64,000 nt of DNA from Aurantiacibacter sediminis (GTDB taxonomy: Bacteria; Pseudomonadota; Alphaproteobacteria; Sphingomonadales; Sphingomonadaceae): positions 558,001 through 622,000 of the forward strand of contig NZ_JAEANY010000002.1 in the NCBI RefSeq assembly GCF_016019885.1, read 5' to 3'. Under the pieces are notes generated by a model. It was not told the DNA's origin. It was given only the letters and a program-made list of their open reading frames with translations, and did not search any database. Made by a program: the position numbers and the translations under genes. The number at the start of each line of letters is the position of its first letter. The first letter of the stretch is position 1. This document shows, in pieces, positions 1 to 64,000 of the stretch.

Positions 1-1670
1 AAGGGTGCGAAGAAGATAAAAAGGCCGTGATCCCGGAAACGCCATGGACCAGAACGACCGTCCGAGAAATTGAGGCCAACCACCTGAGCGGTTCCCGTCT
101 TTCCCGCCATAAGCACTTCTTCCATCGGCAGTCGCGCGCGTCCTGCGGTGCCTGGCCCGTTCACAACATCGCTCATCGCCTGACGGATGTAAGCCTTGTA
201 CTCGGCGCTTACCCCCATGTCCTCAAATTGCGGCACGGTGGAATTGAGAGCCAGGCGCGGCGTCACTTTTTCCGAAGTCGCAAGACGCGCAGCCATGACC
301 GCAAGTTGCAGTGGAGAAGCGAGCATGTAACCTTGGCCAATGGTGGCGTTTACGGTGTCGAATGCCTGCCATTCACGGCCGTATTTCTCCATCTTCCATT
401 CGGGATTTGGCACGGTGCCGTAGAATTGGTTGGCAACCGGCAGCTCGAATTGCTGCTGCATGCCGTAATCCATGCAGGCATTGGCGATGGGCCACATGCC
501 GGTGCGCTGCGCCATCGCATAGAAATAAACGTCGCAGCTTTGATAGATAGCCTTGGCAAGATCTGTGCTGCCATGACCGCTGCGGTTCCAGCATCGGAAA
601 ACGCGATTGCCGACGCGCAGCCCGCCGCCGCAGAAGACGGTCTCATCGGGATCGATACCTTCGCCGAGCAGTGCCATGCCCACGGTCGGCTTCACCGTCG
701 AGCCCGGCGGATAGAGCCCCTGAAGAACCTTGTTGCGCAAAGGAACGCGATCGTTTTCCCTGAGCATCGAATATTCCAGCCTGCCGATACCGTCAGAGAA
801 ACTGTTCGGATCGAAGCTCGGCATACTCGCCATGCAGAGCAGGTCGCCGGTCAGGCAATCCATGACGACTACCGAACCGGATTCCAGCCCGAGCCGCCGT
901 GCAGCGTAATCCTGCAGAGGCCCATCGATGGTCAGGCGAACAGGATCACCCTGAACATCATCGCGTGTTTCCAGATCGCGTACGATCCGACCCGAAGCTG
1001 TCACTTCTACCCGGCGAGCGCCGGGCACTCCGCGCAAATCCATCTCAAATTGCTGCTCAACTCCATCCTTTCCGATCTTGAAGCCAGGCGTCATGAGAAG
1101 CGGCTGCGGCTCTTCCTCATATTCCTCACGGCTTGGAGCACCCACATAGCCGAGGAGGTGACCCACGGCTGGACCGGTCGGGTAATAACGCGAATATCCG
1201 CGCTGGGGTACCACGCCGGGAAGCTCTGGTAGGCGCACGCTGACAGCGGCGAAATCTTCGAAGCCGAGATTGTTGGCGACCGGGACGGCTGCAAAGCCCC
1301 GGCTCTCTTCAAGCCTGAAGCGAAGATCTTCGCGTTCCGCTGGAGTGAAGTTCAGCAATTCGCTGAGCAGGTTTACCGTCTGATCGGGGTCGTTGACCCG
1401 CTCCGGAATGATATCGACGCGGAAATCGGCCCGGTTGGACGCGAGTGGCGAGCCGTTACGATCGAGGATCCAGCCTCGGCGCGGGGGAATGAGTGAGAGG
1501 TTTACGCGGTTGCTCTCCGCTTCCATCTCGTATTTCTCATTCTCGGCTACGGCGATATAGCCCATGCGCGCTGCGAGCAGGCAGCCAATACCGCCTTGTA
1601 TGGCTCCGATGAGAAAACTCCGGCGGGCGAAACGTTCCTTGAGAGTATTGGAAGTGATCTTGCGGTCCAT
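1..1670 (-). CDS. mrdA: Penicillin-binding protein 2 (elongation transpeptidase), partial
   Basis: Peptidoglycan DD-transpeptidase that cross-links new side-wall peptidoglycan as part of the Rod/elongasome complex; inner membrane with a periplasmic catalytic domain. About 556 residues are visible and the frame stays open to the left edge, so the C-terminus is missing. Seen: a short N-terminal cytoplasmic and membrane segment, the pedestal motif PPRRGWILDRNG near residue 53, the active-site SxxK as PPGSTVKP (Ser324, Lys327), and KTG as AGKTGTAQ (Lys524). The ATG at 1670 lies 5 bases beyond the mreD stop, with the GGTGAG overlapping that stop serving as ribosome site, so the two are translationally coupled. 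rodA would be expected next, outside the window. Confidence 0.95.
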   Translation of the reverse strand, partial: MDRKITSNTLKERFARRSFLIGAIQGGIGCLLAARMGYIAVAENEKYEMEAESNRVNLSLIPPRRGWILDRNGSPLASNRADFRVDIIPERVNDPDQTVNLLSELLNFTPAEREDLRFRLEESRGFAAVPVANNLGFEDFAAVSVRLPELPGVVPQRGYSRYYPTGPAVGHLLGYVGAPSREEYEEEPQPLLMTPGFKIGKDGVEQQFEMDLRGVPGARRVEVTASGRIVRDLETRDDVQGDPVRLTIDGPLQDYAARRLGLESGSVVVMDCLTGDLLCMASMPSFDPNSFSDGIGRLEYSMLRENDRVPLRNKVLQGLYPPGSTVKPTVGMALLGEGIDPDETVFCGGGLRVGNRVFRCWNRSGHGSTDLAKAIYQSCDVYFYAMAQRTGMWPIANACMDYGMQQQFELPVANQFYGTVPNPEWKMEKYGREWQAFDTVNATIGQGYMLASPLQLAVMAARLATSEKVTPRLALNSTVPQFEDMGVSAEYKAYIRQAMSDVVNGPGTAGRARLPMEEVLMAGKTGTAQVVGLNFSDGRSGPWRFRDHGLFIFFAP

Positions 1671-1674
1671 CAGC

Positions 1675-2229
1675 TCACCCAATGCGCCGCACGCGCGTCA
1701 GACGGACGCGGTCAAGAAGAGACACGATTTGCGCAACCACGGGGAACAGCATGATGGTGATCAATATCTGTGGCAAGATGAGGGAAAGCTGAATCCAGTT
1801 CAGCGACACGCCCGAGAAAATGGCGGAGAAAAAAAGATAAAGCGTGCTGAAGACTGCGGCCACGCCCCAGTCCTGCCAGAAACCGCGCCATGGAAAGCGG
1901 ACTTCGATCAGGTCGAGTGCAATCATGGTGAGGGAGAATAGCAGGATCCCCGATCCCAGCGGCTGGCCGGAATAGAGGTCATGAAAAAATCCCAGCGGCA
2001 GGCCCGCCCACATGGGCAGCAGACCCGGTCTCAAAACGCGCCAGGCCAGCAGGAAGAGATAACCGAGCGGCGGAACCATCGGCGCAGAGGCAATAATGGG
2101 CAGAAGCGGCGTCAGTGATGCAAGCAATATCGTCAGCCAAGGCAATCCATATGCAAGGACCGGGGAATGCGCCCGGTTGATTTTGCTGCCGAACTGATCG
2201 CGCCGCGCGTTCGGATTAAGCCGCTCCAT
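1675..2229 (-). CDS. mreD: Rod shape-determining protein MreD
   Basis: Integral membrane subunit of the Rod complex, of the usual small MreD size (184 residues). A charged N-terminal tail of about 25 residues is followed by five to six hydrophobic segments, including one around residues 28-50 and the conserved stretch GLPLGFFHDLYSGQPLG near residue 75, typical of MreD. The ATG at 2229 overlaps the last base of the mreC stop, so it is coupled to mreC; mrdA starts 5 bases before its own stop. Identification rests on hydropathy, that motif and the mreBCD-mrdA order. Confidence 0.92.
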   Translation of the reverse strand: MERLNPNARRDQFGSKINRAHSPVLAYGLPWLTILLASLTPLLPIIASAPMVPPLGYLFLLAWRVLRPGLLPMWAGLPLGFFHDLYSGQPLGSGILLFSLTMIALDLIEVRFPWRGFWQDWGVAAVFSTLYLFFSAIFSGVSLNWIQLSLILPQILITIMLFPVVAQIVSLLDRVRLTRVRRIG

Positions 2230-3125
2230 TATTCTTCTTCGCTCTGCATGCTGGTAAACGGAGCATCGGCAGCCACGATGGCTTCAGGTTCGAAGATTGG
2301 TTCGACGATAACGAAATCGGTGGCGGCCGGGTTGCTGAGCAATTGGCCGATTGCGCCATCATCGGTGATTTCAGACACCATCGCGACGGCCACGCCGGGA
2401 CGGAACAGCCCGCCAGCGCCGGAGGTGACGAAAATGTCGCCTTCCTCTAGCGGATTAATACCAAGATTGATCAGGCGAATGCGCAGCGAACCGTCTGCGC
2501 GCCCTTCCGCGAAAGCAACCACATCGTCGGTTGCGCGCCTGACGGGTACGATGCTTTCGACGTCGGTCAGCAAAAGGACCCGCGATGTGGAATTGCCCGC
2601 TTCAAGGATGCGACCGACAAGACCCATGGGAGAGCTGACCGGCATTCCGACCTGCACACCGTCGTCCTGACCGGCGCCCAAATATCCGAATCTGCGCGTA
2701 CTGGTGGAGCTCGATCCGATCAGCCTTCCGGTGGCGACCGGGGTGATCTCGCCCTCGGCCAGATCGAGCAGGGCTTTCAGCCGAGCGTTCTCTTGCTCGA
2801 GTGCGCGCATTTCGGCGAGCCGGACGCGGGCAATTTCATTCTCGCGCTGTAGTTCTGCATTGCGTGATCCAGCGTCGTAATAGCCTGCGATTGCTTCGAA
2901 AAAGCTGCGTGATCCGACGCGCCCCGTCGCACCGGCTTCCCCCACCGGCGAGGCGGCATCGGTGGCCATGGAGCGAAGGCCATAAAAGGCTTCGGGCCGC
3001 CACAGAGAAATGATCAACAACAGCGCGCCGATCAGCGCCCCGGCGCTTGCAAAAACATAGCCAGCGAAGCGGCCAAGCTGCGCCTTCTTGTTAGAGCCAG
3101 ATGTCTGCGCCGACGGCGGTGCCAT
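2229..3125 (-). CDS. mreC: Rod shape-determining protein MreC
   Basis: Bitopic inner-membrane scaffold linking cytoplasmic MreB filaments to the periplasmic PBP2/RodA synthase. At 298 residues it is of normal length. There is one N-terminal membrane segment (about residues 21-43), a coiled coil rich in Glu/Leu/Arg (about 85-125, containing QRENEIARVRLAEMRALEQE), then the two beta-barrel MreC domain with LIGSSSTSTRRFGYLGAG and GLVGRILEAG. The last residues form an acidic tail. It sits 30 bases downstream of mreB and overlaps mreD by one base. Confidence 0.95.
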   Translation of the reverse strand: MAPPSAQTSGSNKKAQLGRFAGYVFASAGALIGALLLIISLWRPEAFYGLRSMATDAASPVGEAGATGRVGSRSFFEAIAGYYDAGSRNAELQRENEIARVRLAEMRALEQENARLKALLDLAEGEITPVATGRLIGSSSTSTRRFGYLGAGQDDGVQVGMPVSSPMGLVGRILEAGNSTSRVLLLTDVESIVPVRRATDDVVAFAEGRADGSLRIRLINLGINPLEEGDIFVTSGAGGLFRPGVAVAMVSEITDDGAIGQLLSNPAATDFVIVEPIFEPEAIVAADAPFTSMQSEEE

Positions 3126-3155
3126 CGCGGCCCGCTCCCCTTGTTGAATTGCTTT

Positions 3156-4244
<1,089 letters not shown>

Positions 4245-4386
4245 TCAGTCCGAACTCTGTTGGAAATGCGGAAAGTCACGCCCCTTAACCCGCAACCGTC
4301 AGAAAGGCCAAAAAATTTGTCGAAAAGGTCGTAGTTTTGCCCCGGTTCGCCTCGAAATTGCGCGCACTGACCTGTAGGGTGCGCCG

Positions 4387-6201
4387 ATGCCGCAAATCCG
4401 CCGCCTTCCAGAGACGCTCGTCAACCGCATTGCTGCGGGTGAGGTTGTCGAGCGCCCGGCCTCCGCGTTAAAGGAGCTTGTGGAGAATGCGATCGATGCT
4501 GGCACGACGCGCATTAGCGTGTCGATTGTCGAAGGCGGGCTCGGTTCAATTCAGGTCACGGACGATGGTTGCGGCATGTCGCCTGAGCAGATGTCACTGG
4601 CCTTGGAAAGACACGCGACGTCCAAATTGCCTGATGAGGCGATTGAGCAAGTGGCGACACTCGGCTTTCGAGGCGAGGCGCTCCCTTCGATCGGAAGCGT
4701 CGCGAAGCTGACTATCGAGAGCAGGCCGGCTGATAGCTCTGATGGATGGCGCAGGGTGGTCGATCATGGAGCACTGGTGGAGGAGGGGCCAGCGGCCTTG
4801 CCTCCCGGCACGCGGGTGAGGGTTGAGGATCTGTTCAGAAAGATCCCCGCGAGGCGCAAATTCCTGCGCACACCGCGTAGCGAATATGCTGCCTGCCATG
4901 ATATCGTGCGCCGCCTCGCTATGGCGCGCCCCGATATTGCCTTTACCTTCGAACATGGCGAGAGGCGTATTTTTGCCGTGCAGGAAGGGCAGGAGGCACC
5001 TGAACGCGTCGCGCAGATTGTCGCACGCGAGTTAGCGGACAATGGCGTTGTTATAGATCTGGAGCGGCCGAGCGGTGAAGGCACGATGCGGCTCAGCGGC
5101 ATCGCAGGGCTGCCGACCTACAATCGCGGGGTCGCCGATCATCAGTATCTCTTCGTGAATGGCCGCCCGGTGAAGGACCGCCTTCTCATCGGCGCGGTGC
5201 GCGGCGCCTATGCAGAGATGCTGGCGCGTGATCGGCATGCGGTGCTCGCGCTGTTCCTCGACGTTCCGTTTCCCGATGTCGATGTGAATGTGCACCCCGC
5301 CAAAACCGAAGTCCGTTTCCGCGATGCTGCTGCGGTGCGCGGTTTCATCGTCAGTGGCTTGCGAAATGCGCTTTCCACCGGTGACCGGCGAAGCGCGCAG
5401 GCTCCGGACTCCGGGGCAATGGGACGGTGGCAGGCGGAACCGCTTGGCGCAGAGCCTTCTCCGGCCTTGGCCTCTATCTTTTCGGGACGCGATTGGTCTT
5501 CCCCATCGTCTCAACGATTGTCGGAAACGCGCAGCGAGTGGGCCGGAGATACGCAAACGCTCGCCGCGCCGCAGGGGAGGGCAGAAGAGGCTGAAGCGCT
5601 TTCAGCAGATGCAGAACGCTTTCCACTGGGCATTGCGCGCGGTCAGGTCGCCAACACCTACATTATCGCCGAGTCAGCGGATGGGCTGGTGCTTGTCGAT
5701 CAACACGCAGCGCATGAACGCATCGTGCTCGAGCGCTTACGCGCTGCCGGTGCCGGCGAGAAGGTCGCAGCCAGCCAGGCGATGCTGATCCCCGAAGTGG
5801 TCGAACTGGAAGAGGCCGATTGCGACCGGCTTGAGGAACATATCGATCACTTCACCAAGCTCGGCCTTGTTATCGAGCGGTTCGGTCCAAATGCCATGCT
5901 CGTGCGCGCCATTCCCGGCGTTCTCAAGAAAGCGGATCCGGAAGCGCTGTTGCGCGATCTAGCCGACGATATCGCCAAGCACGGGTCATCGCTGCTGCTT
6001 ACGGAGAAGATCGAGCATGTGCTGGCAACGATGGCTTGCCATGGTTCTGTTAGGGCTGGGCGAGTGCTCAATGTAGCCGAGATGAATGCTCTGCTGCGCG
6101 AGATGGAGACCACCCCGCGGTCGGGGCAGTGCAATCACGGTCGGCCTACGTGGGTCAAGTTGTCGATGGAAGATGTCGAGAAACTGTTCGGGAGGCATTA
6201 A
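4387..6201 (+). CDS. mutL: DNA mismatch repair protein MutL (endonuclease-type)
   Basis: GHKL-ATPase matchmaker of mismatch repair, 604 residues. N-terminal ATPase motifs are visible: ELVENAIDAG, DDGCGM and GFRGEALPSIGS. After a poorly conserved linker (about residues 325-415) the C-terminal dimer domain carries VDQHAAHERIVLE (about 437), matching the DQHA(X)2E(X)4E endonuclease motif, plus ACHGSVRAG (about 550) and CNHGRPT (about 581), the other metal-site motifs. This argues that MutL itself nicks DNA, as in bacteria without MutH. Its TAA shares one base with the ATG of the next gene. Confidence 0.97.
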   Translation: MPQIRRLPETLVNRIAAGEVVERPASALKELVENAIDAGTTRISVSIVEGGLGSIQVTDDGCGMSPEQMSLALERHATSKLPDEAIEQVATLGFRGEALPSIGSVAKLTIESRPADSSDGWRRVVDHGALVEEGPAALPPGTRVRVEDLFRKIPARRKFLRTPRSEYAACHDIVRRLAMARPDIAFTFEHGERRIFAVQEGQEAPERVAQIVARELADNGVVIDLERPSGEGTMRLSGIAGLPTYNRGVADHQYLFVNGRPVKDRLLIGAVRGAYAEMLARDRHAVLALFLDVPFPDVDVNVHPAKTEVRFRDAAAVRGFIVSGLRNALSTGDRRSAQAPDSGAMGRWQAEPLGAEPSPALASIFSGRDWSSPSSQRLSETRSEWAGDTQTLAAPQGRAEEAEALSADAERFPLGIARGQVANTYIIAESADGLVLVDQHAAHERIVLERLRAAGAGEKVAASQAMLIPEVVELEEADCDRLEEHIDHFTKLGLVIERFGPNAMLVRAIPGVLKKADPEALLRDLADDIAKHGSSLLLTEKIEHVLATMACHGSVRAGRVLNVAEMNALLREMETTPRSGQCNHGRPTWVKLSMEDVEKLFGRH

Positions 6202-6701
6202 TGCGGGGATTGTGTGGGGCAGTGCTGGCGGGTTTGCTTCTCGGTTGCGGCAACGCTCCGTCGGAAGACCAACGGGCGGCAGAAGATGCGGCCATCGCCG
6301 ACCGGGTGCGTGAGGCGAACGAAACTGGTCCGCCGATCGAAGAGGTCGTGCCGGAGACTATCAGCTATCCGGACATGGAAACGAACGATCTGCTGGGCCA
6401 AGGCTGTGCCTATGCACCCGGAACCAGCATGGGTGTACGAGTGATTGCCCGCGAGACCGATGCCTATTTGAAAATCGACGGCGAAATGGTCCGCTTTGCA
6501 GCCGATCCCGGCTCGCGCGAACTGCCCTCGAACACGCGCTCGCTTTACAACGGTCGGACGCACTCTTTGCGATTGGCTGTCGGAGAAGTGGCGCAGGAAG
6601 GCGAAATCGAAGACACCACGTTCGAAGGCACAATGTGGCTGTACGACCGGTGGGACCGTGTGGTCTACACCGGTACTGGTACAGCCAATTGCGGCGTTTG
6701 A
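6201..6701 (+). CDS. Small lipoprotein of unknown function
   Basis: A 166-residue protein starting at the ATG that overlaps the mutL stop (TAATG). The N-terminus MRGLCGAVLAGLLLGCGN is a lipoprotein signal with lipobox LLGC (Cys16), followed by an acidic, flexible segment (about 20-55) and a compact C-terminal domain with YAPGTSMGVRVIARETDAY and WDRVVYTGTGTANCGV. Longer reading-through starts upstream inside mutL would destroy the signal peptide, so 6201 is preferred. Probably a periplasmic membrane-anchored protein; similar orphan lipoproteins occur downstream of mutL in sphingomonads as far as I recall. No function can be assigned. Confidence 0.8.
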   Translation: MRGLCGAVLAGLLLGCGNAPSEDQRAAEDAAIADRVREANETGPPIEEVVPETISYPDMETNDLLGQGCAYAPGTSMGVRVIARETDAYLKIDGEMVRFAADPGSRELPSNTRSLYNGRTHSLRLAVGEVAQEGEIEDTTFEGTMWLYDRWDRVVYTGTGTANCGV

Positions 6702-6713
6702 TCCTCGCTGCGA

Positions 6714-7529
6714 TCAGGTCCTGAATTCGGGCACGCGGCCATCGTCACCCAGTTCCGGGATGATACGATAGCGAGCGAGAACGAGGCTGAAGATACCGAA
6801 GAGCAGCAGGCCGACGGCAACCAGCGTGAAGACGATGCCTTCACCAGCCAGCGATGCGACAGCATCACCGAGGGTCTTAATTTGCTCCGCGCCGCCGGAC
6901 ATGAAGCCAGCTTGGATCAACGACCAGGCGATCACGCCATATACTACGCCGCGGGCAGAATAGCCTGCGCCGCCGAGCAAACGCGTTGCATCGGGCGCAT
7001 TCGCCGAAATACGATTCATGAATTCGCCGCTAAGCCCCTTCTTGATCTGGAAAATTGCGGCAATGCCGAAAGCGATACCGAGAAGGCCGATGACGGTGCC
7101 ACCAAATTCCACGGAAAGCACGCCGGACGCAGCTTCCTGAGCGCCGCCGCCCGATCCACCTGAACCGCCACCTCCGCCGCTGCTGCTGGCGAATTGATAG
7201 GCCGACCAGGCGAGCGCGAGGTGCCCGATGGCACTTCCCGCATGGCCAAGGCGCTTGCCCCATCCTTTTGCGTCAGTGCCGTTGTTTTCGATGTCGAAAA
7301 ATGTCGATGAGAAGCGGAACAGGGCATAGGCGATAAGGCCAACCACCATCAGCCACAGAATTGCAGTGCCCGCAGGGAAGTCCTTCACGGCTTGGAAAAC
7401 GCCATTGGTGCCTTCGGCGATCTTGCTCGCACTCGTAAGCGCGACGATGCCGAGCGTTGCATAGAGAATAGCGCGGCTGAAATAGCCGACGCGTACCAAC
7501 CAATTGAATTTCTCAGATTTGTCGACCAT
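6714..7529 (-). CDS. DUF1206 family integral membrane protein
   Basis: Predicted inner-membrane protein of 271 residues built from three similar membrane hairpins, characteristic of DUF1206: VGYFSRAILYATLGIVAL near the start, then two further copies with GYSARGVVYGVIAWSLIQAG near residue 185. A Gly/Ser-rich loop (about residues 118-133, SSSGGGGGSGGSGGG) separates the second and third parts. It has no known enzymatic function. It converges with the mutL-lipoprotein pair (12-base gap) and is followed upstream by an unrelated NYN gene, so it looks monocistronic. Confidence 0.85.
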   Translation of the reverse strand: MVDKSEKFNWLVRVGYFSRAILYATLGIVALTSASKIAEGTNGVFQAVKDFPAGTAILWLMVVGLIAYALFRFSSTFFDIENNGTDAKGWGKRLGHAGSAIGHLALAWSAYQFASSSGGGGGSGGSGGGAQEAASGVLSVEFGGTVIGLLGIAFGIAAIFQIKKGLSGEFMNRISANAPDATRLLGGAGYSARGVVYGVIAWSLIQAGFMSGGAEQIKTLGDAVASLAGEGIVFTLVAVGLLLFGIFSLVLARYRIIPELGDDGRVPEFRT

Positions 7530-7588
7530 TATATCGTCCCTGTTGCTTGATGAACGACTAACGACCTTCCTGCGATTTGGTGCCGAGA

Positions 7589-8299
7589 TTATCGCAAACG
7601 TTTGACGTAGAGCTGCTTGTCGTCCCGCCGCTCCATTTTGAAATTGTCGCTGGCGGCGCGCATCATGTCGGACAGGCGCTTGAAGCCGTGGTTGCGAACA
7701 TCGAAGCTGGATCGATTGCCTGCGATCTGGCCGACTTCATGCAGCCGCGCAAAACCTTCGTCATCCCGGCTAGCGGCTTTCCAGGCGTCACCCAGCAAAT
7801 CGATCAGGTCCTGATCGATAACGTCATCCGACTGCGATTTGTCATCACGCGAATTGGTGCGGATCAATTGATCGACATCGATGTAGCGCGTGCAGGCCGA
7901 CTTGAATGCATCGGGTGCTTTGTTCCCACCGAAGCCGTAGACGATCAAGCCGTCTTGCCGGAGCCGTGTGACGAGCGGGGTAAAATCGCTGTCCGAAGAC
8001 ATGATGCCGAACCCGTCCACCTTGCCGGTGTTCAGGAGATCGATCGCATCGATAGCCATTGCGATATCGGTGGCGTTCTTGCCTTTGGTCAGGTCGAACT
8101 GCTGCATCGGCTGGATTCCGAAGCGGTGCGTAATTTTGTTCCAATTCGACAGCGCCGGTTTCGCCCAATTGCCATAGGCGCGGCGCACATTGACCTGGCC
8201 CAATTCCGCAAGGACGGTGAGGACGGGGTCGATACCTGCATGGCTGGCATTGTCTGCATCGATGAGCAGTGCGATATTTTTGAGATTGGCTTCTGGCAT
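7589..8299 (-). CDS. NYN-domain putative RNase with C-terminal OST-HTH/LOTUS-like domain
   Basis: A 236-residue cytoplasmic protein. The N-terminal half is a NYN (PIN-like, LabA/DUF88) domain: ALLIDADNAS (Asp14, Asp16), ATDIAMAIDAID (Asp78) and GIMSSDSDFTPL (Asp103, Asp105) give the set of acidic residues that bind metal in this fold. The C-terminal 70 residues contain the FARLHEVGQIAG and HGFKRLSDMM helices plus a basic tail, fitting the OST-HTH/LOTUS domain often fused to NYN and thought to bind RNA. Members are assigned to RNA metabolism, but the substrate is unknown. It sits 49 bases downstream of the carbonic anhydrase gene and may be co-transcribed with it. Confidence 0.85.
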   Translation of the reverse strand: MPEANLKNIALLIDADNASHAGIDPVLTVLAELGQVNVRRAYGNWAKPALSNWNKITHRFGIQPMQQFDLTKGKNATDIAMAIDAIDLLNTGKVDGFGIMSSDSDFTPLVTRLRQDGLIVYGFGGNKAPDAFKSACTRYIDVDQLIRTNSRDDKSQSDDVIDQDLIDLLGDAWKAASRDDEGFARLHEVGQIAGNRSSFDVRNHGFKRLSDMMRAASDNFKMERRDDKQLYVKRLR

Positions 8300-8348
8300 G
8301 GGCGGTTAAATGGCGCGGAGCAGTTTGCGACGCAACCCCGCTACGCGC

Positions 8349-8990
8349 TCACTCAACGGCTTCGAACTTCCCGGTATCTTCATCGCGCAGATAGAGCACG
8401 CCTTCGGTAATGGAGAAATGCGTTCCGCGAAGTTTTAGATCGCCGCGCTCAACCGCTTCCCGCACAAAGGGAAAGCTCAGCAAATTCTCGATGCTGACAC
8501 CCACTGCGGCAAATTCCATTTCGCGCTCTGCGACGCGGCTTTCGGTTCCATGCGCATCGGCAACAGGTTCGCGCGCATCATCCAACAAGTGGACCCAATT
8601 CGCCACAAAACCGCCTTCGCCCGGAGCATTGCCATGCAATTCCTGCGTCAGCGCCGCCTTGCAGCCGCCGCATCGCCCGTGACCCATGATCACGATCTGG
8701 CGAACTTTCAGAACCTGCACTGCATATTCTATCGCTGCCGACACACCGTGTTGACCGGGTGTGGTCTCGAAGGGCGGGACAAGGGCGGCAACATTTCGGA
8801 CGACGAAAATTTCGCCCGGATCGACATCGAAAATCTGCGCCGGATCGACCCGGCTATCCGAACAGCCGATGATCATCAGCTTCGGATGCTGACCTTCGGA
8901 CACCAGCTGGTCATAGCGAGCGCGCTGCTTAGGGTAGCCTTCGGTGCGGAACCGGCGATAGCCGTGCAGTAATTCGTGGAATTCAGGCAT
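8349..8990 (-). CDS. Beta-class carbonic anhydrase
   Basis: Zinc enzyme interconverting CO2 and bicarbonate, 213 residues. The beta-class signature is complete: CSDSR (Cys43, Asp45, Arg47) and HGRCGGC (His104, Cys107) provide the zinc ligands and the Asp-Arg dyad. The ATG at 8990 shares one base with the TAA of the PII-like gene (TAATG), which fixes the start; a longer frame with 12 extra residues exists but would overlap more. It is the last gene of sbtA - PII-like - CA, suggesting it equilibrates imported bicarbonate or supplies bicarbonate to carboxylases. Confidence 0.95.
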   Translation of the reverse strand: MPEFHELLHGYRRFRTEGYPKQRARYDQLVSEGQHPKLMIIGCSDSRVDPAQIFDVDPGEIFVVRNVAALVPPFETTPGQHGVSAAIEYAVQVLKVRQIVIMGHGRCGGCKAALTQELHGNAPGEGGFVANWVHLLDDAREPVADAHGTESRVAEREMEFAAVGVSIENLLSFPFVREAVERGDLKLRGTHFSITEGVLYLRDEDTGKFEAVE

Positions 8991-9298
8991 TAAAAGCGCT
9001 CGCCACGGATGACCTGGATGTCCCACATGGTGAGCAGCAATCTGCGCTGAGTGAGCACTGGCGCCAAGGCTTCTGCCAGAGCCATGGCTTTGTCCTCTGG
9101 CGCGATTGTCAGAATAAGGACTTTATCCGTGCCCATCACCCGTTCTTCGCGCCAGCGGCCATCACGACCTTTGCCGGACGTAACCGGAGTGATCGTCCAG
9201 CCGGTGATGCCTGCATCGTCAATCGCCTTGGTTACGCGATTGGCCTGCGCCTGATCTGCGAGGATCTCGATACGTTTGCGGATTACGGTCTCGATCAT
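8990..9298 (-). CDS. PII-like (SbtB-type) regulator of bicarbonate transport
   Basis: A 102-residue ferredoxin-like-fold protein of the PII superfamily. The pattern fits: beta-alpha-beta with EILADQAQANRVTKAIDDAG, a T-loop region (SGKGRDGRWREERVMGTDKV, about 42-61), the second beta-alpha-beta and a final strand WDIQVIRGERF. It ends without the C-terminal Cys-containing extension found in cyanobacterial SbtB. The start ATG overlaps the sbtA stop by four bases (ATGA), and its stop overlaps the carbonic anhydrase start. In cyanobacteria SbtB binds adenine nucleotides and controls SbtA; the same role is inferred here from operon position. Several longer in-frame starts only read through sbtA. Confidence 0.85.
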   Translation of the reverse strand: MIETVIRKRIEILADQAQANRVTKAIDDAGITGWTITPVTSGKGRDGRWREERVMGTDKVLILTIAPEDKAMALAEALAPVLTQRRLLLTMWDIQVIRGERF

Positions 9299-10278
9299 GG
9301 GATCGCTGCTCCTCCACCGGTCAGCATCGCTGCAAGCGCACCGATCAATGCGATGTTGACAAGGACGTTGAAAGGAAACGTGATCGACAAAGACATCGTG
9401 AGATAAATGCCCGGATCGGCTTCTGGCAGTGCGAGCCGCATGGCAGCGGGGACGGCAATATAGCTGGCGCTGGCGCACAAAACGCCAAGCGCTGCGGAAG
9501 AGCCTGTATCGAGACCTATGCCGACCCCCAGAACCGTTCCGACTGCGCCGTTGAAAAGCGGCAGGGCCAATGCGATTGCGACCAGGCGCCACGTCAGGCT
9601 GCGCGAGTCCATCACCCGCCGAGCCGCGATCAGGCCCATGTCGAGGAGGAAGATGCAGAGCACGCCTTTGAACATCGCACCGAAAAACGGCTCGACATCG
9701 GCAAAGCCGGAGGGCCCTGCGATCCAGCCTATGGCAAACGCACCTAGAAGGAGTACGACAGACGCATTGAAAAGGACCTCGTGGAGCAGTTCTTTCGTGC
9801 TCTGGCCGCTATCCGATCCGCCGCCGCGGGCGAGGACGAGGCCAGCAAGGATGGCGGGGCTTTCCATCGTCGCCATGACGGCGACCATATAACCTTCCGG
9901 CGGATTGCCCTGCAGCTCGAAGATCTCAACCGCGGTGACAAAAGTCACCACGCTGATCGACCCGTAATGCGCCGCGACCGCGCCTGCATTGATCCGGTCG
10001 AGTTTGCCGAAGCCTTTGAGTAGCCAGTAAGCATAGAGCGGCATGACGAAGCCTGCGCCGATGCCGGCGGCAAGGGCGGCGAGTACGGTCCCGTCCAAGC
10101 CCGATTCCGCGACTTCGATACCGCCCTTAAGGCCGATCGCCGCCATCAGGTATAGCGACATGCCCTTGGCGATGGCTTCCGGGATGGCGAGGTCCGAGCG
10201 GGCGAATGCCGCGAGCAAGCCCAATACGAAAAAGAGCACTACCGGGGAGGTGAGCGCCTGTATGCCGACTGCGTCCAT
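9295..10278 (-). CDS. sbtA: SbtA-type sodium-dependent bicarbonate transporter
   Basis: Inner-membrane transporter of the SBT/DUF897 family, 327 residues, about ten membrane segments in two inverted halves. Family features include GLKGGIEVAESGL near residue 50, the AAHYGSISVVTFVTA segment, MATMESPAILAGL, and in the second half CASASYIAVPAAMRLALPEA with FPFNVLVNIALI. Sequence and its coupling to a PII-like gene and a carbonic anhydrase gene support bicarbonate as substrate. ATG 10278 (MDAVGIQALTSP) was chosen; an upstream start adds 12 polar residues. It diverges from lipA across about 70-85 bases. Confidence 0.9.
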   Translation of the reverse strand: MDAVGIQALTSPVVLFFVLGLLAAFARSDLAIPEAIAKGMSLYLMAAIGLKGGIEVAESGLDGTVLAALAAGIGAGFVMPLYAYWLLKGFGKLDRINAGAVAAHYGSISVVTFVTAVEIFELQGNPPEGYMVAVMATMESPAILAGLVLARGGGSDSGQSTKELLHEVLFNASVVLLLGAFAIGWIAGPSGFADVEPFFGAMFKGVLCIFLLDMGLIAARRVMDSRSLTWRLVAIALALPLFNGAVGTVLGVGIGLDTGSSAALGVLCASASYIAVPAAMRLALPEADPGIYLTMSLSITFPFNVLVNIALIGALAAMLTGGGAAIP

Positions 10279-10361
10279 GACAGACCGCTTATGCCAGCAT
10301 ACGAATGAGGGCAAGCGTCCCCATTGCGGTTATCCTGAGGGTTCCCTAAGTGGGCAGCGAA

Positions 10362-11309
10362 ATGACCGATCTCAGCAATCCTCCGCAGCCCGAGGGCGAA
10401 CGTCCGGCCCGCCAGCGCAAGCCCGACTGGATCCGCGTGAAAGCCCCCGTTTCGAAGGGCTATCACGAAACGCGCAAGCTGATGCGTGATCTCAATCTCA
10501 ACACGGTGTGCGAAGAGGCGGCTTGCCCCAATATCGGTGAATGCTGGACGAAGAAGCATGCCACGGTGATGATCCTTGGCGATGTTTGCACGCGCGCCTG
10601 CGCCTTCTGTAACGTGAAGACCGGCATGCCGCGCATCGTCGATCCGATGGAGCCGGAGAATGTTGCGGTGGCGGCGGGCAAGATGGGGCTGGAGCACATC
10701 GTTATCACCAGCGTGGATCGTGACGATCTGCCCGATGGCGGTGCATCTCAATTTGTTAAGGTCATCAAGGCGCTTCGCCGCGAGACTCCGAGCACTACGA
10801 TCGAGATTCTCACACCCGATTTTCGCGGAAAAATGCGTCCTGCGGTCGAAGCGATCTGTGAAGCCGGACCCGACGTCTACAATCATAATCTCGAGACCGT
10901 GCCGCGCCTGTACCCGACAATTCGTCCGGGTGCGCGTTACTACGCTTCACTGCGCCTACTGGAAGAAGTGAAGAGCCACGATCCGATGATCTTCACCAAG
11001 TCTGGCATCATGCTTGGCCTCGGTGAACAGCGGCTTGAAGTACATCAGGTGATGGATGACATGCGAAGTGCTGACGTCGATTTTATGACCATGGGGCAGT
11101 ATCTCCAGCCGACGCCAAAGCATGCGAATGTCGAGGAATTTGTGACGCCGAAAGCCTTTGACGCCTATGGCGCCATTGCCCGCGCGAAGGGTTTCCTGCA
11201 GGTCGCATCAACTCCGCTCACGCGCTCCAGTTATCATGCAGGCGATGATTTCGCGCAAATGAAGGCGGCGCGCGAGGCGAAGCTGGCAAAGGCGAAGGCG
11301 AAAGCCTGA
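10362..11309 (+). CDS. lipA: Lipoyl synthase
   Basis: Radical-SAM enzyme that inserts two sulfurs into protein-bound octanoyl groups to make lipoate, needed by the E2 encoded at 34687-36012. Both iron-sulfur motifs are present: the auxiliary cluster set [12 protein letters not shown] (CX4CX5C) and the radical-SAM set CTRACAFC (CX3CX2C), plus the C-terminal RSSYHAG. From ATG 10362 it is 315 residues; a GTG at 10350 is an alternative with a better-spaced GAGG (10337-10340). It is coupled to the next gene by TGATG. The divergent partner is sbtA. Confidence 0.96.
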
Positions 11310-11770
11310 TGCCGAAGATCCGTGAAACGAAGCGACTGCCCTACACGGCCGAACAGATGTTCGACCTGGTGGCCGACGTCGATAAATATCCCGAATTCCT
11401 GCCATGGGTCGTCGCGACGCGGGTGCGCAAGGATAGCGATACCGAGATGACTGCGCACATGCTCGTCGGTTTTAAGGCGCTTCGCGAGAAGTTCACATCG
11501 AAAGTGGTGAAAGATCGCCCGAACACGATCAACGTTCACTATATCGATGGTCCACTGCGCGACCTCGACAACAATTGGACATTTCGTGATGTGGGCGAGG
11601 GCGCGTGCGAGATCGATTTCTGCGTCGACTTTGCGTTCAAGAACATCATGTTCGAGACGCTTGCCGGACAATATATCGACCGTGCATTCCGCAAAATGGT
11701 CGCGGCTTTTGAAACCCGCGCGCAGGATCTCTACGGAAGCAACAGCTCCAACGCGCAAAGCGTCGCCTGA
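11309..11770 (+). CDS. RatA/COQ10-like START-domain protein
   Basis: A 153-residue polyketide cyclase/START-fold protein. The sequence TRKLPYTAEQMFDLVADVD-like opening, YPEFLPWVVATRV and the central WTFRDVGEGACEIDF strand are diagnostic of the Coq10/RatA family. In alphaproteobacteria such proteins are linked to ubiquinone binding; E. coli RatA was described as a ribosome-associated toxin, so the exact role is uncertain. Its ATG overlaps the lipA stop. Its 3' end overlaps the convergent CinA-C gene by 40 bases; the C-terminal tail after about residue 140 is the part encoded in the overlap. Confidence 0.88.
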   Translation: MPKIRETKRLPYTAEQMFDLVADVDKYPEFLPWVVATRVRKDSDTEMTAHMLVGFKALREKFTSKVVKDRPNTINVHYIDGPLRDLDNNWTFRDVGEGACEIDFCVDFAFKNIMFETLAGQYIDRAFRKMVAAFETRAQDLYGSNSSNAQSVA

Positions 11771-12228
11771 CGCCGAACGCCGGCTCGGTTTTCGCCTTCG
11801 AACAATCGTTCATCGGCGGTAGGCTCGGCTTCACCGCGGATGGCGCGGGCGAATACGACTGTGCCGACAGGCTTGCGCTCGCTTCCGCCGCCTGGACCGG
11901 CGATTCCGCTGATGGCGACGGCAACATCGGCATCGCTCCGCTCAAGCGCCCCCTGTGCCATGGCAAAAGCCGTCGCGACAGATACAGCGCCAAAGGCTTC
12001 TAAAATGTCGAGCGGCACGCCCAAATCCGACTGCTTGGCTTCGTTGGAGTAGGTGACGTAGCTGCGATCGAGCACAGCTGAGCTCCCTGCAATTTCTGTG
12101 ATTGCGCTGGCGACGAGCCCGCCCGTGCAGCTTTCCGCCATCACGATTTTGCGACCGGCCGCAGCGTTCTCTTCGACCACGCGCTTGGCGAGCTGGTAAA
12201 TGTCGTCGGGAAAAAGAGTGTCGGTCAT
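11731..12228 (-). CDS. CinA C-terminal domain protein (nicotinamide-nucleotide amidase type)
   Basis: A stand-alone CinA_C/PncC-family protein (165 residues), predicted to deamidate NMN to nicotinate mononucleotide in pyridine-nucleotide recycling. Diagnostic motifs are AESCTGGLVASAITEI (about 30-45), the SYVTYSNEAKQSDLGV segment and GIAGPGGGSERKPVGTV (about 109-125). The N-terminal COG1058 half found in full-length CinA is absent. It overlaps ispDF by four bases (ATGA) and thus belongs to the ispDF operon; its 3' end overlaps the convergent START-protein gene. Confidence 0.92.
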   Translation of the reverse strand: MTDTLFPDDIYQLAKRVVEENAAAGRKIVMAESCTGGLVASAITEIAGSSAVLDRSYVTYSNEAKQSDLGVPLDILEAFGAVSVATAFAMAQGALERSDADVAVAISGIAGPGGGSERKPVGTVVFARAIRGEAEPTADERLFEGENRAGVRRQATLCALELLLP

Positions 12229-13394
12229 GACGTTTCCTTCGCTGCCAAAGTGGCGCTCGCTTGCGCAGCGATGCCTTCACCGCGGCCGGTAAAACCTAAT
12301 TTTTCTGTGGTGGTGGCTTTCACGCTGACCTGATCTACGCCCACTTCAAGGAGCTCCGCGAGCTTTGCTCTCATGGCTTCGCGGTGCGGGCCGATCTTCG
12401 GTGCTTCGCAGATGAGGGTCAAATCGACATTGCCAATGCGCCAGCCTTTCTCGGCGGCGACTTTGACAGCATGCTCGACAAAGCGCGATGAAGGCGCGCC
12501 TTTCCATTGCGGATCGCTGGGCGGGAAATGGTCGCCAATATCGCCCTGTGCGCAAGCTCCAAGGATTGCATCGACTACGGCATGCAAACCCACATCGGCA
12601 TCGCTATGCCCGGCAAGGCCTTTGTCGTGCTCCAGCTTGATCCCGCACAGCCACAGCTCTTCGCCATCGGCGAGGCGGTGCACATCGAAGCCATTGCCAA
12701 CGCAAATTGCGGGGAAGGGGGGCTGCTGCTCCATGAAATCCTCGGCGAAAGTCAGTTTCTTCAGGCGTTCATCACCGTCGACCAGCGCAACATCGTGCCC
12801 CGCGGCTTCCAACACCTGCGCGTCGTCCCCGGCATTGGTTCCACCCTGCCAGGCTCGGTGCGCTGCGAGAATGGTATCATAGCGGAAGGCCTGAGGCGTT
12901 TGGACCCGGCGTAATTCATCACGTTTGGCGTCGCCCGCCATCAAGCCATTCTCGGCGCGGATCATGCTGTCGACGACCGGCAGTACCGGAATTGCGCCTG
13001 GCGATTTGTCCAGAGCCCCAAGCAGCCGCATGATCACGTCCTGAGGTAAATCCGGACGCGCGGCATCATGAATCAGGACCTTTGCCGGCTGGTGCTGTTC
13101 CATAGCTTCAAGCGCAAGCCGCACGCTGTCCTGCCGCGTGGGGCCGCCTGTGATGAACACAACGCCCGAAATGCCAGACAGTGCTTGGCTTGCAATCTCG
13201 TCAGCACCCCCAGGGATTGCGACAACGATCGGCGACGCCCCAGCCTCAGCCAGCGCGCTCGCGGAGTGGCGCAGAACCGGTTGCCCCTTCCACTGCGAAA
13301 ATTGCTTCGGCACGGGTTGCCCTGCGCGCAGGCCTTTGCCTGCTGCCACGATGATGGCGCCGAAGCTGGTCGCGTTGTCCGAATTGCTATGCAT
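12225..13394 (-). CDS. ispDF: Bifunctional IspD/IspF, MEP isoprenoid pathway
   Basis: Fusion of 2-C-methylerythritol 4-phosphate cytidylyltransferase (residues about 11-225) and 2-C-methylerythritol 2,4-cyclodiphosphate synthase (about 228-385), catalysing two non-consecutive steps of isoprenoid precursor synthesis. IspD shows AIIVAAGKGLRAGQPVPKQF and VLIHDAARPDLP; IspF shows the metal site FDVHRL and AGHSDADVGLHAVVDAILGA, plus KATTTEKLGFTGRGEGIA near the end. Such fusions are common in alphaproteobacteria. ATG 13394 gives MHSNSDNATSFGAI; an in-frame start 13 codons upstream adds low-complexity residues only. Divergent from dusB. Confidence 0.96.
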   Translation of the reverse strand: MHSNSDNATSFGAIIVAAGKGLRAGQPVPKQFSQWKGQPVLRHSASALAEAGASPIVVAIPGGADEIASQALSGISGVVFITGGPTRQDSVRLALEAMEQHQPAKVLIHDAARPDLPQDVIMRLLGALDKSPGAIPVLPVVDSMIRAENGLMAGDAKRDELRRVQTPQAFRYDTILAAHRAWQGGTNAGDDAQVLEAAGHDVALVDGDERLKKLTFAEDFMEQQPPFPAICVGNGFDVHRLADGEELWLCGIKLEHDKGLAGHSDADVGLHAVVDAILGACAQGDIGDHFPPSDPQWKGAPSSRFVEHAVKVAAEKGWRIGNVDLTLICEAPKIGPHREAMRAKLAELLEVGVDQVSVKATTTEKLGFTGRGEGIAAQASATLAAKETS

Positions 13395-13447
13395 TGCGCC
13401 AAGCCCGCTACCTGCTTGAGCCGCGCCTCGCAATCCACTATGCGCCT

Positions 13448-13462
13448 GCCTAAATATTAGGC
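13448..13462. promoter_or_regulatory. Inverted repeat upstream of dusB-ntrBC
   Basis: The sequence TGCCTAA-ATA-TTAGGCA (outer bases at 13447 and 13463) is a perfect 7-base-arm palindrome with a 3-base centre, ending 6 bases before the dusB ATG and lying in the 74-base divergent spacer to ispDF. Its position suggests an operator or a hairpin near the translation start. No factor is known to me for this motif. Confidence 0.45.
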
Positions 13463-13468
13463 ACCATC

Positions 13469-14491
13469 ATGAGCGACACGTCGAATCCCAACCCGCCGGC
13501 AGTCACGCCGATCGAAATCGGTCCGATCAGGATCGATTGCCCGGTCGTACTCGCGCCGATGACGGGGGTGACCGATATGCCGTTCCGCCAGCTGGTGCGG
13601 CGCTATGGCTCTGGGCTCAATGTGACCGAGATGATCGCCAGTGAAGCTGCCATCCGCGAAACCCGCCAGTCGATCCAGAAAGCGCGCTGGCATGAAAGCG
13701 AAGATCCGGTCTCGATGCAGCTTGTCGGCTGCGATCCCGAAAGCATGGCCGATGCCGCCAGGCTAAGCGAGGATCAAGGCGCGGCCATTATCGACATTAA
13801 CTTCGGCTGCCCGGTGCGTAAGGTCGTCGGGCAAATGGCGGGCAGCGCGCTGATGCGTGAAGTCCCGCTGGCGACCAAACTGATGGAAGCGACAGTCAAG
13901 GCCGTTGATGTGCCGGTGACGGTCAAGATGCGGATGGGTTGGGACCATGCGAGCCTCAACGCGCCCGAACTCGCCCATATCGCTGAAGACCTCGGTGTGA
14001 AGCTCGTCACAGTGCACGGACGGACGCGAAACCAGATGTATAAAGGCAGCGCCGACTGGTCTTTCATCAAATCGGTAAAGGATGCGGTCGATATTCCCGT
14101 CATCGTGAACGGAGACATCTGCTCGATCCCTGATGCCGCCAAAGCACTCGAGCAATCGGGCGCGGATGGGCTGATGATCGGGCGCGGTGCCTATGGCAAG
14201 CCGTGGCTGCTCGGGCAGGTGATGCACTGGTGGCAGACTGGCGAAGTTCTTGAAAGCCCCAGCTTCTCCGAGCAGTACGAGACGCTGATTGAACACTATA
14301 ATGGAATGTTGGAGCATTACGGTGAGGACGTGGGCGTAAAGATCGCTCGCAAGCACCTTGGCTGGTATACCAAGGGCCTGCATGGCAGCGCCGACTTCCG
14401 CAACAAGGTCAATTTCATCGACGATGCGGATCAGGTTCTCGGCGAGCTTGAGCGCTTTTATGAGCCTTTCATCCGGCGCCGCGCCGCGTGA
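13469..14491 (+). CDS. dusB: tRNA-dihydrouridine synthase DusB (NifR3-like)
   Basis: FMN enzyme that reduces specific uridines in tRNA to dihydrouridine, 340 residues. Seen: [20 protein letters not shown] at residues about 29-48, [20 protein letters not shown] with the catalytic Cys near residue 114, [26 protein letters not shown] (FMN and tRNA contacts) and [12 protein letters not shown]. In alphaproteobacteria this gene (nifR3) leads the ntrBC operon, as here: its TGA overlaps the ntrB GTG by four bases. The inverted repeat at 13448-13462 just precedes it. Confidence 0.95.
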
Positions 14492-15582
14492 GCAAGGAGG
14501 CCTCCGCCGCTGCAACCCCGCCGCCCGGACCAAGCGACCAGATCGCTGGCCTAAGTTTCGCTTTACTGCTCGTTACACCCGAATTGCGCATTGCTGAGGT
14601 CAATCCTGCTGGCGAAGTGCTTCTCGGTGCGAGTGCCGCGCGGCTTTCCGGGAGGGAATTGCTCGACGTCCTCGGCCTGACGCAGAGCGATCTTGCAGAG
14701 AGGCTGAAAGATCCTGAGGCGCAGCTGGTTGCGCGCGGCCTTGACGTCACCATCAACGAACGCCCCTGGCGCACCAATCTGACCGTTTCCACCATGGCCT
14801 CCCATCCAGGCTGGCGCATGATAACCCTTTCAGATGCGAGCCAGGGTGAGCGTTTCGAAGAGCAGGAAAGGCGCCCGGTCCTTCGCGGTCCTGCGGTGTT
14901 GGCACACGAGATCAAGAACCCGCTAGCGGCCATCCGCGGCGCGGCGCAATTGCTGGAAAAGCAAGCGAGCGATAAGCAGGCACCGCTTACACGGCTTGTG
15001 GTTCAGGAGGTCGATCGCATTGCCCAGCTCATCGATCGGATGCAGCGGCTCGGGCGGGAGCAAAGCGAACCTGTTGCACCGGTCAATCTGCATGAGGCGA
15101 TCCGCAAGGCGATCTCAACGGTGAAAATGACGGCGGATGACGCAGTGGCGTGGAAAGAGGAATTCGATCCGTCCCTGCCGCCTGTCCTCGCCAACGACGG
15201 TGCGTTGGTGCAGGTTCTGGTCAATCTGATCGCCAATGCGCGGGACGCCGCATCGCAAAATGTCGCGCCGCAAATTCGCATCCGCACCCGTTTTGCAGGC
15301 GGAGTGGTGACGAATGTCATCCGTCTCGGGCGGTCCATCAAATTGCCGATCGAAATTCGCGTGAGCGACAATGGCTCGGGCGTAGACCCTGCTTTGCGCG
15401 ATCACATTTTCGAACCTTTCGTTTCCAGCAAAGCGCACGGGCAGGGCTTGGGGCTGGCCCTGGTGCAGAAACTCGTGCGCGACATGAATGGCAGGGTCAG
15501 TCATGAACGCGATGACGCCGCCGGATGGACGCATTTTCGTATTCAACTGCCGGTTGCAAAGCCAAACGGAGAAAAGACATGA
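14488..15582 (+). CDS. ntrB: Nitrogen regulation sensor kinase NtrB
   Basis: Cytoplasmic histidine kinase/phosphatase acting on NtrC, 364 residues. A small PAS domain (about residues 20-110) precedes HisKA with [20 protein letters not shown] (His140), then the HATPase_c domain with [11 protein letters not shown] (N box), [10 protein letters not shown] (G1) and [13 protein letters not shown] (G2). No membrane segments. In the family, PII protein binding switches it to phosphatase when nitrogen is sufficient. GTG start overlaps dusB; its TGA overlaps the ntrC ATG (ATGA). Confidence 0.95.
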
Positions 15583-16988
15583 CGCGGCGCGCGCTGCTGA
15601 TCGAAGACGATACCGCGATTGCGACGGTCATTCGCGCAGGGCTGGAAGCGGAAGGCTTCGCGGTGGAAGCGCAGGATAGCGTGGCGGGGAGGGATTCTTC
15701 GCTGGCAGCAGGGCAGTTCGACGTCATGCTCACTGACGTCATGCTGAGCGATGGCGACGGGATCGAAACGCTTGGAGAGGTGCGCAAAAGCTATCCTGAC
15801 CTTCCGATTATCATCCTGTCTGCCCAGAACACGCTCGACACGGCCGTGCGCGCGACGGATCGGGGCGCGTTTGAGTACTTCCCGAAACCCTTCGACCTCA
15901 ATGAAGTCGTCCGCGCAGCGCGACAGGCAGCCGACTCCGTCGGTAAGAGCTCTGCCGAGGTGGAAGATCCCGGCGATGGCCTTCCGCTCATCGGGCGCAG
16001 CGCTGCTATGCAGGATGTCTACCGACTCATTACGCGCGTGCTGCATAATGATTTGTCGGTCTTGGTGCTTGGAGAGTCCGGGACGGGGAAAGAGCTTGTC
16101 GCAGAGGCGATCCACGAGCTTGGCAGCCGCAAGACAGGACCCTTCATTGCGGTCAATGCGGCGGCGATCCCGCGCGAATTGATCGAAAGCGAGCTCTTCG
16201 GGCATGAGAAAGGCGCCTTCACCGGCGCCACCACGCGCAATATCGGCAAATTCGAGCAAGCCAATGGCGGCACGCTTTTCCTCGACGAAATCGGCGACAT
16301 GCCTGCCGAGGCACAGACGCGGCTGCTGCGCGCACTGCAGGCCGGGAGGATCAGGCGCGTTGGCGGCAGCCAGGAGATTTCGGTCGACGTTCGCGTGATC
16401 GCCGCGACCAATCGCGATCTTGCGCCGATGATTGCCGAAGGTTCTTTCCGTGAAGACCTGTATTATCGGCTCAATGTGGTGCCCATCCAGCTGCCGCCGC
16501 TTCGTGACCGCGCGGGTGATGTAGAGCCGCTAGCCAAACACTTCCTTAAACTGGCCACGACGGAGGGGTTGCCTGCGCGAACTCTGTCGGATGATGCCGT
16601 GCGGGTCCTTGCAGATCAGCCGTGGCGGGGAAATGTCCGTGAACTGCGTAACCTAGTCTATCGCGCCGCTTTGTTATCTCGCGACGATGTGATTGATGCT
16701 GAGACCGTGGCTGGCCTGCTCGATACCAGCCTCCAGGTTGCCGATGCGGACGAGGTGGGCGATATTGAAATGCAGATCGCAAATTGGCTCGGTGCTCAGA
16801 ACTTCGCAGATGGCTCGCTCTATCAGCAGGCCGCCGAGAAGCTTGAAAGACCTGTCTTCCAGCATGCCTTGAAAACCACCGGCGGAAATCAGCTCAAAGC
16901 AGCGCAAATGCTCGGCATTAATCGCAACACTTTGCGCAAGCGATTGCAGGAACTGCAGATCGATCCGGAGCAATTTAGCCGCAGCTGA
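15579..16988 (+). CDS. ntrC: Nitrogen response regulator NtrC (sigma-54 activator)
   Basis: Response regulator of 469 residues: receiver domain with phospho-acceptor Asp53 (DVMLTDVMLSDGDG), AAA+ domain with Walker A GESGTGKE (about 164), the intact sigma-54 contact loop GAFTGA (about 212-217), Walker B LFLDEIGDM, and a C-terminal Fis-type helix-turn-helix (NQLKAAQMLGINRNTLRKRL). It should therefore be able to activate RNA polymerase with RpoN. ATG 15579 is chosen because it overlaps the ntrB stop and begins right at the receiver domain; an earlier in-frame start lies within ntrB. Confidence 0.96.
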   Translation: MTRRALLIEDDTAIATVIRAGLEAEGFAVEAQDSVAGRDSSLAAGQFDVMLTDVMLSDGDGIETLGEVRKSYPDLPIIILSAQNTLDTAVRATDRGAFEYFPKPFDLNEVVRAARQAADSVGKSSAEVEDPGDGLPLIGRSAAMQDVYRLITRVLHNDLSVLVLGESGTGKELVAEAIHELGSRKTGPFIAVNAAAIPRELIESELFGHEKGAFTGATTRNIGKFEQANGGTLFLDEIGDMPAEAQTRLLRALQAGRIRRVGGSQEISVDVRVIAATNRDLAPMIAEGSFREDLYYRLNVVPIQLPPLRDRAGDVEPLAKHFLKLATTEGLPARTLSDDAVRVLADQPWRGNVRELRNLVYRAALLSRDDVIDAETVAGLLDTSLQVADADEVGDIEMQIANWLGAQNFADGSLYQQAAEKLERPVFQHALKTTGGNQLKAAQMLGINRNTLRKRLQELQIDPEQFSRS

Positions 16989-17009
16989 GGACATTTCGGG
17001 AGAAAGCCC

Positions 17010-17045
17010 TTGCAAAACTGCAACAGCGCTGTTGTAAGCTTGCAA
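17010..17045. promoter_or_regulatory. Symmetric dyad element between ntrC and ntrY
   Basis: The 14-base perfect palindrome CAACAGCGCTGTTG (17021-17034) is flanked at exactly equal distance by two TTGCAA hexamers (17010-17015 and 17040-17045), themselves palindromic. The whole array is two-fold symmetric about 17027/17028 and ends one base before the ntrY GTG. It may be a regulator binding site for ntrYX or an RNA hairpin covering the ntrY start. No run of T follows, so it is not a classic terminator. Confidence 0.5.
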
Positions 17046-17046
17046 C

Positions 17047-19284
17047 GTGGCCAGCACGACTGCTCCTGTCGCGGTAGGTTCCGCCCAAAAGAGATCGCGC
17101 TGGTGGCGGCGCGTCCAACTTGCCGCGCGGCGGATGAACTTGTTTCTGTGGCTTGAGATCGTTTGCGCGATGACACTCGTGACGATGGCGGCAACCGCTT
17201 ACCTTATCATCGCCGGACTTTCGAACCGCAACGATCTGATGCCGTCAGAACAAGCTGCTGCACTTTTGCTCGGCACGCTCATTCCCGCCCTCGGAATTGT
17301 CGTGCTCTGGGGGCGGCGCATCGCGATCAACAGGGCAGGGGGGACTACCGCGAGATTACATGTCAATCTCGTCTTTTTCTTCTCTTTAATCGCCGCAATT
17401 CCCACGCTTTTTGTCGCGATGTTTGCCTCGATCCTGTTTCAATCCGGCGTCGATTTTTGGTTTACTGGCTCATCACGCAGCATGATGGAAGATGCGAGCG
17501 AGTTGGCGGAAAGCTATTACGATAACAATCAACGATCCGTTGGCATGAACGGGGTTGCGATGTCGAGCGACATTCGGTCAGTGCTAGAGAGACTGCCGCT
17601 GACAAGCACAGAATTTGCGGATCAAATTTGGGGTCAAACATATCAACGGGAACTGAGCGAGGCGGCAATTTATCGACGGTCCTCGGCTGGAGACGCCCGC
17701 CTCCTGGTTCTCGTCGATCCCCAGGATGATCGGGAGCGACCACGCGTCAGTGTGGAAGACATGGAGGCTGTTGACAGTGGGGCGCTGTTCGTCGCTCGGG
17801 CAACAGCGCAGCGGGTCGAAGCGGTTGTATTGTTGGACCGTGCTTCCGACGCTTATCTTTATGTTTCGCGGGACTCGCAGCCTGAGGCCGCCAGCCTCTA
17901 TCTGCAGGCGGAAAATGCGGTCGATTCTTACGCTGATCTCACATCTCGCGCGCGCGTGCTCCAGCTTCAATTCAATATTGCACTATTCCTTGTCAGCCTC
18001 GCGCTCGTTGGTCTCGCCGTTTGGGCGGCTCTGCGGTTTGCGGACAGGCAGGTGAAGCCGCTTGCCGAGCTTGCGGATGCTGCGGGTGAGATCGGCAGTG
18101 GCAATTACGCCATGCGCGTCTCGGGGCGGATCGGGAAGCAGGATGAAATCGGTCTTCTAGGCCGCGCGTTCAATCGCATGTCGTCGCAGATAGAGCGCCA
18201 GACCGATGAGTTGCTTGGGGCCAATCACCAGCTGGCCGAGCGCCGTGCCTTTATCGAGGCCGTGCTGGAATCGATCACAGCGGGCATTCTTTCTGTCGAT
18301 CCCGACGGGCGAATCCAGCTCATGAACAGCTCTGCCCGCCAGTTGCTATTCGAAGACAGCGCCGAAAAGGCGGTAGGCCGCGACCTGGGCGAAGTTGTTC
18401 CTGAATTTGCGCGCCTCGTCAGCGAAGGCTCCATGAGTGAAATCGTGCAGTTCAGAAGAGGAACGGAGCTGCTCACCCTCGCTGTGCAGCTTTCACCGGC
18501 CACAGAAGGCATGGTGATCACCTTTGAGGATATCACTCGCCAATTGCTCGATCAGCGACAGGCGGCATGGTCCGATGTGGCGCGGCGAATTGCGCATGAA
18601 ATCAAAAATCCTCTCACACCGATCCAGCTCGCCACGGAGCGCTTGAAGCGGCGCTATGGCAAGCAGATCGAAAAAGACGGCGCGTTGTTCGACGAGCTGA
18701 CGGGCACGATCATCCGTCAGGTCGGTGATCTTCGGAAAATGGTCGACGAATTTTCGAGCTTCGCGCGTTTACCAAAGCCCGTTTTCCGGCAAGAGGACGC
18801 TGTTGATCTCGTCCGGCAAGCTTTGTTTCTGCAGGAAGTGGCGCACCCGGAAATCACTTATACCTTCTTCGCCGATGAAGGGATTCGCGCGATCGAATGC
18901 GATCGTCACCAATTCGGCCAAGCGATGACAAACGTCCTCAAAAATGCGGCAGAAGCCATTGAAGGAAAAGCGAAAGATGCTGAGGTCGATTGGCGCGGTC
19001 GTATCGATTTGAGTGTCACGATGCCCGATGACTTCATGCTGATAGAAGTTCGCGACAACGGCGTTGGCCTCCCGCAGGGCGGGGTCAATGTGATCGAGCC
19101 TTATGTGACAACGCGGGAGAAGGGCACGGGCCTCGGCCTCGCGATTGTGAAGAAGATTGTCGAAGAACATGGCGGCGAAATCAGCTTTGCGCCGGCAGGC
19201 GAGGGCGGGGGTACAGTCGTGCAACTACGCTTCGCCGTCCATCCGGCAGACCATATCGAAAGCGCAGATGCAGCAGATGATTGA
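17047..19284 (+). CDS. ntrY: Membrane sensor kinase NtrY
   Basis: Large inner-membrane histidine kinase of 745 residues. It has several N-terminal membrane segments (about 37-60, 75-92, 105-130 and 310-335) enclosing a periplasmic sensor region, then HAMP (about 335-390), PAS (about 400-480), HisKA with [19 protein letters not shown] (His517) and HATPase_c ending with GTGLGLAIVKKIVEEHGG. NtrY homologues sense nitrogen or redox/oxygen cues and phosphorylate NtrX. The GTG start lies immediately after the symmetric element at 17010-17045 with no strong ribosome site; ATG 17134 is an alternative. ntrX follows 16 bases on. Confidence 0.93.
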   Translation: MASTTAPVAVGSAQKRSRWWRRVQLAARRMNLFLWLEIVCAMTLVTMAATAYLIIAGLSNRNDLMPSEQAAALLLGTLIPALGIVVLWGRRIAINRAGGTTARLHVNLVFFFSLIAAIPTLFVAMFASILFQSGVDFWFTGSSRSMMEDASELAESYYDNNQRSVGMNGVAMSSDIRSVLERLPLTSTEFADQIWGQTYQRELSEAAIYRRSSAGDARLLVLVDPQDDRERPRVSVEDMEAVDSGALFVARATAQRVEAVVLLDRASDAYLYVSRDSQPEAASLYLQAENAVDSYADLTSRARVLQLQFNIALFLVSLALVGLAVWAALRFADRQVKPLAELADAAGEIGSGNYAMRVSGRIGKQDEIGLLGRAFNRMSSQIERQTDELLGANHQLAERRAFIEAVLESITAGILSVDPDGRIQLMNSSARQLLFEDSAEKAVGRDLGEVVPEFARLVSEGSMSEIVQFRRGTELLTLAVQLSPATEGMVITFEDITRQLLDQRQAAWSDVARRIAHEIKNPLTPIQLATERLKRRYGKQIEKDGALFDELTGTIIRQVGDLRKMVDEFSSFARLPKPVFRQEDAVDLVRQALFLQEVAHPEITYTFFADEGIRAIECDRHQFGQAMTNVLKNAAEAIEGKAKDAEVDWRGRIDLSVTMPDDFMLIEVRDNGVGLPQGGVNVIEPYVTTREKGTGLGLAIVKKIVEEHGGEISFAPAGEGGGTVVQLRFAVHPADHIESADAADD

Positions 19285-19300
19285 AGTGGGAGAGTTTTGA

Positions 19301-20677
19301 ATGGCACTCGATATCCTCGTAGTCGATGACGAGCGGGATATTCGCGACCTTGTGGCCGGCGTCTTGAGTGACGAAGGCTATGAGTGCCGCACGGCAGGCG
19401 ATAGCGAGAGCGCGATTGCCATGGTCGATGAACGGCGACCCAGCTTGGTGCTGCTCGACGTGTGGCTGCACGGATCCCCGCGAGACGGGCTGGAAGTGCT
19501 CGACGATATCAAGACGCGTGAGCCCGGTCTGCCGGTCATCATTTTTTCCGGCCATGGTAATGTCGACACCGCAGTGTCGGCGGTGAGCCGCGGGGCGATG
19601 GACTTCATCGAGAAACCTTTTGAGGCAGAAAAGCTTCTCCACCTCGTGGCGCGCGCGACCGAAACCGAGCGCTTGCGGCGGGAAAATGAACGCCTTCGCG
19701 AAGGCATGACGTCACCCGATGAATTCACCGGCAACTCATCCGTCATCAACCAGGTGCGCGCTACGCTGAAGCGCGTAGCCAATACCGGCAGCCGGGTGTT
19801 GGTGAGCGGACCTGCTGGGGCGGGCAAGGAAGTCGCCGCGCGGCTGCTCCATGCCTGGAGCCCGCGTGCTGACAAGGCCTTTGTTTCGGTCAATTCGGCG
19901 CGCATTACACCCGATCGCTTTGAGCACGAATTGTTCGGCGAAGAGGCGGACGGCAAGCTTATCCGGCCCGGCCTGCTGGAATTGGCTGATGGCGGCACCC
20001 TATATCTCGACGAAGTGGCGGACATGCCGGAAAGCACACAAGCGCGCATCCTGCGCGTTCTGACAGACCAGAGCTTTGTTCGCGTGGGGGGCAATCGACA
20101 GGTTGGCGTGGACGTCCGCGTAGTATCTTCCACCGCCAAAGACCTTCTGACGGAAATCGAGGAAAAGCGCTTCCGTGAAGACCTGTTTTATCGCTTAAAC
20201 GTCGTTCCGATCGAAATACCGCCTCTATCCGAACGGCGCGACGACATCCCGGCGCTCGCAGAGCATTTTTTCACCCGTTACGCCCGCGAGCAAGGACTGA
20301 CTCCGCCCACTATCGCGCCGGAGGCGATGGCATCGCTGCAAGCTTATGATTGGCCTGGAAACGTCCGCCAGTTCCGCAATGTCATCGAGCGAACTGTGAT
20401 CCTGGCTCCGCGAGAAGAATTCGCGACGATCACTCCTGACATGATGCCGGAAGAAATCACTGGCGGCTCTTCCGACAGCGGCAGCGGCATGACAAACCTT
20501 ATGGGTGTGCCGCTGCGTGAAGCGCGCGAAAGCTTCGAGCGGGAATATCTGCGCATTCAAATCCGCCGCTTTTCGGGCAATATCTCGAAGACAGCCGGTT
20601 TCATCGGCATGGAGCGATCGGCGCTGCACAGAAAGCTGAAATTGCTTGGGATGAACGATCGCAACAACGGCGACTGA
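19301..20677 (+). CDS. ntrX: Response regulator NtrX, lacking the GAFTGA loop
   Basis: Response regulator of 458 residues with receiver domain (Asp53 in LVLLDVWLHG), AAA+ domain with Walker A GPAGAGKE (about 170-177), Walker B LYLDEVADM and a C-terminal Fis-type HTH (GNISKTAGFIGMERSALHRKL). Where NtrC has EKGAFTGA, this protein reads ELFGEEADGKLIRPGLLE, so the sigma-54 contact loop is missing. Other alphaproteobacterial NtrX proteins share this loss as far as I recall. It probably regulates without RpoN. It is co-transcribed with ntrY (16-base gap, GGGAG upstream of ATG). Confidence 0.95.
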   Translation: MALDILVVDDERDIRDLVAGVLSDEGYECRTAGDSESAIAMVDERRPSLVLLDVWLHGSPRDGLEVLDDIKTREPGLPVIIFSGHGNVDTAVSAVSRGAMDFIEKPFEAEKLLHLVARATETERLRRENERLREGMTSPDEFTGNSSVINQVRATLKRVANTGSRVLVSGPAGAGKEVAARLLHAWSPRADKAFVSVNSARITPDRFEHELFGEEADGKLIRPGLLELADGGTLYLDEVADMPESTQARILRVLTDQSFVRVGGNRQVGVDVRVVSSTAKDLLTEIEEKRFREDLFYRLNVVPIEIPPLSERRDDIPALAEHFFTRYAREQGLTPPTIAPEAMASLQAYDWPGNVRQFRNVIERTVILAPREEFATITPDMMPEEITGGSSDSGSGMTNLMGVPLREARESFEREYLRIQIRRFSGNISKTAGFIGMERSALHRKLKLLGMNDRNNGD

Positions 20678-20851
20678 TTGACCGTTCAAACAGATCTTGC
20701 GCAAGCGACGATCTGAACCCACATATCTGTCTCGAGATTTACGCATTTTTGTGCGATCTATTGCACTTGTGTGACAAGCGGCGTCGCAGATTGCGATGCC
20801 AGAATGCGATTCGGCGAAGATCGGATCGCCAAAAAGAATGGAGTCAGATCA

Positions 20852-21418
20852 ATGGCCAAAGGCACGCTTACTCCCCGGCCTCGTCGGGAACCCGAGAGCG
20901 AAAAAGCAACATCTGCGCCTGCGAAGGCGGGAAATCTGCAGGACCTGTTTCTGAACCATTTGCGGCGTGAAAAAATGCCTGTCACCATGTTCCTGGTGAA
21001 GGGTGTCAAGCTGCAGGGCATCGTGACGTGGTTCGATAATTTCTCGATCCTGTTGCGACGTGATGGGCAGTCGCAGCTTGTCTACAAGCATGCCATTTCC
21101 ACGATCATGCCGAGCAATCCGGTCGATGCGGACAGTTTCGACACGGGCTTCGACGGAAACCGCAAGCAGCGCCTCCTGCAGGACATTTTCCTCAGCCGCG
21201 TCCGCGATGCCGCCGTGCAGGTTACCATGTTCCTTGTGAACGGCGTCATGCTGCAGGGCCGCATCGCCGCATACGATCTTTTCTGCATGTTGTTGGAACG
21301 TGAAGGCTACGTCCAGCTTGCCTATAAACATGCTGTGTCGACCATCCAGCCCGCCACGCAGGTGGATTTGACCGAGGACGGGTTTGGCGATGACGATGAC
21401 GACGATAGCGAAGACTGA
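20852..21418 (+). CDS. hfq: Double-domain Hfq RNA chaperone
   Basis: Sm-like RNA chaperone of 188 residues with two Hfq domains in one chain, about twice the usual length. Domain 1 (about 28-92) has [22 protein letters not shown] and YKHAISTI; domain 2 (about 107-172) has [22 protein letters not shown] and YKHAVSTI. The proximal-face YKH is kept in both, but the basic rim (RRE-K) and the distal-face Lys of KLQG survive only in domain 1. A very acidic tail follows (DDDDDDSED). Three chains could make a pseudo-hexamer. The start MAKGTL at 20852 matches other Hfq N-termini; hflX follows as in the usual hfq-hflX order. Confidence 0.95.
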
Positions 21419-21486
21419 GGCGAAGTAGCCTGATTGTAGATGATGACATCGAAGGCGAGGTAACGCGCGGGGCGCGTGCCCTTGTC

Positions 21487-22758
21487 GTGTGCCCGCAAAT
21501 TCGCGGCCAGCGCAGCGATGAGGACCCGGAGGCGCGTCTTGAAGAGGCCACTGGCCTCGCGCTTGCGATCGGGATTGTCGTGGCAGAGGCCTATATCCTC
21601 AATGTTCGCGATATCCGGCCCAATACCCTTTTCGGTGAGGGGCAGGTGCAGCGGATTGCCACCGATTGCACGCTGCATGATGCGGAGCTGGTCATCATTG
21701 ACGGCGCACTATCGCCGATCCAGCAGCGCAATCTTGAGGAAAAGATCGGCCGTAAGGTTATCGATCGGACTGGGCTGATCCTTGAGATTTTCGGCGAGCG
21801 TGCTGCGACGGCCGAGGGCCGTTTGCAGGTTGAACTGGCGCATCTCGACTATCAGGCGAGCCGCCTTGTGCGCAGCTGGACCCACCTTGAGCGGCAACGC
21901 GGTGGCTTCGGATTCCTGGGTGGTCCGGGTGAAACGCAGATCGAGGCTGACCGCCGCATGATCCGCGATCGCATGGCGAAACTGCGCCGAGAGCTGGAGC
22001 AGGTCCGCAAAACCCGCGAATTGCATCGCAAGCGTAGGGGCAGGGCACCTTGGCCCGTGATCGCCTTGGTCGGCTATACAAATGCCGGAAAATCCACGCT
22101 TTTCAATCGCCTGACCGGTGCTGACGTCATGGCGGAAGATTTGCTCTTTGCTACCCTTGATCCTACTATGCGGGCGATCGGCCTGCCAGGCGTCGAAAAG
22201 GCGATCCTGTCAGACACGGTGGGATTTATTTCCGATCTCCCGACCCAACTGGTGGCAGCGTTCCGGGCAACGCTGGAAGAAGTGACCGCAGCGGACATCG
22301 TTCTGCACGTGCGCGATATCGCCAATCCTGACAGCGCGCAGCAGAAGCGACAGGTGCTTTCCGTCCTTCATGATCTCGGCGTGGTGGACGAGGCAGGGGA
22401 GGGCGTGGACGCCCCGCTTGTGGAAGTCTGGAACAAGTGGGACTTGCTTGACGAGGATGCGAAGTCAGAGCTTGGCGGCCTTGCGCAAAACGATGATGCG
22501 ATCATTCCGATTTCTGCGATGACCGGCAAGGGTTTAAAAGAGCTGCAGCAGCGCCTCGGCGCAGTCCTCACAGAAGGCGCGCGCGTCTATAGTTTCACTC
22601 TTCCAGCACATGATGGCGCGCGGATCGCCTGGCTGCACGCACATGGCGAAGTGCTGAGTGAAGAGGAGGTTGAGGAGGGTGCTCCTTCACCGGCAAGATT
22701 GGTCAAAGTGCGGCTGACCGAAAAAGAACATGGCCGCTTCGAAGCGCTTGCTTCCTAG
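21487..22758 (+). CDS. hflX: GTPase HflX (true start probably further upstream)
   Basis: Ribosome-associated GTPase that can split 70S ribosomes, at least 423 residues. Seen: N-terminal HflX domain (TLFGEGQVQRIA, about 40), glycine-rich GGFGFLGGPGETQIEADRR (about 138-156), then the G domain with GYTNAGKSTLFNRLTGADV, DTVGFISDLP and NKWD. The first canonical start is GTG 21487, but this frame is open back to 21409 and encodes a family-like leader (EGEVTRGARALVVCPQIRG), so GTG cuts the first strand. Upstream in-frame candidates are CTG 21430, with GAGG 9 bases before it, or ATT 21433. Its 3' end overlaps the mazG stop by four bases. Confidence 0.93.
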   Translation: MCPQIRGQRSDEDPEARLEEATGLALAIGIVVAEAYILNVRDIRPNTLFGEGQVQRIATDCTLHDAELVIIDGALSPIQQRNLEEKIGRKVIDRTGLILEIFGERAATAEGRLQVELAHLDYQASRLVRSWTHLERQRGGFGFLGGPGETQIEADRRMIRDRMAKLRRELEQVRKTRELHRKRRGRAPWPVIALVGYTNAGKSTLFNRLTGADVMAEDLLFATLDPTMRAIGLPGVEKAILSDTVGFISDLPTQLVAAFRATLEEVTAADIVLHVRDIANPDSAQQKRQVLSVLHDLGVVDEAGEGVDAPLVEVWNKWDLLDEDAKSELGGLAQNDDAIIPISAMTGKGLKELQQRLGAVLTEGARVYSFTLPAHDGARIAWLHAHGEVLSEEEVEEGAPSPARLVKVRLTEKEHGRFEALAS

Positions 22759-23516
22759 CCAATTGAGAGCTTGGCGCGCTGCCAATAGGCCTCCTGCTCG
22801 TCGAGCGACAAAGCGGCAAAGTCCACTTCATCCTGCTGTGCCAGGCGCTCCATTTCGCGAAAACGGCTTTCGAATTTGGAATTGGCGGCTTTCAGGGCTT
22901 GCTCGGCATCGACGCCGTATCTGCGTACGATATTAACTGCGACAAACAGCACGTCGCCTGCCTCAATCAGCTTTTCACTTTCGTCAGCGGAGTGCAATTC
23001 ATCCAGTTCTTCCAGTAGTTTGGCCCGCGGACCTTCCAGCTCGTCCCATTCGAAACCGACGCGCGCGGCACGTTTCTGCAGCTTCTCGGAACGGAGCAGG
23101 GCAGGATATGCGTTGGCGACGCCGTCCATGGCGCTAGTAGCACCTTCCTTGGCCCGCTCGGCTTCTTTCAAATCCTCCCAGCGTTTTCCGTCCATCTGCC
23201 CGCCTTCATCGCCGAAGATGTGCGGATGACGAGCTTCCATTTTGTCTGAGATTGCCTTTGCGACGTCTTCGAAGGCGAATTGGCCATCTTCTTCGGCCAT
23301 GCGGGAGTGAAAGACGACCTGAAGCAGCAAATCGCCCAATTCGCTGCGAAGCTCAACCATGTCGTTGCGTTCGATGGCATCGGCGACTTCATAGGCTTCC
23401 TCGATGGTATATGGCACGATTGTCTCAAAGGTTTGCGCAACGTCCCATTCGCAACCATGCTCCGGATCACGTAGCCGCGCCATAATGGAAAGCAGTCGGT
23501 TGAGTTGTTCAGACAT
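22755..23516 (-). CDS. mazG: Nucleoside triphosphate pyrophosphohydrolase MazG
   Basis: House-cleaning enzyme hydrolysing NTPs to NMP and pyrophosphate, about 253 residues. Two MazG all-alpha domains are visible: the first carries TIEEAYEVADAIE and ELGDLLLQVVFHSRMAEE (EExxE and ExxD metal motifs), the second KLLEELDELHSA and AGDVLFVAVNIVRRYGVD. The opening LLSIMARLRDPEHGCEWDVAQTF is the typical MazG N-terminus. MSEQLN at 23516 is chosen over an ATG ten codons upstream; neither has a strong ribosome site. Convergent with hflX (four-base overlap). Confidence 0.95.
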   Translation of the reverse strand: MSEQLNRLLSIMARLRDPEHGCEWDVAQTFETIVPYTIEEAYEVADAIERNDMVELRSELGDLLLQVVFHSRMAEEDGQFAFEDVAKAISDKMEARHPHIFGDEGGQMDGKRWEDLKEAERAKEGATSAMDGVANAYPALLRSEKLQKRAARVGFEWDELEGPRAKLLEELDELHSADESEKLIEAGDVLFVAVNIVRRYGVDAEQALKAANSKFESRFREMERLAQQDEVDFAALSLDEQEAYWQRAKLSIG

Positions 23517-23652
23517 AAGAGGGGATCGCCATTTTCGGTCAGCCACACGCGAAAGCCGGATTGATAATATCTATTATGTTAATTTACGGACATGCTGGTC
23601 TTGGCTCTAATCTCAGCTCTGAAGCGATGTCGCGTATCCCTGGCAGCGCCCT

Positions 23653-23829
23653 TCATGTGAGCAAACTGAAGAATATCGCCACGCCCACAAAAATCGCCGC
23701 CCATGTAAGCGCCATGCGGATGGTCTTTCCAGTGTCCACCCGGTAAGATCGATATGCGAACAGGATCAGCACCAGCCAGCCGAGCATCGCAATCAGCGAA
23801 ACCCATTGCACTCCGTCAGCTGATCCCAT
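23653..23829 (-). CDS. Small two-helix membrane protein (58 residues)
   Basis: A short open frame in the gap between mazG and the MBL hydrolase. The protein starts MGSADGVQWVSLIAMLGW and has two hydrophobic segments (about residues 9-25 and 39-57) joined by a basic loop RSYRVDTGKTIR. GGAG lies about 9 bases upstream of ATG 23829, and the frame begins 14 bases after the MBL stop on the same strand, so it looks like the last gene of the mltB-to-MBL operon. Function unknown; perhaps conserved in related genomes at this place. Confidence 0.65.
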   Translation of the reverse strand: MGSADGVQWVSLIAMLGWLVLILFAYRSYRVDTGKTIRMALTWAAIFVGVAIFFSLLT

Positions 23830-23842
23830 CGGGCGGACTCCA

Positions 23843-24610
23843 TCAAGCTTTCAAATGCATTCCATCATAGCCGACAAGCACGCCAGCGGGAATTTCTTCG
23901 CTCAGCGTCGCATAATCCATGCTCTTGTCGAGATGCGACAGCACAGTTTTGCGCGCCTTTGTGCGTTTGGCAAAGTCCAGCGCGCGCGAAAGATTGGCAT
24001 GCGTCGGATGCGGTTGGCGGCGCAGACAGTCGGTCACGAGAATGTCGACATTGGCGAAAAAGGCGATCATCGTATCGGTCAATTCGCTAAAGTCTGTCGC
24101 ATAACCGATTGATTTTCCGTCCGCTTCAAATCGATAGCCCGTACTTTTGATCGGCCCGTGCGGCATTTCCAAGCTCTCGACGCCGAAGCCTGCAAACATA
24201 CGCAGATTTTCCAGCGAGCTGAGCTCCACGATGTTGGGATAGCCGTGTTCACCTTTAAAGACGTAGCTGAAACGCGGCTTCAATCGGCTGATTGTGGCGC
24301 TTGATGCGAAACCCGGCAGTCCGCTGGATCTGCCGAAGCGAAATGGCCGCAAATCATCGATGCCGTGGCAATGATCGGCATGGTCATGTGTCCAGAAGAC
24401 CGCATCAAGCCGGTCAATCTCGTTCGCCAGCATCTGTTGGCGCAAATCGGGCGACGTATCGACGAGCAGCCGGTTACCAGCATCGCTTTCTACCAGGATC
24501 GATACACGTGTACGGCGATTTTTCGGATCGCGCGGGTCGCATGCACCCCAGTCATTGCCGATACGCGGTACGCCGGTCGATGTGCCGCAGCCTAGGACTA
24601 TCAGCTTCAC
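23843..24610 (-). CDS. MBL-fold metal-dependent hydrolase (PhnP-like)
   Basis: A 255-residue beta-lactamase-fold hydrolase. It opens with the PhnP/YcbX-type GCGTSTGVPRIG and has the metal motif THDHADHCHGIDDL (HxHxDH), a later Asp in YATDFSEL and His in VLSHLDKS. PhnP is a cyclic ribose phosphodiesterase, and related family members are nucleases; the substrate here is not known, and no phosphonate genes are nearby. Its start overlaps the tatD stop by four bases, so it is translated with tatD. Confidence 0.88.
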   Translation of the reverse strand: MKLIVLGCGTSTGVPRIGNDWGACDPRDPKNRRTRVSILVESDAGNRLLVDTSPDLRQQMLANEIDRLDAVFWTHDHADHCHGIDDLRPFRFGRSSGLPGFASSATISRLKPRFSYVFKGEHGYPNIVELSSLENLRMFAGFGVESLEMPHGPIKSTGYRFEADGKSIGYATDFSELTDTMIAFFANVDILVTDCLRRQPHPTHANLSRALDFAKRTKARKTVLSHLDKSMDYATLSEEIPAGVLVGYDGMHLKA

Positions 24611-25395
24611 GCAGGCACCCCGCCACGCGCCTTGCTGAACAGTTCGAAGAAGTTCGCCGTCGTATTCACGCCGAGCTCCTCAAGGCTTTCGCCACGCAGG
24701 TCCGCGACGAATTCGGCTGTGTTGCGAACGAAAGCCGGTTCGCCTGTCTTGCCGCGATGCGGGACTGGAGCAAGGAACGGACTATCGGTTTCGACCAGAA
24801 GGCGATCACCGGGAATTTCTTTTGCAAATTCCTGCAGTTCTTTCGCATTCTTGAAAGTGACAATTCCCGAAAGCGAGATCGAGAGTCCCATCTCCAGAAC
24901 GCGGCGCCCGAATTCAGGGGAGGCGGTGAAACAGTGGATCAGAGCAGGGAAGGCCCCCTTCCCCATTTCATCCTCGAGAATGTCACCGGTATCCTGATCT
25001 GCATCGCGCGTATGAATTACCAGCGGCAGGCCGGTTTCTCGCGCGACGCCGATATGCATGCGGAACAGATCCTGCTGAACCTGCCGATCCGACTTGTCGT
25101 AATAGTAATCAAGGCCTGTTTCACCGATCCCGATTACCCGATCGTGCTTGGTCGCCTTGAGGAGTATGTCACGGCCCAAGTCGGCATGTTGATCGGCCTC
25201 GTGCGGATGGATACCGACGGTCGACCACACGTCATCTTCGCGCTCGGCGACAGCGATCACATCGCCCCACTCGCTTTCACGCGTCGAGATATTGAGGAAG
25301 CCCTGCACACCGAGCGCGCGGGCATTGGCCAGAACTTCAGCCTGACGTTCCTTCAGTCCTTCGTAGACGAGGTGGCAATGGCTATCGATGAGCAT
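24607..25395 (-). CDS. tatD: TatD family metal-dependent DNase
   Basis: TIM-barrel hydrolase of the TatD/YcfH family, 262 residues. Metal ligands are in IDSHCHL (HxH, residues 3-7), the GETGLDYYY motif (Glu about 93), VIHTRDAD and HCFTASPEF, with the closing LLVETDSPFLAPVPHRG containing the final Asp. Family members are 3'-5' exodeoxyribonucleases or deacylases. The ATG shares one base with the metG stop, and the gene lies in the long minus-strand operon between metG and the MBL hydrolase, as in many alphaproteobacteria. Confidence 0.94.
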   Translation of the reverse strand: MLIDSHCHLVYEGLKERQAEVLANARALGVQGFLNISTRESEWGDVIAVAEREDDVWSTVGIHPHEADQHADLGRDILLKATKHDRVIGIGETGLDYYYDKSDRQVQQDLFRMHIGVARETGLPLVIHTRDADQDTGDILEDEMGKGAFPALIHCFTASPEFGRRVLEMGLSISLSGIVTFKNAKELQEFAKEIPGDRLLVETDSPFLAPVPHRGKTGEPAFVRNTAEFVADLRGESLEELGVNTTANFFELFSKARGGVPA

Positions 25396-26951
25396 TAGCC
25401 GCCCTGCCCCTCGTCGCTCTCAGGCAGTTCGAGCCGCGGGAAAAGGCCCTGTGGCTTCTCAAGGCGGAACTCGCTCTGCGACAAGGCGCGATACCAGACG
25501 GTGTCGATCGTTTCGGTCTCGGCGCTCATCGCGCTGCGAAGTTTCGCCATCGATCCCGGCATTACCGGCACGACCGCCTGAGCCAGCTGCGCAATGCAAA
25601 GGTATAGCGTCGCCAAGACAGTCTGCATCCGATCCGGATCGGTTTTCTTCAACGCCCACGGAGCCTGCACATCGATATAGGCATTGCAGGCAAAAACCGC
25701 ATTCATCCACGCCTCAAGCCCTTGCGAGAATGCCAGAGCTTCGAAAGCCGTGGACAGATCCGTTTTGCAGGCTTTTTCAATTTGATCGAGCAGCTGTGTG
25801 TCGTCTGCCTGCCGATTTTCAAGTGGAGGCAAGGCCCCATCGCAATTCTTGAATATCAAGGAAAGTGTGCGCTGAGCCAGATTACCAAAACTGTTCGCAA
25901 GTTCGGAATTAGCCCTGTTTACAATCGCTTCATGTGAATAGCTGCCATCCTGTCCAAAGCTGAATTCGCGCAACAGGAAATACCGCAGCACATCGACGCC
26001 GTAGCGATCTGCCAGCTCTGCCGGGTCCGTCACATTACCGAGGCTCTTGCTTTCCTTCTGCCCCTTGTTGAGCAGGAAACCGTGCGCAAAGACCTGTTTC
26101 GGAAGCGGAATGTCGGCGCTCATCAGGAAGGCGGGCCAGTAAACAGTGTGGAACCGCGTAATGTCCTTGCCGATCAGATGCAGGTCTGCCGGCCAAAATT
26201 TGGCCATGTCCTCGGTGTCTTCGGGGAAGCCGAGGCCGGTCAAATAATTGGTGAGCGCATCGACCCACACATACATGACGTGGTCTTCCGCGCCCGGCAC
26301 CTTAACGCCCCAGTCGAAGCTCGTTCGGCTGACGGAGAGATCGCGCAAGCCACCCTCTACGAAGCGCATCACTTCATTGCGGCGGCTATCCGGGCGGATG
26401 AAGTCCGGTTGCTCATTATAGAGCGCCAGAAGCTTGTCCTGATAATTGGAAAGGCGGAAGAACCAGCTTTCCTCCACTGTCCACTCAACGGGCGTGCCCT
26501 GGGGCGAGAGTTTCTCATCGCCCTCCCCGCCGATCAGCTCGCTCTCGTCGTAATAGGCTTCATCGCGGATCGAATACCAACCTTCGTATCGGTCCAGATA
26601 GAGATCGCCTTTGGCTTCCATCCGCTTCCAGATTTCGCGGCTCGCGGCGTGGTGGACATCCTCGCTGGTGCGGATGAAGCGGTCGTAGGAAATATCGAGT
26701 TTCGCGAACAAATCGCGGAAATGGCCGGACATTTCATCCGCCAGCTCGCGCGGTGTTATGCCGAGATCGCGCGCCTTTTGCGCCATTTTCAGGCCGTGCT
26801 CGTCCGTCCCGGTCTGGAAGCGCACATCGCGGCCCATCTGGCGGTGAAACCGTGCAAGAACGTCGGCAGCGATCGTCTCATAGGCATGGCCGATATGCGG
26901 CTTGCCATTGGGGTAATGAATCGCGGTGGTAAGATAGAAGGGATCAGCCAT
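25395..26951 (-). CDS. metG: Methionyl-tRNA synthetase
   Basis: Class I aminoacyl-tRNA synthetase, 518 residues. HIGH motif: NGKPHIGHAYE (about 15-25); the KMSKS loop reads KESKSLGN (about 299), with Glu replacing Met. TDEHGLKMAQKA follows the first motif. The anticodon-binding helical domain ends near residue 510 and there is no C-terminal tRNA-binding (Trbp111-like) extension and no Cys4 zinc knuckle, so it is the short form common in alphaproteobacteria. It is 12 bases downstream of holB and overlaps tatD by one base. Confidence 0.96.
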   Translation of the reverse strand: MADPFYLTTAIHYPNGKPHIGHAYETIAADVLARFHRQMGRDVRFQTGTDEHGLKMAQKARDLGITPRELADEMSGHFRDLFAKLDISYDRFIRTSEDVHHAASREIWKRMEAKGDLYLDRYEGWYSIRDEAYYDESELIGGEGDEKLSPQGTPVEWTVEESWFFRLSNYQDKLLALYNEQPDFIRPDSRRNEVMRFVEGGLRDLSVSRTSFDWGVKVPGAEDHVMYVWVDALTNYLTGLGFPEDTEDMAKFWPADLHLIGKDITRFHTVYWPAFLMSADIPLPKQVFAHGFLLNKGQKESKSLGNVTDPAELADRYGVDVLRYFLLREFSFGQDGSYSHEAIVNRANSELANSFGNLAQRTLSLIFKNCDGALPPLENRQADDTQLLDQIEKACKTDLSTAFEALAFSQGLEAWMNAVFACNAYIDVQAPWALKKTDPDRMQTVLATLYLCIAQLAQAVVPVMPGSMAKLRSAMSAETETIDTVWYRALSQSEFRLEKPQGLFPRLELPESDEGQGG

Positions 26952-26963
26952 TTGCGCGTTTCC

Positions 26964-27920
26964 CTAGGCTGCACTCCGGGCCGCTGCAAGGTTGCTTAGC
27001 AACGTCCCGATTTCCATGATTAGCAAGCCAGCATCGAAATTGGCGGTCGGCGCTTGCGCGGCGAGGCGGACCAACTCGGCATGGCTCTCAACCAGCGCGG
27101 GGATCTGATCGCGCCCAACGCCCGACATATGACCGGCCACCACGGCGCGCGCCAATTCAATGGCGGCTAGCTGCTTCTCCCGCTTCGGCCGCGCACCCAT
27201 TGCTGCGGCCAGTTGTCCGCGCAGGGAAAAATCGGGGTCCCCGCGCTCAGCGATCTGCTGCATCAGAGTGTGAATTTTGCCGAGATCAAGTTCGACGAAA
27301 TCAATCGCTGCTCCGGGTGATCCTGACGCAGCGGCGATGGCCGCATCGCGCATTTCATTGCTGGCCTGCGGGGCTTCCCTCGCAAGGACGGCGCGCATGT
27401 CGTCATCCGAAATACGCGGGAAGGAAAGCACACGGCAGCGTGAGCGGATCGTCGGCAGCAGGCGGCCAATGCGATGAGCGATCAGCAGGAAAAACGTGCC
27501 CTGTGGCGGCTCTTCCAAGCTTTTGAGCAAGGCGTTTGCCGTCGGCGTTTCCATATCGTCCGCCGGATCAATGATGACTACGCGCCGCGTGCCGAGCGTT
27601 GGCCGGGTAGTTAGCCGCTGTTGTAGCTTACGGATTTGCTCGATCTTGATGTTTCGCGCCAGTTCATAGGGCTTGCCATCGGCACGCTTCTTGGCCTCCG
27701 CATCATTCTTTGGCGGATGCGAGGTGTAGAAAATATCGGGGTGATCGCCTTGTGGCTGCGCGATGCCATCTTCGGCCACGAGCTCCCTGGCAGCAGCAAG
27801 CGCGAATGCGGATTTGCCGACACCCTTGCGACCGGACAGAATCCAGGCGTGATGCATCCGCTCACCGGATGATGCGCTACGCCAGCTCGCCCATGCATCC
27901 TCATGCCCGATATAGGTCAT
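26964..27920 (-). CDS. holB: DNA polymerase III delta-prime subunit
   Basis: Clamp-loader subunit, 318 residues. Walker A ILSGRKGVGKSAFALAAARE (about 29-48) precedes VVIIDPADDMETPTANALLKSLEEPPQ-type clamp-loader signature (sensor/arginine-finger region near 125-150) and the IRSRCRVLSFPR motif. The zinc-binding cysteines found in E. coli delta-prime are not visible between the Walker A and B motifs. Its ATG overlaps the tmk stop by four bases, the usual tmk-holB pairing. Confidence 0.93.
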   Translation of the reverse strand: MTYIGHEDAWASWRSASSGERMHHAWILSGRKGVGKSAFALAAARELVAEDGIAQPQGDHPDIFYTSHPPKNDAEAKKRADGKPYELARNIKIEQIRKLQQRLTTRPTLGTRRVVIIDPADDMETPTANALLKSLEEPPQGTFFLLIAHRIGRLLPTIRSRCRVLSFPRISDDDMRAVLAREAPQASNEMRDAAIAAASGSPGAAIDFVELDLGKIHTLMQQIAERGDPDFSLRGQLAAAMGARPKREKQLAAIELARAVVAGHMSGVGRDQIPALVESHAELVRLAAQAPTANFDAGLLIMEIGTLLSNLAAARSAA

Positions 27921-28549
27921 CCGCCTTCGCCAAGCAGCGGCGCCATCGCGCGCATGATACGTGCGTGGACCTCTTCCGGAGAGCCGGCAGCATCGATCAG
28001 CACAAATCGCTCCGGATCCATTGCGGCGAGATCGCGAAAGCGCTGCGCCACGCGGGCGTGATAGTCCGCTGAACGGCTGCCGATCCGGTCAGCATTATCG
28101 CCATCGCGCTCAGCCAGCCTCTGAGCCACATCTTCACTTTCCGCCTGCAGCAGGAACGTGATGTCGGGCATCAGCGCATAGGAGCCGATCGTGTGTAGCG
28201 AAAGAATGGCGTCGTCGGAAAGGTCATCACCGCCCGCCTGGTAAGCGCGCGAGGAGTCGATGAACCGATCGCACACCACCCACTGCCCTTCATTCAGCGC
28301 GGGGCCGATGGCATTTGCGACATGATCCGAACGGGCGGCAGCAAACAGCAAGGCTTCAGCCGCGACATCCCAATCGAACTGTTTGTCCAAAAGGAGCTTG
28401 CGGATTGCTTCAGCACCCGGTGTTCCACCTGGCTCGCGCGTTTCCAGCACGCCGAGGCCGCGCATTTCCAATGCGTCCGACAGCATTTGCGCTTGCGTCG
28501 ATTTGCCGACGCCCTCTCCACCTTCGAGGCTTATGAATTTGCCGCGCAT
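27917..28549 (-). CDS. tmk: Thymidylate kinase
   Basis: Phosphorylates dTMP to dTDP, 210 residues. P-loop FISLEGGEGVGKSTQAQML (residues 5-23), the DR motif VVCDRFIDSSRAYQAGGDDL (about 90) and the lid region RLAERDGDNADRIG are all present. It starts with ATG sharing one base with the upstream carboxypeptidase stop, and overlaps holB by four bases, so cell-wall and replication genes are in one translationally coupled string. Confidence 0.96.
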   Translation of the reverse strand: MRGKFISLEGGEGVGKSTQAQMLSDALEMRGLGVLETREPGGTPGAEAIRKLLLDKQFDWDVAAEALLFAAARSDHVANAIGPALNEGQWVVCDRFIDSSRAYQAGGDDLSDDAILSLHTIGSYALMPDITFLLQAESEDVAQRLAERDGDNADRIGSRSADYHARVAQRFRDLAAMDPERFVLIDAAGSPEEVHARIMRAMAPLLGEGG

Positions 28550-29733
28550 CAGTTCATCCAGCTTGAAAAAGCATTGGCAATTCGTTCGAACATATTGGCT
28601 TCCTGCACATCGGCGGCAGCAATCAGCGGCGCTTCCAAGACATTTTCCCCGTCAATTGTCAGTCTCAGGCGCGCGACAGTGTCGCCAGCAGCGATCGGCG
28701 CCACCAAAGGCCCTCGATACACCGTTTCCAGTTTCCAGCTATCCACGTCGATATCTTTTGGAAGAGCCACGGCAAGGTCTCGCTCCAGGCGCAGATTGAC
28801 GCGCGCTGCGGAGCCATCCTGCACTTCCGCCGAGCCCACAATCGCGCCGGCATCAATCAAGGTGGTATGTTCGAAATTATCGAAGCCCCATTCAAGAAGC
28901 GCGCGCGAAGCTACATCTCGCTCTCGCCCGGATGGCGCGCCTGCCAGCACCATGAGCAGGCGCCTGTCATCCCGCTCGGCCGAGCCAAGGAATGTGAAGC
29001 CTGCTTCGTTTGTGTAGCCGGTTTTCATGCCGTCCGCGCCATCGACGCGGCCCGTCACCGGATCGTGATTGGACTGAGCAATATCGCGCCAGCGCATGCC
29101 GCGATGGCCGAAAAAACGGCGATATAGACCCGGATAATCGCGCGTGATCGCAGCGCCAAGCAGTGCGAGGTCGCTCGCCGTGGTGTAGGTTTGCCCGCCG
29201 TCCGGAAAGCCGTTTGTCGAGCCAAAATGCGTGTCGCGCATCCCCAGCGCTTCAGCATTGGCATTCATTAGATCGATCCAGCTTTCCAGCGATCCTGTCG
29301 CGGCATTGGCCAATGCGACGCTCGCATCATTGCCCGAGACCGTGGTGATACCGAGAAGAAGCTGAGCGACCGTGGGCCGTTCACCTGCGCGAAGGAACAT
29401 GTTCGAGCCTTCGGCATACCATTCCTCCTCCAGCGAGGCGGGATAGAGATATTGCATGTCGAGCCGAAGCTCGTCTTCATCGATAAGTTTGAACGCGGTA
29501 TAGGCGGTCATCACCTTGGTGACGGATGCCGGGACGAAACGGCGATCCGCCTCGCGCGAAAACAGCGTCTGACCGGTCGACAAATCGACCAGCAGACCCA
29601 CGGGTATGTCTTCCGGCACGGGTGCGGGCGCTGGCATCGCGGGAGATGCAGGCAGCACAAATGCGCCGAGCCCCACTACAACTGCCGTAAATCTTTTCAG
29701 GTCCAATCTGCCACTCCGTGCGGCGATTGGCAC
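28549..29733 (-). CDS. D-alanyl-D-alanine carboxypeptidase (PBP5/DacC type)
   Basis: Low-molecular-weight penicillin-binding protein, 394 residues, that trims the terminal D-Ala of peptidoglycan stem peptides. A signal peptide (about residues 13-36, ending SPAMPAPA) precedes the catalytic domain: SxxK as PASVTKVM (Ser70, Lys73), SxN as VSGNDAS (Ser133, Asn135), KTG as MKTGYTNEAG (Lys237). The C-terminal PBP5 domain (about 285-375) ends in a possible amphipathic helix MFERIANAFSSWMN that may anchor it to the membrane. Confidence 0.94.
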   Translation of the reverse strand: MPIAARSGRLDLKRFTAVVVGLGAFVLPASPAMPAPAPVPEDIPVGLLVDLSTGQTLFSREADRRFVPASVTKVMTAYTAFKLIDEDELRLDMQYLYPASLEEEWYAEGSNMFLRAGERPTVAQLLLGITTVSGNDASVALANAATGSLESWIDLMNANAEALGMRDTHFGSTNGFPDGGQTYTTASDLALLGAAITRDYPGLYRRFFGHRGMRWRDIAQSNHDPVTGRVDGADGMKTGYTNEAGFTFLGSAERDDRRLLMVLAGAPSGRERDVASRALLEWGFDNFEHTTLIDAGAIVGSAEVQDGSAARVNLRLERDLAVALPKDIDVDSWKLETVYRGPLVAPIAAGDTVARLRLTIDGENVLEAPLIAAADVQEANMFERIANAFSSWMN

Positions 29734-29739
29734 CTTTGC

Positions 29740-30753
29740 CTAGCCGCTGGTCAGGATTCGTGCATCGCTATAACCCGCACGCCGGACATTGGCGAGGGAA
29801 GCCTCAGCTTCTCCACGGGTGGCGAACGGGCCAGTGCGCACGCGCCAAAAGCGGCCGGATTGCATTACGTAGCCACCCAACGCTTCAGCGGCGCGATTAG
29901 CACGTTCCTCGGTGGAGAATGCGGCGGCTTGCACTGTGAAGCGGCCTTCTGCGGCCTCTGGGGCCGGAGCTGGGCTCTGGGCTACTTCTGCCGTTTCGCT
30001 TCCAGTGGTTGGCAAGGCCGCTGCTGCGCTTTCGGAGCCCCCTAGCGGGAGTGACGGCGCATCGGTCACATCCGGCATTTCCTCATCCAAATCAGCGACG
30101 GCGACAACCATCTCTGTATCCGCTGGTGCTCCCTGCGGCGCATCAGCGCTTAAGGATGCCACGCCCGTTTCCGGCAGGCGTCGCTGCAGGACTGCGAGCA
30201 AAGATGCGGGTGTATCCATCCGCAACGGAGCGGCCTCGCCCGCGCGCAAAGCGAAGCGCTCTGCCTCGGGCGGATTGACGCGGCGCACTCGCACCGGAGT
30301 TTGGGCCGCCGCGCCAAGCTGCTCCAATGCAGCCGAAGACAGCGCCACTAGGTCGTTAGAATCCATCGGCCCGCGCCGTTCGAGCCTCACGAGGATCGTC
30401 CTCCCGCTTTCGAGAGATGTCACTTCGACATAGCTCGGCAAAGGCAGTGTGTGATGACTGCCCGTAATCCCGCTCGCACCGTGATCGACGGCGAGATAGC
30501 CGACGAGATCATAGTTCAGCGTATCGACCGGAACATGCTCAGCCCCATTCACCACATAGGGTGCACCGACGGTGACCGGATAGTCCGCTGAAGGACCGTT
30601 TTGCTGGCTGACCGGAGTCCGGGCACTGCTCATCGGAGCTACGGGCTCCTCAGTTCCTGTCGTACAGGCTGCAAGGCCCACAGCCAGAGCAGAGCTCGCT
30701 ATCCCCTTGAGAAGGAAATTAAAACGGCAATCATCGGCGAATCTCATCTGCAA
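29740..30753 (-). CDS. RlpA-like SPOR-domain lipoprotein with degenerate active site
   Basis: A 337-residue protein with lipoprotein signal (ALAVGLAACTTG), a region resembling the RlpA double-psi beta-barrel (about 65-165) and a C-terminal SPOR domain (about 265-337) that should bind denuded septal glycan. The conserved HTLPLPSYVEVTSLESGRT and ALSSAALEQLG are recognisable, but the usual segment before the His (SWYG...TASGE) is largely missing and the expected NDRGPF reads ERRGPM, replacing the catalytic Asp with Arg. It is therefore probably not an active transglycosylase. Its start overlaps the upstream MltB-type gene by about 23 bases. Either MQMRF (30753) or MRF (30747) could be the start. 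Confidence 0.85.
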   Translation of the reverse strand: MQMRFADDCRFNFLLKGIASSALAVGLAACTTGTEEPVAPMSSARTPVSQQNGPSADYPVTVGAPYVVNGAEHVPVDTLNYDLVGYLAVDHGASGITGSHHTLPLPSYVEVTSLESGRTILVRLERRGPMDSNDLVALSSAALEQLGAAAQTPVRVRRVNPPEAERFALRAGEAAPLRMDTPASLLAVLQRRLPETGVASLSADAPQGAPADTEMVVAVADLDEEMPDVTDAPSLPLGGSESAAAALPTTGSETAEVAQSPAPAPEAAEGRFTVQAAAFSTEERANRAAEALGGYVMQSGRFWRVRTGPFATRGEAEASLANVRRAGYSDARILTSG

Positions 30754-31765
30754 GCAACCCCACGCTCATCGCGTAATAATTCGAGCAGTTATATTCGAGG
30801 ATAACCCTATAATTCTGAGTTAAGAGGTAGCCGGGCTCTGCCGGACCGTCCGGTTCGAACAGCGAAGCCATGACGTCATCACCGATGGGCGCACGCGGCT
30901 CCACGCCCATTTCGCGCCATTCGCGAACGGTCATCCAGCGGCTGTGGCGACCATGTACACGCGGGCAGACGGGGGCGGCAGAGTTGTTTTCGATGGCCGA
31001 GCGATCAACGCTGTTCGGCACGAATGCGCGCACTGCCCAAGGCTGACCGGTGCGCCAGCCAGCATCGCGGAAGTAGTTGGCGATCGAATGCATGGAGTCG
31101 GCGTCCGACGTCCACACGTCGCGGTCTCCGTCACCGTCGCCATCGACGGCGAGGCGCAGATATACGCTAGGGAGGAACTGGCCGTTGCCGAATGCGCCAG
31201 CCCAACTACCTTCCAATTGCGAGCGCGGAACGCCCATATCGACCATCTTGAGCACGTCGATCAGCTCACGCTCGAACAAGGTACGGCGGCGTCCGTCCCA
31301 GGCAAGCGTGGCGAGCGAGCGCGGCAAATCGAAGCCGCCCATCACAGCTCCGTATGCGGTCTCGTGACCCCAAATAGCGACGATGATTTCGGCAGGGACG
31401 CCGTATTCGCGCTCAATCTCGGCGCGCAAGGGGGCAATCCGGGTCAAGGCGCGCCTGCCGCCATTGATACGCGATGCAGTATTGTGGCGGCTAAGATAGC
31501 TGCTCATCCAGGCAAAGCCGGTGGCGGGATTGACGTTGCCGCCGGATCCGGCCTGTTCGCGGTCAAGCTCCAGCACGCGGTTGTTCGGTGTGAGGCCTGC
31601 AAACACACGGTCGATCGTCGCCTGACTGACACCCTCGGCCCGGGCTCGCTCGCCAACCTCGTCAAGGTAGCTGTTGAAGGACTGCTCCTGAGCTTGCAGC
31701 GGCGTGGCAAGCAGCAGGCTGGCGGAGAGGGCGATGCCGATGCGGCGAAGAGGCTTTGTGATCAT
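30731..31765 (-). CDS. Lytic murein transglycosylase (MltB family)
   Basis: Periplasmic lytic transglycosylase, 344 residues, cleaving glycan strands of peptidoglycan. Signal peptide at residues 1-25 (SASLLLATPLQAQ). The SLT_2 domain contains PAEIIVAIWGHETAYGAVMG with catalytic Glu, FERELIDVLKMVDMGVPRSQ, GSWAGAFGNGQFLPSVYLR and DGDGDRDVWTSDADSMHSIA, all typical of MltB. No C-terminal peptidoglycan-binding domain follows. It is the first gene of the operon running down to the small membrane gene at 23653, and is divergent from tRNA-Ser. Confidence 0.93.
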   Translation of the reverse strand: MITKPLRRIGIALSASLLLATPLQAQEQSFNSYLDEVGERARAEGVSQATIDRVFAGLTPNNRVLELDREQAGSGGNVNPATGFAWMSSYLSRHNTASRINGGRRALTRIAPLRAEIEREYGVPAEIIVAIWGHETAYGAVMGGFDLPRSLATLAWDGRRRTLFERELIDVLKMVDMGVPRSQLEGSWAGAFGNGQFLPSVYLRLAVDGDGDGDRDVWTSDADSMHSIANYFRDAGWRTGQPWAVRAFVPNSVDRSAIENNSAAPVCPRVHGRHSRWMTVREWREMGVEPRAPIGDDVMASLFEPDGPAEPGYLLTQNYRVILEYNCSNYYAMSVGLLADEIRR

Positions 31766-31900
31766 GCGGTCACTCTATGCCAGCTTTCATCGGCTTGGGA
31801 ATGCCCTGTTTTTATTCCTGCGCCCAAAGGACTCGCATTTGCGATGGATTGGTGTGGTGACAAGCGCGCCCAAACGCGCTAGCTCGCCTCCCGCTCGGTC

Positions 31901-31990
31901 GGATGGGTGGCAGAGCGGTTGAATGCACCGGTCTTGAAAACCGGCAAGGGTGCAAGCCCTTCGTGGGTTCGAATCCCACCCCATCCGCCA
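31901..31990 (+). tRNA. tRNA-Ser (UGA anticodon)
   Basis: Ninety bases folding as a class II tRNA: acceptor GGATGGG pairs with CCCATCC, discriminator G then encoded CCA at 31988-31990; anticodon stem CCGGT/ACCGG encloses loop CTTGAAA with anticodon TGA; long variable arm AAGGGTGCAAGCCCTT; T arm GTGGGTTCGAATCCCAC. It reads UCA (and other UCN) serine codons. Plus strand, between the mltB start and a small unknown gene. Confidence 0.97.
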
Positions 31991-32016
31991 GCAAGATCCC
32001 CAACGGCGGAGTAGCA

Positions 32017-32385
32017 ATGACACAGCAGATCATCCTGATCGGTCTTCACCCCGATGTCGTGGATTGGGACAAATGGCCCGATCTTTCGCCTGAGAAGCTT
32101 ATGGAGGGCACTGAGAAGACCCGCACGGCTCTTGAGGAAGCGGGTTACGGGGTGACCATCGGGCTTATCAAGACCCGCGATGAAGGCGCTGCCGAAGCGG
32201 CGACGCTCCTTTCACAGAAACCCTACGCGCTCGCCCTGATCGGCGCGGGCGTGCGCAAGGATGACGATCAGTTCCTGCTGTTCGAGAAGCTGATCAACCT
32301 GATCCGCGAACACGCCCCGCAAGCGAAGGTCGCCTTCAATTCCTCCCCGTCCGATACTGTCGATGCGGTAGAGCGCTGGCTTTAG
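32017..32385 (+). CDS. Conserved hypothetical protein (122 residues)
   Basis: A cytoplasmic protein starting at ATG 32017, 26 bases after tRNA-Ser, preceded by GGCGGAG. It has a Rossmann-like look: strand IILIGLHPDVV, helix TEKTRTALEEAG, strand YGVTIGLIKT, helix AAEAATLLSQ, strand YALALIGAGVR, helix FEKLINLIREH and a final strand KVAFNSSPSD. No catalytic motif that I recognise. A longer reading back through the tRNA is an artefact. It converges on lpdA with a four-base overlap. Function unknown. Confidence 0.8.
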   Translation: MTQQIILIGLHPDVVDWDKWPDLSPEKLMEGTEKTRTALEEAGYGVTIGLIKTRDEGAAEAATLLSQKPYALALIGAGVRKDDDQFLLFEKLINLIREHAPQAKVAFNSSPSDTVDAVERWL

Positions 32386-33797
32386 ATGTGTAGCGCCCTG
32401 CCGTAGGCGCCGAGCACCGCTTCATGCATCGACTCGCTGATCGTCGGATGCGGGAAGACGGTATTCATCAGTTCCGCCTCGGTGGTCTCCAGCGTCATGC
32501 CGATCGTGTAGCCCTGGATCATCTCGGTCACTTCCGCGCCGACCATGTGCGCGCCGAGCAACTCGCCGGTCTTCGCGTCGAACACCGTCTTGGTGAAGCC
32601 CTCTGCCTCACCCAGAGCGATGGCCTTGCCGTTGCCGATGAAGGGGAACACGCCGACTTTTACCTCATGCCCGGCTTCCTTGGCTTTCGCCTCGGTCATG
32701 CCGACGCTCGCGATCTGCGGGTGGCAGTAGGTGCAGCCCGGGATGGCCGAGCGGTTGAGCGGGTGCGGATGCACGTCCTTATTGCCCAGCTCTTGCGCAA
32801 TGGCCTCGGCACAGGTGACGCCTTCGTGGCTCGCCTTGTGCGCCAGCCACGGGCCGGGCGTGCAATCGCCGATGGCCCACAGGCCCTTGGATTTGGTGCG
32901 ACCGTAGGGATCGATCTGGATGAAGCCGCGATCCATCTCTGCCAGCTTGTCGATGCCGATGCTCTCGGTGTTGGGCATGATGCCGATGGCGGTGATGCAG
33001 TGGGTGTATTCGCCCGTATGGACCTTGCCGTCCTTGTCCTTGATCTTGGCGGTCACGCCCTTGCCCGTCACCTTCAGGTCCTCGACACCCGCGCCGGTCA
33101 TGATCGTCATGCCCTGCTTGGTGAGGCTCTTGTTGAGGAAGGCGGAGACCTCGTGGTCCTCTACCGGCACGATCCGGTCGAGCATCTCGACCACGGTCAC
33201 ATCCGCGCCCATGTCGTTGTAGAAGCTGGCGAACTCGATACCAATCGCGCCCGATCCGATGACGAGCAGCTTCTTCGGCATTTCGGGCGGCACCATGGCG
33301 TGGCGATAGGTCCACACCTTCTTCCCGTCTGCCGGAGCGAACGGCAGGTCGCGTGCCCGCGCGCCGGTGGCGACGATCACGTGCTTGGCCGAGAGATTCT
33401 CCTCGCCTTTCTCGCCTTTCACCGTCAGACTGGTCGCGCCGGTCAGCGTGCCATCACCCATGTGGACGGTGATCTTGTTCTTCTTCATCAGGTGGGCGAT
33501 GCCGCTGGATAGCTGTTTGGCAACCCCGCGGCTGCGCTTCACGACGGCTTCGAGGTCTGCTTCGATTGCGCCAGCGATCTTGAGGCCATAGTCCTTGGCA
33601 TGCTGCGCATAGTGCAGGATCTCTGCCGAGCGAAGCAGGGCCTTTGTCGGGATACACCCCCAGTTGAGGCAGATACCGCCCAGATTCTCGCGCTCAACGA
33701 TGGCGGTTTTGAGCCCCAGCTGCGCGCAGCGGATTGCCGCGACATAGCCACCAGGGCCCGATCCGAGAACGACGACGTCGTATGAGTTGTCAGCCAT
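32382..33797 (-). CDS. lpdA: Dihydrolipoyl dehydrogenase (E3)
   Basis: FAD flavoprotein reoxidising dihydrolipoamide of 2-oxoacid dehydrogenase complexes, 471 residues. N-terminal FAD motif LGSGPGGYVAAIRCAQLG, redox disulfide GGICLNWGCIPTKAL (Cys43, Cys48), NAD motif VIGSGAIGIEFASFYNDMGAD (broken here only by my reading limits), and the C-terminal dimer-interface His-Glu in HPTISESMHEAV. It is the last gene of the group that begins with the pyruvate dehydrogenase E2 gene, so it probably serves that complex, separated from the thioesterase by a 177-base gap holding a 9-base tandem repeat. Confidence 0.96.
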   Translation of the reverse strand: MADNSYDVVVLGSGPGGYVAAIRCAQLGLKTAIVERENLGGICLNWGCIPTKALLRSAEILHYAQHAKDYGLKIAGAIEADLEAVVKRSRGVAKQLSSGIAHLMKKNKITVHMGDGTLTGATSLTVKGEKGEENLSAKHVIVATGARARDLPFAPADGKKVWTYRHAMVPPEMPKKLLVIGSGAIGIEFASFYNDMGADVTVVEMLDRIVPVEDHEVSAFLNKSLTKQGMTIMTGAGVEDLKVTGKGVTAKIKDKDGKVHTGEYTHCITAIGIMPNTESIGIDKLAEMDRGFIQIDPYGRTKSKGLWAIGDCTPGPWLAHKASHEGVTCAEAIAQELGNKDVHPHPLNRSAIPGCTYCHPQIASVGMTEAKAKEAGHEVKVGVFPFIGNGKAIALGEAEGFTKTVFDAKTGELLGAHMVGAEVTEMIQGYTIGMTLETTEAELMNTVFPHPTISESMHEAVLGAYGRALHI

Positions 33798-33830
33798 TTG
33801 CTGTCCTGCTTTCAGTGGTTTCGTTCAAAG

Positions 33831-33848
33831 GGTGTGACAGGTGTGACA
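33831..33848. repeat. Tandem 9-base repeat upstream of lpdA
   Basis: GGTGTGACA occurs twice head to tail, 34 bases upstream of the lpdA start, in the 177-base space between the thioesterase stop and lpdA. It may be a tandem half-site for a regulator of lpdA, or a copy of a short dispersed element. No copy elsewhere in this window was noticed. Confidence 0.45.
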
Positions 33849-33974
33849 GTGTCCAAAGGGAGAATTTCTTCGGAGCGGATTTCACGCCTAAAAATGGTGT
33901 TTCAGTGGAGGCAAAACAGCTGCTCACGGTGAGCAATTTGCCTGCCAGTTTGGTTGTAGGAAAGAGCGCTGAAG

Positions 33975-34346
33975 TCATGCCGCACCCACAGGGCGGGGCT
34001 TGCCCGCATCGTCTATCGCAACGAAGGTGAACTTGGCAGAGGTGACCAGCTCTTCCTCTTCCGAATGCCGCTCGCGGCGGTAGGCGTCGGTGGCGATGAC
34101 CATGCTGCTGGTGCCGACCTTGGTGATTTCGGCATAGACCGAGACTTCGTCGCCCACTTTCACCGGCTTGTGGAACGTGACGCCATCCATGGCGATGGTG
34201 ACCGCCCTGCCCTTCGCGCGGCGAGCAGCGACAAGCCCCGCGCCCGAGTCCATCAGGCTCATCAGCCAGCCGCCGAAGATGTCGCCATAGGCATTGGCGT
34301 CGGCAGGCATCGCGGTGACACGCATGGCAGGGTTGCGATTAGTCAT
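33975..34346 (-). CDS. Acyl-CoA thioesterase (hotdog fold, YciA-like)
   Basis: A 123-residue hotdog-fold thioesterase. Typical features: GDIFGGWLMSLMDSGAGLVA (about residues 18-37, with catalytic-loop Asp), MDGVTFHKPVKVGDEVSVYAEI and a final strand FTFVAIDDAGKPRP. Start ATG 34346 shares one base with the TGA of the upstream 35-residue frame (TGATG), which fixes it; longer versions would run through that frame. Substrate range of such enzymes is broad; location among pdhC and lpdA suggests control of acyl-CoA pools but that is inference. Confidence 0.88.
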   Translation of the reverse strand: MTNRNPAMRVTAMPADANAYGDIFGGWLMSLMDSGAGLVAARRAKGRAVTIAMDGVTFHKPVKVGDEVSVYAEITKVGTSSMVIATDAYRRERHSEEEELVTSAKFTFVAIDDAGKPRPVGAA

Positions 34347-34453
34347 CACAGACCGAAGAGGTAGCCAAAACCGATGAAAAGCACTCCGACGAATGCCAAA
34401 GCAAGCAAGCCGAGCCAGAGGACGACAGTTCGCAACACACGTATGACGCGCAT
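34346..34453 (-). CDS. Tiny single-helix membrane protein (35 residues)
   Basis: Short frame MRVIRVLRTVVLWLGLLALA continuing to a Gly/Phe-rich end; basic N-terminus followed by one hydrophobic helix of about 23 residues. AGGGG lies 9 bases upstream of ATG 34453 and its TGA overlaps the ATG of the thioesterase, so it is very probably translated and couples translation to the next gene. Too short for standard gene callers. Function unknown. Confidence 0.6.
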   Translation of the reverse strand: MRVIRVLRTVVLWLGLLALAFVGVLFIGFGYLFGL

Positions 34454-34477
34454 TCAATCAGCCCCTTCATGAGCATT

Positions 34478-34666
34478 TCAGTGGCTCGATACGAGAAAGA
34501 TACCAAAGCCCATTAGCAAACCGACGAATAAGAAGTTGCCGAGAATTCCGCCGCGCTTCGAACCATGCTCCATCTTCTTGAAGAGGGAGCCCACAACGAG
34601 AATAGGTATTAGGGCACCCGCCACAATTATGCAGAGGATACCTACTATGAGCAGCAGGATGTCCAT
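34478..34666 (-). CDS. Small two-helix membrane protein (62 residues)
   Basis: MDILLLIVGILCIIVAGALI opens a first membrane helix (about residues 2-28); the linker KKMEHGSKRGG is basic; a second helix GNFLFVGLLMGFGIFLVSS ends the protein. AAGGA lies about 11 bases before ATG 34666. It sits 20 bases downstream of pdhC and 24 bases upstream of the 35-residue membrane gene, all same strand. No known family recognised. Confidence 0.65.
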   Translation of the reverse strand: MDILLLIVGILCIIVAGALIPILVVGSLFKKMEHGSKRGGILGNFLFVGLLMGFGIFLVSSH

Positions 34667-34686
34667 TCGAGCTCGTCATCCTTGCT

Positions 34687-36012
34687 TTACGCCACCAGCC
34701 CCAGCGGTGCTTCGATCATTTCCTTGAACGCCTTCATCAGCTGCGCACCGTCTGCACCGTCAATGGCGCGGTGGTCGAAGCTGCCGGTGGCACTCATCAC
34801 GCTGGCGATCTGCAAGCTGTCATCGACCACGTAGGGGCGCTTGTCGCCTGCGCCGATGGCCATGATCATGCCCTGCGGCGGGTTGATGACGGCTTCGAAC
34901 TGCTTGATGCCGAACATGCCCATGTTGGAGAGGCTGGCGGTGCCGCCCTGGTACTCTTCGGGAGCGAGCTTGCCGTCCTTCGCGCGGGTGGCGAGGTCTT
35001 TCATTTCGGTCGAAATCTTGCTCACTGCCTTGCTGCCTGCATCGGTGACGATTGGGGTGATGAGGCCGTTGGGAATGCTCACGGCCACCGACACATCGGC
35101 GCGGCTGAACTTGAGCATGGTGTCGCCAGCGAACTGGACGTTGCAAGCGGGAACGGCTTCCAATGACTTGCCAAGCGCCTTGATCATCAGATCGTTGACC
35201 GAGAGCTTCACGCCCTGCGATTCGAGCGCGGCGTTCAGCTCGCTGCGCAGCTTGAGCAGCGCATCGAGGCGGATATCGACCGTGAGGTAGATATGCGGCA
35301 CCTGCTGCTTGGACTCGGTCAGGCGGCGCGCGATTGTCTTGCGCATGCCGGAAAGCTTCTCGACCTCGTGCGGAATGCCGAAGTCCTGCGCTTCTGCCGG
35401 AGCAGCGGCGGGCGTTGGCGTAGAGGCTGGAGCGCTTGCGGCAGGAGCCGGAGCGGCTGCGCCCGGTTTCGCATCCTCGACATCGGCTTTTACGATGCGG
35501 CCATTGGGTCCACTGCCCTTGATCGCGGAAAGGTCGAGACCCTTCTGCTCGGCGATGCGCTTGGCGAGCGGCGATGCGATAATGCGGTCGCCTGATGTTT
35601 TCGGGGCAGTCCCACCTTCCGACTGTCCTGAGCTTGTCGAAGGACTGCTTTTTTCTTCGGACGCTGCGCTGGAAGAAGAAGACAGTGCTTCGACAGGCTC
35701 AGCACTCTCGGATTTTTGAGGTTCGGGTGAGGCCCCATCGCCGGCCGGTTCCACATCGCTCACGTCTTCGCCATCCTCGGCGAGCGTCGCGATGATCGTG
35801 CCGACCTTCACGCCTTCTGTGCCTTCTTCCACCTGGATATGGGCGATCACGCCCTCATCCACGGCTTCGAATTCCATCGTTGCCTTGTCCGTCTCGATCT
35901 CGGCCATGATGTCGCCGGAGGAGACGCTGTCCCCCACTTTCACCAGCCATTTTGCGAGAGTCCCTTCTTCCATGGTTGGCGAAAGGGCGGGCATCTTGAT
36001 GGCAATCGGCAT
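34687..36012 (-). CDS. pdhC: Pyruvate dehydrogenase E2, dihydrolipoamide acetyltransferase
   Basis: Core acyltransferase of the pyruvate dehydrogenase complex, 441 residues. One lipoyl domain (residues 1-80; lipoylated Lys43 in [13 protein letters not shown]), a Ser/Pro/Glu-rich linker (about 85-138), the E1/E3-binding domain (about 140-178, [20 protein letters not shown]) and the catalytic domain with [18 protein letters not shown] (HxxxDG) near the end. The start [17 protein letters not shown] is typical of PDH rather than OGDH E2. The linker contains two intragenic palindromic repeats (35625-35645 and 35684-35706). pdhA and pdhB are not in the window. Confidence 0.95.
35625..35645. repeat. 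REP-like palindrome inside pdhC linker (copy 1)
   Basis: GTCCTGAGCTTGTCGAAGGAC, an imperfect palindrome with GTCCT/AGGAC arms, belonging to the CTTCGACAAGCTCAGGAC-type repeats common in sphingomonad and other proteobacterial genomes. It lies in the coding frame of the E2 linker, encoding the low-complexity peptide SPSTSSGQ on the minus strand. It faces copy 2 in inverted orientation 38 bases away. Confidence 0.7.
35684..35706. repeat. REP-like palindrome inside pdhC linker (copy 2)
   Basis: AGTGCTTCGACAGGCTCAGCACT, arms AGTGCT/AGCACT around a core related to copy 1 but on the opposite strand. On the minus strand it encodes AEPVEALSS in the E2 linker. The inverted pair resembles a BIME-type unit that has been accommodated in frame. 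Confidence 0.7.
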
Positions 36013-36156
36013 GTGCGGAGAACGCTCCCTGACAAATTAGGTTTCTTGCTCTTTTCGTGCTGCCGTTCATTGGCCAATTTGGCCGCGCGGGGCAAGGTTC
36101 ACTTGCACATGCCGCGATTTCCCGGAATATCCAACGCCTGGATGAGGGAAATACGA

Positions 36157-36609
36157 ATGCGCGTTTATCTGACGATCATCGACGAGACAGAAGAAGCGCG
36201 GGTGGCGCTGCGTTTTGCGGCGCGCCGTGCGGCCAAGACCGGGGGCATGGTCCACCTGCTCGCACTCGTCCAACCGCAGGCGTTCAACGCCTTTGGCGGC
36301 GTGCAGGCGACGATCGAGGAAGAGGCGCGCGACCGGGCCGAAGCGCTCGCCAGCAGCGCGGCGGGAGAGTTGGCCTACGAAAGCGGGAAGATGCCACAGA
36401 TTGCGGTGCGCGTCGGCGATGCGCAAAAGGTGATCGCCGAATATCTCGGCGATCACCCGGAGGTTGCAGCCCTGGTGCTCAGTTCAGCGGCAGAGGGGAC
36501 TCCCGGCCCGCTGGTTACGCATTTCACGCAAAAAGCCGGGAGCCTGCCCTGCCCCCTGTTCATCATCCCCGGAGGCTTGTCCGAAGAAGAGATCGATAGG
36601 CTCTCTTAA
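36157..36609 (+). CDS. Universal stress protein family protein
   Basis: A 150-residue cytoplasmic protein with UspA-like fold: MRVYLTIIDETEEARVALRFA start, MVHLLALVQPQAFNAFGGVQ, a helix of DRAEALASSAAGEL, and the C-terminal VAALVLSSAAEGTPGPLVTH with SLPCPLFIIPGGLSEEE. The classical ATP-loop GxxGxxxxGS is replaced by AAEGTPGPLVTH, so nucleotide binding is doubtful. ATG 36157 has GAGGG about 9 bases upstream and matches the first beta strand. Divergent from pdhC. Confidence 0.85.
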   Translation: MRVYLTIIDETEEARVALRFAARRAAKTGGMVHLLALVQPQAFNAFGGVQATIEEEARDRAEALASSAAGELAYESGKMPQIAVRVGDAQKVIAEYLGDHPEVAALVLSSAAEGTPGPLVTHFTQKAGSLPCPLFIIPGGLSEEEIDRLS

Positions 36610-36690
36610 GTTGCGAACCCGCATCCGCGGGATCGTCCTCGCTAGACGCGCAGGCACGCTGCGCCCGCTGCGGGCGGCCAGTTGGCCTTG

Positions 36691-36709
36691 CGGTTCGCCA
36701 AGCGAACCG
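36691..36709. terminator. Hairpin between convergent stress-protein and peroxiredoxin-like genes
   Basis: CGGTTCG-CCAAG-CGAACCG forms a 7-base stem and 5-base loop in the 114-base gap between two convergent genes. The gap also contains GGCCAGTTGGCC and GCCCGCTGCGGGC, so it is rich in hairpins. No long T run follows, so terminator function is only probable; it may instead be part of a dispersed repeat. Confidence 0.35.
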
Positions 36710-36723
36710 TACTGGCGCCATGG

Positions 36724-37239
36724 TTAGGTTCGCGTACCGCGCGTCGGGTAATCATTCTTCAGCACGAAATCGAGCGCACTCAGCAGATCGTCGAGCGGCG
36801 GGCGTGTGAATGGCGCGTTCTGGGTCTGCGCGAAATAAACGGACATGTCAGGCTTGAGCAGGAACAGTCCGGGCTCAGAGAAGACTTGCGGCTCTTCGCT
36901 GTCCGGCCGCTTTTCGGAAATGTATAGGCCCCATTCGCGCGCCTGGTCTTCGCTGAGATTGTAGACGAGCGGCAAGTCGTGCGTTTCCCACTCCTTGTCT
37001 ACCACCATCGCGCGCTCTTCATCGTCCATGCAGATGGCAAAGACATTCACGCCGCGATCGACGAAGTCCTGCAATTTGCCGGCCAATTCCTCGAGGTAAC
37101 TTTTGCAAATCGGGCAATGCTTGCCGCGATAGAACACCAGCATGGTGAAATTATCGGGCTTTTGCTTCGACAGGTGAAACTGTGCGCCGATCGTCAGTGG
37201 CAGTTCGAGGTCAGGCGTTTTCTGGCCAGGTTTGATCAT
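36724..37239 (-). CDS. Peroxiredoxin-like (AhpC/TSA family) protein
   Basis: Thioredoxin-fold protein of 171 residues. The AhpC/TSA signature reads LVFYRGKHCPICKSYLEEL with Cys48 and Cys51 in a CPIC motif, which gives two cysteines in CxxC spacing rather than the single peroxidatic Thr-x-x-Cys of ordinary peroxiredoxins. It is probably a thiol peroxidase or thiol-disulfide reductase acting on peroxides; no partner genes nearby. It lies 45 bases downstream of rnr and convergent with the stress-protein gene. Confidence 0.85.
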   Translation of the reverse strand: MIKPGQKTPDLELPLTIGAQFHLSKQKPDNFTMLVFYRGKHCPICKSYLEELAGKLQDFVDRGVNVFAICMDDEERAMVVDKEWETHDLPLVYNLSEDQAREWGLYISEKRPDSEEPQVFSEPGLFLLKPDMSVYFAQTQNAPFTRPPLDDLLSALDFVLKNDYPTRGTRT

Positions 37240-37284
37240 GAAATTCTCCTTTCATAATCAATGGCCGGCCAGCATTCGCGTTCC

Positions 37285-39567
37285 CTATTTCCGCTTGCGT
37301 CCCTGATGTCGGACATTGCCCGGCCGACCGCGCTTGCCGATCTGATGCTTGCCTTGTCTGTCGCGGCGCGGTTTTGTGTCCGGACGCTTGCCGCGCGGTT
37401 GCACTTTCTGGCCACCGCCGTCGCCATCGGGAAGCTCGAATTTCAGCGCGCCCGTCAGCGGATTGGCCTCGCCCAGCCGAAGCTCCAGCGTGTCACCCAT
37501 GGTGTAGGTGGTGCCGCTGTCCGTCCCGATCAGCGCCTGCGCGCCTTCGTCATGGCGGAAATATTCGCGGCCCAGCGTGCTGATGGGCACCAGCCCGTCC
37601 CCACCAAGGCCCACAATCGTGGCGAAGAAGCCGAAGCTGGTCACGCCGGTGATGCGGGTGTTAAAGACCTCTCCCACTCGCGCGGAAAGCCATGCGGCGA
37701 CATAGCGGTCGATGGTGTCGCGTTCCGCTTCCATCGCGCGGCGCTCTGTAATGCTGATCGCATCGGTGATTTTGCCGAGATCGCTGCGATCCCGGTCTGA
37801 CAAGCCGCTGCTATCAGGTATCTTGCCCTTGGGCGCAGGCTGCTCCAGCCCGAAGCCGTCCACCAGCGCGCGGTGGACGAGAAGGTCCGCATAGCGGCGA
37901 ATTGGTGAGGTGAAATGCGCGTAGGAGCCGAGCGCGAGGCCGAAGTGGCCTGCATTGGCTGGACCATAATAGGCCTGGGTCTGGCTGCGCAGCACCGCCT
38001 CCATCACCAGCGCCTTTTCGCCCGCATCGGTGACGTCTTTCATCATCCGGTTGAAAAGGCCGGGCGTAATGACCTGGCCGAGCGCCAATTTCTTGCCGAT
38101 GCTGTCGAAATATTCGCGCAGCGCGATGAGCTTTTCGCGCGTCGGAGGCTCGTGGACGCGGTAGACGACCGGCTGCGTCTTGCTTTCCAGTGCCTTTGCC
38201 GCAGCGACATTGGCCGCGATCATGAAGTCTTCGACCACGCGGTGGGCATCGAGCCGTTCGCGCACCGCGATTTGCTCTATCTTGCCCTGATCGTTCAGCA
38301 CGACGCGGCGTTCGGGCAGGTCGAGATCAAGCGGATCACGGTCCGCCCGCGCTTTTGCGAGCAGCTTCCATGCGTCCCACAGATTGCGCAGGTATTCCGG
38401 CGCATCGCCGCCATCGATCGCTTCTTGCGCTTTCTCGTAAGGGATATTGTGATGGATGCGCACGATGGCGCGGGTGAAGCGCCAATCGGTCACCTGCCCC
38501 TTGGCATTGATCTTGAGATGGCAGGCCATTGCCGCGCGATCTTCATTCTGCCTGAGAGAGCAGACATCGGCAGACAAGACCTCAGGCAGCATCGGCACCA
38601 CGCGATCGGGGAAGTAAACCGAATTGCCGCGCTTTCTCGCCTCGCGGTCTAGCTTGCCACCGGGGCGCACGTAGTAGGAGACATCGGCGATAGCGACGAG
38701 CGCGTTGAAACCGCCCTTTCCGTCACTCTCGGCCCAGATCGCATCGTCATGGTCGCGCGCATCCTTGGGATCGATCGCGACGATGGGGAGATCGCGCAGG
38801 TCCTCGCGATGGTCGTCGCTCAGCGGGATTTTCGCAGCCTGCGCAGCCTCGTCCAGCACTTCTTGCGGGAAAGTATGCGGGATGCCGTATTTGTGAATCG
38901 CGATCAGGCTGTAGCTTTTCGGAGCGAGCGGATCGCCGAGCACTTCGATCACCTTGACCGAGGAATTGCGGCCGCGCCCGGCGGGTTCGGCGAGTACGAG
39001 CTGGCCTTCCTCCGCCTGCCCGCGATCGCTGACCTTGGCGGAGGTGCGGATTTTCTTGTCGACCGGGGCCAGCCACGCCTGCCCGCTCATGTCGATCTCG
39101 ATCACCCCCAGCATCGAGCCTTCCTGCGAAGGCAGCTTCTTCATGGGGTGTGCGATATGGCCTTTGCCCGCCTCTTCGGTGCGCGCGAGAATGCGGTCAC
39201 CCACGCGGAGGGCGGCCTGTTTCTTCTTCTCAATGACGCGAAGGCGCGGCGGCGGCGTCGCATCGTCCGGCTGCCAGCTCTCTGGGATGGCGGCGGGCTC
39301 ACCCTCGTCGATTTCGACGATCCGTAGCACGGTGACCTTGGGCAGGCCTCCCATGCGGTGATAGGCGCTTTTCCTGCCGTCGATCAGGCCTTCTTCGGCC
39401 ATGTCTTTCAGCAGCGCCTTGAGTGCGATCTTTTCCTGACCTTTCAGGCGGAAATGCTTGGCGATTTCGCGCTTGCCAGCGGGTCCATCGGCGGTCTTGA
39501 TAAATTCAAGGACCTGGTCCTTGCTCGGAAGTCCCTGGAACTTCCTGTTGTTCTTATTTTTGTTCAT
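37285..39567 (-). CDS. rnr: Ribonuclease R
   Basis: 3'-5' exoribonuclease of the RNB family, 760 residues, degrading structured RNA. Domains: N-terminal helix-turn-helix/basic region, cold-shock domains (about 80-240), RNB catalytic core with VAIDPKDARDHDDAIW (about 267-282; the four Asp bind magnesium), YFPDRVVPMLPEVLS and HFTSPIRRYADLLVHR, an S1 domain (about 640-715) and a lysine/arginine-rich tail. Located 18 bases upstream of nothing on its own strand but following the M28 peptidase; its stop is 45 bases before the peroxiredoxin-like gene. Confidence 0.96.
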   Translation of the reverse strand: MNKNKNNRKFQGLPSKDQVLEFIKTADGPAGKREIAKHFRLKGQEKIALKALLKDMAEEGLIDGRKSAYHRMGGLPKVTVLRIVEIDEGEPAAIPESWQPDDATPPPRLRVIEKKKQAALRVGDRILARTEEAGKGHIAHPMKKLPSQEGSMLGVIEIDMSGQAWLAPVDKKIRTSAKVSDRGQAEEGQLVLAEPAGRGRNSSVKVIEVLGDPLAPKSYSLIAIHKYGIPHTFPQEVLDEAAQAAKIPLSDDHREDLRDLPIVAIDPKDARDHDDAIWAESDGKGGFNALVAIADVSYYVRPGGKLDREARKRGNSVYFPDRVVPMLPEVLSADVCSLRQNEDRAAMACHLKINAKGQVTDWRFTRAIVRIHHNIPYEKAQEAIDGGDAPEYLRNLWDAWKLLAKARADRDPLDLDLPERRVVLNDQGKIEQIAVRERLDAHRVVEDFMIAANVAAAKALESKTQPVVYRVHEPPTREKLIALREYFDSIGKKLALGQVITPGLFNRMMKDVTDAGEKALVMEAVLRSQTQAYYGPANAGHFGLALGSYAHFTSPIRRYADLLVHRALVDGFGLEQPAPKGKIPDSSGLSDRDRSDLGKITDAISITERRAMEAERDTIDRYVAAWLSARVGEVFNTRITGVTSFGFFATIVGLGGDGLVPISTLGREYFRHDEGAQALIGTDSGTTYTMGDTLELRLGEANPLTGALKFELPDGDGGGQKVQPRGKRPDTKPRRDRQGKHQIGKRGRPGNVRHQGRKRK

Positions 39568-39585
39568 GGCCCGCTATATGGGGGC

Positions 39586-41034
39586 TCAGTCCTCGCTGTC
39601 ACCCTCCAGCGGATAGAAAGCGCCGCCGGGTACCGCGCTGGAGACCGGGCTGCAGACAGGCCCGAAGCTGCAAGAGGCAACACCGAATATCCAGTCATCG
39701 CCGCGCAGGGGTGCGGTATAGGTCAATTCGCGCCCTGCCATCGGGGTCGGATCGTCGCCGACCGGTGTCTCGAACGAGAGGATTGCCGCCTCGTCCCACC
39801 GCCAGTCACTCTCATCCGTGCGTCTTTTGACGACTAAATAGGTAGTGGCCCCTTCGACGCCCTGCCACTCGACGAGAGTGTCGGTGCGCACGGCGGCATC
39901 GGCGGTAACCTGCGGCGGCATCGGCGCGCTCGCAAGCCGATCCAGTGCGCGAACATTCAAAACGCTGCTGCGGGTGAGGTAATCGAAGTCGAGCTCATCC
40001 ACCGTATCGCCATAGGTGATGCCGTCCTCGACGCGCAGGTCCTGATGCTGGTGCTCATAATCCTCTACAGCCACGGTCACGCGGACTGCCGGATAGCCGC
40101 GATCGAGGAAGGGGATCTGGTCCCCGCCGCGGCCCATGCGATCCGTGCGCCAAATCTGGCGGACCTGCATGCCATCGGGGAAATCTTCGGCTACGGAGTT
40201 CAACCAACGGGAGAGATTGCGGCCGGGCGAATCGTTTTCGCCACCGAAGCGGCGTTGGGCCGCTCGCAGTTGCGGCGTGGAATCGGCGCGCAAGCCTTCC
40301 GAAAATACGCGCACGTGTTCCGCGTCACAGAAACCGTCCGATCCGCAGCTATTGCCGATCATGTCATTATTGAGCACCGCCTTCACGGTCATGCCCTGTT
40401 CGGCGACCGAGTCAGCGAGGATGCCTGCGCCGTAGAGGCCCTGCTCTTCGCCCGTCAGCAAAGCATAGATGATTGTGGAGGGATACTCGCGCTGGGATAG
40501 GATGCGCGCGGCCTCCAGCACCATAACGCTGCCCGAGCCATCGTCATTGGCGCCGGGTGCATCGTCAGTCGCGTTCATCGCATCGGTGACGCGGCTGTCG
40601 TAATGGGCCTGTACGATGATGACTTCATCGGGCCGCTCCGTTCCGCGCTGGATTGCGACGGCATTGCGGATGAGGGTCGGCTCAGGAATGCGACGTCCGT
40701 CGGCCTCCACCACGCGCCCAACCGGCATTACGTCGAGACAGCCTCCGCATTCGGCACCAATCCGTCCGAATTCAGCCAGCGCCCAATCGACCGCAGCACC
40801 AATGCCGCGCTCCGGATCAGTCTGCGAAGAGAGCGTATGACGCGTGCCAAAGCCGACGATCGTATCCATGTCCGCCCGCAGCCGCTCTTCCGAAACTTCT
40901 AGCCCCGGATCGTCTGCCGCCTGCGCCCCATCACGATCATCATCGTGATCATGGTTGTGCGCGTTTAGCGGAGTTGCAGCAAAGAGGGCGAGCGGAGCGG
41001 CAGCGAGGGCCGCAGTCAGAATTGATCTACGCAT
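39586..41034 (-). CDS. Secreted M28 family metallopeptidase
   Basis: Zinc aminopeptidase-like protein of 482 residues. Signal peptide at 1-27 (SILTAALAAAPLALFAATPL) followed by a His/Asp-rich stretch (HNHDHDDDRD) that could bind metal. The M28 core has VQAHYDSR (first zinc His), PGANDDGSGSVM (bridging Asp), LLTGEEQGLYGA (catalytic Glu-Glu) and a later DRMGRGGDQIPFLDRGYPAV with Asp/His ligands. The C-terminal 110 residues resemble a beta-sandwich domain. ATG 41034 gives the signal peptide directly; upstream starts only add non-signal sequence. Precedes rnr by 18 bases. Confidence 0.9.
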   Translation of the reverse strand: MRRSILTAALAAAPLALFAATPLNAHNHDHDDDRDGAQAADDPGLEVSEERLRADMDTIVGFGTRHTLSSQTDPERGIGAAVDWALAEFGRIGAECGGCLDVMPVGRVVEADGRRIPEPTLIRNAVAIQRGTERPDEVIIVQAHYDSRVTDAMNATDDAPGANDDGSGSVMVLEAARILSQREYPSTIIYALLTGEEQGLYGAGILADSVAEQGMTVKAVLNNDMIGNSCGSDGFCDAEHVRVFSEGLRADSTPQLRAAQRRFGGENDSPGRNLSRWLNSVAEDFPDGMQVRQIWRTDRMGRGGDQIPFLDRGYPAVRVTVAVEDYEHQHQDLRVEDGITYGDTVDELDFDYLTRSSVLNVRALDRLASAPMPPQVTADAAVRTDTLVEWQGVEGATTYLVVKRRTDESDWRWDEAAILSFETPVGDDPTPMAGRELTYTAPLRGDDWIFGVASCSFGPVCSPVSSAVPGGAFYPLEGDSED

Positions 41035-41096
41035 GTGGCCAAGTCTGCGCGCAATCGCAGCGACTTGCAAGCCGCCCTTTGCCTGTATTCGGGCGT

Positions 41097-41687
41097 CTAA
41101 ACCGCAGGCGGCTCGCCATAATTGTTTGCGCCGTGCTCGGTTTTCATCACGCCGAACACGATGATCACGATCAGCCCGATATAAGGGATCCAAGTGAGCG
41201 GTGCGGCCATCATCTCTGCCTGCAGAGCCTGCATTTCATCCATGCGCGAAGGATCGGCGGAAATGACCATCAGCTCTTTTGCGCGGTCCACCATGGTGAT
41301 CTCGCCATAGACGCCCGCCAATTGCGTGACGACCGGGATGGCCGCCCAATAGCCAGAATTCCCGCTGTCATGAAGGCGGCGAACGAAGGAAGCGAGAAGC
41401 AAAAGCACGACGGCAATTTCGGCGGCGACGCCGACCCAGATTGCTGTGTCCATAGCACCAGCCATGCTCGCCATCATCTCGGCCTGCATCGTCGCCTGAT
41501 CGGCGCCGGATTGCGCCGCGTCCATCGCTGTGCCGACGCCAGCGGTGATTAGCGGAATGCTCGCCAGCAGGCCCACCACGAACTGCGCGATGACGATGAA
41601 GAGCACATACCACCAGAAAGTGGAACGCGCATCGCGCCCGCTGAAATTGGTCAAATTCGCGAGATTGTATTTAATGGCCTGAATCAT
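41097..41687 (-). CDS. DUF805 family inner-membrane protein
   Basis: A 196-residue protein with DUF805 features: NLANLTNFSGRDARSTFWWY at the start, a first membrane helix (about 24-45), then ASFVRRLHDSGNSGYWA (the hallmark RRLHDxGxSG motif) and a last helix PYIGLIVIIVFGVM. A Met-rich loop (about 55-75, ATMQAEMMASMAGAM) lies between helices 1 and 2. Start MIQAIKY at 41687 with GGGGAG 8-9 bases upstream; a longer frame begins inside proS. It is downstream of proS (29-base gap). Function unknown. Confidence 0.88.
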   Translation of the reverse strand: MIQAIKYNLANLTNFSGRDARSTFWWYVLFIVIAQFVVGLLASIPLITAGVGTAMDAAQSGADQATMQAEMMASMAGAMDTAIWVGVAAEIAVVLLLLASFVRRLHDSGNSGYWAAIPVVTQLAGVYGEITMVDRAKELMVISADPSRMDEMQALQAEMMAAPLTWIPYIGLIVIIVFGVMKTEHGANNYGEPPAV

Positions 41688-41716
41688 GATGATCTCCCCG
41701 TCTTGGGCGACGATTA

Positions 41717-43258
41717 TCAATAGGCTCTGGCGACGTAAATCCGCTCTTTCGCAGGTTCCCCGGTAAAAATGCATGTGCCGCTGACGGGCTCTGCATCAAT
41801 GGCCACATTGCGGAAGGTGAGCTTGTGCGCCTTCAGCTGCTCGACGACCTTTTCGAGGCTTTCGCCGGTCGGCTTGGACCATTCCACTTCAACCCAGCCG
41901 GGATAGCGAGAGCCGCGGAAATGCTCCGCCAACGCGTCCATTTCGGTGATGCCGCGCGTGATATTCGCATCGCGTCGATCTTTGGCCGACGCGAAGAGCG
42001 AGCTCTGGATGTCCTCCAGCATTGCCGGGATTTGTTCCGCTGCCTCTTTGCGGCTTGGCGTGTGGAAAGCAGGCTTGCCGTTTTCGCTGTTCCACAAGCT
42101 ATCGCGGCGCAGCAGGCTGACAACGCCATTGTCCATATCGCGGCCGCCGACTTCGATGATGATCGGAGCGCCCTTGCGTACATAATCCCAGCGCTTTGCG
42201 GCTGCCTTGCCCGGGCGAGTGTCGAGCAGGACGCGAATCGGCTCGCCCAGCGTCCATTTCTCAGCCAGTGCAGCGCGCAATTGCTCGCAATAATCGATCA
42301 GTGCTGCATCCTCAGGCTTGTCGCGGAGCATGGGCAGGATCACGACCTGATGCGGAGCAAGCTTGGGCGGAACGCGCAGGCCATCATCATCGCCATGCGT
42401 CATGATCAGCCCGCCGACCATGCGCGTGGACATGCCCCAGCTCACGGTGTGGCACAGCTGTTGGCCGCCTTCTGCGTCCTGATATCGAATATCCGAAGCA
42501 TCGGCGAAGCTGGTGCCAAGGTAATGGCTGGTGCCGGCCTGCAACGCCTTGCCGTCCTGCATCATCGCTTCGATTGACCAGGTTTCCGTGGCGCCAGGGA
42601 AACGTTCGTTCTCCGGCTTTTCGCCTGCGATCACTGGCATGGCCACGTCTTCTTCGGCGAAGGCGCGATACATTTCGAGCGCGCGCATGGCTTCTTCCCG
42701 CGCTTCATCGGCGTTGGCGTGCGCGGTGTGGCCTTCCTGCCAAAGGAATTCGCTGGTGCGCAGAAACATGCGCGTGCGCATCTCCCACCGCACGACATTG
42801 GCCCACTGGTTGAGCTTCAGCGGCAGATCGCGCCAGCTTTGCACCCAGCGGCTCATCGCATCGCCAATGATCGTTTCCGAAGTCGGCCGCACGACAAGCG
42901 GCTCTTCCAGCTTGGCTTCGGGATCGGGGACGAGACCACCCTCTCGATCGGCAATCAGCCGGTGATGTGTGACGACCGCCATTTCCTTGGCGAAGCCTTC
43001 GACATGGTCTGCCTCACGCTCGAAATTCTTGAGCGGAATGAAAATCGGGAAATAGGCGTTCTGTATGCCAGCCGCCTTGATCCGATCATCGAGCAGGCGC
43101 TGCATGCGTTCCCAGATACCGTAACCCCACGGCTTGATCACCATACAACCGCGCACGCCTGATTCCTCAGCCATGTCAGCGGCGGAGATAACTTCCTGAT
43201 ACCACTGCGCAAAATCGTCTTGGCGTTTGATGTTGAGGGCGTGGCGGATATTGGACAT
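41717..43258 (-). CDS. proS: Prolyl-tRNA synthetase
   Basis: Class II aminoacyl-tRNA synthetase, 513 residues. Motifs: GVRGCMVIKPWGYGIWERMQ (motif 1 region), VRPTSETIIGDAMSRWVQSW (about 145), WQEGHTAHANADEAREEA (motif 2 region) and a C-terminal anticodon-binding domain followed by a ProS-C-like end (about 435-513). The editing INS domain of long bacterial ProRS is absent; this is the short, eukaryote/archaeal-like form found in alphaproteobacteria. It ends 29 bases before the DUF805 gene. Confidence 0.95.
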   Translation of the reverse strand: MSNIRHALNIKRQDDFAQWYQEVISAADMAEESGVRGCMVIKPWGYGIWERMQRLLDDRIKAAGIQNAYFPIFIPLKNFEREADHVEGFAKEMAVVTHHRLIADREGGLVPDPEAKLEEPLVVRPTSETIIGDAMSRWVQSWRDLPLKLNQWANVVRWEMRTRMFLRTSEFLWQEGHTAHANADEAREEAMRALEMYRAFAEEDVAMPVIAGEKPENERFPGATETWSIEAMMQDGKALQAGTSHYLGTSFADASDIRYQDAEGGQQLCHTVSWGMSTRMVGGLIMTHGDDDGLRVPPKLAPHQVVILPMLRDKPEDAALIDYCEQLRAALAEKWTLGEPIRVLLDTRPGKAAAKRWDYVRKGAPIIIEVGGRDMDNGVVSLLRRDSLWNSENGKPAFHTPSRKEAAEQIPAMLEDIQSSLFASAKDRRDANITRGITEMDALAEHFRGSRYPGWVEVEWSKPTGESLEKVVEQLKAHKLTFRNVAIDAEPVSGTCIFTGEPAKERIYVARAY

Positions 43259-43360
43259 GAAGCGGACTGCCTCGTTCAGTAATTGCGAAACGTAAGTCGA
43301 TTTGGACCCATTGCGGGCCTGTGTCGAGTATCGGATATAGGACGGTAAGCGAAAGAGGCT

Positions 43361-43939
43361 TTATTCGCCGAGCTTGTCCAGCTTGCGTTGCATTTCAGCC
43401 ATTTGCGAGCGGAGCGCGTCGATTTCCTCGCGGCCCTTCGGCTCTGTGCTTGGCTTTGCTGCCGCCGGAGCATCGCTGCCAGCGACCTGTGCGCCGGGCA
43501 TGAATGCTTTCGTTGCCGCCTCAAACATCGCCATGTTGGTTTCAGCCATCTTGGCAAAGGCATTGCCGCCCATGCTGCTTTTGAAAGCTTCCTGTAGCGA
43601 TGCCTGATTGGTCTGGAAATTGGCCATGGCCGCTTCGAGATAGGACGGCATCATCGCCTGCATGGAATTACCATACATTCCAATCAATTGACGAAGGAAG
43701 CTCACAGGCAGCATATGCTCGCCATTGGCCTCTTCTTCCATAATGATCTGGGTCAGGATCGAATGGGTGATGTCATTGCCCGATTTCGCATCGAGCACCT
43801 GAAAATCCACGCCATCGCGCACCATTTCGGCAAGGTCATCGAGCGTGATGTAACTCGATGAACTGGTATTGTAGAGCCGCCTATTGGCGTACTTCTTGAT
43901 GATAACGCTGGCGTTATCGGACTTGTCCTTTTCAGGCAT
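43361..43939 (-). CDS. phaR: Polyhydroxyalkanoate synthesis repressor PhaR
   Basis: DNA- and PHA-granule-binding regulator, 192 residues. The N-terminal PHB_acc_N region has IIKKYANRRLYNTSSSSYIT (about 13-32) with DLAEMVRDG, followed by PHB_acc (about 75-120) with LPVSFLRQLIGMYGNSMQAM. The tail (from about 155) is Ala/Pro-rich then a helical end SQMAEMQRKLDKLGE. It represses phasin and PHA synthesis genes when no granules form. No pha genes adjoin it here; alr is next upstream, separated by 77 bases. Confidence 0.94.
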   Translation of the reverse strand: MPEKDKSDNASVIIKKYANRRLYNTSSSSYITLDDLAEMVRDGVDFQVLDAKSGNDITHSILTQIIMEEEANGEHMLPVSFLRQLIGMYGNSMQAMMPSYLEAAMANFQTNQASLQEAFKSSMGGNAFAKMAETNMAMFEAATKAFMPGAQVAGSDAPAAAKPSTEPKGREEIDALRSQMAEMQRKLDKLGE

Positions 43940-44016
43940 GAAAGGCCCACTCCTGCGAATTGTGCGACCAGGCCTCTTAGCACCCGCAACATGTATTTTG
44001 CAATTGCGGCATGAAC

Positions 44017-45072
44017 TTAGCCGTCGGTCCGATCGAAACGACCTCCCAGAACCGTCAGCAACTCATATTGCGAGAGGCCGCTACGGGCAGAAAGTTCAGG
44101 CAAATCAAATGGAATGGAGAGAAAATCGCGTTCCGATACGTCGCTATTCGTTACGTCCACGATGATCATGTCCATGGACACCTTGCCAAGGATCGGCAGC
44201 GTATCATCGCCGTGATGCAGCACGCCGTCGCGCCCCAGTGCGCGCAGGAAACCGTCGGCGTAGCCAAGGGAAACGGTGGCGGCGCGCATGGGCCGCTCTG
44301 CCGTCCATGTTGCATTATAGCCAACGCTGTCTCCCGGCGAGAGATCGCGGATCTGGATGATCGCCGCTTCCGGATAGGCGACCTGGGCGATCTTTCCGCG
44401 CATCGCCTTCACCGGCGCGCCGCCATAGAGCGCGATTCCCGGCCGGGTCAGGTCGAAATGATAGTCCGGCCCAAGCATTAGCCCTGCGCTGTTCGACAGG
44501 CTCAGGCCGCGCGCGCCAACGCTTTGAGCGCATTCGCGAAAACGCGCCAGTTGGGCGACATTGTTCGGGCTGGCCTCATCCGCGCAGGCAAGATGCGACA
44601 TTGCGATTTCTATGTCGAGCGCCTGAATGGCGGGGTCCGATACATCTGCGGCAGTGATGCCCAATCGGTTCATGCCGGTATCGATCATCAAATGACAGGC
44701 CCCGCCGCCCGATTGGCTCCACAAAGCCGCCTGACGCACAGAATTGATGACGGGCAGAACGCTTGTCTCCCGCGCGAAATGCGCCTCTGCCGGTGTCCTG
44801 ACACCATGCAAGACGCTCAGCTGTGAACCCTCGGCATGTTCGAGCGCGGCCGGCACTTCGCCCCAATGGGCGAGAAAGAAGTCCCGCGCCCCGGCCTCCA
44901 GCAGCGCAGGTATCGCCACGTCGACGCCCAGCCCGTATGCATTTGCTTTTATGGCCGCACCCGTGGCGGTCTCGGATGCTGAAACGCTATCCAGATAACG
45001 CCAATTATCGGCGAGCGCTTGCCGGTCGATGCGCAGGCGTAGGCTTGCAGGAGGAAGTTCGCCTGGAATCAA
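44017..45072 (-). CDS. alr: Alanine racemase
   Basis: PLP enzyme making D-alanine for peptidoglycan, 351 residues. PLP lysine in AAIKANAYGLGVDVAIPALL (Lys43 or thereabouts), MIDTGMNRLG, SLSNSAGLML, RPGIALYGG, and GDSVGYNATWTAERPMRAATV-type C-terminal domain with the catalytic Tyr; QYELLTVLGGRFDRTDG closes it. It supplies substrate for the D-Ala-D-Ala pathway whose product is used by the carboxypeptidase at 28549-29733. It overlaps the upstream MFS gene by four bases. Confidence 0.94.
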   Translation of the reverse strand: MIPGELPPASLRLRIDRQALADNWRYLDSVSASETATGAAIKANAYGLGVDVAIPALLEAGARDFFLAHWGEVPAALEHAEGSQLSVLHGVRTPAEAHFARETSVLPVINSVRQAALWSQSGGGACHLMIDTGMNRLGITAADVSDPAIQALDIEIAMSHLACADEASPNNVAQLARFRECAQSVGARGLSLSNSAGLMLGPDYHFDLTRPGIALYGGAPVKAMRGKIAQVAYPEAAIIQIRDLSPGDSVGYNATWTAERPMRAATVSLGYADGFLRALGRDGVLHHGDDTLPILGKVSMDMIIVDVTNSDVSERDFLSIPFDLPELSARSGLSQYELLTVLGGRFDRTDG

Positions 45073-46703
45073 TGACTGTCCTCAAATTCGGTTGGCGGAC
45101 CACCCTTCAGCCCCCACCATGCAACGACGACGCCGAAGGCAACCACCGCCCAGGTGTACCAGAGCCCGGCGTATACATCGCCTGAGCGCGCGACGATGAT
45201 TCCGGCGATCAGCGGCAGGAAGCCGCCGAGGTAGCCCGCGCCAATGTGATAGGGGATCGACATGGAGCTATAGCGGATTTTCGCGGGGAACATTTCGGTC
45301 AGCAGCGCGGCCACGGAGCCGTAGGTCAAAGCCGAAAGCACGCCCAAGACCAACAGCAATCCGATGATGCCGAGAATGTTTGCCACAGGCGGCGTCTGGT
45401 ATTCGAAATCGAAGCCACGCTGGCCGAGTTCTGCGATTATCCCATCGCGCCGCGCATTGCCGCTATCCAGCCACTCAGGGGTGATCGCTACGGGAGCGCC
45501 CGATACCGCAAGGCCAAGTTCACCGCCCTCCTCTACCGAATAACTCACCCCGCTTGCGGTAAGCGTCTCAAGAATCTTGCCGCAATCGCTTTGCTCGCGA
45601 TCGAACAGATCGGCGAAAGGATCGGTCGTGCATTGGGAGCCGGTTACCACTACGGGATTGTCCTCTGACGCTTGTGCCAGCCCCGGGTTTGCAAGGGAGC
45701 CCATTGCCCAGAAAATCGGGAATAGGAGCGCCAGCGCGGCGAGCGCGCCGATGATGATCGGTTTTTTGCGCCCCACCCTGTCCGACCATTTCCCAACCAC
45801 GATATAGAATGCCATCGAAAGGCCGCCCGCGATAAGCAGGATCCATTCGACCAGCCCGGGATCGAGCCGCATCGGACCACGCAGGAAGGACAGGCTGGAG
45901 AAGAAGGCGGTGTACCAGATCGTCGTCAGCACGCCTGTCACGCCGAATAGCGCGATGAAAATGCGCCGCTTGTTGCCCGGATATGTGAAACTTTCGACGA
46001 AAGGATTGCCTGCCGTCTCGCCAGCTTCTTTCATCGCGCGAAAGACTGGGCTTTCCGACAGCATCAATCGCATCCACAGCGATATGCCGAGCAGCAATAT
46101 CGAGAGGAGGAACGGGATGCGCCAGCCCCACTCGACGAAATCCTCTTCGGAAATGATGGCGCGGCAGGCGAGCACGACAATGATCGAAAGAACGAAGCCG
46201 CCGACAACACTCGCCTGGATAAAACTGGTGTAAAAGCCGCGTTTTTCGGGCGGGGCATGCTCGGCGACGTAAATCGCTGCGCCGCCATATTCGCCGCCCA
46301 AGGCGAGGCCCTGCAACACGCGAAGGCAGATGACGATGATCGGGGCTGCGACCCCGATGGTCGCGACTGTCGGGATCAGGCCGACCCCTGCGGTCGCCAC
46401 CCCCATCAACGTCACGGTGACAAGAAACGTATATTTGCGCCCCAGCTTGTCACCGAGATAACCGAACAGGATCGCGCCGATGGGACGAAACGCGAAGCCG
46501 ACTGCGAATGTCGACCACACCAGCAGCAGGCCCAGCGTATCATTATCGACGTCGTAGAACGCGTCTTTCAAGATGTAGGCAAGCGTGCCGTAAATGAAGA
46601 AATCATACCATTCGAACACGGTGCCGGCCGAACTGGCGGCGATAACAAGGCGAATTTCCTTCGGGCTCGGCTCATGTTGTTGAATTGCGGCTGCGTCGGC
46701 CAT
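45069..46703 (-). CDS. MFS transporter, metabolite:H+ symporter (MHS) type
   Basis: A 544-residue transporter with about 12 membrane segments. MHS-family hallmarks: ASSAGTVFEWYDFFIYGTLA (residues about 25-44), FRPIGAILFGYLGDKLGRKY (RPxG...GDKxGR loop) and GGEYGGAAIYVAEHAPPEKRGFYTS. Unusual is a large soluble insertion (about residues 340-425, beginning PVVVTGSQCTTDPFADLF) with two Cys between helices 9 and 10, likely periplasmic. Substrate of such carriers is an organic acid, betaine or similar; not predictable. ATG 46703 was chosen; a TTG four codons upstream is possible. Overlaps alr. Confidence 0.9.
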   Translation of the reverse strand: MADAAAIQQHEPSPKEIRLVIAASSAGTVFEWYDFFIYGTLAYILKDAFYDVDNDTLGLLLVWSTFAVGFAFRPIGAILFGYLGDKLGRKYTFLVTVTLMGVATAGVGLIPTVATIGVAAPIIVICLRVLQGLALGGEYGGAAIYVAEHAPPEKRGFYTSFIQASVVGGFVLSIIVVLACRAIISEEDFVEWGWRIPFLLSILLLGISLWMRLMLSESPVFRAMKEAGETAGNPFVESFTYPGNKRRIFIALFGVTGVLTTIWYTAFFSSLSFLRGPMRLDPGLVEWILLIAGGLSMAFYIVVGKWSDRVGRKKPIIIGALAALALLFPIFWAMGSLANPGLAQASEDNPVVVTGSQCTTDPFADLFDREQSDCGKILETLTASGVSYSVEEGGELGLAVSGAPVAITPEWLDSGNARRDGIIAELGQRGFDFEYQTPPVANILGIIGLLLVLGVLSALTYGSVAALLTEMFPAKIRYSSMSIPYHIGAGYLGGFLPLIAGIIVARSGDVYAGLWYTWAVVAFGVVVAWWGLKGGPPTEFEDSH

Positions 46704-46733
46704 GCGGACCCCCAAAACTATTTTCGCGCTGGA

Positions 46734-47165
46734 TTAGCTTGAAGCCGTGGCGCTGGAAAGGGCGGCGATTGCGGCCTTCCACGGCAAGAGTATGGCATCA
46801 TGCCGGGCGGGATAGTCGCGGGCTGGTTCGATAAGTTCCAAGCCCGGCCAGTCCGGCATGCCAGCGCCTTCTTTAAGCCACGCTTGCAGACCCTCGTGTG
46901 ACTGCGCGATGCCATTCAGATCGTGGCCCTTGGCATGGTCGGCAAACAATGATGCGGCCGCTTGGCCCACGGCGCAAGCGCGCACCTTCACGCCCAATGC
47001 CGAAATCGCGCCTTCATGGTCCGTCTCAGCGTCTAGAGAAATGACGGAGCCACAGGTTGTCGAGCGCGCCTCGCCATGCAGAGGAGCGTCGGCAAGAGGC
47101 GGATAATCGGCGAGTTTAACAGCCGCGGCCAGCATGGCTGGCGTATAGAGCTTGTCCGCGCTCAC
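46734..47165 (-). CDS. Iron-sulfur cluster assembly scaffold (IscU/NifU N-terminal like)
   Basis: A 143-residue protein of the NifU_N/IscU-like fold. Visible: TPAMLAAAVKLADYPPL (N-terminal helix), Cys in STTCGSVISLDAETD, and VKVRACAVGQAAASLFADHA with second Cys; a third conserved Cys is not clear, and the usual scaffold spacing is not exact, so this is an SUF/IscU-like paralogue rather than the housekeeping IscU. GTG 47165 overlaps the cvpA stop (GTGA). The role in cluster assembly is by family only. Confidence 0.8.
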   Translation of the reverse strand: MSADKLYTPAMLAAAVKLADYPPLADAPLHGEARSTTCGSVISLDAETDHEGAISALGVKVRACAVGQAAASLFADHAKGHDLNGIAQSHEGLQAWLKEGAGMPDWPGLELIEPARDYPARHDAILLPWKAAIAALSSATASS

Positions 47166-47683
47166 TCTGCCTCTTCTTCCTCGCCCAGCAATCGCGCGCG
47201 CCGTTCGGCTACGATCTGCACCATAGCGCGAGAACTCGAATCGACGAGCTGGTAAGTGCGTGCCTCGGAAATCCACAGCGGCCTGCCCTGCGCGCCCCAA
47301 TAGCTGTCGAAGCCAAGCACGAAGAGCGAGAAGCCGATCACGACAATCACGACACCCTTCACCGCGCCGAATCCGAAGCCCAGCACGCGATCAATGGGGC
47401 CAAGCACCGAGTTGCGAGATTGCCTGCCCGCGACGCGCGCGATCAGCTTCATCGCAGCATAGGGTATCAGTAGGAGGAGGGCGAAAGCAAAGATGCTCGC
47501 GGTGACAGGCGAGCCCATAAAATCGAGAATCGCGGCAGTCAGATCGGTGTGAAGATAGCGGATAGCAAACACCGCCAGAAACCATGCCGCGAGTGAAAGC
47601 ACTTCCTGCACGAACCCGCGCATGAAGCCGCCGATCGCGCCCACCCCCACGATGAGCAACACGATAATGTCGAAACCCGTCAT
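47162..47683 (-). CDS. cvpA: CvpA family membrane protein
   Basis: A 173-residue integral membrane protein with four helices: FDIIVLLIVGVGAIGGFMRG at the start, ending in FVQEVLSLAAWFLAVFAIRYL, then helices near 60-78 and 95-120 with DRVLGFGFGAVKGVVIVV (a CvpA hallmark). The C-terminal tail is charged. CvpA was named for colicin V production in E. coli and is tied to envelope stress; its role is unclear. It sits between radA (12-base gap) and the Fe-S scaffold gene (overlap). Confidence 0.9.
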   Translation of the reverse strand: MTGFDIIVLLIVGVGAIGGFMRGFVQEVLSLAAWFLAVFAIRYLHTDLTAAILDFMGSPVTASIFAFALLLLIPYAAMKLIARVAGRQSRNSVLGPIDRVLGFGFGAVKGVVIVVIGFSLFVLGFDSYWGAQGRPLWISEARTYQLVDSSSRAMVQIVAERRARLLGEEEEAE

Positions 47684-47695
47684 AGTGCCGCCGAT

Positions 47696-49063
47696 TTAGG
47701 CCGATGCCATGACCCGGTCAACGAGTGAGCTGACGCCGCCAACATTCGTGTAATTCAGCGTTTTGACGTCATGGCCTCCATCCAGCGGACCGCAGGCGTG
47801 GGTGAAGCCGAGCTTCGCGGCCTCACGTAGCCGGAGCGAGGAATGAGCGACAGGGCGGATTTCGCCTGATAGCGCCATTTCGCCGAGCCAGATGGTGGTG
47901 GCAGGTAGTGGCTTATCGGCCAACGCAGAAACCAATGCTGCGGCAACCGCGAGATCGGCAGCGGGATCATTCAGGCGATACCCGCCAGCTACGTTCAGAT
48001 AGACCTCAGCCGTAGAAAAACTCAGCCCGCAGCGTGATTCCAACACGGCGAGCAGCATTGCGAGCCGCCCATTATCCCACCCGACCACTGCGCGGCGCGG
48101 CGTTGCCCCCGATTGCAGCCGGACAATCAGCGCCTGTATCTCCACTAATACCGGGCGCGTACCTTCAATCGCCGGAAAGACGGCGCTGCCTGCAATCGGT
48201 TCTTCACGGCCCGACAGGAATAGCGAGGACGGGTTGGACACTTCGGCCAGCCCCTGCCCCTCCATCGAGAATACGCCGATTTCATCGACTGCACCGAAGC
48301 GGTTCTTGAGGCTGCGCAGGATGCGGTACTGGTGACTACGCTCGCCTTCGAAACTCATCACCGTATCGACCATATGCTCCAGCACACGCGGCCCGGCGAT
48401 ATTGCCGTCTTTCGTGACGTGGCCAACCAGAACGAGACAGGTGCCTGTTTCCTTGGCGTAGCGGATCAGCTCGAAAGCGCTCGCCCGGACCTGGCTAACC
48501 GTGCCGGGAGCACCTTCGATCATGTCCGAGTGCATGGTCTGGATCGAGTCGACCACTAGCAGATCGGGCGTGCCGTTTTTGCCGAGCGTCGTCAGGATAT
48601 CGCGAACGGAAGTGGCGGCTGCCAGCTTCAGTGGTGCATCGGCCAGCCCAAGCCTCTTCGCACGCATGCGGACCTGACCGGTCGCCTCTTCGCCGCTGAC
48701 ATAGACGACATCGCCGCCGGTCTTGGCAATCGCCGCCGCGGCCTGCAGCAGAAGCGTCGATTTCCCGATCCCCGGCTCACCGCCCATCAGGATGGCGCAC
48801 CCGGGTACTAGTCCACCGCCCAGCGCTCGGTCGAACTCGGCAAGCCCGGTCGTGCGGCGATCAAGAGGTTTGGTCGGCGCATCGAGGCTTTCGAAATGGA
48901 TCGCGCGCCCGCCGCTCGACAAATCATGCTTGGCCGCGAACTTCGTTTCCGGCGCATCTTCAACCAGCGTATTCCACTCATTGCAATCGCTGCACTGGCC
49001 CTGCCAGCGCGATGCAATGCTGCCGCATTCGGTGCAGACGAAACGTTTTCTAGGCTTTGCCAT
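47696..49063 (-). CDS. radA: DNA repair protein RadA
   Basis: RecA-like ATPase for branch migration and repair, 455 residues. N-terminal zinc finger CTECGSIASRWQGQCSDC (residues about 9-26), Walker A GGEPGIGKSTLLLQ, the RadA-specific KNRFG motif (RSLKNRFGAVDEIGVF, about 250), and a C-terminal Lon-like domain with GGYRLNDPAADLAVAAALVS and GEMALSGEIRPV. ATG 49063 begins MAKPRKRFVCTEC; an upstream in-frame start adds 33 residues with no RadA similarity. Divergent from the patatin-like gene. Confidence 0.96.
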   Translation of the reverse strand: MAKPRKRFVCTECGSIASRWQGQCSDCNEWNTLVEDAPETKFAAKHDLSSGGRAIHFESLDAPTKPLDRRTTGLAEFDRALGGGLVPGCAILMGGEPGIGKSTLLLQAAAAIAKTGGDVVYVSGEEATGQVRMRAKRLGLADAPLKLAAATSVRDILTTLGKNGTPDLLVVDSIQTMHSDMIEGAPGTVSQVRASAFELIRYAKETGTCLVLVGHVTKDGNIAGPRVLEHMVDTVMSFEGERSHQYRILRSLKNRFGAVDEIGVFSMEGQGLAEVSNPSSLFLSGREEPIAGSAVFPAIEGTRPVLVEIQALIVRLQSGATPRRAVVGWDNGRLAMLLAVLESRCGLSFSTAEVYLNVAGGYRLNDPAADLAVAAALVSALADKPLPATTIWLGEMALSGEIRPVAHSSLRLREAAKLGFTHACGPLDGGHDVKTLNYTNVGGVSSLVDRVMASA

Positions 49064-49172
49064 GAATGCGGTGTAAGCAGAACAGAAGTGGAACGCAAGA
49101 GGAGTGGCGCGGTGGCGGAAAGCTTTGCCGAGCCTCTTTGAAACGGCGACTGCTTCTGCCACAACGCCTCCG

Positions 49173-51485
49173 ATGCGGCAGAAGGAACTCAGGATCGCGC
49201 TGGTGTGCTATGGCGGGGTTAGCCTCGCTGTTTACATGCACGGCGTCACCAAAGAGATCTGGAAGCTCGCCCGCGCCAGCCGCGCGCATCATGCCAATGG
49301 AAATGGCACGGTCGACGGCGTCGAAGGTGTCTATCAGCGCCTGCTTGAACGGATCGAGGCCGATCAAAGCCTGCGACTCCGCATGCTGCCTGACATTATC
49401 AGCGGTGCGAGTGCCGGCGGGATCAATGCCGTGTTCCTGGCTCAGGCAATCTATTCGGGGCGCAGTCTGGAGCCATTGACTGAGCTGTGGCTCGAGAATG
49501 CCGATGTCGAAAAACTGGTCGCCGAAGAGGCGCGGCCATGGTCCAATATCGGGGCGAAGCCGTTTATGCGCCCGCTCGTATGGTACCTCACCAATCGGCC
49601 TGGCAATGCGGTGAACGAGAGCGTCGCGAAGGAGACGCGATCCGAAGTGCGGCGCAAACTCTCCTCGCTGGTGCGCGGGCGCTGGTTCGAGCCGCCATTT
49701 TCAGGTCCCGGCTTCACCAAGCTTTTGCATGACGCGTTGGAGGCGATGAACGCTCTGCCCGCGGAAGAGCCGCTCCTGCCCCCTTATCACCCGCTCGATC
49801 TGCTGGTCACCGCCACGGACTATCGCGGTCGCCGCGAATTGCTGCGCCTCAACAGCCCTCCGCTGGTCGAGGAAAGCGAGCATCGCATGCCAATCAGCTT
49901 TCGCGTGCATGCGCCCGATGCAGGCGGTGAGGATTTGGCGCAGCTTTTTGAGCTGACCTTTGCCGCACGTGCGACGGCAAGCTTTCCCGGCGCGTTTCCT
50001 CCGCTGGAAGTCAGCGAAATTGACCATCTCGCAGGCGACGACTGGACCAATCGCGACGCCTTCCTCGCGCGCATCATGCCTACTCATGTAGAACAGGGCA
50101 CGACGCATCATGCGGCGCTGATCGACGGCTCTGTGCTGGTGAACGCGCCTTTTGCCGGGGCAATGGCGGGACTCGACAAGCGCCCTGCGCAAAGGGAAGT
50201 CGATCGGCGTTTTGTTTATATCGACCCAACCCCGCGACGGAAGCTCGCTAAACGGGATGAGACCGTCCGTCCCATCGGTTTTTTCTCAGCTATCGTCGGC
50301 TCGCTCAGCACAATACCTCGCGAGCAGCCCATCAGGGACAATCTGGAAGTGTTGGAAGCGCAATCGCGTGAAGCGCTTCGCTTGCAGAAGATGGTCGCAG
50401 CGCTGCGCCCCGAGGTGGAAGCGGTCGTTGAGAAGCTGTTCGGAAGAACGCTTTTCTTCGACAAGCCCACGCTGAAACGCCTCGCAAATTGGCGCGCGAA
50501 GGCGCAACAGGCGGCGGCGGAGCGGGCCGATTACGCCTTCCACTCCTACGCGCAGGCGAAGCTTTCCGGTATTATCGATCGCATTGCGGATCTGGTGCAC
50601 GATATCGCGCCCCAGCCTGACCATCCGGACGCCCATGATATTGCGATCCGCCTGCGGCATGCGATCGAAGAGCGGGGCCTGGCCACCATGAACGGCGCGG
50701 GAAAAGGCGCGAGCTCGGAAGCCATCGCCTTCTTGCGCGATCATGACCTGGCTTTCCGCGTGCGTCGTCTGCGGCTGCTGGCAAGGCGTTTGTCTCGCGA
50801 GTGGGACGCCGATCCCGATATTCCCGACCCTGATCTCGAAAACGCGCGCGAGGAAGTCTACCGCGCTCTCGCGCTTTATTACGAACGGGAAGACCCGGAC
50901 AGCCTTGGCGCGGACTTTGTCGAGATTGCCGACAGGGCGATGAGCGATCCCGACCAGGTCCTCGATGAGTTGGCGCGCCGGCGATCATTGCGCGAAGTCG
51001 ATATTCAGGCGGAGCAGATTCTGGCCGATGCCTTGGAGGCCATGCCCAAGGATTTGCGGCGCAAGGCTCTCCTCACCTACCTTGGTTTTCCCTTCTACGA
51101 CGTCGCGACCCTGCCTCTGCTGCGCAATGAGGGGCTCAATGAATTCGATCCGGTCAAAGTCGATCGCATCAGTCCGGACGATGCAACAAGCCTGCGCGAC
51201 GGCGGTGCCGAGGCGACTTTGCGTGGGACGGAGTTTTTCAATTTCGGCGCGTTTTTCAGCCGCTTTTATCGTGAGAACGATTACCTGTGGGGACGCTTGC
51301 ACGGAGCCGAACGGATGATCGATCTGGTGTGCTCGACCGTGCCCGGCGGCTTCGACACGACCAAGTGTCTCGCCTTCAAACGCGATACGTTTCTGGCGAT
51401 ATGCGATGAGGAGGAAGAGCGCGGGCTATGTCGTCGCCACTTGGTCGATGGCCTGCGTAGGGAGATACTGGCTAAGCTGAGCTGA
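49173..51485 (+). CDS. Patatin-like phospholipase with DUF3376 C-terminal region
   Basis: A 770-residue protein. The N-terminal patatin domain (about 1-330) shows the oxyanion region YGGVSLAVYMHG, nucleophile elbow SGASAGGINAV (GxSxG) and the catalytic Asp in ALIDGSVLVNAPF. The remaining 400 residues are helical with many charged residues and match the DUF3376-type C-terminus of patatin-like proteins. No signal peptide or membrane helix, so likely cytoplasmic or peripheral. ATG 49173 (MRQKELRIALV) is used; a GTG at 49104 would add 23 residues. Lipid hydrolase activity is inferred; the physiological substrate is unknown. Confidence 0.85.
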   Translation: MRQKELRIALVCYGGVSLAVYMHGVTKEIWKLARASRAHHANGNGTVDGVEGVYQRLLERIEADQSLRLRMLPDIISGASAGGINAVFLAQAIYSGRSLEPLTELWLENADVEKLVAEEARPWSNIGAKPFMRPLVWYLTNRPGNAVNESVAKETRSEVRRKLSSLVRGRWFEPPFSGPGFTKLLHDALEAMNALPAEEPLLPPYHPLDLLVTATDYRGRRELLRLNSPPLVEESEHRMPISFRVHAPDAGGEDLAQLFELTFAARATASFPGAFPPLEVSEIDHLAGDDWTNRDAFLARIMPTHVEQGTTHHAALIDGSVLVNAPFAGAMAGLDKRPAQREVDRRFVYIDPTPRRKLAKRDETVRPIGFFSAIVGSLSTIPREQPIRDNLEVLEAQSREALRLQKMVAALRPEVEAVVEKLFGRTLFFDKPTLKRLANWRAKAQQAAAERADYAFHSYAQAKLSGIIDRIADLVHDIAPQPDHPDAHDIAIRLRHAIEERGLATMNGAGKGASSEAIAFLRDHDLAFRVRRLRLLARRLSREWDADPDIPDPDLENAREEVYRALALYYEREDPDSLGADFVEIADRAMSDPDQVLDELARRRSLREVDIQAEQILADALEAMPKDLRRKALLTYLGFPFYDVATLPLLRNEGLNEFDPVKVDRISPDDATSLRDGGAEATLRGTEFFNFGAFFSRFYRENDYLWGRLHGAERMIDLVCSTVPGGFDTTKCLAFKRDTFLAICDEEEERGLCRRHLVDGLRREILAKLS

Positions 51486-51511
51486 GCCGACACATTTGTC
51501 GCTCTGACAAC

Positions 51512-52648
51512 TTAACCCCCAAACGCCTCTTTGATCTTCTCAAAGAATCCACGGCTTTGCGGGCATTCTTCGCCCGTTTCGGTCTCGCGGAATTCGCAGA
51601 GCAGTTCTTTCTGACGGCTCGAAAGTTTGGTAGGCGTTTCGACCTGCACTTCCACGACGAGATCACCGCGGCCCCTGCCCTGAAGCACCGGCATGCCTGC
51701 ACCGCGTTTGCGCAATTGCTTGCCCGACTGGATGCCTGACGGGATATCGATCGAGTGGGTCTCGCCATCGAGACCGGGAATATCGATCGTATCGCCCAGC
51801 GCAGCGCTGGTGAAGCTGATCGGAACCCGGGTGAAAAGCGCGGTCCCTTCGCGCTCGAAAACCGGGTGCGGTTTCACATGCACAAATATGTAGAGATCAC
51901 CTGAGGGCGCACCGCGTGGGCCTGCTTCGCCCTTGCCGGAAAGGCGGATGCGCGTGCCGTTGTCGACGCCCGGTGGGATATCGACATCCAGCGTCTGTAG
52001 CTTGTCGACAGCGCCTTCACCCCGGCAATCGCCGCAAGGGCTCTCAAGCACTTCGCCCGCGCCGCCGCAATTGGGGCATGGGCGCTCGATAACGAAAAAG
52101 CCCTGCTTGGCGCGGACTTTTCCGGCGCCATGGCAAAGCTCGCAGCGACGGCGCGCCGTGCCCGGCTCCGCGCCGGAGCCCGAGCATGTGTCGCAGGTGC
52201 TGGAGACTTCGACTTCGATCTGCGTGTTCTTGCCGTCGAACGCCTCTTCAAGGCTAACCTGCATATCGTATCGCAGATCCGCACCGCGGCGCGGGCGCGC
52301 ACGCCCGCCGGGGCCGCCTGCAGCGCCGCCAAAAGCGCTGCCGAAAATCGTTTCAAAAATGTCGCCAAGATCGTTGAAATCCTGGCCGCCCATTCCGCCG
52401 CCGCCCGGTCCGCCATTCTGGAAGGCGGCGTGCCCATAGCGATCATAGGCCGCGCGCTTCTGATCATCCTTCAGGATGTCATAGGCTGCGCTAATGGCCT
52501 TGAAATGCGCTTCGGCCTCGGCATCGCCCGGATTGCGATCCGGGTGATACTTCATGGCGAGCTTGCGATAGGCGGATTTGATCGTTGCGCCATCGGCACC
52601 GCGATCAACGCCCAGCAGTTCGTAAAAATCGATTTCAGCGGCTGACAT
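51512..52648 (-). CDS. dnaJ: Chaperone DnaJ (Hsp40)
   Basis: Co-chaperone stimulating DnaK, 378 residues. J domain (about 5-72) with HPD in MKYHPDRNPGD, Gly-rich linker (GGPGGGGMGGQDF), four CxxCxGxG zinc repeats (CDTCSGSG, CELCHGAG, CPNCGGAG, CGDCRGEG, about 145-210) and the C-terminal substrate domain. ATG 52648 (MSAAEIDFYELLGV) is chosen; 14 residues of upstream extension lack conservation. It lies 71 bases downstream of dnaK behind a hairpin. Confidence 0.96.
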   Translation of the reverse strand: MSAAEIDFYELLGVDRGADGATIKSAYRKLAMKYHPDRNPGDAEAEAHFKAISAAYDILKDDQKRAAYDRYGHAAFQNGGPGGGGMGGQDFNDLGDIFETIFGSAFGGAAGGPGGRARPRRGADLRYDMQVSLEEAFDGKNTQIEVEVSSTCDTCSGSGAEPGTARRRCELCHGAGKVRAKQGFFVIERPCPNCGGAGEVLESPCGDCRGEGAVDKLQTLDVDIPPGVDNGTRIRLSGKGEAGPRGAPSGDLYIFVHVKPHPVFEREGTALFTRVPISFTSAALGDTIDIPGLDGETHSIDIPSGIQSGKQLRKRGAGMPVLQGRGRGDLVVEVQVETPTKLSSRQKELLCEFRETETGEECPQSRGFFEKIKEAFGG

Positions 52649-52668
52649 GGTCCCGTCCCCAAAGCATT

Positions 52669-52699
52669 CCGCCACCGCTGCGGGTTGCAACGGTGGCGG
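52669..52699. promoter_or_regulatory. Hairpin between dnaK and dnaJ
   Basis: CCGCCACCG and CGGTGGCGG form a perfect 9-base stem around a 13-base loop in the 71-base dnaK-dnaJ spacer. Without a following T run on the minus strand it is more likely an attenuator, processing site or mRNA-stabilising hairpin that lowers dnaJ relative to dnaK than a full terminator. Confidence 0.45.
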
Positions 52700-52719
52700 T
52701 CAGCTTTTCCATCGTCCGA

Positions 52720-54660
52720 TTAGGACTTGTTCTCGTCATCCACTTCGGTGAACTCGGCTTCGACAACGTCCTCGTCCTCTGCGGGCTTGGACGTGTCGTC
52801 ACCGGATGCAGCGGCATCTGCGGCAGCATCAGCACCTTCAGCCTGAGTCTTCTCGTAGATAGCCTGACCCATCTTCATGGCGGCATCCGTGAGTTTCTGG
52901 CTCTTTTCCTTCATCGCCTCGACATCGTCGCCTTCCAGCGCAGTCTTGGCTTCGGCAACAGCCGTTTCGACATCGCTCTTAATCGCGGCGTCGACTTTGT
53001 CTCCATTCTCTTCGAGCTGCTTTTCGGTCGCATGGACTAGGCTATCGAGATTGTTACGGACTTCGGCGCTTTCGCGGCGCTTTTTGTCTTCATCGGCAAA
53101 CTTCTCGGCATCCTGCACCATCTGGTCGATATCAGCATCGCTGAGACCGCCCGAGGCCTGAATGCGGATCTGTTGTTCCTTGCCCGTGCCCTTGTCCTTG
53201 GCGGACACGTTCACGATGCCGTTGGCGTCGATATCGAAGGTCACTTCGATCTGCGGGACACCGCGCGGAGCAGCCGGAATGCCGACGAGGTCGAACTGGC
53301 CGAGCAGCTTGTTGTCCGCCGCCATTTCACGCTCGCCCTGGAAAACGCGGATCGTCACGGCATTCTGATTGTCTTCAGCCGTGGAGTAAACCTGCGTTTT
53401 CTTGGTCGGGATCGTGGTGTTGCGATCGATCATGCGGGTAAAAACACCGCCCAGCGTCTCGATGCCCAGCGAAAGCGGGGTCACGTCGAGCAGCAGCACG
53501 TCCTTTACATCGCCCTGCAGAACGCCGGCCTGGATGGCAGCACCCATGGCTACGACTTCGTCCGGGTTCACGCCGGTGTGCGGCTTGGAACCGAAGAATT
53601 CTTCCACGACTTCGCGGACCTTAGGCATGCGCGTCATACCGCCGACCAAGATCACTTCGTCGATCTGATCCTTGGAGACGCCAGCGTCTTCGATGGCCTT
53701 CTTGCACGGCTCAAGCGTGCGCTTCACGAGGTCGCCCACCAGCTGCTCGAGCTTCGAGCGGGTGATGGTTTCGACGAGGTGCAGCGGTGTGGAGGTGCCA
53801 TCTTCCATGCGGGCCGTGATGAACGGAAGGTTCACTTCGGTCTGCTGACTACTGGAAAGCTCGATCTTGGCCTTCTCGGCGGCTTCCTTCAGGCGCTGCA
53901 GCGCGAGCTTGTCCTTGCGCAGATCCATGTTCTCGGCATTTTTGAACTGATCGGCGAGGTATTCGACAATCACATTGTCAAAGTCTTCGCCGCCGAGGAA
54001 AGTGTCGCCATTGGTCGACTTCACTTCGAACACGCCATCGCCGATTTCGAGGATGGAGACGTCGAAAGTACCGCCGCCAAGGTCGTAAACGGCGATCGTC
54101 TTGCCGTCTTCCTTGTCCATGCCATAGGCAAGTGCGGCAGCAGTCGGCTCGTTGATGATACGCTCGACTTCCAGACCTGCGATCTGGCCGGCATCCTTGG
54201 TTGCCTGACGCTGCGCATCGTTGAAGTATGCCGGGACGGTAATGACGGCCTTGGAAACGGTTTCGCCAAGATAGCTCTCAGCGGTTTCTTTCATCTTTTG
54301 CAGGATGAAAGCCGAAATCTGGCTGGGCGAATATTCCTCGCCGCCCGCCTTGACCCATGCATCGCCATTCTTGCCCTTGACGATGTCATAGGGGACGATG
54401 TCCATATCCTTCTTGGTGGTAGGATCGTCGAAACGGCGGCCGATCAGGCGCTTGATTGCGAACAGCGTATTGTCCGGATTGGTGACGGCCTGGCGCTTTG
54501 CAGGCTGGCCGATCAGGCGCTCACCATCCTTGGTGAATGCAACGATAGACGGCGTGGTGCGCGCACCTTCCGAATTCTCGATAACCTTTGGCTTGCCGCC
54601 TTCCATCACGGAAACGCAGCTATTGGTCGTACCGAGGTCGATACCGATAATCTTACTCAT
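52720..54660 (-). CDS. dnaK: Chaperone DnaK (Hsp70)
   Basis: ATP-dependent chaperone, 646 residues. N-terminal nucleotide domain with [38 protein letters not shown] and [15 protein letters not shown]; substrate-binding domain from about 390 with [18 protein letters not shown]; lid helices and an acidic, Asp/Glu-rich tail. Works with DnaJ (next gene) and GrpE (57879-58481). A sigma-32-type promoter lies about 95-125 bases upstream. A long open frame on the opposite strand is a codon-bias artefact. Confidence 0.98.
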
Positions 54661-54755
54661 AATTCCCCATCTCTTTCATATTGGACGCTGCGCGCTCGGC
54701 CTCCCGCCAGTCCGGCAAAGCCACTCGGCAGCTCAAAAAAGCTGTGTAACGACGG

Positions 54756-54786
54756 CGGATATAGGTGCGCTTTTGCTTGGCACAAG
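54756..54786 (-). promoter_or_regulatory. Sigma-32 (RpoH) type heat-shock promoter of dnaK
   Basis: On the minus strand CTTG (54786-54783) is followed after 17 bases by CCTATATCCG (54765-54756), matching the alphaproteobacterial RpoH consensus CTTG-N17/18-CYTATNTNNG at every specified base. The -10 box lies 96 bases before the dnaK start. It should give heat-shock control of dnaK-dnaJ. Confidence 0.75.
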
Positions 54787-54829
54787 GGACGTGAGGGCCT
54801 AGAAATTCGGCAAAGTCCAGGAGAGGATC

Positions 54830-55345
54830 ATGATGAACCACGAACGTATATTGCCCGCCCTCACCGCCTCGCTCGCCGTGCTGAGCCTGGCGGCTTGTGG
54901 CGGCGAAACGGAAGAACCTGCAGCTGAAATTGCGGACAGTGATTGCCCTCCGGGTGTGTCGGTTGCCGAAGGCTGGCTTGCCATGCCTGCGGTGGCTGGA
55001 AATCCGGCTGCGGCTTATTTCACGATCAGTAATGAAACCGAAGACGCAGTTACTATCCGCACCGCAGAAATGATCGGCTCGGAAAGCGCCATGCTGCACG
55101 AAACGGCGGAATGGAGCATGGAAGAAGACATGCAGGAGCTCTTCACCCAGCGTGTTGAGGCAGGGGAAAGCCTCGAATTCGAACCGGGCGGCAAGCATGT
55201 GATGATCATGGGCATGTCTGAAGGGCTGGAAGCTGGCGGCGAGAGCGAAGTCACTCTGACTTTCGTGGGCGGCGACAAGTGCAGTTTTCCTGTCACGCTT
55301 TATCCCGCGGGCACTGATCCGCGTGAGGAAGAGGAAGAGGCTTGA
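54830..55345 (+). CDS. PCu(A)C copper chaperone lipoprotein
   Basis: A 171-residue periplasmic copper-binding protein. Lipobox SLAACGGE near residue 22; then the PCu(A)C domain. The copper motif H-X10-M-X21-H-X-M fits exactly: His of MLHETAEW, Met of EEDM, then GGKHVMIMGM. Such proteins deliver Cu(I) to cytochrome oxidase assembly. Two more Cys (ADSDCPPG, GDKCSFP) may form a disulfide. An acidic tail EEEEEA ends it. AGGAGAGG precedes ATG 54830; the stop overlaps the next gene (TTGA). Confidence 0.92.
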   Translation: MMNHERILPALTASLAVLSLAACGGETEEPAAEIADSDCPPGVSVAEGWLAMPAVAGNPAAAYFTISNETEDAVTIRTAEMIGSESAMLHETAEWSMEEDMQELFTQRVEAGESLEFEPGGKHVMIMGMSEGLEAGGESEVTLTFVGGDKCSFPVTLYPAGTDPREEEEEA

Positions 55346-55848
55346 GCAATTCGGGGGCGCAGGCCTGCCCTGTTGGCGGCGAGCGCCCCCTCACTGCGGG
55401 TGAGATTGATCTTGCCCGAAGCATGTTCGGAACGGCGGTCGATTATTCGACAGTCATGATGCGCCGCCGCAAATGGTCGTTCTTCCAGCCCAAGCGTGTA
55501 ACGATGGCGCCGCGCGGCCATATCCATTTCCATCCCATGGGCGATGTGTATTGCGATGATTTCGCTAGCGCTCCGCTTCATCGACAAGCGCTCTTTATCC
55601 ATGAGATGACGCATGTCTGGCAGACGCAGACCCGCGGCGACTGGTATCTCGTCACCCGCCGCATGCCGTGGGCGCGATATGATTATGCGCTGAAGCCGGG
55701 TTGGAAATTGGAGCAATACGGCATCGAACAGCAAGCGCGCATCGTCGAACACGCCTTTCTGTTACGCCGCGGTGCCAAATTAAGGGGCGTGGCAGGCAAG
55801 AGCGCCTATGATGTACTGGTGAATTTTCCCGGCGCGCGTGCGCCGTAA
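55342..55848 (+). CDS. Hypothetical protein with HExxH motif (vgr-related annotation in some genomes)
   Basis: A 168-residue protein using TTG 55342, which overlaps the TGA of the copper chaperone gene. The central FIHEMTHVWQTQTRGDWY contains HEMTH, a HExxH zinc-protease-like motif, followed by a Glu in KLEQYGIEQQARIVEHA that could be a third ligand. Upstream it has PRGHIHFHPMGDVYCDDF. No signal peptide or membrane helix. Homologues are, as I recall, annotated vgr-related proteins, without real experimental support. Possibly a small metalloprotease or a dead zinc-fold protein. Confidence 0.75.
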   Translation: MSNSGAQACPVGGERPLTAGEIDLARSMFGTAVDYSTVMMRRRKWSFFQPKRVTMAPRGHIHFHPMGDVYCDDFASAPLHRQALFIHEMTHVWQTQTRGDWYLVTRRMPWARYDYALKPGWKLEQYGIEQQARIVEHAFLLRRGAKLRGVAGKSAYDVLVNFPGARAP

Positions 55849-55907
55849 CTGATTTTAAACGCGCTCTCGGAAGAAATATCGCTTCGAGACCAATTGCCTG
55901 ACTGCAC

Positions 55908-55940
55908 AAAAAAGGAGGGGCGGCTTACCTCCGCCCCTCC
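55908..55940 (-). terminator. Rho-independent terminator of the OmpW-like gene
   Basis: On the minus strand GGAGGGGCGG pairs with CCGCCCCTCC (10-base perfect stem, 7-base loop) and is followed by TTTTTT. It lies 28 bases past the ompW stop and sits between two convergent genes, so it may serve both. Confidence 0.85.
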
Positions 55941-55968
55941 TCTCGTCTGTCTGGTTGATCGTTGAGGA

Positions 55969-56649
55969 TCAGAAGCGGAAGCTGAGGCCCGCGCTGATCA
56001 CCCACGGATCGAGATCGTGATCGGTTGCAAACAGATCGGTTCCATTGGCGGAGAATGTCGCCGTGGTGCCGATGAAATAGCGCTTCGCATCTACCGACAG
56101 ACCGATACCGCTATCGCCGATATCGAAAACGGCACCTGCTTGCAGGGCAACACCCAGTTCATTGCTGAGATCGACATCGGTAATGCCGAGCGGCGTCACG
56201 CCCGCGCCGGCATCATCGTTGAAAATGATAAAGTAGCTCGGACCGGCACCGATATACGGCGTGAAGCCTTCGGCGAGGTCAAAGTGATATTTCGCCGTTA
56301 CGGTTGCCGGAATGATCTGGGCATCGGAAACGAGTTCCAGCCCGGCAAGGCCGCCTACTCCATCGACATCATGCTGGGTTACCCCAGCGATGGTTTCGAT
56401 CGAGATATTGTTGGTGACGAAATACTCGATCGCGAGCGTTGGCGTAATGTTATCGTTGGCGTCGCTCTGACTGTTTGCGGGCAGGCCGAAATCATCGAAT
56501 TCGACTTCGTCGATCGCGCCATCGGGCAGCACAGCTGTCGCGAAAGCCTTGATCTGGATGTCACCGGCACGGTCTGCGCTCTGGGCGAGAGCCGGTGCAG
56601 AAACGGCCATCGTAGAGATGGCCAGAACGGATGCATAAAACTTTTTCAC
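55969..56649 (-). CDS. OmpW family outer-membrane protein
   Basis: A 226-residue small beta-barrel protein. Signal peptide KKFYASVLAISTMAVSAPALA with cleavage near residue 22; the mature part shows alternating amphipathic strands, LAIEYFVTNNISIETIAGVT, ATVTAKYHFDLAEGFTPYIG (the OmpW hallmark), and the terminal SAGLSFRF with final Phe needed for outer-membrane assembly. Function in the family: small hydrophobic molecule passage, stress-linked. GTG 56649 is preferred over an ATG 7 codons upstream because GGAG sits 7 bases before it. A terminator follows. Confidence 0.9.
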   Translation of the reverse strand: MKKFYASVLAISTMAVSAPALAQSADRAGDIQIKAFATAVLPDGAIDEVEFDDFGLPANSQSDANDNITPTLAIEYFVTNNISIETIAGVTQHDVDGVGGLAGLELVSDAQIIPATVTAKYHFDLAEGFTPYIGAGPSYFIIFNDDAGAGVTPLGITDVDLSNELGVALQAGAVFDIGDSGIGLSVDAKRYFIGTTATFSANGTDLFATDHDLDPWVISAGLSFRF

Positions 56650-56873
56650 TTCGGAACTCCATAGAAACACGCGTTAGTTGCGTGAGAACTGGACTTCCCT
56701 TCCGAGCGGTCATTTGGGAGACATTATATCGCAGACAAGGGTGTCACTGAAAAAAATTTTCAGGTTCTGAGAACTGCGGCGCTGGAGAAGGTGCAGCGGT
56801 CATGTTGCAACCCTTGGCCTGATGCGTATGGTGGCGGCCACGGGCGCATGGGAATTTTTTCAAATTGGGGGAT

Positions 56874-57800
56874 ATGATGAAATTTGCTTTGAAATCCGCA
56901 CTTGGCATTTCCACGCTTACAGCGCTCGCGTTTCCGTTGGGCGCAACTGCCGTGCAAGCGCAGGATGTAAGCGCTGATCCGACTTACGAGACAGTTCGCC
57001 TGAATGGTGGTTTCACGCCTGACCCATATACCATCCCAATCATGTCGGGTGGCCAGACCAATGCCCGCGATCTTGGCGGCGAGTGCCGCGGCTATATCGC
57101 TACGCGTCCGGACGCGCGCCTTTATTTCACACCCGGATCACTGCCGCTGTATATATCGGCGACCTCTGACGCCGATACGACACTGGTCATCAATGGGCCT
57201 GACGGACGCTGGTATTGCGATGACGATTCCGGAGACGGTTTGAACCCGGCATGGGGTTTCGAAAACCCGCAAAGCGGTCAGTACGACATCTGGGTAGGCA
57301 CATATGGTGCGGCTGAAAATCATTCGGCCGAAATCCAAATTTCCGAACTTGGCGCAGGCAGCGGTAGCGGCGCTACCATGCGCCCACTCACGCCACCTCA
57401 GCCTGACGGGTCCAGCGCGATTTACGAAACCGTGCGGCTATCGGCGGGCTTTGCTCCCGATCCCTACATCGTACGCCTCTCGTCGGGCGGTAATCGCGAC
57501 GCCTCTCAAGTTGCATCCGGGTGCAGAGGCTACATCGCGTCATCACCTGACGTGAACCTCGACTACACCTCGGGCACTTTCCCGCTTTATCTTTCCGTTG
57601 ATTCGATGGCTGACACGACGCTCGTCATCCGCGCGCCCAACGGCAGCTATTATTGCGATGACGACAGTGGCGAGGGCCTGAACCCGAGCGTTCGGTTCGA
57701 AACGCCGCTATCGGGTCGTTATCAGATCTGGGTCGGCACCTATGGTAGCACCGACACGCAGTCGGCAGAGCTGAATATTTCGGAACTTTACTCCGAATAG
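56874..57800 (+). CDS. Secreted protein of two tandem 120-residue repeats
   Basis: A 308-residue protein with signal peptide (cleavage after AVQA, about residue 29) and two copies of a domain: residues 38-159 and 183-305, joined by a Gly/Ser/Pro linker. Each copy runs YETVRL..., CRGYIA, PLY(I/L)S, DTTLVI, then YCDDDSG.GLNP and (D/Q)IWVGTYG...SAE.(Q/N)ISEL. Each has two Cys (71/115, 217/261) that could pair, and the CDDDSG segment suggests calcium binding. The pattern recalls pre-peptidase C-terminal (PPC-like) beta-sandwiches. Start ATG 56874 or 56877, after GGGGGAT. Function unknown; likely extracytoplasmic. Confidence 0.8.
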   Translation: MMKFALKSALGISTLTALAFPLGATAVQAQDVSADPTYETVRLNGGFTPDPYTIPIMSGGQTNARDLGGECRGYIATRPDARLYFTPGSLPLYISATSDADTTLVINGPDGRWYCDDDSGDGLNPAWGFENPQSGQYDIWVGTYGAAENHSAEIQISELGAGSGSGATMRPLTPPQPDGSSAIYETVRLSAGFAPDPYIVRLSSGGNRDASQVASGCRGYIASSPDVNLDYTSGTFPLYLSVDSMADTTLVIRAPNGSYYCDDDSGEGLNPSVRFETPLSGRYQIWVGTYGSTDTQSAELNISELYSE

Positions 57801-57820
57801 TCGCAAGTCTTAGCGCCGAG

Positions 57821-57859
57821 AAAAAGAGGGCGGCCTCCGCACGGAGGGCCGCCCTTTTT
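57821..57859. terminator. Bidirectional terminator between repeat protein and grpE
   Basis: AAAAAGAGGGCGGCC, TCCGCACGGA and GGCCGCCCTTTTT form a GC-rich stem of about 12 pairs with one bulge, with A run on one side and T run on the other. It should stop transcription of the secreted repeat protein gene on plus and of hrcA-grpE on minus. Confidence 0.85.
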
Positions 57860-57878
57860 ATATGGCGCGATAATGTAA

Positions 57879-58481
57879 TCAGTCCGGCTTTTTCGCCACC
57901 CCGACCATGCTTGGCCGAAGGAGGCGATCACGGATCATATATCCGGCCTGCATTTCCTGCACGATGGTGCCGGGCTCGGCATCATTTGTGGGCACTTCCA
58001 TCATCGCCTGGTGCTGGTTGGGATCGAGCGGCAGGCCCATGGCGGCGATGCGGCTGATGCCGTGATTGGCAAAGGCCTTGTCCAGCTCTCGCATGGTCGC
58101 TTCGATACCCGCTACCAGGCCTTTGAACTTGTCGTCTTCGCGCAGTTCCTTCGGCACGGCATCGATGGCGCGGCCAAGATTGTCGGCGACGCTCAGGATG
58201 TCGCGCGCGAAACCGGTTGCGGCATAGTTGCGCGCGTCGGCAATTTCCTTTTCGGACCGGCGGCGCATATTCTGCGCTTCAGCCTTTGCATAAAGCACGT
58301 CCTGATTGGCTGTTTCCAGATCGGCTTTCAGCGCCTCAAGCGCATTGGCGATGCTGCCCTCGCCCTCTTCTTCAGAACCGTCCTCATCATCCGACAAGAA
58401 TTCTTCAGGAACGCCTTCGAGTTCCTTCTCGACCGCTTCATCGTGCTCTGCGCCGTTCTTGGGGTTATCGTTATCTGTCAT
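57879..58481 (-). CDS. grpE: Nucleotide exchange factor GrpE
   Basis: DnaK nucleotide exchange factor, 200 residues. Acidic N-terminal 45 residues, a long coiled-coil helix (about 45-100, LKADLETANQDVLYAKAEAQ then NMRRRSEKEI), and the C-terminal beta domain with DPNQHQAMMEVP and GYMIRDRLLRPSMVGVAK, the family signature. Lies 8 bases downstream of hrcA, in an operon with it. Terminator at 57821-57859 follows. Confidence 0.96.
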   Translation of the reverse strand: MTDNDNPKNGAEHDEAVEKELEGVPEEFLSDDEDGSEEEGEGSIANALEALKADLETANQDVLYAKAEAQNMRRRSEKEIADARNYAATGFARDILSVADNLGRAIDAVPKELREDDKFKGLVAGIEATMRELDKAFANHGISRIAAMGLPLDPNQHQAMMEVPTNDAEPGTIVQEMQAGYMIRDRLLRPSMVGVAKKPD

Positions 58482-58489
58482 TTTGCCTA

Positions 58490-59533
58490 CTAACCAATTC
58501 TCTTGCCCAGCGATCGGGCGGTGAAATCCACGATGGGAACGACGCGCGCATAATTCAACCGCGTAGGCCCGATGACACCCAGCACGCCGACGACCTTGCC
58601 GTCGCGGTCGCGATAGGGCGAAGCGATCACGCTCGAGCCGGATAGTGCGAATAACCGGTTTTCAGAACCAATGAAGATGCGCGCAGATTGTGCCTCACGC
58701 GCGGATTCCAGCAATTCGGCGATGGATTGCTTGTTTTCCAAATCGTCAAGCAACTGGCGCACGCGGTCAAGATCGCCCAGCGCGCTTTCATCGAGCAAAT
58801 TCGCTTGGCCGCGCACGATAAGGACGGGACGCTTCGCTGTGTCTTCGCTCCAGACTGCAATCCCCGCTTCGACAAGGCTGGCCGACGCTTCATCCAGCGC
58901 GCTTTTGCCCGAACTGATTTCGTGTTGCATGGCCGCCACGGACTCCGCGAGAGTGCGCCCGGCAAGGTGAGCAGAAATGTAATTGCTTGCCTCTTCCAGA
59001 CTACCTACTGACGCCGCCGAGCCGATATCGAGCACCCGGTTTTCGACTTGGCCGTCTTCGCCCACCAGCACCGCCAAGGCGCGGCGTTCATCCAGCGAAA
59101 CCAATCGCATCTGGGCCAGGCGCGGCTCGCGCTTCGGCACCATGACCATGCCTGCCGCCCCGGAGATATCCGAGAGGATAGAGCTGGTTTTTTCGAGCGC
59201 TTCCTCAATAGGCCCCGGCTGCGCCAATTGTTGCTCGATGGCTGCGCGCTCTTCCGCGCTGGGCTCGGCGACCTGCATAATGCCATCGACGAACATGCGC
59301 AGGCCATGCGTCGTCGGCATGCGGCCGGCGCTGGTGTGCGGCGCGGCGAGGAGGCCAAGCTGCTCAAGCTCGCTCAACACCGAGCGTATTGAAGCTGGCG
59401 AGAGATTGATCCCATCATGCTGCGCCAACGCTTTCGAGCCGACCGGCTGCCCACTCGTCAGATAATCTTCCACCACGAGGCGGAAAATATCGCGGGCACG
59501 GTCCGTAATTTCTGAGATTGGCGGGGAAGTCAT
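58490..59533 (-). CDS. hrcA: Heat-inducible transcription repressor HrcA
   Basis: Repressor of class I heat-shock genes, 347 residues. Winged-helix N-terminus (residues about 10-75: ARDIFRLVVEDYLTSGQPVG, SPASIRSVLSELEQLG, PHTSAGRMPT) followed by the GAF-like core with FIGSENRLFALSGSSVIASP and VGVLGVIGPTRLNYARVVPI. It binds CIRCE operators, usually at groESL; no CIRCE is found in this window. First gene of hrcA-grpE; divergent from rph across 54 bases. Confidence 0.96.
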   Translation of the reverse strand: MTSPPISEITDRARDIFRLVVEDYLTSGQPVGSKALAQHDGINLSPASIRSVLSELEQLGLLAAPHTSAGRMPTTHGLRMFVDGIMQVAEPSAEERAAIEQQLAQPGPIEEALEKTSSILSDISGAAGMVMVPKREPRLAQMRLVSLDERRALAVLVGEDGQVENRVLDIGSAASVGSLEEASNYISAHLAGRTLAESVAAMQHEISSGKSALDEASASLVEAGIAVWSEDTAKRPVLIVRGQANLLDESALGDLDRVRQLLDDLENKQSIAELLESAREAQSARIFIGSENRLFALSGSSVIASPYRDRDGKVVGVLGVIGPTRLNYARVVPIVDFTARSLGKRIG

Positions 59534-59587
59534 GACACGGCTCTATCTAGTCGCTAGGGCTCGCTTCGCAAACTTTTGGAGATTCTC

Positions 59588-60301
59588 ATGCGACCTTCCG
59601 GCCGCGCGCCTGATGAAATGCGCGCCATTACGATTGAAACCGGTTTCACCAAGCACGCCGAGGGTAGCTGCCTGATCAGCTTTGGCGATACGCGTGTCCT
59701 GTGCACGGCCAGTGTCGAAAAGAGCGTCCCGCCGTGGATGCGCAATAAGGGTACGGGCTGGGTGACCGGCGAGTACTCCATGCTTCCCCGCGCCACCCAC
59801 ACGCGTGGCTCGCGCGAAGCCGCACGCGGCAAGCAGAGCGGCCGCACGCAGGAAATCCAGCGCCTGATTGGCCGCAGCCTTCGTGCAGTGGTCGATCTGG
59901 AAAAGCTCGGTGAGCGCCAGATCACGCTTGATTGCGATGTAATACAGGCCGATGGCGGCACACGTACGGCTTCGATTTCCGGCGCATGGGTCGCCCTTCG
60001 CCTCGCAGTGAACAAATTGCTGGCCGAGGGTGCGATCAAGGAGGACCCGATTACCGCCAAGATCGCCGCAATTTCCTGCGGCATTTATCAGGGCACGCCG
60101 GTCTCCGATCTCGACTATGCCGAGGATTCCAATGCCGATGCTGATGCCAATTTCGTGCTGATCGAAGGCGGCCAGATTGCTGAAGTGCAAGCGACGGCAG
60201 AGGGTGCGACCTACGATGAGGAAGGTCTGCTGCGCCTGCTTCGTCTCGCCCAGATGGGCTGCGACGAAATCTTCAAGGCACAGGATGAGGCAGTGAAATG
60301 A
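59588..60301 (+). CDS. rph: Ribonuclease PH
   Basis: Phosphorolytic 3'-5' exoribonuclease trimming tRNA 3' ends, 237 residues. Seen: [20 protein letters not shown] start, [49 protein letters not shown] (substrate arginines), [23 protein letters not shown] 59588 has GGAG 7 bases upstream; an ATG four codons earlier is less likely. Overlaps rdgB by four bases. Confidence 0.97.
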
Positions 60302-60927
60302 GCCGTAAGCTGGGAGGCGGAAAACTGGTGATTGCCACGCATAATGCGGGCAAGCTGAAGGAGATTTCCGCCCTCCTCGCGCCTTTTGGGCTGGAATGCA
60401 TTTCCGCCGGATCGCTTGGCCTGCCTGAGCCACCTGAGACCGGTAAGACTTTCGTCGCCAATGCTTTGATCAAGGCGCGGGCAGCCGCAGAGGCTGCGGG
60501 ACTTCCGGCGCTGGCCGATGACAGCGGTCTTTCGGTCGAAGCGCTGGATGGCAGGCCGGGCGTTTATACCGCCGATTGGGCCGAGCGGCAATGGTTCGAA
60601 GGCGAGCCGGGCCGTGACTGGTATATGGCGATGGGTAAGGTCGAGGGGCTGCTTCAGGCCAAGGGACCTGATACGCCGCGCGATGCGTGGTTTTCCTGCG
60701 TGCTTGCACTCGCTTGGCCCGATGGCGAGCAAGCCATTTATGAGGGCCGCGTCGATGGCGATCTGACATGGCCCCCCCGCGGGACGCTCGGCTTCGGCTA
60801 TGATCCGGTTTTCGTGCCGAAAGACCACGAGCAGACGTTTGCCGAGCTGGAGCCCGCGCAAAAGCACGCCATGAGCCACCGCGCCGATGCCTTTGCGAAG
60901 CTGGTCGCGGACCAGTTCGGCGGCTAG
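60298..60927 (+). CDS. rdgB: Non-canonical purine NTP pyrophosphatase (RdgB/HAM1)
   Basis: Removes ITP, dITP and XTP from nucleotide pools, 209 residues. Motifs: [12 protein letters not shown] near the N-terminus, [20 protein letters not shown] (about 75-94), [13 protein letters not shown] and a C-terminal [11 protein letters not shown]. Forms a compact coupled string with rph (ATGA overlap) and hemW (12-base gap), as in many alphaproteobacteria. Confidence 0.96.
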
Positions 60928-60939
60928 TATTGCTGCCTG

Positions 60940-62091
60940 ATGGCGCGCGCACTCTACATTCACTGGCCGTTTTGTGTCTCGAAGTGTCCCTATTGCGATT
61001 TCAATTCGCATGTCCGGGAGCAGGTCGATCACACCGTCTGGCGCGATGCGCTGCTGGCGGACATGCGGCATGAAGCCGCGCTTGCTGGCCGTGAGAAGCT
61101 GCGATCGATTTTTTTCGGCGGAGGCACACCGTCGTTGATGCCCCCTGCCCTCGTCGATACCCTGCTATCAGAAGCTGAAAAGCTATGGGGGTTTGAGCAC
61201 GATGTCGAGATTACGCTGGAGGCTAATCCGTCTTCAGTCGAAGCGGCGAATTTTGCCGACATCGCTGCTGCAGGCGTCAATCGTGTGTCGCTTGGCATGC
61301 AGTCCTTGCGTGACGAGTCGCTGCAGTTTCTGGGGCGAATGCACAGTGCGGATGAGGGGCTGAAAGCACTCCAGACCGCACAAAACGCATTCGATCGCGT
61401 CAGCTTCGACCTGATTTATGCCCTGCCCGGCCACGATGAGCTCACTTGGGATCGAGAATTGCGGGAAGCGCTTGAATTGGGAACCGGGCACCTTTCGGTT
61501 TACCAACTGACAATCGAACCCAATACGCGTTTCGCGACCATGGTACGGCGTGGTGAATTCACTCCGCTGGATGATGACGAGGCTGCCGACCTGTTTACCC
61601 TGACAGGCGAAGTCCTCAGCGATGCAGGCCTTCCGGCTTATGAGATCAGCAATCACGCGCGGCCGGGTGAGGAAAGCCAGCACAACCTCACCTATTGGCG
61701 CTATCAGGACTACATCGGCATCGGACCCGGCGCGCATGGGCGGCGATGCGGTTTTGCCACGACGCGGCACCGCAAGCCCGAGAATTATCTGTCCGCCATG
61801 TCGCGCAATGGCAGCGGGCTGCAGCAGGAGCGCGCGCTTGGCGTTAGAGAGCAGGCTTCCGAGGCCTTGCTCATGGGTCTGCGACTTGGAGAAGGAGTGA
61901 ACCTGTCCGAGCTTTCGGCTCGCTTCGGTCTAGGCGTGGACGCTCTGGTCAATCAGGATGAGATCACAAGGTATCAGAAACTGGAATATCTCAAGCGCGA
62001 TGGTGAGCGGATCAGGGTGACGATGGACGGAATGATCGTTCTCGATGCGTTGCTCGCGCAAATTGTTGCGGACGATTTGGTAGCGGCATGA
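60940..62091 (+). CDS. hemW: Radical SAM heme chaperone HemW
   Basis: A 383-residue radical-SAM protein. LYIHWPFCVSKCPYCDFNSH has the CxxxCxxC cluster motif (Cys12, 16, 19), with FFGGGTPSLMPPALVDTL following; the YQLTIEPNT segment and C-terminal HemN_C domain are present. The extra N-terminal Cys residues of true coproporphyrinogen dehydrogenase HemN are absent, so HemW (heme-transfer chaperone) is preferred. Its TGA overlaps the xerC ATG by four bases. Confidence 0.93.
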   Translation: MARALYIHWPFCVSKCPYCDFNSHVREQVDHTVWRDALLADMRHEAALAGREKLRSIFFGGGTPSLMPPALVDTLLSEAEKLWGFEHDVEITLEANPSSVEAANFADIAAAGVNRVSLGMQSLRDESLQFLGRMHSADEGLKALQTAQNAFDRVSFDLIYALPGHDELTWDRELREALELGTGHLSVYQLTIEPNTRFATMVRRGEFTPLDDDEAADLFTLTGEVLSDAGLPAYEISNHARPGEESQHNLTYWRYQDYIGIGPGAHGRRCGFATTRHRKPENYLSAMSRNGSGLQQERALGVREQASEALLMGLRLGEGVNLSELSARFGLGVDALVNQDEITRYQKLEYLKRDGERIRVTMDGMIVLDALLAQIVADDLVAA

Positions 62092-62987
62092 GCGACGCGC
62101 CCGACCTTATCGAGGTGTGGCGCACCCATCTGGCTGTAGCGCAGCGCAAATCTCCGCATACGGTCCGCGCCTATGCCAGCGCAGCGGCGCGCCTAACCCG
62201 ACGCTTGCAACTCACCGACTGGAACGGTGTCGCCACGCTCACCACGCGCGATTTACGCGGTCAATTGGCGAGTAGGAGAGCCGATGGCCTCGGCAATGTT
62301 TCTGCCGCTCGCGAATTATCGGCGCTCAAGAGCTTCGTCGCCTATGCACGTGAGCAAGTGGGCGCCGATCCCGGCACTGCCCCCCGCGTTCGCGGTCCCC
62401 GCATCAAAAAGGGCTTGCCACGTCCGGTCACTCCCGATGAAGCGAGCGCAATGGTTGAGGTCGTTGCCGATATGGCGGCGGAGGGCTGGACGGGTCTTCG
62501 CGATGCTGCGGTGCTATTGCTCATGTATGGCGCCGGATTGCGGATTGCGGAGGCGCTTTCGCTTCGAGGTGGCGATTTTCCGCTTGGCGAGACGCTAGTC
62601 GTTACCGGCAAGGGCAACAAGCAGCGCGTCGTTCCCCTGCTCCCCATCGTGCGCGACGCGGTGGAGAAATATGCGCGCGAATGCCCCTTCGATCTAGTCG
62701 AAGACGGTCCGCTGTTCCGCGGCGTCAAAGGTGGTGCGCTCAGCCAGGGCATGGTGCAGAAGGCGATGGCAAGGGCTCGCAAGGGGCTTGGCCTTCCAGA
62801 CACTGCCACGCCCCACGCCCTGCGCCATAGCTTCGCAACGCATCTCCTGGGATCGGGAGCCGATCTCAGGAGCCTGCAGGAATTGCTCGGCCATGCGAGC
62901 CTTGGCTCAACGCAAATCTATACCAAGGTCGATGCGGCCAAGATGCTCGAAGCCTATCGCTCAGCCCATCCGCGCGAGAGCGATTAG
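62088..62987 (+). CDS. xerC: Tyrosine recombinase XerC
   Basis: Site-specific recombinase resolving chromosome dimers at dif, 299 residues. N-terminal SAM-like core-binding domain (1-100), catalytic domain with YGAGLRIAEALSLRGGD (first Arg), TPHALRHSFATHLLGSGADL (His-x-x-Arg), LQELLGHASLGSTQIYTKV (His and nucleophile Tyr). No dif site was recognised nearby and no integrase-like flanking att repeat, so housekeeping XerC is favoured over a mobile-element integrase. Its 3' end overlaps the convergent DedA gene by four bases. Confidence 0.93.
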   Translation: MSDAPDLIEVWRTHLAVAQRKSPHTVRAYASAAARLTRRLQLTDWNGVATLTTRDLRGQLASRRADGLGNVSAARELSALKSFVAYAREQVGADPGTAPRVRGPRIKKGLPRPVTPDEASAMVEVVADMAAEGWTGLRDAAVLLLMYGAGLRIAEALSLRGGDFPLGETLVVTGKGNKQRVVPLLPIVRDAVEKYARECPFDLVEDGPLFRGVKGGALSQGMVQKAMARARKGLGLPDTATPHALRHSFATHLLGSGADLRSLQELLGHASLGSTQIYTKVDAAKMLEAYRSAHPRESD

Positions 62988-63598
62988 CCATTTTCTCGCT
63001 CTGCCCGCGGTACCCATGTCATCACGCGCCAAATGTACCCGATCACCGTCAGCACAATCAGGCCGATAATGACCCAGCCGAGCACGTCCTGAGATTCTTC
63101 CAATTGCCTGCTGATCCACGCGCCGCCACCGATCAGCGCGGCATTCCAAATTAGCGACCCGGCAAAGGTAAAGCTGAGGAATTTCCAGATCGGCATGTGC
63201 ACCAGCCCGGCAGGCAGCGAGATAATCGTGCGCAGGAACGGGCTGAAGCGCAGGGCAAAGACGACCCAGTGGCCGCGCCGCGCGAAGAAATCCTGTCCCT
63301 TTTCGATATCTCGCCATTCGACGGTGAGCCAACGCCCCCACTTGTCGACCAACGGCTCCAGCCGCTCGTACCCGTATTTGTCGCCGAGCCAGTACCAGAA
63401 GTAATTGCCGACAACCGTGCCCGTCGTGCCGATAATCAGCAGCGGCCAGAAATGCATATCGCCGCGATCGACAAGGATCCCGCCAATGCCCATGATGACT
63501 TCGCTGGGCACGGGCGGAATGACGTTTTCCAACACCATCAGCAGGAATATGCCGAAATAGCCGCTCCGCGCGATCAGATCGATGATGAACTCGTGCAT
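62984..63598 (-). CDS. DedA family membrane protein
   Basis: A 204-residue inner-membrane protein with the SNARE-associated (VTT) domain. LENVIPPVPSEVIMGIGGIL near the N-terminus, GTVVGNYFWYWLGDKYGYER, then FFARRGHWVVFALRFSPFLR (DedA signature with RFxPxxR) and about four membrane segments. DedA proteins are implicated in undecaprenyl-phosphate or phospholipid flipping. Convergent with xerC; gshB reads the same way 34 bases upstream. Confidence 0.93.
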   Translation of the reverse strand: MHEFIIDLIARSGYFGIFLLMVLENVIPPVPSEVIMGIGGILVDRGDMHFWPLLIIGTTGTVVGNYFWYWLGDKYGYERLEPLVDKWGRWLTVEWRDIEKGQDFFARRGHWVVFALRFSPFLRTIISLPAGLVHMPIWKFLSFTFAGSLIWNAALIGGGAWISRQLEESQDVLGWVIIGLIVLTVIGYIWRVMTWVPRAERENG

Positions 63599-63632
63599 GG
63601 CTGACCAACGCGCTGCCGCGCGGATGGTTCAC

Positions 63633-64000
63633 TCACATCGCGGCGTGCCGTGCTTCCAGCGCGTCCCAAATCATCCCGGCGGTGTCGGTATTGTTGAATT
63701 TGTCGATGGCGACGATGCCGGTGGGAGAGGTCACGTTGATCTCGGTCAACCATTCGCCACCGATTACGTCTATGCCGACGAAAGTCAGTCCGCGGCGTTT
63801 CAGGTCGGGTCCCATTGCATCGCAAATTTCCCATTCGCGCGGAGTAAGTTCGGTCGCTTCGGCTGAGCCGCCTTGTGCAAGGTTCGAGCGGAATTCGCCC
63901 TCGCCCGGCTTGCGATTGATCGCGCCCGCCACCACGCCATCAACCAGCACGATACGCTTGTCGCCTTTGGACACGCCGGGAAGGAAAGGCTGGACCATAT
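63633..64000 (-). CDS. gshB: Glutathione synthetase, C-terminal part
   Basis: The C-terminal 122 residues of an ATP-grasp glutathione synthetase; the frame continues beyond the right edge. Visible: [40 protein letters not shown], and [20 protein letters not shown] with the metal-binding Glu/Asn, then a helix ending in ARHAAM. It makes glutathione from gamma-glutamylcysteine and glycine. Confidence 0.94.

Follow-up and report, generated by a model that had tools for sequence, protein, structure and literature searches.

Conserved inequality between the two halves of a sphingomonad double Hfq

The window, the whole stretch of 64,000 nucleotides of Aurantiacibacter sediminis DNA that was analysed, carries an open reading frame at 20852-21418 that is an ordinary member of the known sphingomonad double Hfq family. 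Double Hfq itself is not new, and it is the conserved division between its halves that is worth testing. In all 92 double Hfqs compared outside one eroded genus (g12), positions 28 and 31 are two lysines in the first domain and asparagine and methionine in the second; judged from these sequences, the K28/M31 pattern is not chance. The first-pass annotation had described the halves of the window protein as unequal, and this asymmetry proved to be conserved family-wide.

The gene, its parts and its neighbours are located as follows, with position numbers of E. coli Hfq taken from PDB alignments and fractions of 92 referring to the double Hfqs outside g12:

20852..21418, plus strand: hfq, encoding the double Hfq of 188 amino acids (protein P0001), with GGAG at 20840-20843
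20852..20935, plus strand: N-terminal extension, 28 residues ahead of domain 1, low-confidence (disordered) in the AlphaFold2 model
20936..21124, plus strand: Hfq (Sm) domain 1, residues 29-91, 108.1 bits to PF17209, with a predicted fold
20963..20974, plus strand: domain 1 rim, R38 R39 E40 K41 (positions 16-19); positions 16, 17 and 19 basic in 92/92
20999..21010, plus strand: domain 1 distal lysines K50 and K53 (positions 28 and 31); KK in 92/92, NK in 32/32 single Hfqs
21125..21175, plus strand: linker, residues 92-108, occupying the place of a single Hfq's acidic tail
21176..21364, plus strand: Hfq (Sm) domain 2, residues 109-171, 82.8 bits to PF17209, with a predicted fold
21203..21214, plus strand: domain 2 rim, R118 D119 A120 A121 (positions 16-19); positions 16, 17 and 19 all basic in 3/92
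21239..21250, plus strand: domain 2 distal residues N130 and M133 (positions 28 and 31); NM in 92/92
21365..21415, plus strand: acidic tail at the free C-terminus, residues 172-188, with a net charge of -11 by the count used
19301..20677, plus strand: ntrX, upstream neighbour (NF051870, 730.6 bits against a cut-off of 600)
21487..22758, plus strand: hflX, downstream neighbour (TIGR03156, 448 bits against a cut-off of 216.75)

The gene and the distribution of double Hfq

The ATG of hfq lies 8 bases downstream of the GGAG in the window sequence, and the start at 20852 is backed by a related N-terminus in two relatives (L014 and L046). The N-terminal extension is 28 residues long in the window versus 7 in many relatives, and the blocks of residues 1-30 have a pLDDT of 64-66 in the AlphaFold2 model. 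A TLxxRP-like stretch within 20852-20935 is shared with L014 and L046. That two Sm domains are present in one 188-residue chain, as noted earlier, was borne out by two matches to Pfam PF17209 (186.6 bits in total against a cut-off of 27), by a whole-length match to NCBIfam NF010691 (PRK14091.1; 301.9 bits against a cut-off of 270, profile positions 9-176 of 176) and by two predicted Sm folds. The AlphaFold2 model, made with a 97-sequence family alignment, has a mean pLDDT of 87.8 and a pTM of 0.77; the Sm fold (an N-terminal helix and five strands) is predicted twice in the chain, with a pLDDT above 90 in both domains, and the linker is modelled with a short helix at 93-96 and a pLDDT of about 72 at residues 101-110. 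Domain 1 (model residues 27-98) superposed on 6gwk_L with an rmsd of 1.1 over 70 residues and domain 2 (106-173) on 1hk9_E with an rmsd of 0.9 over 67 residues. The residue-by-residue equivalence of the halves, on which the first-pass comparison depended, is supported by their ungapped alignment and by this superposition of the predicted folds on solved Hfq. Single Hfq chains are among the matches listed by Foldseek and VIA-align (50 each), and no double Hfq was found among the 35 solved sequences matched, the longest of which has 114 residues.

When the host genome (99.98% complete) was searched with PF17209, these two matches were the only ones, and no second hfq was found. The 745-residue kinase that precedes ntrX is probably NtrY, judged by its position; no NCBIfam model above cut-off was found for it among the 25 matches listed.

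When the order was scanned with NF010691, 390 of 396 genomes gave a match and 265 of the 396 were above the cut-off. In families f2-f8 of the order, every genome either scored at the level of a single Hfq or was unmatched, and none was listed better than about 1e-44. A scan of the class matched 319 of 385 genomes, and the five that passed the cut-off (5/385) all belong to the host's family (f1), in agreement with the earlier description of double Hfq as a sphingomonad type. The fusion looks confined to this family, with the proviso that the cut-off would miss a second domain that has diverged strongly. Genus g12 has low NF010691 scores, yet two domains were found in each of its 27 genomes searched. 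The named relatives include members of Aurantiacibacter, Croceibacterium, Novosphingobium, Sphingobium and Sphingomonas, and the best named match, among the best 80 of 587, is that of Aurantiacibacter luteus (78% over 188 residues). At loci longer than 2,500 bases, hflX adjoins hfq in 46/46 doubles outside g12, in 18/18 within g12, in 31/32 singles and in 78/80 named loci. One locus (L037, genome G339) encodes a single Hfq whose frame extends into a 155-residue tail with a net charge of +9, without an hflX match; it is likely to reflect a frameshift, an assembly error or a rearrangement. In G001, a family f2 genome that is about 2% contaminated, a second, short Hfq-like match was seen at C82:5478-5630 (88 bits, 51-aa frame), which may be either a foreign contig or a second copy.

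Seven genera of the host's family (13 genomes) have a single-domain Hfq only. An origin of these proteins by loss of domain 2 was considered and rejected, as 13 of the 13 sampled have N28 and K31, and K28 is present in the first domain of 119/119 doubles. Because they carry N28 and K31, not the K28 of the double type, the single Hfqs of the family look older than the fusion.

For residue counts, we compared 151 proteins, namely 119 double Hfqs (92 outside g12, from 46 genera, and 27 in g12) and 32 single Hfqs. The set is non-random: 30 proteins were the top scorers of the NF010691 order scan, another 30 came from 45 genomes chosen for odd scores or genus, another 30 were chosen to fill genera and other families, and 60 were chosen from listed coordinates for genus coverage. 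One entry (L002) was left out of the count as a duplicate of the window's own (L001). A domain tree of 140 rows and 63 columns was mostly unresolved; it placed the non-g12 second domains on one side of a branch with support 0 and required two changes for the first domains. The tree neither proves nor refutes a single duplication.

RNA-binding surfaces of the two halves

On the distal face, the order's single Hfqs read NK at positions 28 and 31 and the doubles KK and NM; therefore a distal lysine was gained in domain 1 and lost in domain 2. The window's domain 1 reads VKGVKLQG at this stretch, and K28 occurs in 0/32 single Hfqs. The distal lysine had been said to be missing from domain 2, and M31 is indeed fixed there in 92/92 outside g12, with no second domain of this set retaining Lys31. 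Within g12, M31 was found in 19/27. The named loci, an overlapping set, gave K28 in 80/80 first domains and M31 in 80/80 second domains, the latter count being partly built in, as the set comprises the best 80 of 587 loci and NGVML was part of one search seed. The one-sided picture of the distal asymmetry needs correction: the loss of Lys31 from domain 2 stands, but domain 1 has also gained K28.

The remaining contacts are shared. The proximal U-site residues (Q8, F42, Y55, K56 and H57) are present in both halves of the window protein; outside g12, Q8, Y55, K56 and H57 are the same in both halves in 92/92, and F42 is found in 92/92 first and 91/92 second domains. The proximal YKH motif was thus correctly assigned to both halves, Y55, K56 and H57 being kept in all 92. 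Likewise, the distal base-reading positions 25, 29, 30, 32, 33, 52 and 61 are identical in both halves in 92/92 outside g12. Weaker distal binding at alternate positions had been predicted; since the base-reading residues are intact in both halves, such a drop is no more than presumed. Distal base recognition rests on residues that both halves retain here, and K31 of E. coli Hfq touches RNA via its backbone amide (PMC6422490). The E. coli K31A mutant is mild in reporter assays, while its RIL-seq chimeras are down almost 4-fold (PMC12262471). By analogy, affinity may be little altered by the change at 28 and 31. We infer that this change bears on the phosphate path, or on the placing of RNA near the rim, and not on A-R-N specificity, which is expected to be unchanged because the base-recognition residues are present in both halves.

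The rim differs more gradually. Positions 16, 17 and 19 are all basic in 92/92 first domains and 32/32 singles and in 3/92 second domains, where the number of basic residues at the three positions is 0, 1, 2 and 3 in 15, 48, 26 and 3 of the 92. In the second domains, position 16 is basic in 70/92 (R 65, K 5), position 17 in 34/92 (K 21, R 13) and position 19 in 5/92 (R 4, K 1), and position 14 is R or K in 33/92. The window's domain 2 keeps R118, the equivalent of R16, and has an extra R116, but its positions 17 and 19 are occupied by D119 and A121. The net charge over positions 14 and 16-19 of the window protein is +2 in domain 1 and +1 in domain 2, or +4 and +1 when positions 47-48 are added. 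The seven residues preceding the domain 2 helix hold at least two Lys/Arg in 87/92 (two or three in 86/92) versus one in 32/32 singles. The rim had been described as basic in domain 1 only. This holds for position 19, where the basic residue is gone from domain 2 in nearly all of the 92, and frequently for position 17, but not for position 16, where the arginine is kept in 65/92. Because R16 is so often kept and Lys/Arg stand ahead of the helix, the domain 2 rim is to be regarded as weakened, not lost. The number of basic rim residues governs annealing activity in other Hfqs (PMC6561178), and in E. coli the R16A mutation nearly abolishes RIL-seq chimeras (PMC12262471). As a separate observation, the Lys/Arg cluster at the linker end (window 21125-21175 and homologues) may replace the lost rim residues of domain 2.

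Further positions separate the halves. At position 47, 92/92 first domains have R and 75/92 second domains E, position 37 is T in 92/92 and A in 73/92, position 38 is W in 92/92 first domains with A in 81/92 and S in 9/92 second domains, and position 41 is N in 92/92 and L in 87/92, respectively. Position 63 is Q in 92/92 second domains and M in 89/92 first domains and 32/32 singles. By the counting rule used, the linker measures 19-23 residues in 92/92 outside g12, and its median net charge is 0. Past domain 2, the free tail carries a negative net charge in 92/92 outside g12 (-2 to -15, median -6); it is short and acidic in the window protein as well (-11). For the tails of single Hfqs the median net charge is -4, L037 (+9) being the one outlier.

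Pooled over 187 within-genus pairs, which are non-independent, dN/dS was 0.024 for domain 1 and 0.040 for domain 2, indicating at the sequence level that both halves are under purifying selection. Domain 2 was also considered as a pseudo-domain, and this was rejected in view of its conserved core, its dN/dS of about 0.04 and its predicted fold with a pLDDT above 90.

Genus g12 appears to be a lineage where double Hfq changes anew, as seen in ten of its proteins (L098-L107). By the start rule used, these 10 of 27 have shrunk to 140-144 residues; their tails are 1-5 residues long, and the helix of their domain 2 is clipped. Their domain 1 has K31R in 10/10 and H57Q in 5/10. In domain 2 of the genus, K56 and H57 are kept in 27/27. 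One shrunken protein (L105) is still predicted to form two Sm domains (pLDDT 91.0, pTM 0.86), and the shrunken hfq adjoins hflX and ntrX in 6/6 checked. The three basic residues of the domain 1 rim are present in 17/17 g12 proteins with a tail versus 3/10 without.

Ring arrangement, tails and competing explanations

The pTM values of 0.77 for the window protein and 0.86 for L105 suggest that the two halves have a set relative placing in the predicted models. The three-chain ring suggested in the first-pass annotation is plausible, and we lean, with some reserve, towards an alternating ring of this kind in which the linker takes the place of the domain 1 tail and the domain 2 tail gates the domain 1 rim. 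The stoichiometry of the ring and the docking of the tail are what we infer here. In it, three chains would make up the six domains of one closed ring, first and second halves taking turns. All six positions would contribute fully to the U-binding pore of the proximal face and to the base-reading pockets of the distal face, with the distal lysines and the basic rim used for annealing gathered on the three first domains. In such a ring the domain 1 tail would face domain 2 and the domain 2 tail domain 1; the tail of domain 1 would serve the rim of domain 2 and vice versa, because each half neighbours only the other half, in whichever direction the chain is laid out.

The docking step is modelled on Caulobacter Hfq, where the neighbouring protomer's basic rim (R18, K19) receives the acidic tail, and Glu75 of the tail bonds Arg49 and Ser39 of that neighbour (PMC6561178). 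With an alignment offset of 2, R18, K19, Arg49 and Ser39 correspond to positions 16, 17, 47 and 37 here. For the double Hfq this would mean that the linker derives from the acidic tail of domain 1 and that domain 2, changed at positions 17, 19, 37 and 47, is without a dock. The free acidic tail of domain 2 would gate the rim of domain 1, whose dock stays whole. With one tail and one dock per chain, the ring would therefore have three gated annealing sites, not six. The lost tail matches the lost dock, and the kept tail the kept dock; this match is the chief ground on which we propose that three chains form the ring and that three of its rims are gated. That tail and rim went together in g12 fits the gating model as far as these sequences go, although it concerns one genus and may be one event. 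Against the model, R16 is retained in 65/92 and Lys/Arg precede the domain 2 helix, so that the charge may have moved and not gone, and the domain 2 rim varies by lineage, as it would under relaxed constraint. The possibly minor role of the 28/31 change in affinity also counts against it.

This variation could equally be expected if domain 2 were a spare copy under relaxed constraint, with six Sm units needed for closure but only three full RNA surfaces, and with no new gating; domain 2 would then drift at any site on which folding, the interface or the U-pore does not depend. Rim positions 16-21 are among the most variable of domain 2 (entropy 1.75-2.62 bits at 16, 17 and 19), domain 2 shows the greater nonsynonymous distance in 129/187 pairs (9 ties), and in g12 domain 2 and, to a lesser degree, domain 1 have eroded. 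However, a spare copy would not account for changes that are fixed in domain 2 (M31 and Q63 in 92/92, L41 in 87/92, E47 in 75/92), nor for the matching gain of K28 in domain 1 of 119/119 doubles, and the dN/dS of domain 2 is still about 0.04. We consider this explanation unlikely. A further explanation is pure economy of assembly: the fusion would do no more than make the ring close faster or hold more firmly, and the unequal surfaces would be a by-product that chance fixed in the ancestor. The presence of K28 and M31 in all sampled outside g12 points to one ancestor, and the counts alone fit a single chance fixation; but both residues have stayed fixed across 46 genera while within-genus dS is about 1, and dock residues were lost on precisely the half whose neighbour lost its tail, which leaves a chance by-product highly improbable.

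The consistent difference between the halves would also be permitted by two homomeric rings, in which six chains would assemble one hexamer from their first domains and another from their second domains, with the linkers holding the two together and each ring offering a different RNA surface. The linker is partly flexible, with a pLDDT of about 72 at residues 101-110. On the other hand, its length of 19-23 residues in 92/92 is tighter than a ring-to-ring tether needs, and the single-chain pTM values of 0.77 and 0.86 are those of a set domain pair. Neither point is decisive, and we give the two-ring arrangement very little credence.

Taken further, the alternating three-chain ring would make the sphingomonad Hfq a three-fold and not a six-fold machine: half of the rim-tail pairs would now be covalent joints, three gated sites would lie on the first domains with K28 and K31 beside them, and the second domains would provide the U-pore and distal base reading only. 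We put this forward tentatively, as a conceivable view that goes a step beyond what we favour. If true, it would reveal the number of rims that the pairing of sRNA and mRNA needs, and how rim and distal face have to lie relative to each other for it.

Relation to known Hfq proteins

An early survey of Hfq distribution by Sun and others in 2002 reportedly noted a double Hfq in Novosphingobium. The Hfq of Zymomonas mobilis (ZMO0347) was described in 2010 as having two Sm-like domains, in a paper that names six other Sphingomonadales with two such domains and already raises the question of a three-chain ring (PMC2877685). The window protein shares the two Sm-like domains with ZMO0347, but the unequal RNA surfaces, the change at 28/31, and the tail and its dock are not treated in the accessible part of that paper (PMC2877685). 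In the accessible text of the further Zymomonas literature searched, nothing was found on how the domains differ or how the ring is composed. For the unequal surfaces, the 28/31 change and the match of tail and dock, no paper was found in the literature searched, with most subscription journals outside it, which is weak evidence of novelty. Within this group, Hfq acting with sRNAs has been reported for Sphingopyxis granuli in a review (PMC6563040).

An ordinary Hfq mutation strikes all six subunits, and fused unequal halves separate the surfaces. The double Hfq therefore allows one to ask whether three rims are enough, whether the rim and the distal lysines have to be on the same subunit, and whether the tail acts on the rim of a neighbour.

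Compared with the NF010691 family of double Hfqs, the window protein is alike save for its N-terminal extension of 28 residues, which some relatives share. The closest solved sequence to domain 1 is Caulobacter crescentus Hfq (PDB 6gwk, 107.7 bits), which has the same rim residues as domain 1 and a short acidic tail (PMC6561178). It differs from the double Hfq in being a single domain, with six equal subunits and N28 and K31 in each. The order's 32 single Hfqs resemble the double in the Sm core, in the proximal and distal residues and in the hflX neighbour (31/32), but they have no fusion, N28 and K31 in 32/32 and three basic rim residues in 32/32. The order thus holds single, double and eroded double Hfq, so that the steps between them can be compared in living lineages.
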